The notes under the pieces are model-generated. The model had not been told where the DNA came from. It ran no database searches and saw only the letters and a program-made list of their open reading frames with translations. DNA of 18,711 bases, taken from Chlamydiota bacterium. Its GTDB lineage: Bacteria; Auribacterota; Tritonobacteria; UBA1439. A program made the position numbers and the translations under genes. The stretch is from positions 1 through 18,711 of the forward strand of contig JAAYCL010000016.1 of the NCBI GenBank assembly GCA_012729785.1. The letters are read 5' to 3'. Below, one piece after another: positions 1 to 18,711 of the stretch (position 1 is its first letter; every line of letters starts with the position of its first letter).

Positions 1-112
1 AAGCGGTTGTACCCTTTTATTTATCCAAGCCCTTCTTGACAATACTAATCTTCGCGGCGCCCCCACCCCTAGGGGTGGGCGGGAGCCAACATCTCTCCGA
101 AAGCCCACACTT
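1..112 (-). repeat. Dispersed repeat, copy 1 (runs off the left edge)
   Basis: Read on the minus strand, this stretch begins with AAGTGTGGGCTTTCG (98-112), carries a perfect 18-bp palindrome CCCACCCCTAGGGGTGGG (62-79), then TTGTCAAGA, and ends with GGGTACAACCGCTT (14-1). The same four blocks occur in the same order and at nearly the same spacing at 15864-15981 on the plus strand, so the two are inverted copies of one element of about 115 bases. The sequence between the blocks has diverged, but the central hairpin is kept. No protein is encoded. It may be a non-autonomous mobile or REP-like element. The right-hand copy continues into a further inverted repeat, so this one may extend beyond the window. 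Confidence 0.7.
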
Positions 113-152
113 TAATCTACATCCCCTTAGGAAGCGGGGGGCGACACGGCGC

Positions 153-182
153 TGGACGACAAGCCCCGCCCCGTGGTACGAT
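153..182 (+). promoter_or_regulatory. Candidate sigma70 promoter for the basic-tailed protein
   Basis: TGGACG (153-158) and TACGAT (177-182) are separated by 18 bases, and a TG sits just before the -10 box. Each hexamer matches the consensus at four of six positions. The site lies about 65 bases upstream of the ATG at 247, in an otherwise non-coding stretch, and is the best candidate there. Confidence 0.4.
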
Positions 183-246
183 ACTGATCGGATCTTCGGT
201 CGGCCCGATACGGCGGTCGGTGGCCGACCCGCGAAAGGAGGGCTCA

Positions 247-591
247 ATGGCCCAGTTGCAGCCGAAGGACAAGGTGCAGTGGCGGGCGGGCGACACCCCG
301 TCGTCGTCGCACCTGAGGACCGGGGTCATCAAGGAGGTGCTCCCCGGCGGCCTCTGTCTCGTGCGGACGAAGGTGGACGGGGAGATGGTCGTCGAGGAGA
401 TCAGGATGGCGCGCCTGAAACCCGTCCAGCCCCCGCCGGAGGCCCCGAAGAAGAAAGGCGGCGCCCGCAGGGCCGGGAAGGCCGGGAAGGCCGCCCCCGC
501 GGCGGAGAAGGCCGCCCCGAAGGCGAAGAAGGCCGCCCCGAAGGCGAAGAAGGCCCGCCGCCGGAAGAAGTCGAAGAAGAAGGCCGCCTGA
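247..591 (+). CDS. Small protein with Lys/Ala/Pro-rich basic tail
   Basis: A 114-residue protein of unknown function. The start is fixed by AAAGGAGG about six bases before the ATG. Residues 1-60 look like a compact beta-rich module: alternating hydrophobics, GVIKEVLPGG, and CLVRTKVDGE followed by VVEEIRMARLKPV. This could be a small SH3-like barrel, but I cannot assign a family. Residues 62-114 are low complexity, almost entirely Lys, Ala, Pro and Arg, with two exact AAPKAKK repeats, and resemble histone-H1-like or nucleic-acid-binding tails. The tail is encoded by exact 21-bp tandem repeats (511-552). It is followed by a strong hairpin and then the ATP-grasp gene. Nucleic-acid or nucleoid binding is inferred from charge only. 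Confidence 0.75.
   Translation: MAQLQPKDKVQWRAGDTPSSSHLRTGVIKEVLPGGLCLVRTKVDGEMVVEEIRMARLKPVQPPPEAPKKKGGARRAGKAGKAAPAAEKAAPKAKKAAPKAKKARRRKKSKKKAA
490..552 (+). repeat. Three 21-bp tandem repeats inside the basic-tail coding region
   Basis: Units at 511-531 and 532-552 are identical, and 490-510 is an imperfect third unit. A 9-bp direct repeat, GCCGGGAAG, precedes them at 472-480 and 481-489. The unit length is a multiple of three, so copy changes would lengthen or shorten the Lys/Ala tail without shifting the frame. Confidence 0.8.
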
Positions 592-614
592 CCGGTTGCG
601 CGGGCGGCGGCAGC

Positions 615-645
615 GCGCCCCCCGGTCCGGCGGACCGGGGGGCGC
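615..645 (+). terminator. Strong GC hairpin between the basic-tailed gene and the ATP-grasp gene
   Basis: A 14-bp perfect stem (615-628 with 632-645) has the three-base loop GGC. It lies 24 bases after the upstream stop codon and ends 21 bases before the ATG at 667. TCCTTGT follows it, not a real T tract, so it is only a weak candidate for intrinsic termination. It could instead be a processing or attenuation structure just upstream of the GGGGAGGA ribosome-binding site. Confidence 0.45.
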
Positions 646-666
646 TCCTTGTCCGGGGAGGAATCC

Positions 667-2193
667 ATGGCGAGGCTTCTCGAGAGTCTCGGCGCCCTGA
701 AGAAGGCGATCGCGTCGCGCGGCTGGTTCCGCGACGTGCGCCTCGTCTACCAGGGGTTCGGCCCGCTGGGGGCCTGGATGTTCAGGGAGCTCCTCCCGGT
801 CTCGCACATCGTCGCCGAGTACTACGGGGAGGAGGTGCAGACGTACCTCGAGGAAGAGGACGGCGCGACGGTCTTCTCCGCGGAGAAGGAGTCCGGCGTC
901 CGGCACAACGATTCGACCCTCTTCAACCGCTACTACTACCCCGACCGCGGGGAGGCGATCGCCGCGTCGCTGAACCGCCTCTCCGGCAGGGTCTGCTTCG
1001 TCCCGTTCGCCACGACCCCCGGCCTCGAGGAGTTCCTCTTCAGGCACGGCAGCAGGTATCACCTCCTCCAGAACTCCACCATCGTCCAGAACTATTTCGA
1101 CTACAAAGCGCGCCTCGCCTGGAGCGCGAAGGAGATCGGCATCCCGATCCCGCCCGACAGCCTCGTGACGCTCTTCGGCGCGCTCGACTATCCGCGCCTC
1201 GCGGATGCGTTCGAGTCGGGGTTCGTCATCCAGGTCCCCCTCTCGCAGGCGGGCGGGGGGACGCACTTCGCCTTCTCGCCTGACGACTTCGGCCGGATCG
1301 TCGAGGAGAACCGCGCCGCGCTCGGACCGCTCTTCGACAAGACGCAGGTGAAGGTGACCCCGTTCCTGCCCGGTCCCAGTCTCAACTGCACCGGCTGCGT
1401 CGTCAACGGCGCCGTGGCGCTCTCCCCGCCCGACATCCAGATCGTGGGCGACCCGCACTTCGTGGAGACCCCGGGGCAGTACATCGGCTCCGATTTCGCG
1501 CGCAACGACTTCGAGCCGGAGCACCGGAGACGGATCCTCGAGATCACGGCCCGCATCGGCGCCTGGATGGGGGCGCGCGGCTACCGCGGGAACTTCGGCG
1601 TGGACTTCCTCTCCACGGTGGACGGAAACAACCGCGTGAAGGATATCTTCGTGAGCGAGGTGAACGCCCGTCTCGTCGGCGAATCGCAGTATATGGCCGA
1701 CTGGCAGGCGATGGCCGGCAGCGTCCCGCTCACCTTCTTCCATCTCGCCGAGTGGATGAACCTCGACGAGATCACCCCCGCGGAGATCGCCGCCTACAAC
1801 GCCTCCCTCCCGCCGATCGAGGGCTCGGCGCTCCTCCTCTACACGCGCGAGAAGGGGACCTTCCGGGCCGCGGGGGGGATCAGCTCCGGCATCTATCGCT
1901 TCGACGGCGACCGCCTCGTCCGCCTCCGCGACGGGTTCCTCCTCTCCCAGACCAGGTCGGCGGACGAGTTCGTCATCACCAACGGGATCCCCTGGGACGG
2001 CCTCGTCCTCGGTCACCCGCGGTACGGCGACTACAACGTATTCCTTTGCTACCTCCTTACCCGGGAGAGCATCGTCCAGCCCGGCAACTGGCGGCTGGTG
2101 AACGACAGGTGGCGCAGGCGGGCGGACCTCGTCTACGCGGCGCTCGGCCTCGTCCCGTGCCCGCCGCGCCTCCTCCCCGGCGAAAAGGCCTGA
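667..2193 (+). CDS. ATP-grasp domain protein, substrate unknown
   Basis: A 508-residue protein. The ATG at 667 is chosen because GGGGAGGA precedes it at good spacing; an in-frame TTG at 649 lacks that. Residues 20-130 look like a Rossmann-type pre-ATP-grasp domain (VRLVYQGFGPLGAW). Residues about 145-365 form the ATP-grasp part: a lysine-containing strand near FDYKARL, a Gly-rich loop SQAGGGTHF (193-201), FGVDFL (310-315), and the metal-binding strand EVNARLVGES (331-340) with acidic and Asn ligands. The C-terminal 140 residues match nothing I recognise. ATP-grasp enzymes ligate a carboxylate to an amine or thiol via acyl phosphate; the substrates here are unknown. The next gene, a membrane-anchored hydrolase, follows after 47 bases in the same direction and may be cotranscribed. 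Confidence 0.85.
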   Translation: MARLLESLGALKKAIASRGWFRDVRLVYQGFGPLGAWMFRELLPVSHIVAEYYGEEVQTYLEEEDGATVFSAEKESGVRHNDSTLFNRYYYPDRGEAIAASLNRLSGRVCFVPFATTPGLEEFLFRHGSRYHLLQNSTIVQNYFDYKARLAWSAKEIGIPIPPDSLVTLFGALDYPRLADAFESGFVIQVPLSQAGGGTHFAFSPDDFGRIVEENRAALGPLFDKTQVKVTPFLPGPSLNCTGCVVNGAVALSPPDIQIVGDPHFVETPGQYIGSDFARNDFEPEHRRRILEITARIGAWMGARGYRGNFGVDFLSTVDGNNRVKDIFVSEVNARLVGESQYMADWQAMAGSVPLTFFHLAEWMNLDEITPAEIAAYNASLPPIEGSALLLYTREKGTFRAAGGISSGIYRFDGDRLVRLRDGFLLSQTRSADEFVITNGIPWDGLVLGHPRYGDYNVFLCYLLTRESIVQPGNWRLVNDRWRRRADLVYAALGLVPCPPRLLPGEKA

Positions 2194-2240
2194 GCCCCGC
2201 GCGCGCCTCCCGGGCGCGCGCCGGGGCGAAGGGGGGCGGC

Positions 2241-3146
2241 ATGCCAGGGATCATGAAGCTGCTCGCGGGGATCGTCGTCGCGGCGGTCTGCCTGCGCTGT
2301 TTCTTCCTCGTCTTCGAACGCGCCAACCTCTACTTCCCCACCCGAACGCTCGAGGCCGCGCCGGACGAGATCGGTCTCGCCTACCAGGACGTCTTCCTCA
2401 CCGCCTCCGACGGCGTGAAGCTGCACGGCTGGTTCGTCCCTTCCGCCGCGCGGGGGCGGGCCGTCCTCTTCTTCCACGGGAACGCCGGGAACATCTCGCA
2501 CCGGCTCCAGACGATCGCGATCCTCCACCGTCTCGGCCTCGCCGCGCTCATGATCGACTACCGCGGCTACGGGAGGAGCGGCGGGCGGCCGTCGGAGGAG
2601 GGGCTCTACCGCGACGCCGAGGCGGCCTACGACTGGCTCAGGGCGCGGCCGGAGATCGATCCATCGTCGATCGTGGCCTTCGGCAGGTCGCTCGGCGGCG
2701 CGGTGGCGGTGGAGCTGGCGCGGCGGCGAACGGTCTCCGCCCTGATCGTCGAGAGCGCATTCAGTTCGACCGCCGATATCGGACGGGAGGTCCTGCCGTT
2801 CCTCCCCGTGCGCCTCCTGGTCACGCAGCGGTTCGACTCGATCGCCAAGGTGGGATCGCTCGCCGTCCCGAAGCTGTTCATCCACGCGCGGCAGGACGAG
2901 ATCATCCCGTTCTCCCACGGCGAACGCCTCTTCCGGGCCGCCGCGGAGCCGAAGCGGTTCGTCGCCCTTCGGGGAGGGCACAACGACGCGTTTCTGCTCC
3001 CGGAAAACGCCTACCCGGGGATCCTCGCCCGGTTCTTCGGCGAGGTTTCCGGCGCGGGCCCCTCGAAACCGGCCACGGAAACCCCTGCCGCCCCCGTGCG
3101 GGAGGGAGGGGGGGCCCCGGCGGCGCGCTTGACGCACGGTTCGTAG
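2241..3146 (+). CDS. Membrane-anchored alpha/beta hydrolase (BEM46/ABHD13-like)
   Basis: A 301-residue serine hydrolase. An N-terminal hydrophobic segment (about residues 5-26) likely anchors it, with the catalytic domain outside the cytoplasm. The fold landmarks are in order: oxyanion-loop HGNAGN (79-84), DYRGYGRSGG (106-115), nucleophile elbow GRSLGG with Ser150, Asp219 in HARQDE, and His247 in GGHND. The spacing fits the BEM46/ABHD12/13 type, a family with poorly known substrates. The last 40 residues are a Pro/Ala-rich tail. The ATG at 2241 has GAAGGGGGG upstream; a second in-frame ATG at 2253 is possible but its Shine-Dalgarno spacing is too short. The gene lies 47 bases after the ATP-grasp gene and is probably in its transcription unit. 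Confidence 0.88.
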   Translation: MPGIMKLLAGIVVAAVCLRCFFLVFERANLYFPTRTLEAAPDEIGLAYQDVFLTASDGVKLHGWFVPSAARGRAVLFFHGNAGNISHRLQTIAILHRLGLAALMIDYRGYGRSGGRPSEEGLYRDAEAAYDWLRARPEIDPSSIVAFGRSLGGAVAVELARRRTVSALIVESAFSSTADIGREVLPFLPVRLLVTQRFDSIAKVGSLAVPKLFIHARQDEIIPFSHGERLFRAAAEPKRFVALRGGHNDAFLLPENAYPGILARFFGEVSGAGPSKPATETPAAPVREGGGAPAARLTHGS

Positions 3147-3158
3147 GGCCGAATCCTG

Positions 3159-3187
3159 TTCACTTCGCCGCCGCCTTTTGGTATATG
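3159..3187 (+). promoter_or_regulatory. Candidate promoter for the uridine-kinase-like gene
   Basis: TTCACT (3159-3164) and TATATG (3182-3187) are separated by 17 bases in the 82-base gap before the kinase gene. The leader would be about 35 bases. The match is moderate, but it is the most AT-rich spot in the gap. Confidence 0.4.
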
Positions 3188-3228
3188 CATTCCCCTGAAA
3201 AACCGGCATCGACGCGGGAGCAGACGCC

Positions 3229-4263
3229 ATGCGTATCGTGACGTGGGAAGAGCTGTATGAGATGGAGGTGGTCACCCGGGCGCGCGCGTGGAACCGCGTG
3301 CGCGACATGGACACCATCGCCGGCATCAATCGCCGGATGCGCTACGGCGGGTACGACGCGGTGATCCGCGAGGCCGACAAGGTCTACGAGGAGGCCATCC
3401 GCAAGGCGGCGGAGGCGATCGCGCGCCGCCGCCCGGGCGTGCGGCTGGTGATCGTCGCGGGGCCCAGCTCCTCGGGCAAGACCACCACCACGATGAAGCT
3501 CTGCGAGGCGCTGCAGGGGCTCGGGCAGGAGCTGCGGATGTTCGCCCTCGACAACTACTTCTGGAACCTGAAGGACCAGCCGCAGGACGAGTTCGGGGAT
3601 TACAACTTCGAGACGCCCGAGGCGCTCGATATGCGGCTCATCAACAGGAACCTCACCGATCTCCTGGCGGGCAGGGAGACGCTCCTCCCGGTCTACAACT
3701 TCAAGACCGGCATGCGGGAGGCGGAGGGCGTGCCGATGCGCCTCGAGAAGGGGCAGCTCCTCGTCGTGGAGGGGCTCCACGGCTTCCACCGCGACACGAC
3801 GCGGGGGATACCGCTCGAGTCGCAGTTCCGCGTCTACATCGAGGCGATCTGCCAGCTCAAAGACCGGAAGGGCAACTTCGTCCCTTGGACCGACATCAGG
3901 ATCCTGCGGAGGATGGTGCGGGACAACCTCCACCGCAACTACACCCCGCTGAAGACCGTCGGGCACTGGCACTACGTGCGGGCCTCGGAGAAGGCGCACA
4001 TCGTCCCGTTCATCAAGGACGCGGACGTGGTCGTGAACGGCTACCTGCCGTACGAGCTCCCCGTCCACAAGAGGTACCTGTACCGCAGCCTGAAGGAGGC
4101 GGTGGAGCATTTCGGGGACGCCAAGGGCAAGGAGGACGCCTTCCGGCGGGCGCAGCGTTGCCTCGGGTACCTCGAGGAGGTGGACCTCCTCGAGGACGAC
4201 TCCCTCATCCCCCCGACCTCCCTGCTCCGCGAGTTCATCGGCGGGAGCGTCTACACCGGGTGA
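3229..4263 (+). CDS. Uridine kinase-like P-loop kinase
   Basis: A 344-residue nucleoside-kinase-family protein. Walker A GPSSSGKTT is at 78-86. It is followed by LDNYFW (107-112), the equivalent of the LDDYY substrate loop of uridine kinases, then DYNFETPEALD (124-134), YNFKTGMRE (156-164) and VVEGLHG (179-185). The YNFKTG and EGLHG blocks are typical of the longer bacterial uridine-kinase variant that often carries an N-terminal TGS/ThrRS-like region. Here that region is missing, and only about 70 residues precede the P-loop. The expected reaction is phosphorylation of uridine or cytidine to the monophosphate with ATP or GTP in the cytoplasm. The start ATG has GGGAG upstream. The gene is convergent with an exported HAD phosphatase, with 13 bases between the stops. 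Confidence 0.85.
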   Translation: MRIVTWEELYEMEVVTRARAWNRVRDMDTIAGINRRMRYGGYDAVIREADKVYEEAIRKAAEAIARRRPGVRLVIVAGPSSSGKTTTTMKLCEALQGLGQELRMFALDNYFWNLKDQPQDEFGDYNFETPEALDMRLINRNLTDLLAGRETLLPVYNFKTGMREAEGVPMRLEKGQLLVVEGLHGFHRDTTRGIPLESQFRVYIEAICQLKDRKGNFVPWTDIRILRRMVRDNLHRNYTPLKTVGHWHYVRASEKAHIVPFIKDADVVVNGYLPYELPVHKRYLYRSLKEAVEHFGDAKGKEDAFRRAQRCLGYLEEVDLLEDDSLIPPTSLLREFIGGSVYTG

Positions 4264-4276
4264 GGGGCGGCGGCCG

Positions 4277-5461
4277 CTACTGCAGCACCCCGACCTCCTC
4301 GAAGATGCCCGCGGGCGCGGGCTGCGCCTTCTCCCCTGTCGTCGCGTTCGCGGGAGCGGGGGCCGGGGCGGCCGAAGGGCCTTCCGGCGCGGGGGGCGGC
4401 TTCAGCAGCTCTATCTGCGACGGGTCGTTGACCCTGATCTGCGGCGCGCCGCGGTACGCGGTCACCTTCCCGGTCACGCGGATCTTCTTCCCCTCGTAGG
4501 TCGACTTGACGTCGCCGAACTTCTCCTGGTTGAACACGGCGATGCTCAGCCCGTCCCGGTCCGTCCCCTCGAAGCGCAGGGAGTCGGGGCCGCGCGTGCG
4601 CACGCGCACGCCGGAGACCGTGCCCTCGACGACCACCGTCTCGCCCATCCTCCCCCCCGCCTGGGCGGGGGTCAGCGCCCCGGAGCCGGACGAAACCGCC
4701 GGCTCCGCCGCCTCTTTCGCCGACGGGACCTCGACGTACGCCCCCTTCCTCGTCCAGTCCCCGTACATCGGGTTGGGGACGATGACCAGGTCGCGGCCGA
4801 AGCGGTCCTTCGCCTGCTCGAACGAGACCTCGCCTTCGTCGTACAGGTCGTGGATCTGATCGCCGCAGAGCATCAGGATCTTGAGCGGCGGCAGGGACGT
4901 CCCCTCCGGGAGCGTCTTCACCTCGCCTTTCTCCACGTCGTTCCGACGGGCGGTCTTCTTCCGGTCCCGGGCGTATGGGCCCTCGCGCATCAGCACGACG
5001 TCGACGGCGAAGCCGAGGTCGGCGAGGTTCTTGATCGTGGCCGCCTTGGTGGGGGCCTCGCGGTTGGTGATGATGACCACCTTGCCGCCGAGCTCGCGCG
5101 CGAGGGCGCAGAACTCCTTCGCCCCGGGGAGGGCGGTCGCCTCGGCGCGGTTGCACCATGCATCCCAGGCGCCGCTCGAGTGGCCCGTCCCCGTGACGGT
5201 GATCTCCTTCTGGAACTCGACGTTGCAGATGATCGTCTCGTCGGCGTCGAGCACCACGCACCAGGTCCCCGGTTTCTCGGCCTTCGCGAGTTCCCTGAGG
5301 CGCAGCCCCGCGTTGGCGTACGCCTGCTGGCAGCACGCCTTGAACGTGTCGGCCGAGCCGACCCAGTGGATGTCGTTGGGGAGCTTCACCCTTTCGGCCG
5401 GGCAGGCCAGGGGAACGGCGAGGACGAGGGCTGCGGCGAGGGGGATGCGGAACGGTTTCAT
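4277..5461 (-). CDS. Exported HAD acid phosphatase (class B/IIIB-like) with C-terminal OB-fold
   Basis: A 394-residue protein. The ATG is preceded by AGGAGG at six bases. Residues 1-22 are a signal peptide; Cys20 follows PLA, a poor lipobox, so lipoprotein status is doubtful. HAD motifs of the e(P4)/acid phosphatase IIIB type: VVLDADET with Asp72 and Asp74, IITNRE (130-135, motif II), basic residues KK (168-169), and LMLCGDQIHDL with Asp201 (motif IV). A linker (about 245-272) leads to an OB-fold-like domain (273-352, VVVEGTVSGV through QIRVNDPSQIELL), then a Pro/Ala tail. Family members dephosphorylate nucleoside monophosphates and other phosphomonoesters outside the cytoplasm. An added OB-fold is unusual for this family and could bind oligonucleotides or polysaccharide (inference). 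Confidence 0.88.
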   Translation of the reverse strand: MKPFRIPLAAALVLAVPLACPAERVKLPNDIHWVGSADTFKACCQQAYANAGLRLRELAKAEKPGTWCVVLDADETIICNVEFQKEITVTGTGHSSGAWDAWCNRAEATALPGAKEFCALARELGGKVVIITNREAPTKAATIKNLADLGFAVDVVLMREGPYARDRKKTARRNDVEKGEVKTLPEGTSLPPLKILMLCGDQIHDLYDEGEVSFEQAKDRFGRDLVIVPNPMYGDWTRKGAYVEVPSAKEAAEPAVSSGSGALTPAQAGGRMGETVVVEGTVSGVRVRTRGPDSLRFEGTDRDGLSIAVFNQEKFGDVKSTYEGKKIRVTGKVTAYRGAPQIRVNDPSQIELLKPPPAPEGPSAAPAPAPANATTGEKAQPAPAGIFEEVGVLQ

Positions 5462-5524
5462 CGGCGGCCTCCTGCTGCGATGGACGGAACGAGCGGGGGC
5501 CGTCGGTCCGGCGCCCCGGGACAC

Positions 5525-5553
5525 ATTCTCACACAACGGCGCGCGCGACTCAA
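5525..5553 (-). promoter_or_regulatory. Candidate promoter for the HAD phosphatase gene
   Basis: On the minus strand, TTGAGT (5553-5548) and GAGAAT (5530-5525) are separated by 17 bases, with a TGT just before the -10 box (extended -10). The leader would be about 57 bases to the ATG at 5461. Confidence 0.45.
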
Positions 5554-5581
5554 CCGAAAAGGATGCCACCCGGGCGGAAGC

Positions 5582-5610
5582 TTCCCCGCCGCGCCGGATT
5601 GTGCTACAGT
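5582..5610 (+). promoter_or_regulatory. Extended -10 promoter placed for a leaderless transcript
   Basis: TGCTACAGT (5602-5610) is an extended -10 element. A weak TTCCCC lies 17 bases upstream (5582-5587). Only six bases separate the -10 box from the ATG at 5617, so transcription would begin at or next to the start codon. No Shine-Dalgarno sequence is present. Confidence 0.5.
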
Positions 5611-5616
5611 CGGCGC

Positions 5617-6090
5617 ATGGAGACACGCGGCGAGGAGCGCCGGGACCTCAACTCCTCCGTGGGCGGCACGGGCGGCCTCGGCACCGTCGGCGGCCGGGGG
5701 GGCGGCGCGCCGGCCCCCGCGCCCGCGGCGGGGGTCGCCGCCTCGTCGGGGCGCGTGCGCGGCTGCGTCATCTACCTCGCCGGGGACTCGGTCGGCGGCG
5801 CGAGCCCGCACGGCCGGGCCCTGATGCGCGCCTTCCTCTACACCCTGACCGAGATCGCCCCCCAGCCGGAGGCCATCATACTCGTCGGGGAGGCGGTGCG
5901 GCTCGCCCGGCCCGGCTCGGAGACGTTCGAGTGCCTCTCCCTGATGCAGGAGCAGCACGTCGAGATCCTGCGGGCGGAGATCTCCGTCAGGGAGCTCGGG
6001 GAGTCGGAGGCCGCCGCCGCGGGCAGGGCGGTGACGATGCACGTCATCCTGGACCGGCTGCTCCGCGCGGAGAAGGTGATCGCCTTGTAA
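5617..6090 (+). CDS. YedF/DsrE-like protein lacking the family cysteines
   Basis: A 157-residue protein. Residues 49-157 match the C-terminal DsrE-like domain of YedF (the selenium-metabolism-associated sulfurtransferase-like family): VIYLAGDSVGGASPHGRALMR, then FLYTLTEIAPQPEAIILVGEA, VRLARPGSE, and the C-terminal helix HVILDRLLRAEKVIAL. Typical YedF proteins have an N-terminal TusA/SirA-like domain and a CGTC-like motif after the VEIL strand. Here the N-terminus is a 45-residue Gly/Ala-rich tail, and the motif region reads VEILRAEISVRELG, with no cysteine. Sulfur transfer by the usual chemistry is therefore unlikely. The start at 5617 is preferred because a -10 box ends six bases before it. 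An in-frame ATG at 5563 lies upstream of that promoter. Confidence 0.75.
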   Translation: METRGEERRDLNSSVGGTGGLGTVGGRGGGAPAPAPAAGVAASSGRVRGCVIYLAGDSVGGASPHGRALMRAFLYTLTEIAPQPEAIILVGEAVRLARPGSETFECLSLMQEQHVEILRAEISVRELGESEAAAAGRAVTMHVILDRLLRAEKVIAL

Positions 6091-6109
6091 GGGCGGCGAC
6101 GGCGGGCCG

Positions 6110-6445
6110 CTAGAACGGCAGCCAGTCGAACCAGCCGAGATGGAAGAGCTCGCTCCAGGTCGCCGCGGCGAGCGCCGCCACGTAGAGGAAGAGCGCCGAG
6201 AGCGAGAGCGCGTCGCGGTGCGCGGCCCCGAACGCGGCGAGGGGTTTCCGGAAGGCCACCAGCGCGACGCCCGCGGCCGACCCCGCCGCCGCGCCCGCGG
6301 CGGTGTTTCCCCCGAGAAGCGGTACGGCGCCCGCCGCCCACGCCCCCCCGAGGGCGCACACCGCGACGACGAGCAGGCATATGGCTGCGCCGAGCGCCGC
6401 GTCGACGCGCACGGCGAACGGGCGCGCCGGGCCCGTCGCGTTCAC
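6110..6445 (-). CDS. Small multi-pass membrane protein
   Basis: A 111-residue protein translated from GTG, whose codon overlaps the stop codon of the zinc-ribbon gene (GTGA). Translational coupling decides the start. Hydrophobic segments at about residues 15-38, 45-65 and 79-98 predict two or three membrane helices. The C-terminus is aromatic-rich (WSELFHLGWFDWLPF). No family is recognised. It is the third gene of an operon with overlapping genes, which suggests a shared role. It is convergent with the YedF-like gene, with only 19 bases between them. Confidence 0.7.
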   Translation of the reverse strand: MNATGPARPFAVRVDAALGAAICLLVVAVCALGGAWAAGAVPLLGGNTAAGAAAGSAAGVALVAFRKPLAAFGAAHRDALSLSALFLYVAALAAATWSELFHLGWFDWLPF

Positions 6446-6696
6446 GCGGACGGGGCGGCCGCCGCGGCGGCCTTCTCCGCCTCCTCGCGCTGCTTGGCCC
6501 TGAACTCCTTCCAGCAGCGGGCGGTGCAGTAGTAGCCGTTGTTCCGGTAGTACCATTTCACGCGGTTCAGCGGCTTGCCGCACTGCTCGCACTTGTCCGG
6601 TTTTTCCTTCTTGACCGGGGCCGCCTTCTTCGCGGGCTCCTCATTGGCGGCCGCCGCGCCCGCCGCCGCGCCCTCTTTCTTGACCTCGTCCGTCAT
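6442..6696 (-). CDS. Small zinc-ribbon protein
   Basis: An 84-residue protein. Residues 36-61 hold a treble-clef or zinc-ribbon-like module: CEQC (Cys36, Cys39), then KWYYRNNGYYC with Cys57, and Cys61 four residues later. The N-terminal third is Lys/Ala-rich, and the C-terminus is a charged helix ending in an alanine run. The ATG overlaps the stop of the preceding gene (ATGA), so the start follows from coupling. It is sandwiched between an EF-Tu-domain-2-like protein and a membrane protein with 4-base overlaps on both sides. Metal binding is likely from the motif; a nucleic-acid or ribosome partner is inference. Confidence 0.85.
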   Translation of the reverse strand: MTDEVKKEGAAAGAAAANEEPAKKAAPVKKEKPDKCEQCGKPLNRVKWYYRNNGYYCTARCWKEFRAKQREEAEKAAAAAAPSA

Positions 6697-6968
6697 AGTC
6701 CCGTCTTCCCTCCCTCGTCGACGACCTTGAATACCTTGTCATGAGGCCGCACGCGCCCGGACACCTTGATCCCGACCGCGTCGCCGGGCTTGGCCTCGGC
6801 GATGCTCCGGTGTTCGACCTGCATCGACTCGACCTTCTGCCGCTCGTCGGTCGTGTGCCCGGCGAAGCGGATGGTGTCCCCGACGCTGAGCGGGGCGCTC
6901 AGCTCGAGCGTGGCGACCTGGATGTGCCCGAAGAAGTGCGTGACCTTCCCGATCTCGATTTCGGCCAT
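6693..6968 (-). CDS. Translation elongation factor-like protein (EF-Tu domain 2-like)
   Basis: A 91-residue beta-barrel protein matching the short translation elongation factor-like family: EIGKVTHFFGHIQVA, APLSVGDTIRFAGHTTD, QKVESMQVEHRSI, GDAVGIKVSGRVRPHDKVFKV. The family corresponds to domain 2 of translational GTPases without a GTPase domain; similar modules end some U32 peptidases. The exact role is unknown. AAGGAGG precedes the ATG at 6968, so the longer in-frame reading upstream is rejected. It is the first gene of a three-gene operon and has a good promoter about 50 bases upstream. Confidence 0.9.
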   Translation of the reverse strand: MAEIEIGKVTHFFGHIQVATLELSAPLSVGDTIRFAGHTTDERQKVESMQVEHRSIAEAKPGDAVGIKVSGRVRPHDKVFKVVDEGGKTGL

Positions 6969-7016
6969 GACGCCCACCTCCTTCCGGGTCTCCCACCCCT
7001 CACAGTCCCGCGGCAC

Positions 7017-7045
7017 AGTGTAACGCGGAAACCGCCGCGCGGCAA
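7017..7045 (-). promoter_or_regulatory. Promoter of the EF-like/zinc-ribbon/membrane protein operon
   Basis: On the minus strand, TTGCCG (7045-7040) and TACACT (7022-7017) are separated by exactly 17 bases. The box pair resembles other promoters in this window (TTGCCC with TACAAT at 11693-11721). Confidence 0.6.
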
Positions 7046-7089
7046 GGGATAAGTGCCCCCCGGGGGGCGGACGCGGAGGGAGGCGCGCC

Positions 7090-7491
7090 TCAGAGGTAGA
7101 AGCCGATGCAGTCCTCGATCGAGAAGGCGAGGTTCGGCACCGGGGAGATGTCGCCTCGCTTCGATCCGACGAAGCGGACCGCCTCGTCGTAGCCGAAGCC
7201 GATGCTGCACAGGTACCCGATCACGATCGACGGCGAGCGCCCGATCCCCGCCTTGCAGACCACCAGCACCCCCTGGTGCCGGATATGATCCTTGATCCAG
7301 AGTATCGCCTCGCTCATCGCCTCGGGGGAGATGGGGACGAGGTCCTTGAGCGGGATCTTGTGGCAGGTCTTCCCGGCCGCGTCGAGGTCGATCTCCTCGG
7401 CGACGTTGAGGATGGCGGTGAATTTTTCGGGGGCGCGCCTGGAGTCCGTGGCCGCGCCCACCGCAAGGCGTTCCAGGACGTGGGTGATCAC
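7090..7491 (-). CDS. Dual-specificity protein phosphatase family protein
   Basis: A 133-residue cysteine phosphatase. The signature VVCKAGIGRSPS gives the nucleophile Cys79 and Arg85 (CX5R). Asp50 in IPLKD is placed where the general acid sits in dual-specificity phosphatases. The strand AILNVAEEIDL and the helix following the P-loop also fit. The GTG start at 7491 is chosen because AAGGAG lies ten bases upstream and a promoter lies upstream of that; no in-frame ATG exists there. Family substrates are phospho-Tyr/Ser/Thr proteins or non-protein phosphates; the target here is unknown. No kinase gene is nearby. It is transcribed separately from the helicase gene, in whose downstream gap its promoter lies. 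Confidence 0.85.
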   Translation of the reverse strand: MITHVLERLAVGAATDSRRAPEKFTAILNVAEEIDLDAAGKTCHKIPLKDLVPISPEAMSEAILWIKDHIRHQGVLVVCKAGIGRSPSIVIGYLCSIGFGYDEAVRFVGSKRGDISPVPNLAFSIEDCIGFYL

Positions 7492-7539
7492 CGCGCGGCG
7501 TCTCCTTGAATGGCAGTTGAACGGCAGTGTGAGACAATC

Positions 7540-7567
7540 AGTGTACCATATTTCGGGCCGATGCAAA
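7540..7567 (-). promoter_or_regulatory. Promoter of the dual-specificity phosphatase gene
   Basis: On the minus strand, TTTGCA (7567-7562) and TACACT (7545-7540) have a 16-base spacer, and a TGG precedes the -10 box. The site sits between the helicase stop codon and the GTG at 7491, giving a leader of about 43 bases. Confidence 0.6.
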
Positions 7568-7601
7568 GGGAGAAACGGGCACGGCGGATGCGCGTGGGAA
7601 G

Positions 7602-10244
7602 TCAACCGTTCGATCGCCTGCGGCGCCCCCCCCTCCGCGCAGGCTCGGAAGGCCGCGCGGCGGCGGGGGGCTTCAGGCCGGCGAAAAACCGGTCCATCTC
7701 CACGAGCATCGCCGCCGCGTCGCGGGTGCAGAGGGAGACCTCGGGCAGCGAGGAGATGAAGAGGCGCCCGTACCGCCGGGTGTGGACGCGGGCGTCGAGG
7801 ATGAGGATCGCGCCGGCGTCGTCCCGGTGGCGGATCAGGCGTCCGAAGCCCTGGCGGAACTTGATCACCGCCTGCGGGACGCTGTAGTCGAAAAACGGAT
7901 CGCCCCCCGCGGCCTCGATCGCCTCCATCCGCGCCTGCTGTATCGGCTCGCTCGGCACCCTGAACGGGAGGCGGGTGAGGATGACGCACTGGAGCGCCTC
8001 CCCCTTCACGTCCACGCCCTCCCAGAAGCTGTCCGTGGCGAAGAGCACGGCCCCCTGCTCTCTCCGGAAGCGGTTGAGGAGGGCGGTCCGGTTTTCCTTC
8101 CCCTGCCTGAGCGCCGTGAGCCCCAGCTTCGAGAGGCGCGCCTCGAGCCGCCCGTACAGCCGGTCGAGGAGCCGGTACGAGGTGAAGAGGACGAAGGCCC
8201 GGCCCCGGCTTATGTGCGTCGCCGCGGCGACGATCTGCTCCAGCATCTCCTCGAACCCCCCGCTGTCCGGCTCGGCGATCCCGCGCGGCGCGGCGACGAA
8301 CGCCTGTCTCTTGAAGTCGAACGGGGACGGGAGCACGGTGCAGACCAGCCGCTCCCCGCCGTAGCCGCCGAGCCCGACGCGTGCGCGGAAGTAGTCGAAG
8401 CTCCCCGCCGCCGCGAGCGTCGCGGAGGTCATCACGACCGTCCCGAACCGATCGTAGACCGACTTCCGCATCCCCTCCGCCACGTCGATCGGCGCGGCGC
8501 AGAAGCTCAGACGCTCCCCCCGTCTCCCGCGGGAGAGCTCGAACCAGCGGCAGTGCGTCTCCTCCTCCTTGACGAAGAAGGCGAGCGCGTCGAGGTACTG
8601 CGCGAGGCGGCCCCGCATCGCCGCCAGTTCGACGCAGGCCGCCTCGAGCGGTTTCCGGAGCGTGTCGGGGAGGCGCGCGAGGAGCGCGCCGAGCTCCTTC
8701 AGATTCGCCGAGAACGAGGCGAGCACCTCCCCGAGCTCCTTGAGGACCGGGAGGAGCGTGCCGCTCCAGAACGCGGAGCCGTACACCTCCGCCGTGACCC
8801 TCAGCGTCCTCCCGCCCGGCGGGGCGTTGCCGGCGGAGCGGCGGGCGCCGCTTCCCGATCCCGCCTCCCCGCCCGTCTCCGCGGGCAGCTCGAGGGCGAT
8901 CCGCCCGAGGGCGCTGTCGAGGTGCGACTCGACCGCGTGCCGGGCCGGGATGACGGTCGAGGCGATCAGCTCGAGCGCTTCGCCCGCGCCGTCCGCCCCC
9001 GCCCTCCCCGCGCCCGCCGCGATCCTGGCGGCGATGAACGGCAACAGTCCGCGCGCGCCCTCCTTCCCGCTCTGGAGGCGCCGGAGCAGCTTCAGGAAAC
9101 CGAACTTCGAGACCTTGAAGCCGAGGTACTCGGTGGCCACCTCCTCGAGGTGCTGCGCCTCGTCGACGATGATCCGGTGGAAGCGCGGGAGCACGGCGGG
9201 CCCGTCGTAGCCCTCCGTCCGGCTGCGCACGGCGAGGTCCGCCATCAGGAGGTGGTGGTTGACCACGAGCAGGTCCGCGGACGACGCCTGGCGCCGGGCC
9301 TTGTAGAAGAAGCAGTCTGCGTAGTGGGGGCAGTGGATCCGCAGGCACTGGTCCGCCTCCGCGCAGACCTTCTCCCATGTCTCGGGGCGGGGGATGAAGC
9401 TCAGGTCCGCGAGGCTCCCCTCCGCCGTCCTGCGCGCCCAGCGGAGCAGCTCCTCCACCTCCCCCTCCTCCTCCAGCCCGGGGAGGAGCTGCCCCTCCTC
9501 CCGGGCGGCGGCGAGCTTCCGCAGGCAGAGGTAGTTGCCCCGCCCCTTGACGAGCACCGCCCGGCAGCCGAGCCCCTCCAGGTTCTGGAGGAGCGGCAGA
9601 TCCTTGTCGATGAGCTGCTCCTGAAGGTTGATGGTGTTGGTGGAGACGACGACGCGTTCCCTGTTCGCCAGGCACCACGAGATGGCGGGGATCAGGTAGG
9701 CGAGCGACTTTCCGGTCCCCGTGCCCGCCTCGATGAGGGCGATCCGGTCCTCGTTGAAGGCGGACGCCACCTGCTCCATCATCTGCGCCTGCTCGAGGCG
9801 GTACTCGTAGTCCCGCAGCGCCGTCGAGACCGGCCCGCCGGGAACGACGTAGCGGCGCAGCTGCGCGAAGTCGAGCGGCGCCCGCTCCTCCTTCGGCGAG
9901 GGCTCCACGACGGCGTAGATGCGCTCGACCTTGTTGTCCACGATGTAGAAGCCCGCCCCGCGGTTTCCGACCTCGGCGGCGATGGCGAGGTCCGCCTTGG
10001 AAGGGAGGAGCAGGCCGTCGGGGTGGTTGTGGACCACGACGTCGCCCGCGGCGACCTTCCTGAGGATGGCGGGCACGCTCTCGCCGTCGCCCCGGGCGAG
10101 CACGGCGGCCTGCTCGACAAGGAGTTCCGGGCCTGTCTTCCCGAGGAAGAAGACCTCGTTCCCCCCCGCCCCGGCGACGGCCTCCCTGATGAGGAGGGCC
10201 GCGGACGGGGAGAGGTATTCCGCGATCTCGGGGGAATCGCTCAT
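7602..10244 (-). CDS. dinG: DinG-type Fe-S helicase with N-terminal JAMM/RadC-like domain
   Basis: An 880-residue XPD/DinG-family superfamily 2 helicase. Residues about 10-115 form a JAMM (RadC-like) domain: Glu30, HNHP (72-75) and Ser82/Asp85 in SKAD give the ExnHxHx7Sx2D metal-site pattern. Helicase motifs: Walker A EAGTGTGKS (172-180); four candidate Fe-S cysteines Cys240, Cys300, Cys305 and Cys311 between motifs Ia and II; a DEAQ box (361-364) where DEAH is usual; and QGFGRLIR (798-805, motif VI). DinG helicases unwind DNA 5' to 3' and resolve R-loops and G-quadruplexes. Several Gram-positive DinG proteins have an N-terminal exonuclease domain, whereas here a JAMM domain takes that position. 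No Shine-Dalgarno is seen; the -10 box lies nine bases before the ATG. Confidence 0.93.
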   Translation of the reverse strand: MSDSPEIAEYLSPSAALLIREAVAGAGGNEVFFLGKTGPELLVEQAAVLARGDGESVPAILRKVAAGDVVVHNHPDGLLLPSKADLAIAAEVGNRGAGFYIVDNKVERIYAVVEPSPKEERAPLDFAQLRRYVVPGGPVSTALRDYEYRLEQAQMMEQVASAFNEDRIALIEAGTGTGKSLAYLIPAISWCLANRERVVVSTNTINLQEQLIDKDLPLLQNLEGLGCRAVLVKGRGNYLCLRKLAAAREEGQLLPGLEEEGEVEELLRWARRTAEGSLADLSFIPRPETWEKVCAEADQCLRIHCPHYADCFFYKARRQASSADLLVVNHHLLMADLAVRSRTEGYDGPAVLPRFHRIIVDEAQHLEEVATEYLGFKVSKFGFLKLLRRLQSGKEGARGLLPFIAARIAAGAGRAGADGAGEALELIASTVIPARHAVESHLDSALGRIALELPAETGGEAGSGSGARRSAGNAPPGGRTLRVTAEVYGSAFWSGTLLPVLKELGEVLASFSANLKELGALLARLPDTLRKPLEAACVELAAMRGRLAQYLDALAFFVKEEETHCRWFELSRGRRGERLSFCAAPIDVAEGMRKSVYDRFGTVVMTSATLAAAGSFDYFRARVGLGGYGGERLVCTVLPSPFDFKRQAFVAAPRGIAEPDSGGFEEMLEQIVAAATHISRGRAFVLFTSYRLLDRLYGRLEARLSKLGLTALRQGKENRTALLNRFRREQGAVLFATDSFWEGVDVKGEALQCVILTRLPFRVPSEPIQQARMEAIEAAGGDPFFDYSVPQAVIKFRQGFGRLIRHRDDAGAILILDARVHTRRYGRLFISSLPEVSLCTRDAAAMLVEMDRFFAGLKPPAAARPSEPARRGGRRRRSNG

Positions 10245-10253
10245 GGCGTGGGT

Positions 10254-10259
10254 AGTATA
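10254..10259 (-). promoter_or_regulatory. Extended -10 element for the helicase, near-leaderless
   Basis: The minus strand reads TGCTATACT ending at 10254, an extended -10 box. The ATG begins nine bases further on at 10244, so the transcript would start within a few bases of the start codon. No -35 hexamer is convincing and no ribosome-binding site is possible. Confidence 0.5.
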
Positions 10260-10416
10260 GCAGGTCGGAGGCCCCGGCGCGCCTGCAGCGGCGCCCGCAT
10301 GCGGCCCGTGCCGCGGATTCGCGCACGAAACGGGCGGCTGCGCCGGCGTTCGAGGCGTGCGGGAGATGCCGGTACCGCAGTCGCGGGACGGGCGCCCCGG
10401 GGGGGCGGGCGGGAGA

Positions 10417-10635
10417 TCAGATGAACAGGCGAAGCTGCGGGTAATACTCGGGGAACCGCTTCTGGAGGATGGCCTGCGCCACGGCGTAGCTCCTGTGGTA
10501 GTTCCGAAGACTGAGGTTGTAGGTGTCCCTCATCTGTCGGATCGTCAGGAAGATCGCCGTCTGGAACATCCCCCTGCGAAGTTCGTTCCTGATCTCCTGC
10601 TCGAGCTCGGGTGTAAACTCCAGTCTCGGCTCCAT
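10417..10635 (-). CDS. Hypothetical 72-residue protein
   Basis: A small protein without a recognised family. It is predicted to be mostly helical: FTPELEQEIRNELRRGMFQT, then a Tyr/Arg-rich middle (RDTYNLSLRNYHRSYAVAQ), then LQKRFPEYYPQLRLFI. The ATG at 10635 is chosen for its AGGAGG nine bases upstream. An ATG five bases earlier is out of frame. Its leader is unusually AT-rich for this genome (ATATATA runs just before the Shine-Dalgarno), which makes a real promoter region plausible. The gene stands alone, followed by a 172-base gap before the helicase gene. Confidence 0.65.
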   Translation of the reverse strand: MEPRLEFTPELEQEIRNELRRGMFQTAIFLTIRQMRDTYNLSLRNYHRSYAVAQAILQKRFPEYYPQLRLFI

Positions 10636-11267
10636 TCCATGAGCCCTCCTATATATAAGTTTACACGATAATAGTACGGAATGCAATACTTATGCCGATA
10701 TTCCTCAACTTGGGATAACGATATTCGCCGATTCCGCCTTCAGTCCGGTGGAGCGTAGCACGCCTGCAGTGGAGGGATAGTTCGGATTATTCCCAGATTG
10801 CCCCTTCTGGAAATGGGGCTGTGGGGCATACCTTATGTTTTGTGCTGAGTCAATCGCTTCGGGAGGTGCGCTCAAGCTCCAGTGTTTCTGATCGATAGGC
10901 GCATGGTGCGACCCGGGAACGCATAATCGGGCGCATTGCGGAGAAGAGAGGACAAAACGCCATTCTCTTCATGGAATTTCGCAGGCAGGGTCCAATCAGA
11001 GGAGTGCGGACGCTTCGGGAGAGGACGTCTCCGCAGCCCGCGCCGGCGAGGGAGCTGCCGATGGGGATCTGTTCGGGGGGTCGGGAAACGGGGACAGGGG
11101 TTTTATGCGCTGCGCCGGGATCCGGAGAGGGGCCCCCGCCCCCGCAGATCGCGCCTGTCGGCACGTACGATTCACACACACGGGGCGGGAGGGGATTCCG
11201 GCACAGAGGACGGCACGCGGCCGCCGAGAGGTTCGGCGTATGCCCCCGGGCGAGGAGCCGTCGAACC
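10636..11267. other. Gene-free stretch with an AT-rich left side
   Basis: About 630 bases with no reading frame I would support. The left 200 bases are clearly richer in AT than the surroundings and include the leader of the 72-aa gene. Small hairpins are present, for example GAAGAGA/TCTCTTC at 10943-10949 and 10964-10970. The rest is GC-rich and has no recognised RNA motif. Reading frames on either strand here give Pro/Arg/Gly-rich translations without family resemblance. Confidence 0.5.
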
Positions 11268-11666
11268 TTACTCGTCGAGAAGCGGCTGCCAGCCGTTCGG
11301 GATCGGGACGGCGCAGGTGGCGGCTTCGATGATGCCGCCGAAGAGCCTCGTCATGAACATCCCGCACGCTTCGCCGATGCCGGGCCAGAGCATCGAGATG
11401 CTCCTCCCGCTCGCCTGCGCGGCCGCCATCGGCTGGACGTAGATCTCGGTCCCCGCGCGCAGCACGTTCACGACGCCGCGTTTGAGTTTCAGGCCGACCT
11501 GCCGCGAATACGGTTTGTCGGGCGCGACGGGGGGCGTTTCCGCCGGCTCGTCGGCCCTCACCGCCGCGGCTTCCGCGGGGACGCCGGGTTCGACCTGATC
11601 CACCTCGCCGGCGGCGCAAAGCGGCGCCGCGCACAGGATCGCCAGCAGCACGGACAGGGTTCTCAT
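11268..11666 (-). CDS. Exosortase system-associated protein, TIGR04073 family
   Basis: A 132-residue exported protein. A signal peptide covers about residues 1-19 (LSVLLAILCAAPLCAAG). After a Pro/Ala linker, residues 58-130 match the TIGR04073 pattern: KLKRGVVNVLRAGTEI, a Gly-rich middle (WPGIGEACGMFMTRLFGGIIE), and AATCAVPIPNGWQPLL at the end. The family is found in genomes with exosortase/PEP-CTERM sorting, mostly in PVC-type and related bacteria; its function is unknown. The ATG has AGGAGG seven bases upstream and a strong promoter. No exosortase or PEP-CTERM protein is in the window, so the link to sorting rests on family knowledge. Confidence 0.85.
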   Translation of the reverse strand: MRTLSVLLAILCAAPLCAAGEVDQVEPGVPAEAAAVRADEPAETPPVAPDKPYSRQVGLKLKRGVVNVLRAGTEIYVQPMAAAQASGRSISMLWPGIGEACGMFMTRLFGGIIEAATCAVPIPNGWQPLLDE

Positions 11667-11692
11667 CGTCTCCTCCTCTGGTTCAAGGCGCC

Positions 11693-11721
11693 ATTGTAGC
11701 CGGTCCCGCGGAACGGGGCAA
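11693..11721 (-). promoter_or_regulatory. Promoter of the TIGR04073 gene
   Basis: On the minus strand, TTGCCC (11721-11716) and TACAAT (11698-11693) are separated by 17 bases. The leader is about 20 bases and includes the AGGAGG site. Confidence 0.65.
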
Positions 11722-11771
11722 GGGCCCCTTCATTCGCGGGTTCGGCCTCCGTTCGCCGCCGATGGACCGGC

Positions 11772-12494
11772 CTACCGTCCCCGGCTTCCCGTCAGCGGCA
11801 CGAAGGCCACCGGGATGATGCGCCGGCGGGTCGTCGCGCCGCCTTTCTTCTCGACGAGCACGAGGTCCTCCGCGTAGTGCCGGCGCTCCACCGGCAGGAC
11901 CATCCTCCCCCCCTCCGCGAGCTGGTCGACGAGCGGGGGCGGCACCTCCGGGCACGCGGCGGTGACGAGGATCCCGTCGTAGGGGGCGTGCTCGGGCCAG
12001 CCGAGGTAGCCGTCCCCCCGCTTCACGCGCACCGTTCCGTAGCCGAGTTTCGCGAGGCGTGCGGCGGCGCTGTCGGCGAGGGAGGCGACGATCTCGACGG
12101 AGAAGACCTCCGCCCCGAGCTCCGCGAGGACCGCCGCCTGGTACCCCGAGCCCGTCCCGACCTCGAGCACCCGCGCCCCCGGCCCCTTCAGGCCGAGGAG
12201 CTGGGTCATGAGGGCCACGATGTACGGCTGCGAGATGGTCTGCCCGGCGCCGATGGGGAGGGGGCCGTCGTCGTAGGCCCGCCAGGCGAGGCCGGAGGGG
12301 ACGAACAGGTGCCGGGGGACCCTGCCCATCGCCGCGAGCACGCGGGGATCGGATATGTCGCGCCCGGCGAGCTGCGCGGAGACCATCGCCGCCCGCCTTT
12401 CGACGAAGGCGTCCGGGCCGTGCAGGGAGGCGTTGCCGGGCGCGGGGCGCGGCGCGACGGCGGCGACGACGAGGGCGGCGAGGAGAACGGTCAT
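11772..12494 (-). CDS. pcm: Protein-L-isoaspartate O-methyltransferase, exported form
   Basis: A 240-residue PCMT-family enzyme that uses S-adenosylmethionine to methylate L-isoaspartyl residues in aged proteins. The SAM-binding motif VLEVGTGSGYQ lies at 109-119. AYDDGPLPIGAGQTISQP (73-90) is the family signature before it, and VTAACPEVP (177-185) and GGRMVLPV follow in the expected order. Residues 1-21 (MTVLLAALVVAAVAPRPAPG then Asn) resemble a short signal sequence, though without a positive N-region, so the enzyme may be periplasmic. GGAG precedes the ATG by six bases. It lies 97 bases after the third nucleotidyltransferase paralogue, with two GC hairpins in the gap, and may still be read from the same transcript. 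Confidence 0.92.
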   Translation of the reverse strand: MTVLLAALVVAAVAPRPAPGNASLHGPDAFVERRAAMVSAQLAGRDISDPRVLAAMGRVPRHLFVPSGLAWRAYDDGPLPIGAGQTISQPYIVALMTQLLGLKGPGARVLEVGTGSGYQAAVLAELGAEVFSVEIVASLADSAAARLAKLGYGTVRVKRGDGYLGWPEHAPYDGILVTAACPEVPPPLVDQLAEGGRMVLPVERRHYAEDLVLVEKKGGATTRRRIIPVAFVPLTGSRGR

Positions 12495-12513
12495 CGAAAG
12501 CTCCGGTCCCCGG

Positions 12514-12578
12514 GGGCGTTCCAGACGCCCTGCACAACGGCGAGAGACCCGGGCGCGGCGCCGGCCGCACGCCGGCGC
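12514..12578 (-). other. Two GC hairpins between the third paralogue and pcm
   Basis: One stem pairs 12558-12565 with 12571-12578 (8 bp, 5-base loop). The other pairs 12514-12519 with 12525-12530 (6 bp, 5-base loop). Neither is followed by a T tract on the minus strand. They could slow or partly stop transcription into pcm, but a terminator cannot be claimed. Confidence 0.35.
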
Positions 12579-12591
12579 GAGGGGCGAAGGC

Positions 12592-13638
12592 TCAGCAGAG
12601 CTTCTGGAGCTGGTTGTAGAGGTTGACCAGCAAGGCGTCGAATTCCTCGCGCCCCTGCGTCACGCGGACGAGCATCCCGTGGCAGCGGACCCGGTCGCCC
12701 TGCCGAAGGTCGCCGCGCATCGCCCCGTCGTAGATGATGAGCGGCACCGGCGGGCGTTTCTCGCGGTCGATCACGACCTCGTCGAGCTGCACGACCGACG
12801 GCATGTAGATCGCGTGCGTATCCTCGCAGACGCGCCCGGTGGCGTAGATCGTCTCCTTGAGCACCTCGATGGTGAACCCCTTGAGCGGCACCTCGCTCCA
12901 GTCGGCGTAGACGAAGAACGGGCAGACCAGCACCCCGTGGTGGTGGAAGCGCATCGGCCAGAGCTTGCCGAACTCGATCACCTGCTTGGCGGGATCGCGG
13001 GTCACCTCGTAGATATTCCGGACCACGCGCCGGTTCTCCTCGACGGTCCCGAAGAAGACCACGTCGAAGTCCTCGTCGTTGGGGTCGTAGACGCCGTAGG
13101 CGAGCGAGCCGGTCGCCCCCATCCGCTCGATCGGGATATCGAGGATGCCGGAGACCTGCTCGGCCGCCTGCTTGATGCGCGGGTACCGCGTCATCGCCGT
13201 GCGGAGCGACCTGCGGCAGTTGAAATGGCCGATGAACTGGTCCATCCCGAACTCGAGCTCGTACTCGGCGTAGGCGGGGCGGGCCTTGGCGAGCGTCGGA
13301 TCGATCTCGCACTGGCGCTCGATCTGCGCCGGGTGCGTGATGTAGATCATCTCGTCGTTCACGAGCTTCTTCGTGATGCACTCGTACGGGCGCCCGTGGA
13401 TGCTGATCTGCCCCTGCTCGTCGGGGTGGTAGATGATCTTGCCGTAGAGCGCCCCGCGCGGGTGGCAGTACCCCTCGCAGAAGACGAGGCTGTCGTCGCG
13501 GCGCATGAAGTAGGTCGAGTCCCAGATATTGGCGTCCAACTCCTCCATCGGGGTCAGGTATTTGTCGATCGTCTTCCAGAAGCCCGGGTACGCCTTTTCC
13601 ACCTTCCTCCTCCGGTCGTCCATCCCGCTCCCGCGCAT
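12592..13638 (-). CDS. Predicted nucleotidyltransferase, paralogue 3 of 3
   Basis: A 348-residue protein. The ATG at 13638 overlaps the stop of the previous gene (TGATG), suggesting coupling. An in-frame ATG at 13623 with GGGAG close by is an alternative. An N-terminal domain has DSTYF, EGYCHP (55-60) and HGRPYE. A polymerase-beta-type nucleotidyltransferase signature follows: ATGSLAYG with Gly177-Ser178, then EDFDVVFFG with Asp190 and Asp192. Then come VIEFGKLWPMRF, VCPFFVYADW and a C-terminal barrel-like part with PLIIYDGAMRGD. All blocks align with the two upstream neighbours. The acceptor molecule is unknown. The layout recalls the archaeal predicted nucleotidyltransferases of COG1665, but this comparison is from memory. 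Confidence 0.85.
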   Translation of the reverse strand: MRGSGMDDRRRKVEKAYPGFWKTIDKYLTPMEELDANIWDSTYFMRRDDSLVFCEGYCHPRGALYGKIIYHPDEQGQISIHGRPYECITKKLVNDEMIYITHPAQIERQCEIDPTLAKARPAYAEYELEFGMDQFIGHFNCRRSLRTAMTRYPRIKQAAEQVSGILDIPIERMGATGSLAYGVYDPNDEDFDVVFFGTVEENRRVVRNIYEVTRDPAKQVIEFGKLWPMRFHHHGVLVCPFFVYADWSEVPLKGFTIEVLKETIYATGRVCEDTHAIYMPSVVQLDEVVIDREKRPPVPLIIYDGAMRGDLRQGDRVRCHGMLVRVTQGREEFDALLVNLYNQLQKLC

Positions 13639-14666
13639 CACCGCCGCACCCCCGCCGCGGCCCCGGTGGGGTCCCGGGAGATCGCGATGCCGTTGGTGAC
13701 CAGCAGCGCGCGGTACGTCTCCGCCGCGGCCCGGATCGTCACGAGCCGCGCCCGCCCCTCGAGGCGGTTTCCTTCCCGGTACTCGCCGCGCACGGAGCTG
13801 TCGTAGACGACGAGGGGAAGCGCCTCGGGCGGGGCGCCGTCGACCGACGCCCGCAGCCCGACGACGACCGGGAGGAAGATCGCGTGGCGCTCGTCCTCGA
13901 CGCGCCCGCGGAAGGCGACCTCCTCCTTGACGACCTCCATCGAGAAATCGGCGAGCGGCGCCTCCCCGGGCACGCCGTAGATGAAGAACGGGCAGATCAG
14001 CGTCCCCTCGTACCAGAAGCGCATCGGCCAGGACCGGTCGAACTCGTAGACCCGGTGCGCCGGCTCGCGAAGCCATCCGTCGATCTTCTTCACGATGCGG
14101 CGGTGCTCCTCGACGCTCGCGTGTATGGCGAGGTCGATATCCTCGTGCTCGTCGTCCATCCGCCCGTAGGCAAGCGAGCCGGTCACGCCGAGCCGCTCGG
14201 GAGGGAGTTCGAAAAAGTCGGCGAGGCGGCTGATCTTCGGCGCGAGCCACGGGTGGAGGCCCATCGCCACCTCGAGCGAGTGCCGGTGGTCGAACCAGCC
14301 GGCGCAGTCGTCGAGAGAGAAGAGGACATGGTAGTCGCCGAACGGGGGGATCCCCTCGCGGTTCCGCAGGGCGGGCTCGGCGAGGTAGTGGAGCTCGAGC
14401 TGCCGGTCGATCGGGATGAGCTCGAGGTCCTTCCCCGCGAACCTCTTGGTGGTGTTGGTGTACCGCCGCCCGAAGATCTCGAACGCCCCCTGCGGGTCGG
14501 GGTGGTTGATGAGCTTGCCGAGGAACTTGCCGGGCGGATGCCAGTAGCCCTGGGCGAAGGCGAGGCTCAGGTTCTTCCTGAGGAAATAGGTCGAGTCGAC
14601 CACGCGCTCGAACCGCTCCATCGGGAGCAGGTACCGTTCGATCGTCGACTGGAATCTGTCCTGCAT
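13638..14666 (-). CDS. Predicted nucleotidyltransferase, paralogue 2 of 3
   Basis: A 342-residue protein with the same block order as its neighbours: VDSTYFLRKN (23-32), QGYWHPPG (39-46), GRRYTNTTKR, FDHRHSL (125-131), then VTGSLAYG with Gly163-Ser164 and EDIDLAIH with Asp176 and Asp178. These are followed by VYEFDRSWPMRF, LICPFFIYG, HAIFLPVVVG and PLVVYDSSVRGEY. The catalytic GS...DxD signature is intact. The ATG follows the previous stop by 21 bases, with GGGGGA as a weak Shine-Dalgarno. Compared with paralogues 1 and 3, its YD(S/G)S and FDHR blocks differ in detail, so the three have diverged rather than being recent copies. Confidence 0.85.
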   Translation of the reverse strand: MQDRFQSTIERYLLPMERFERVVDSTYFLRKNLSLAFAQGYWHPPGKFLGKLINHPDPQGAFEIFGRRYTNTTKRFAGKDLELIPIDRQLELHYLAEPALRNREGIPPFGDYHVLFSLDDCAGWFDHRHSLEVAMGLHPWLAPKISRLADFFELPPERLGVTGSLAYGRMDDEHEDIDLAIHASVEEHRRIVKKIDGWLREPAHRVYEFDRSWPMRFWYEGTLICPFFIYGVPGEAPLADFSMEVVKEEVAFRGRVEDERHAIFLPVVVGLRASVDGAPPEALPLVVYDSSVRGEYREGNRLEGRARLVTIRAAAETYRALLVTNGIAISRDPTGAAAGVRR

Positions 14667-14687
14667 TCGGTTCGAATCCCCCGCTTC

Positions 14688-15713
14688 TCAGGCGGTCGCC
14701 CCGGGGGCCTTTTTGATCTGGGTGCTGACGGTCACCAGCAGGGCGGGGAACGCCTTGCCCCGCTCCCGCACCTTGACGAGGCGCACGCCGTCCATCGCGA
14801 GGCGGTCGCCGAGGCAGAACTCCCCGCGCAGGGAACCGTCGTAGATGATCAGCGGGAGGTCGCCGTGGGGTTCGCCGTCGATCGTCACCCGCTCGAGCGT
14901 GAGCAGCACCGGCATGTAGATGCCGTGTGTGTCGTCCTTGACGCGCCCTTCGGCGCGCACCCCCTCGCGGAGGATCTCGACGCCGAATTCACGGAGCGGC
15001 GCCTCCTCGCGGTCGAGGTATTCGAAGAACGGGCAGATCATGATGTCGCGGTGGTAGAACCGCATCGGCCAGAACTTTCCGAATTCGATCACCTTCCGCG
15101 CGGGGTCCTGCGTGAACCTCCGGATCCGCGCGATCACCTCCTCGTTCTGGGCGACCGTCCCGTAGATGCACAGATCGACGTCGTCCACCGGGTCCTCGAG
15201 CCTCCCGAACGAGAGGGAGCCGGTGACCCCGAGCCGCTCGACCGGCACCTCGAGGATCTCGCTCGCCTTCCCGACCGCCTCACGCACCTTCGGGTAGTCC
15301 TCCATCGCGAGGACGAGCGATTTCCGGTGGTCGAAGTAGCCGGTGAAGTCGCTCAGGGGGAGTCGCACGTGGTACTCGGCCCAGCAGGGGAGCGGCGCCT
15401 TCGGGTCGAGCGTCGGGTCGATCTCGAAGTGGCGCGCGAGCTGCCGGTCGTGCGGGATGAGCTCGAGCCTCCCGTCCACGACACGCTTGATCGTGGTGTC
15501 GTACCGGCGCCCGTGTATGTCCATCCATCCGTCCTTGGCGGGGAAGTAGATGATCTTGCAGTAGAGCCCGCCCTTCGGGTGGCTGTAGCCCTGCGAGAAG
15601 ACGAAACTCCCGTTTTTCCTGAAGAAGTAGCAGCAGTCACCGGGCCCCTCCCGCAGCTCCGAGATCGGGACCACGTACCGGCGTATCGTTCGATCGAAAA
15701 GGTCCTGAACCAT
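14688..15713 (-). CDS. Predicted nucleotidyltransferase, paralogue 1 of 3
   Basis: A 341-residue protein, first gene of the tandem set. Block order: CCYFFRKNGSFVFSQGYSHP (27-46), HGRRYDTTIKR, FDHRKSL (127-133), VTGSLSFG with Gly165-Ser166, and DDVDLCIYG with Asp178 and Asp180 as probable metal ligands. Then VIEFGKFWPMRF, MICPFFEYLD (225-234), HGIYMPVLLTLE and LPLIIYDGSLRGEF (286-299). The start at 15713 aligns with paralogue 2 and has GGAG ten bases upstream. An in-frame ATG at 15773 would add 20 residues and has poorer spacing. Polymerase-beta-fold enzymes transfer nucleotides to proteins, RNA or small molecules; the target is not evident. Confidence 0.85.
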   Translation of the reverse strand: MVQDLFDRTIRRYVVPISELREGPGDCCYFFRKNGSFVFSQGYSHPKGGLYCKIIYFPAKDGWMDIHGRRYDTTIKRVVDGRLELIPHDRQLARHFEIDPTLDPKAPLPCWAEYHVRLPLSDFTGYFDHRKSLVLAMEDYPKVREAVGKASEILEVPVERLGVTGSLSFGRLEDPVDDVDLCIYGTVAQNEEVIARIRRFTQDPARKVIEFGKFWPMRFYHRDIMICPFFEYLDREEAPLREFGVEILREGVRAEGRVKDDTHGIYMPVLLTLERVTIDGEPHGDLPLIIYDGSLRGEFCLGDRLAMDGVRLVKVRERGKAFPALLVTVSTQIKKAPGATA

Positions 15714-15749
15714 CGTTGCACACTCCGCTCCGTCCCGAGGGTCGATAAT

Positions 15750-15784
15750 AAAAAGGCCCCATCGTGGGTGCATTGTCCCCGATG
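15750..15784 (-). promoter_or_regulatory. Possible attenuator in the leader of the nucleotidyltransferase set
   Basis: On the minus strand, CATCGGGG pairs with CCC-A-CGATG (15784-15760) as an 8-bp stem with one bulge and a 9-base loop. GGGGCC and then TTTTT (15754-15750) follow. The structure lies at the very 5' end of the predicted transcript. The T tract is six bases away from the stem, so termination would be weak. Confidence 0.3.
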
Positions 15785-15793
15785 AAGCGCATC

Positions 15794-15822
15794 ACTGTAC
15801 CCCGTCCGGCATCGGCTGTCAA
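15794..15822 (-). promoter_or_regulatory. Strong sigma70 promoter of the nucleotidyltransferase set
   Basis: On the minus strand, a perfect TTGACA (15822-15817) and TACAGT (15799-15794) are separated by 17 bases. This is the best promoter match in the window. The leader to the ATG at 15713 would be about 75 bases. Confidence 0.75.
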
Positions 15823-15863
15823 TCTCGTTTTTGGCGTGATCGCCGTTCCGGGGATCTAAACCG

Positions 15864-16007
15864 AAGTGTGGGCTTTCGAGGGAGAGGACACCTCTCCCCA
15901 CCCCCGAGGGGGTGGGGGAGCGAGGCAAGGGGATGTTCTTGTCAAGAGCGCCGCGACGCAGACAAACGGGTACAACCGCTTCCGACCAAGAAAGGAGGTT
16001 GTACCCG
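15864..16007 (+). repeat. Dispersed repeat, copy 2, ending in an inverted repeat
   Basis: It starts with AAGTGTGGGCTTTCG (15864-15878), has a central hairpin CCCCACCCCC-GA-GGGGGTGGGG (15896-15917), then TTGTCAAGA and GGGTACAACCGCTT (15968-15981). All blocks match copy 1 at 1-112 in inverted orientation. An 11-bp inverted repeat follows, CGGGTACAACC (15967-15977) with GGTTGTACCCG (15997-16007), whose loop contains AAAGGA, part of a Shine-Dalgarno-like AAAGGAGG. The first 103 bases have no coding character. Confidence 0.7.
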
Positions 16008-16208
16008 GTGCGGCAACTGCACTTCGAGAGAGATTCCATCGGATGGGACGGGGAGTTCGAGAGGATGATGCGCGGGATGTTCGCCGTTCCGGCTCCGCCG
16101 GGGGCGTTTTCCCTTTTACACCGGCGCGCCGCGTGGTACAATCTGTTCGGATCTTTGAAGACGGTGAGGGAAAGCGGTGAGAAGCCGCTGCTGCCCCCGC
16201 AACTGTAA
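16008..16208 (+). CDS. Possible 66-residue leader ORF or gene remnant
   Basis: A GTG follows AAAGGAGG by nine bases and opens a frame that reads RQLHFERDSIGWDGEFERMM, then RGMFAVPAPP and more, ending at a TAA inside the conserved core of the cobalamin riboswitch. The first 30 residues look protein-like. The later part overlaps the promoter at 16115-16142 and the riboswitch, whose own constraints explain that sequence. It may be the start of a decayed gene, a small gene, or chance. No family is recognised. Confidence 0.2.
   Translation: MRQLHFERDSIGWDGEFERMMRGMFAVPAPPGAFSLLHRRAAWYNLFGSLKTVRESGEKPLLPPQL
16115..16142 (+). promoter_or_regulatory. Promoter of the riboswitch-controlled transcript
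   Basis: TTTACA (16115-16120) and TACAAT (16137-16142) have a 16-base spacer. The predicted start at about 16149 falls exactly at the 5' edge of the riboswitch aptamer, which supports both calls. Confidence 0.7.
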
Positions 16209-16345
16209 GTGGCGATGCAAAGAAGCGCCTGTCACTGGCGCGGTGGATCGGCAGGGTCGACGGTGCAATGGAGCGACCCCGCCGGTTGCCGCCTCGGGAA
16301 GGCAGGCGCGCGACGGTGCCACGAGCCAGGAGACCTCTTGGGACG
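16149..16345 (+). ncRNA. Cobalamin riboswitch
   Basis: The aptamer core shows the conserved order of B12 riboswitches: AAGCGGTGAGAAGCCGCTGC (16171-16190), CCCCGCAACTGTAAG (16195-16209), CACTGGCG in the P6 extension arm (16233-16240), GGGAAGGC (16296-16303) and the terminal B12-box-like GAGCCAGGAGACCT (16323-16336). Known riboswitches of this class bind adenosylcobalamin or related cobalamins and shut off expression of uptake, synthesis or B12-independent enzymes. A small hairpin (CTTCTT with AAGAAG, 16348-16366) and an intrinsic terminator follow, which points to control by transcription termination. The exact 3' border of the aptamer is uncertain by about ten bases. Confidence 0.9.
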
Positions 16346-16382
16346 ACTTCTTCGGGCGGAAGAAGGCCATGGGCGTGCCACG

Positions 16383-16415
16383 GCCGATACCCCTCCTGGG
16401 GGAGTCGGCTTTTTT
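16383..16415 (+). terminator. Riboswitch expression-platform terminator
   Basis: GCCGA pairs with TCGGC and CCCC with GGGG around a short loop (16383-16409), with a 2x2 internal mismatch. Six T residues follow (16410-16415). It lies between the aptamer and the ATG at 16449, as expected for a switch that terminates transcription when cobalamin is bound. Confidence 0.8.
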
Positions 16416-16448
16416 CGTGCCGCGGGGAGGCGCGAAAAGGAGGAACGG

Positions 16449-17810
16449 ATGAGATTCACCATCTGCGTCACGGCGGCGCTGGCGGTTGCGTGCGTTGCGG
16501 GAGCGGCGCGCGGCGAGGGGCCGCTCTCGGTGTACGCGAACGCGTCGCTCGTGCAGAACTTCGCGGGCGGCTTCGACTACCTTCCGAACGGGGACCTGAT
16601 CGGGATGTACAGCGACCCCGCCATGGTGAAAAACGCCTATCTCGGCATCATCGACGCGAACGGGGACGGGGATCCGGCTGTGGTGAAGAAGGTGCACGCG
16701 TTCAAGGAGCCCACCTTCGGCATCGCGGTGGACGTGAGCCCCGACGGCATGAGTGTGCTGTTCGGGGAGAGCTCCTATGACCCGGTGACCACGCAGTCCA
16801 GGTATGCGCTCTACCACGGACCCGTGAACGGACAGACATTTCCGGTGATCGACCCGGCGGAGGGAAGCCTCGAGGGGGCGTACGACATCGTCTTCATCGA
16901 CGCCACGCGCTGCTACATCAGCGCGAACCCCGGCGACTTTTCCGCGACGACAAACAAGATATGGCGGCTCGACCTTGAGACGAAGAGCGCCACCGAAGTC
17001 GTCTCGATCGAGGGGACCTATTCCGGGCCGATCGACGTGGACAAGGAGGGGAATCTGTACTATGTCAGGGGCAAGGCGAACTACCCGCCCCGGCGGGGGG
17101 ACTTCACGCTCATGAAGTTCGCCGCCGCCGCCCTCGACGAGGCCGCCGCGGGCGATGCCGACCAGAAGCTCGACGCCGGCGATGCAACGGTCGTCGCCGA
17201 AAACCTCGACGGGGGGCAGGATGTGGCGTGGCATCGGTCGGGGGCCGTCTTTGTCTCCGACGCGAACAACCGCGCCGTGTACGAGGTCGCGCCGGACGGA
17301 ACCGCCTCCAGGTACGCCGAGGCCCCGGGCAGGTCGGGAGAGGGATTCTGGTTCCTCGCGATCCGCAACCCCGCCTCTTCCCGGTCCGCGGAGGTGCCCG
17401 CGCGGGACGAGATCGCCGCGTCCTGGCAGCCGATCTTCGGCACGGGCGAGCCCGACGTGATCCGGCTATCCCCGCAGGTGTATGTGGGCGAGCGGCTGCT
17501 CCTCACCGCCGCCGTCGACATCCCCGGGCCGGTCTGGATCCCGTTCGACGCCTACGTGGTGCTCTCTGGCCCCGGCGGGATCTTCTATTCGGCGTTGCCG
17601 GGCGGCGGGGTGGGGGAGGGGATCCGGGCGTACGCCGAGGGGCTCCCCGGTCTCGCGGAGTCGTTCCTCGGCCGGATCCTCGACCTGCCGGTGCCCGACG
17701 GAACGCCGAAGGGCCCGTGGACTGTCTATGCGGGGTTGATGCCGGCGGGGCGGGCGCCGTCGCCGCAGGACGCCCTCGCCCTGGACACGGTCGTGCTCAC
17801 GGTCCGCTGA
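16449..17810 (+). CDS. Exported beta-propeller protein under B12 riboswitch control
   Basis: A 453-residue protein. The ATG has AAAAGGAGG six bases upstream. Residues 1-20 are a signal sequence. Cys15 in LAVAC satisfies a loose lipobox, while AGA (17-19) would suit signal peptidase I, so the anchor is undecided. Residues about 30-335 look like a beta-propeller of the NHL/SMP-30 type: repeated units such as FDYLPNGDLIGMY, IAVDVSPDGMSVLFGES, PIDVDKEGNLYYVRG and DVAWHRSGAVFVSDANNRAVYEV. DANGDGD (69-75) and DADQKLDAGD (236-245) resemble calcium-binding loops. Residues 340-453 form a second beta-sandwich-like domain. Riboswitch control suggests a role in cobalamin acquisition, analogous to the propeller lipoprotein BtuG of Bacteroides. 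That is inference; no sequence match to BtuG is claimed. Confidence 0.85.
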   Translation: MRFTICVTAALAVACVAGAARGEGPLSVYANASLVQNFAGGFDYLPNGDLIGMYSDPAMVKNAYLGIIDANGDGDPAVVKKVHAFKEPTFGIAVDVSPDGMSVLFGESSYDPVTTQSRYALYHGPVNGQTFPVIDPAEGSLEGAYDIVFIDATRCYISANPGDFSATTNKIWRLDLETKSATEVVSIEGTYSGPIDVDKEGNLYYVRGKANYPPRRGDFTLMKFAAAALDEAAAGDADQKLDAGDATVVAENLDGGQDVAWHRSGAVFVSDANNRAVYEVAPDGTASRYAEAPGRSGEGFWFLAIRNPASSRSAEVPARDEIAASWQPIFGTGEPDVIRLSPQVYVGERLLLTAAVDIPGPVWIPFDAYVVLSGPGGIFYSALPGGGVGEGIRAYAEGLPGLAESFLGRILDLPVPDGTPKGPWTVYAGLMPAGRAPSPQDALALDTVVLTVR

Positions 17811-17829
17811 CGCCCAAAGTTATCCACAG

Positions 17830-17870
17830 CCCCAGGGCACACTTAAGTGTGCCCTGGGGGGGGATTTTTC
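17830..17870 (+). terminator. Perfect 30-bp palindrome, terminator of the propeller gene
   Basis: CCCCAGGGCACACTT (17830-17844) is followed directly by its exact reverse complement (17845-17859), then GGGG and ATTTTT (17860-17869). It lies 20 bases after the stop codon and is convergent with the NYN-domain gene. Its stem would serve both strands, but only the plus strand has a T tract. Confidence 0.65.
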
Positions 17871-17910
17871 CGGAGTGCGCCGCAACTCACTTCGGGGGAA
17901 GTCGTTAGCT

Positions 17911-18369
17911 CTATTTTTCCCACTCGCCGAGGAGGCGGCGCTTCTCCGCCTCGGTCTCGTAGGAGGGTTTTGCGTCGGAGGCGGGGGGAGGCGGGGGGGC
18001 CCCGGGCGGCCGCATCCCCTTCCAGTGCCGCACGAAATCGCTGGACCGGACGAGCTTGGCCCCCATCGACCGGACGCTGCCGCCGACCGAGCGGTCGTCG
18101 GTGACGACCGTGATCGAGGCCCTGCGCGGCGATTCCTCGACGATCCTGCGTATGTGGGCGTCGGCATCCGTCGCGAAGCGGACCTTCAGATTGGGGAGCA
18201 CCTGCTCGAGGCCCCCGCCCGCGCCGCTGTCCCAGACGAGCGTGACGAGGATCCTCTTCGCGCAGTAGCGCGCCGAAAGCGCGCGCGTGAGCGCCTCGCG
18301 CTCCCGGTCGCCCGCGCCGCCGAACGCCTTGTAGGCGAGGTTGCAGCCGTCGATGACGATCTCCTCCAC
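17911..18369 (-). CDS. NYN domain protein, YacP-like
   Basis: A 152-residue protein of the NYN/PIN-like nuclease superfamily. EIVIDGCNLAYKAFG at the N-terminus carries the first catalytic Asp. LVTLVWDSG holds the second acidic strand, FATDADAHIRRIVEE the third acidic group, and ITVVTDDRSVGGSVRSMGAK the fourth, as in YacP-type proteins thought to act on RNA. SSDFVRHW closes the domain, and a Pro-rich and charged tail follows. The GTG at 18369 is chosen because GGAAGGGGG lies about six bases upstream and a near-ideal promoter precedes it. The open frame extends further upstream but is not coding-like there. The RNA substrate is unknown. Confidence 0.88.
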   Translation of the reverse strand: MEEIVIDGCNLAYKAFGGAGDREREALTRALSARYCAKRILVTLVWDSGAGGGLEQVLPNLKVRFATDADAHIRRIVEESPRRASITVVTDDRSVGGSVRSMGAKLVRSSDFVRHWKGMRPPGAPPPPPASDAKPSYETEAEKRRLLGEWEK

Positions 18370-18391
18370 CCCGATCCCCCTTCCGGCATGC

Positions 18392-18419
18392 AGTATACCC
18401 GATCCACGCGGGAGCTCAA
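18392..18419 (-). promoter_or_regulatory. Promoter of the NYN-domain gene
   Basis: On the minus strand, TTGAGC (18419-18414) and TATACT (18397-18392) have a 16-base spacer. The leader is about 17 bases and contains the Shine-Dalgarno before the GTG. Confidence 0.65.
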
Positions 18420-18593
18420 CCCGTTCCCGAAGAGCGTGCGCGGTTTCCGGTTGGCCGCGCCGCGGACACGGCGGCGTGGCGCCGATATCTTGCGTCTCAG
18501 GGGCGAAATCCACTACACTGTGTCTTGTGCGTGGCACGGTAACCTCTCCTTTCTTTCTTGGTCGATTGAACCGGAGAGGATACCTTTTTCGGC

Positions 18594-18711
18594 TCATGAC
18601 GGAATTTTGTGAGCCCAGGCCCATGGTTGGAAGCGTCCCATCCATGGGGTACAGGTTTGTATGATCTTGAGTTTCATGTACTCCTCGTCCCGATAGCCAT
18701 AGGCACGACGG
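18594..18711 (-). mobile_element. C-terminal end of an ISL3-like transposase (cut by the window edge)
   Basis: The last 38 codons before a TGA read RRAYGYRDEEYMKLKIIQTC followed by a Trp-rich tail. The RRAYGYRDEEY-LKI pattern is typical of the C-terminal end of DDE transposases of the ISL3 group. The rest of the gene lies outside the window. The element end should lie in the 18480-18593 stretch, but without the other terminus the terminal inverted repeat cannot be defined. Activity cannot be judged. Confidence 0.6.

Follow-up and report, generated by a model that had tools for sequence, protein, structure and literature searches.

Why should a cobalamin riboswitch stand in front of a lone gene for an exported beta-propeller protein? 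The locus that raises this question lies in a stretch of 18,711 nucleotides (the window) from an uncultured bacterium. The original prediction, made from the sequence alone, described a stand-alone unit of promoter, cobalamin aptamer, six-T terminator, Shine-Dalgarno sequence, one secreted propeller gene and closing terminator without any btu, cbi or cob gene, and suggested that the product, which carries an extra C-terminal domain, is an independently evolved BtuG-like capture protein.

The regulatory part of this description held, all the named elements being present (Table 1). The cobalamin riboswitch was the sole RNA family matched in the window by cmscan, and the covariance model was aligned over positions 1-189 with a score well above the cut-off of 31.5 bits (E 3.2e-17). 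The promoter-like site was the one sigma-70-like pattern found (0.1 expected). An expression platform is present between aptamer and start codon and consists of a hairpin, with a similar CTTCTTCGGGG hairpin 3' of the aptamer at sibling loci, followed by a six-T terminator that is part of the minimum-energy (MFE) fold of 16340-16425 and was overlooked by a strict terminator scanner owing to its imperfect stem (a mismatch). Wherever the spacer of another riboswitch-led propeller locus was inspected, the order aptamer, hairpin, terminator and start codon recurred; the exception is genome G026, where a simple scan gave no clear terminator. Riboswitch and terminator are shown by computation, and the direction of regulation is inferred, without a switching experiment: since terminator-type cobalamin riboswitches are OFF switches, the propeller would be made under B12 scarcity. 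The propeller gene is monocistronic, the next gene (encoding a YacP-like NYN protein) being convergent on the other strand, and no btu, cbi or cob gene was recognised in the window, where not all ORFs were scanned against a family library; within this limit, their absence was also predicted correctly. As side observations, a 12-mer (CGACCAAGAAAG) flanks the unit in inverted orientation, and three tandem paralogues of 330-360 aa lie elsewhere in the window, two of them with a weak match to a nucleotidyltransferase domain.

Table 1. Coordinates of the features discussed. Positions without a prefix refer to the window; G, C and L denote genomes, contigs and loci.
Feature	Position	Strand	Basis or remark
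Promoter-like site, TTTACA-16 nt-TACAAT, TG extended -10	16115..16142	+	consensus match only
Cobalamin riboswitch aptamer RF00174, full length	16137..16351	+	75.1 bits
Hairpin directly 3' of aptamer, CTTCTTC-GGGCG-GAAGAAG	16347..16365	+	fold and sibling comparison
Intrinsic terminator of expression platform, GGCCGAU...GUCGGCU and T6	16382..16415	+	fold and sibling loci
Shine-Dalgarno sequence AAGGAGG	16437..16443	+	sequence
Exported propeller protein P0001, 453 aa (ATG 16449, stop 17808-17810)	16449..17810	+	ORF, family scans
Sec-type signal peptide, residues ~1-22	16449..16514	+	sequence; AF2 helix 2-20
NHL/SMP-30-like propeller, residues ~28-343	16530..17477	+	AlphaFold2 model, structural matches, conserved motifs
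C-terminal domain, ~105 aa	17481..17807	+	common to many other exported proteins of the window's family (G000-G005)
Closing intrinsic terminator, 13-bp	17830..17869 (17830-17859 for the 13-bp terminator)	+	terminator scan
Flanking 12-mer	15983	+	inverted copy at 18553 (-)
Three tandem paralogues	12592-15773	-	
Riboswitch-led propeller loci	window; G000 C13; G001 C152; G003 C8; G004 C92		
Riboswitch-led propeller locus	G026 C254		115 bits
Riboswitch-led propeller locus	G031 C86		46 bits
Riboswitch-led propeller locus	G249 C75		109.2 bits
Riboswitch-led propeller locus	G013 C1		RF01482 only
Tandem propeller paralogues of G000	C13:1902-2993 and 346-1689		
Prepilin-like H-X9-DG protein	L009:229-978 (G026)		
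Prepilin-like H-X9-DG protein	L104:4347-5096 (G249)		
Prepilin-like H-X9-DG protein	L109:6867-7667 (G386)		
LIC_13355-like exported domain, ~200 aa	L035:3470-4579; L036:7439-8152; L104:6083-6922; L109:8806-9717		
PQQ-type propeller	L036:10414-11967		
BMP-family substrate-binding protein, PF02608	L056:1501-2931 (G031 C257)		

The product, P0001, belongs to no family in Pfam or NCBIfam. Its export signal and propeller fold are shown computationally, so that the claim of one secreted propeller gene held as well: a single coding sequence combines a signal peptide, in which no canonical lipobox was recognised by eye, with a propeller that AlphaFold2 modelled confidently over most of its length (pLDDT 74-97). 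VIA-align superposed this propeller on six-bladed NHL/SMP-30 structures (Z 23-26, rmsd 2.3-3.5, about 240-280 residues), and the six-blade assignment derives from this superposition, whose top matches span residues 28-342; blades were not counted from coordinates. The motifs GGxD, GES, DxxF, SANP and SGPxxxD are conserved across the family, and invariant residues (in GGxD, GES, SANP and SGPxxxD) occupy equivalent blade loops, without surface mapping. The propeller is acidic (pI 4.0-4.4 in ten members), which is only weak evidence for B12 binding. Acidity is common among exported proteins, and an NHL/SMP-30 fold does not fix the ligand, the class including enzymes, adhesins and regulators.

Such a fold could also belong to an extracellular SMP-30/DFPase-type hydrolase or lactonase-like enzyme acting on cobamides ahead of their uptake, either to free or to remodel them. 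The best structural matches include DFPase, Drp35, lactonases and paraoxonase (Z about 23-25), and the propeller of genome G004 is co-oriented with a gene of the DUF71-B12 type, for which a role in cobamide remodelling has been proposed (PMC3541065). However, the best PDB matches at the level of sequence, obtained with a nine-member profile and at the single-blade level, are the non-enzymatic NHL propellers PknD, TRIM71 and the designed Pizza, and no Pfam SGL call above cut-off was obtained. We consider the enzyme reading unlikely.

The extra C-terminal domain is present as predicted, but it is a general module carried by exported proteins throughout this family: ten or more additional copies occur in the window genome, and family members have many. 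Because it is so general, we infer that it more probably serves attachment or sorting than forms part of a B12 site. In relatives it is replaced by other endings, namely PEP-CTERM (G249 and G386) or repeat modules (G031 and G013), which we infer to be lineage-specific means of surface attachment; the surface location is itself inferred, without localisation experiments. As an observation in its own right, the domain may be a sorting or anchoring domain absent from Pfam. It also occurs in a PQQ-type propeller protein whose gene is divergent from the riboswitch operon on contig C15; that the C15 riboswitch controls this gene was considered and rejected, the strand showing that the opposite operon (an ECF operon) is the one driven.

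Could the riboswitch lie beside an unrelated gene by chance? Only the view of a single locus supports this. A search by protein similarity alone returned eleven relatives of the propeller, at ten loci in eight genomes, and a cobalamin-clan riboswitch lies immediately upstream at nine of the ten loci, one of which (G013) falls below the Rfam cut-off, being matched by the sister model RF01482 only (38.1 bits, sub-threshold, E 8e-5). The window genome (G000) has four cobalamin riboswitches in 2.59 Mb, the window's included, which gives any single gene a probability of about 4e-4 of lying no more than 500 nt downstream of one on its own strand, so that the observed pattern is far beyond chance. 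The two relatives in a second phylum (G249 and G386) were, moreover, found by protein profile alone, and chance placement is all but excluded. The true spread of the family is under-sampled by these eleven relatives; a pattern scan of 85,000 genomes with a narrower family alignment found three loci only, all in genomes already sampled. Gene calls in the GC-rich loci rest on ORF reading and family scans, without a gene finder.

The linkage extends to B12 genes, as shown by computation. G249, which comes from another phylum and serves as an out-of-sample test of the link between riboswitch and propeller, passed it: its only two riboswitches both flank the propeller locus, one leading btuF-btuC-btuD and the other, which follows, leading an operon of a LIC13355-like gene, the propeller gene (with PEP-CTERM) and a pilin gene. 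In G386, of the same phylum, a 103.5-bit riboswitch leads the cluster cobO-exbB-exbD-tonB-btuC-btuD-cobU-cobT-cobS-FAD oxidase-btuB-btuF-pilin-propeller-LIC13355-like, and a faint second match (23.8 bits, below cut-off) lies right before its last three genes. This is the sole relative with a btuB (a btuB-like receptor) near the propeller, and it is a distant one (E 6e-15, 190 aligned columns). In G004, a DUF71 gene (PF01902, 6e-44) follows the propeller gene after 38 nt. The DUF71-B12 subgroup is marked by ENGE(F/Y)H, a Glu-to-His change relative to the EGGE/D-X-E of diphthamide ligases (PMC3541065), and the G004 protein has ELGEYH, a motif of the B12-salvage type with the diagnostic His present and N replaced by L. 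The expectation that homologues share the riboswitch or B12 neighbours was thus met, the tenth locus lying in a B12 cluster.

A B12-repressed gene with a role outside B12 uptake, such as one for a surface protein of stress or biofilm growth needed when B12 runs short, would also be compatible with a window propeller that stands alone, and riboswitches of this class are known to control B12-independent substitutes too. This reading nevertheless fails to predict the transport and salvage neighbours in G249, G386 and G004, and we regard it as very unlikely. The conserved linkage to riboswitches and B12 genes instead leads us to place the propeller gene, with high confidence, in a B12 acquisition regulon.

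The unit is stand-alone at the window locus only and, within its genome, belongs to a regulon of four riboswitches. The C13 riboswitch leads two tandem propeller paralogues, which brings the propeller copies of G000 to three, and another riboswitch precedes an exported LIC13355-like protein immediately upstream of this pair. The C15 riboswitch leads an operon encoding a He_PIG/LIC13355-like protein, DUF4430 (a domain of the transcobalamin C-terminal region; PMC4350170), EcfT (CbiQ family), a fused EcfA and EcfS. A matching operon occurs in G004, and the riboswitch-He_PIG start or parts of the operon in G003 and G001; as the G001 ORF after the riboswitch (C358) runs into trypsin-like sequence, a probable assembly chimera, only its He_PIG part was used. 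In G005, only about 260 nt separate a riboswitch from the contig end, and the controlled gene is beyond reach. CbiC and CobS were not found in the seven propeller genomes of the first phylum, an absence shown computationally, control genomes having given matches; the same seven have 8-30 B12-binding domains each, and no strong BtuC-type permease was found in the window's genus and family (G000 gave a weak match only, 28 bits). Taken together, these traits give the first-phylum bacteria the likely appearance of obligate cobamide scavengers. The one TonB receptor match of the window genome is on C35, a contig without cobalamin riboswitch, and was not counted as evidence.

Two kinds of gene recur beside the propeller. 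A LIC13355-like domain adjoins it in G249, G386, G031 and G013. This neighbour matches NF033170, the LIC_13355 family lipoprotein of Leptospira (PMC11891782), weakly and under the curated cut-off, and the likeness concerns the neighbour, not the propeller. Its AlphaFold model is of low confidence (mean pLDDT 56) and the best Foldseek matches, many of them discoidin-like, are weak (E 0.02 or worse), for which reasons we claim no fold; no link to the DUF4465 jellyrolls was found with this low-confidence model, and none is excluded. We also observed the domain in cobalamin-riboswitch units, sometimes on its own and sometimes as the last part of a He_PIG protein, and it is a possible B12-binding partner, without binding data. 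The second neighbour, an H-X9-DG pilin, adjoins the propeller in three genomes of two phyla (G026, G249 and G386); why a pilin should sit in a B12 operon is unexplained by the present data.

These neighbours leave room for a less likely reading, in which the propeller is a member of the B12 regulon that binds no cobamide and acts as a structural or docking partner (scaffold or lid), with the LIC13355-like protein as the binder and the pilin, PEP-CTERM and other modules positioning the complex. The recurrence of both genes beside the propeller speaks for this. Against it, no LIC13355-like gene was recognised beside the riboswitch-controlled propellers of the window, G001 and G003, the three copies in G000 exceed the need for a single scaffold, and the invariant residues at equivalent blade loops fit a shared ligand site. 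We therefore lean, without great confidence, towards direct cobamide binding and extracellular capture by the propeller itself, which is inferred, there being no binding data.

How does such a protein compare with known systems? BtuG, a seven-bladed propeller lipoprotein that captures B12 at the Bacteroides surface (PMC6143338; PDB 3DSM), binds it at the central cavity of a negatively charged face (BtuG2; PMC6143338, PMC10404256). Akin to BtuG, the window protein is an acidic exported beta-propeller in the cobalamin riboswitch regulon of B12 scavengers, with btuB and btuFCD nearby in G386. As opposed to BtuG, which is lipidated, has btuB next door and is reported in Bacteroidetes only, the window family matches six-bladed structures, has no clear lipobox, lacks btuB adjacency in the window and occurs in uncultured bacteria of two phyla. 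The nine-member profile retrieved no BtuG chain among all PDB sequences at E<=1; BtuG chains were also missing from the 50 listed structural matches, an absence that is not probative. Independent evolution of a BtuG-like protein, as originally predicted, fits these results in the absence of binding data. BtuH, BtuJ and DUF4465 proteins are likewise accessory exported B12-binding lipoproteins of riboswitch-controlled B12 loci (PMC8941943, PMC12751083, PMC13398666), but BtuJ/DUF4465 have an augmented beta-jellyroll fold and P0001 has no DUF4465 match (Pfam, E<=1). The NHL-repeat propellers (PknD sensor domain, TRIM71) share fold and blade-level sequence similarity with P0001; overall identity is only about 13%, however, and none is to our knowledge involved with cobamides.

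In the capture reading that we prefer, low cell B12 would leave the aptamer unoccupied, the terminator would not form, and the exported six-bladed propeller would be made. Held on or outside the cell surface by its lineage-specific C-terminal module, it would capture scarce cobamides, or hold them jointly with the LIC13355-like partner, and the cobamide would be handed to a transporter encoded elsewhere in the regulon (ECF here, BtuB/BtuFCD in relatives), a hand-over that is likewise inferred. Against capture stand the lack of direct binding data, a TonB receptor of the window genome that is off the riboswitch contigs, and the distance of the G386 relative. We judge it likely that the window propeller has a BtuG-like role (inferred), represents a separate propeller family by structure and lineage, and has two recurrent partners of unknown function. 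A bolder reading, which we consider somewhat less likely than not, is that propeller, LIC13355-like protein and H-X9-DG pseudopilin form a second, non-BtuG class of extracellular B12 capture, which two or more phyla of uncultured bacteria would use to feed either an ECF transporter or BtuB-BtuFCD, with anchoring through exosortase or other lineage-specific C-terminal modules.

The open-access literature searched (most subscription journals lay outside the search) contained no paper joining a cobalamin riboswitch with a beta-propeller, and none joining PEP-CTERM with vitamin B12 and a riboswitch; the relevant papers from other searches concerned Bacteroides BtuG, BtuH and DUF4465 only. Propeller-based, high-affinity surface capture of B12 has so far been described for Bacteroidetes, and a second propeller family that shares this regulatory and genomic signature in unrelated, uncultured B12 auxotrophs, if confirmed, would imply at least two separate origins of cobamide capture outside the cell. 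A so far nameless family of exported proteins gains a testable function, with the LIC13355-like protein and the pseudopilin as two further candidate parts, and the question arises of how B12 passes the outer layers of a cell that imports it via an ECF transporter. As a minor observation on import, a cobalamin riboswitch in G031 (C257) precedes a BMP-family ABC substrate-binding protein, a candidate further cobamide importer.
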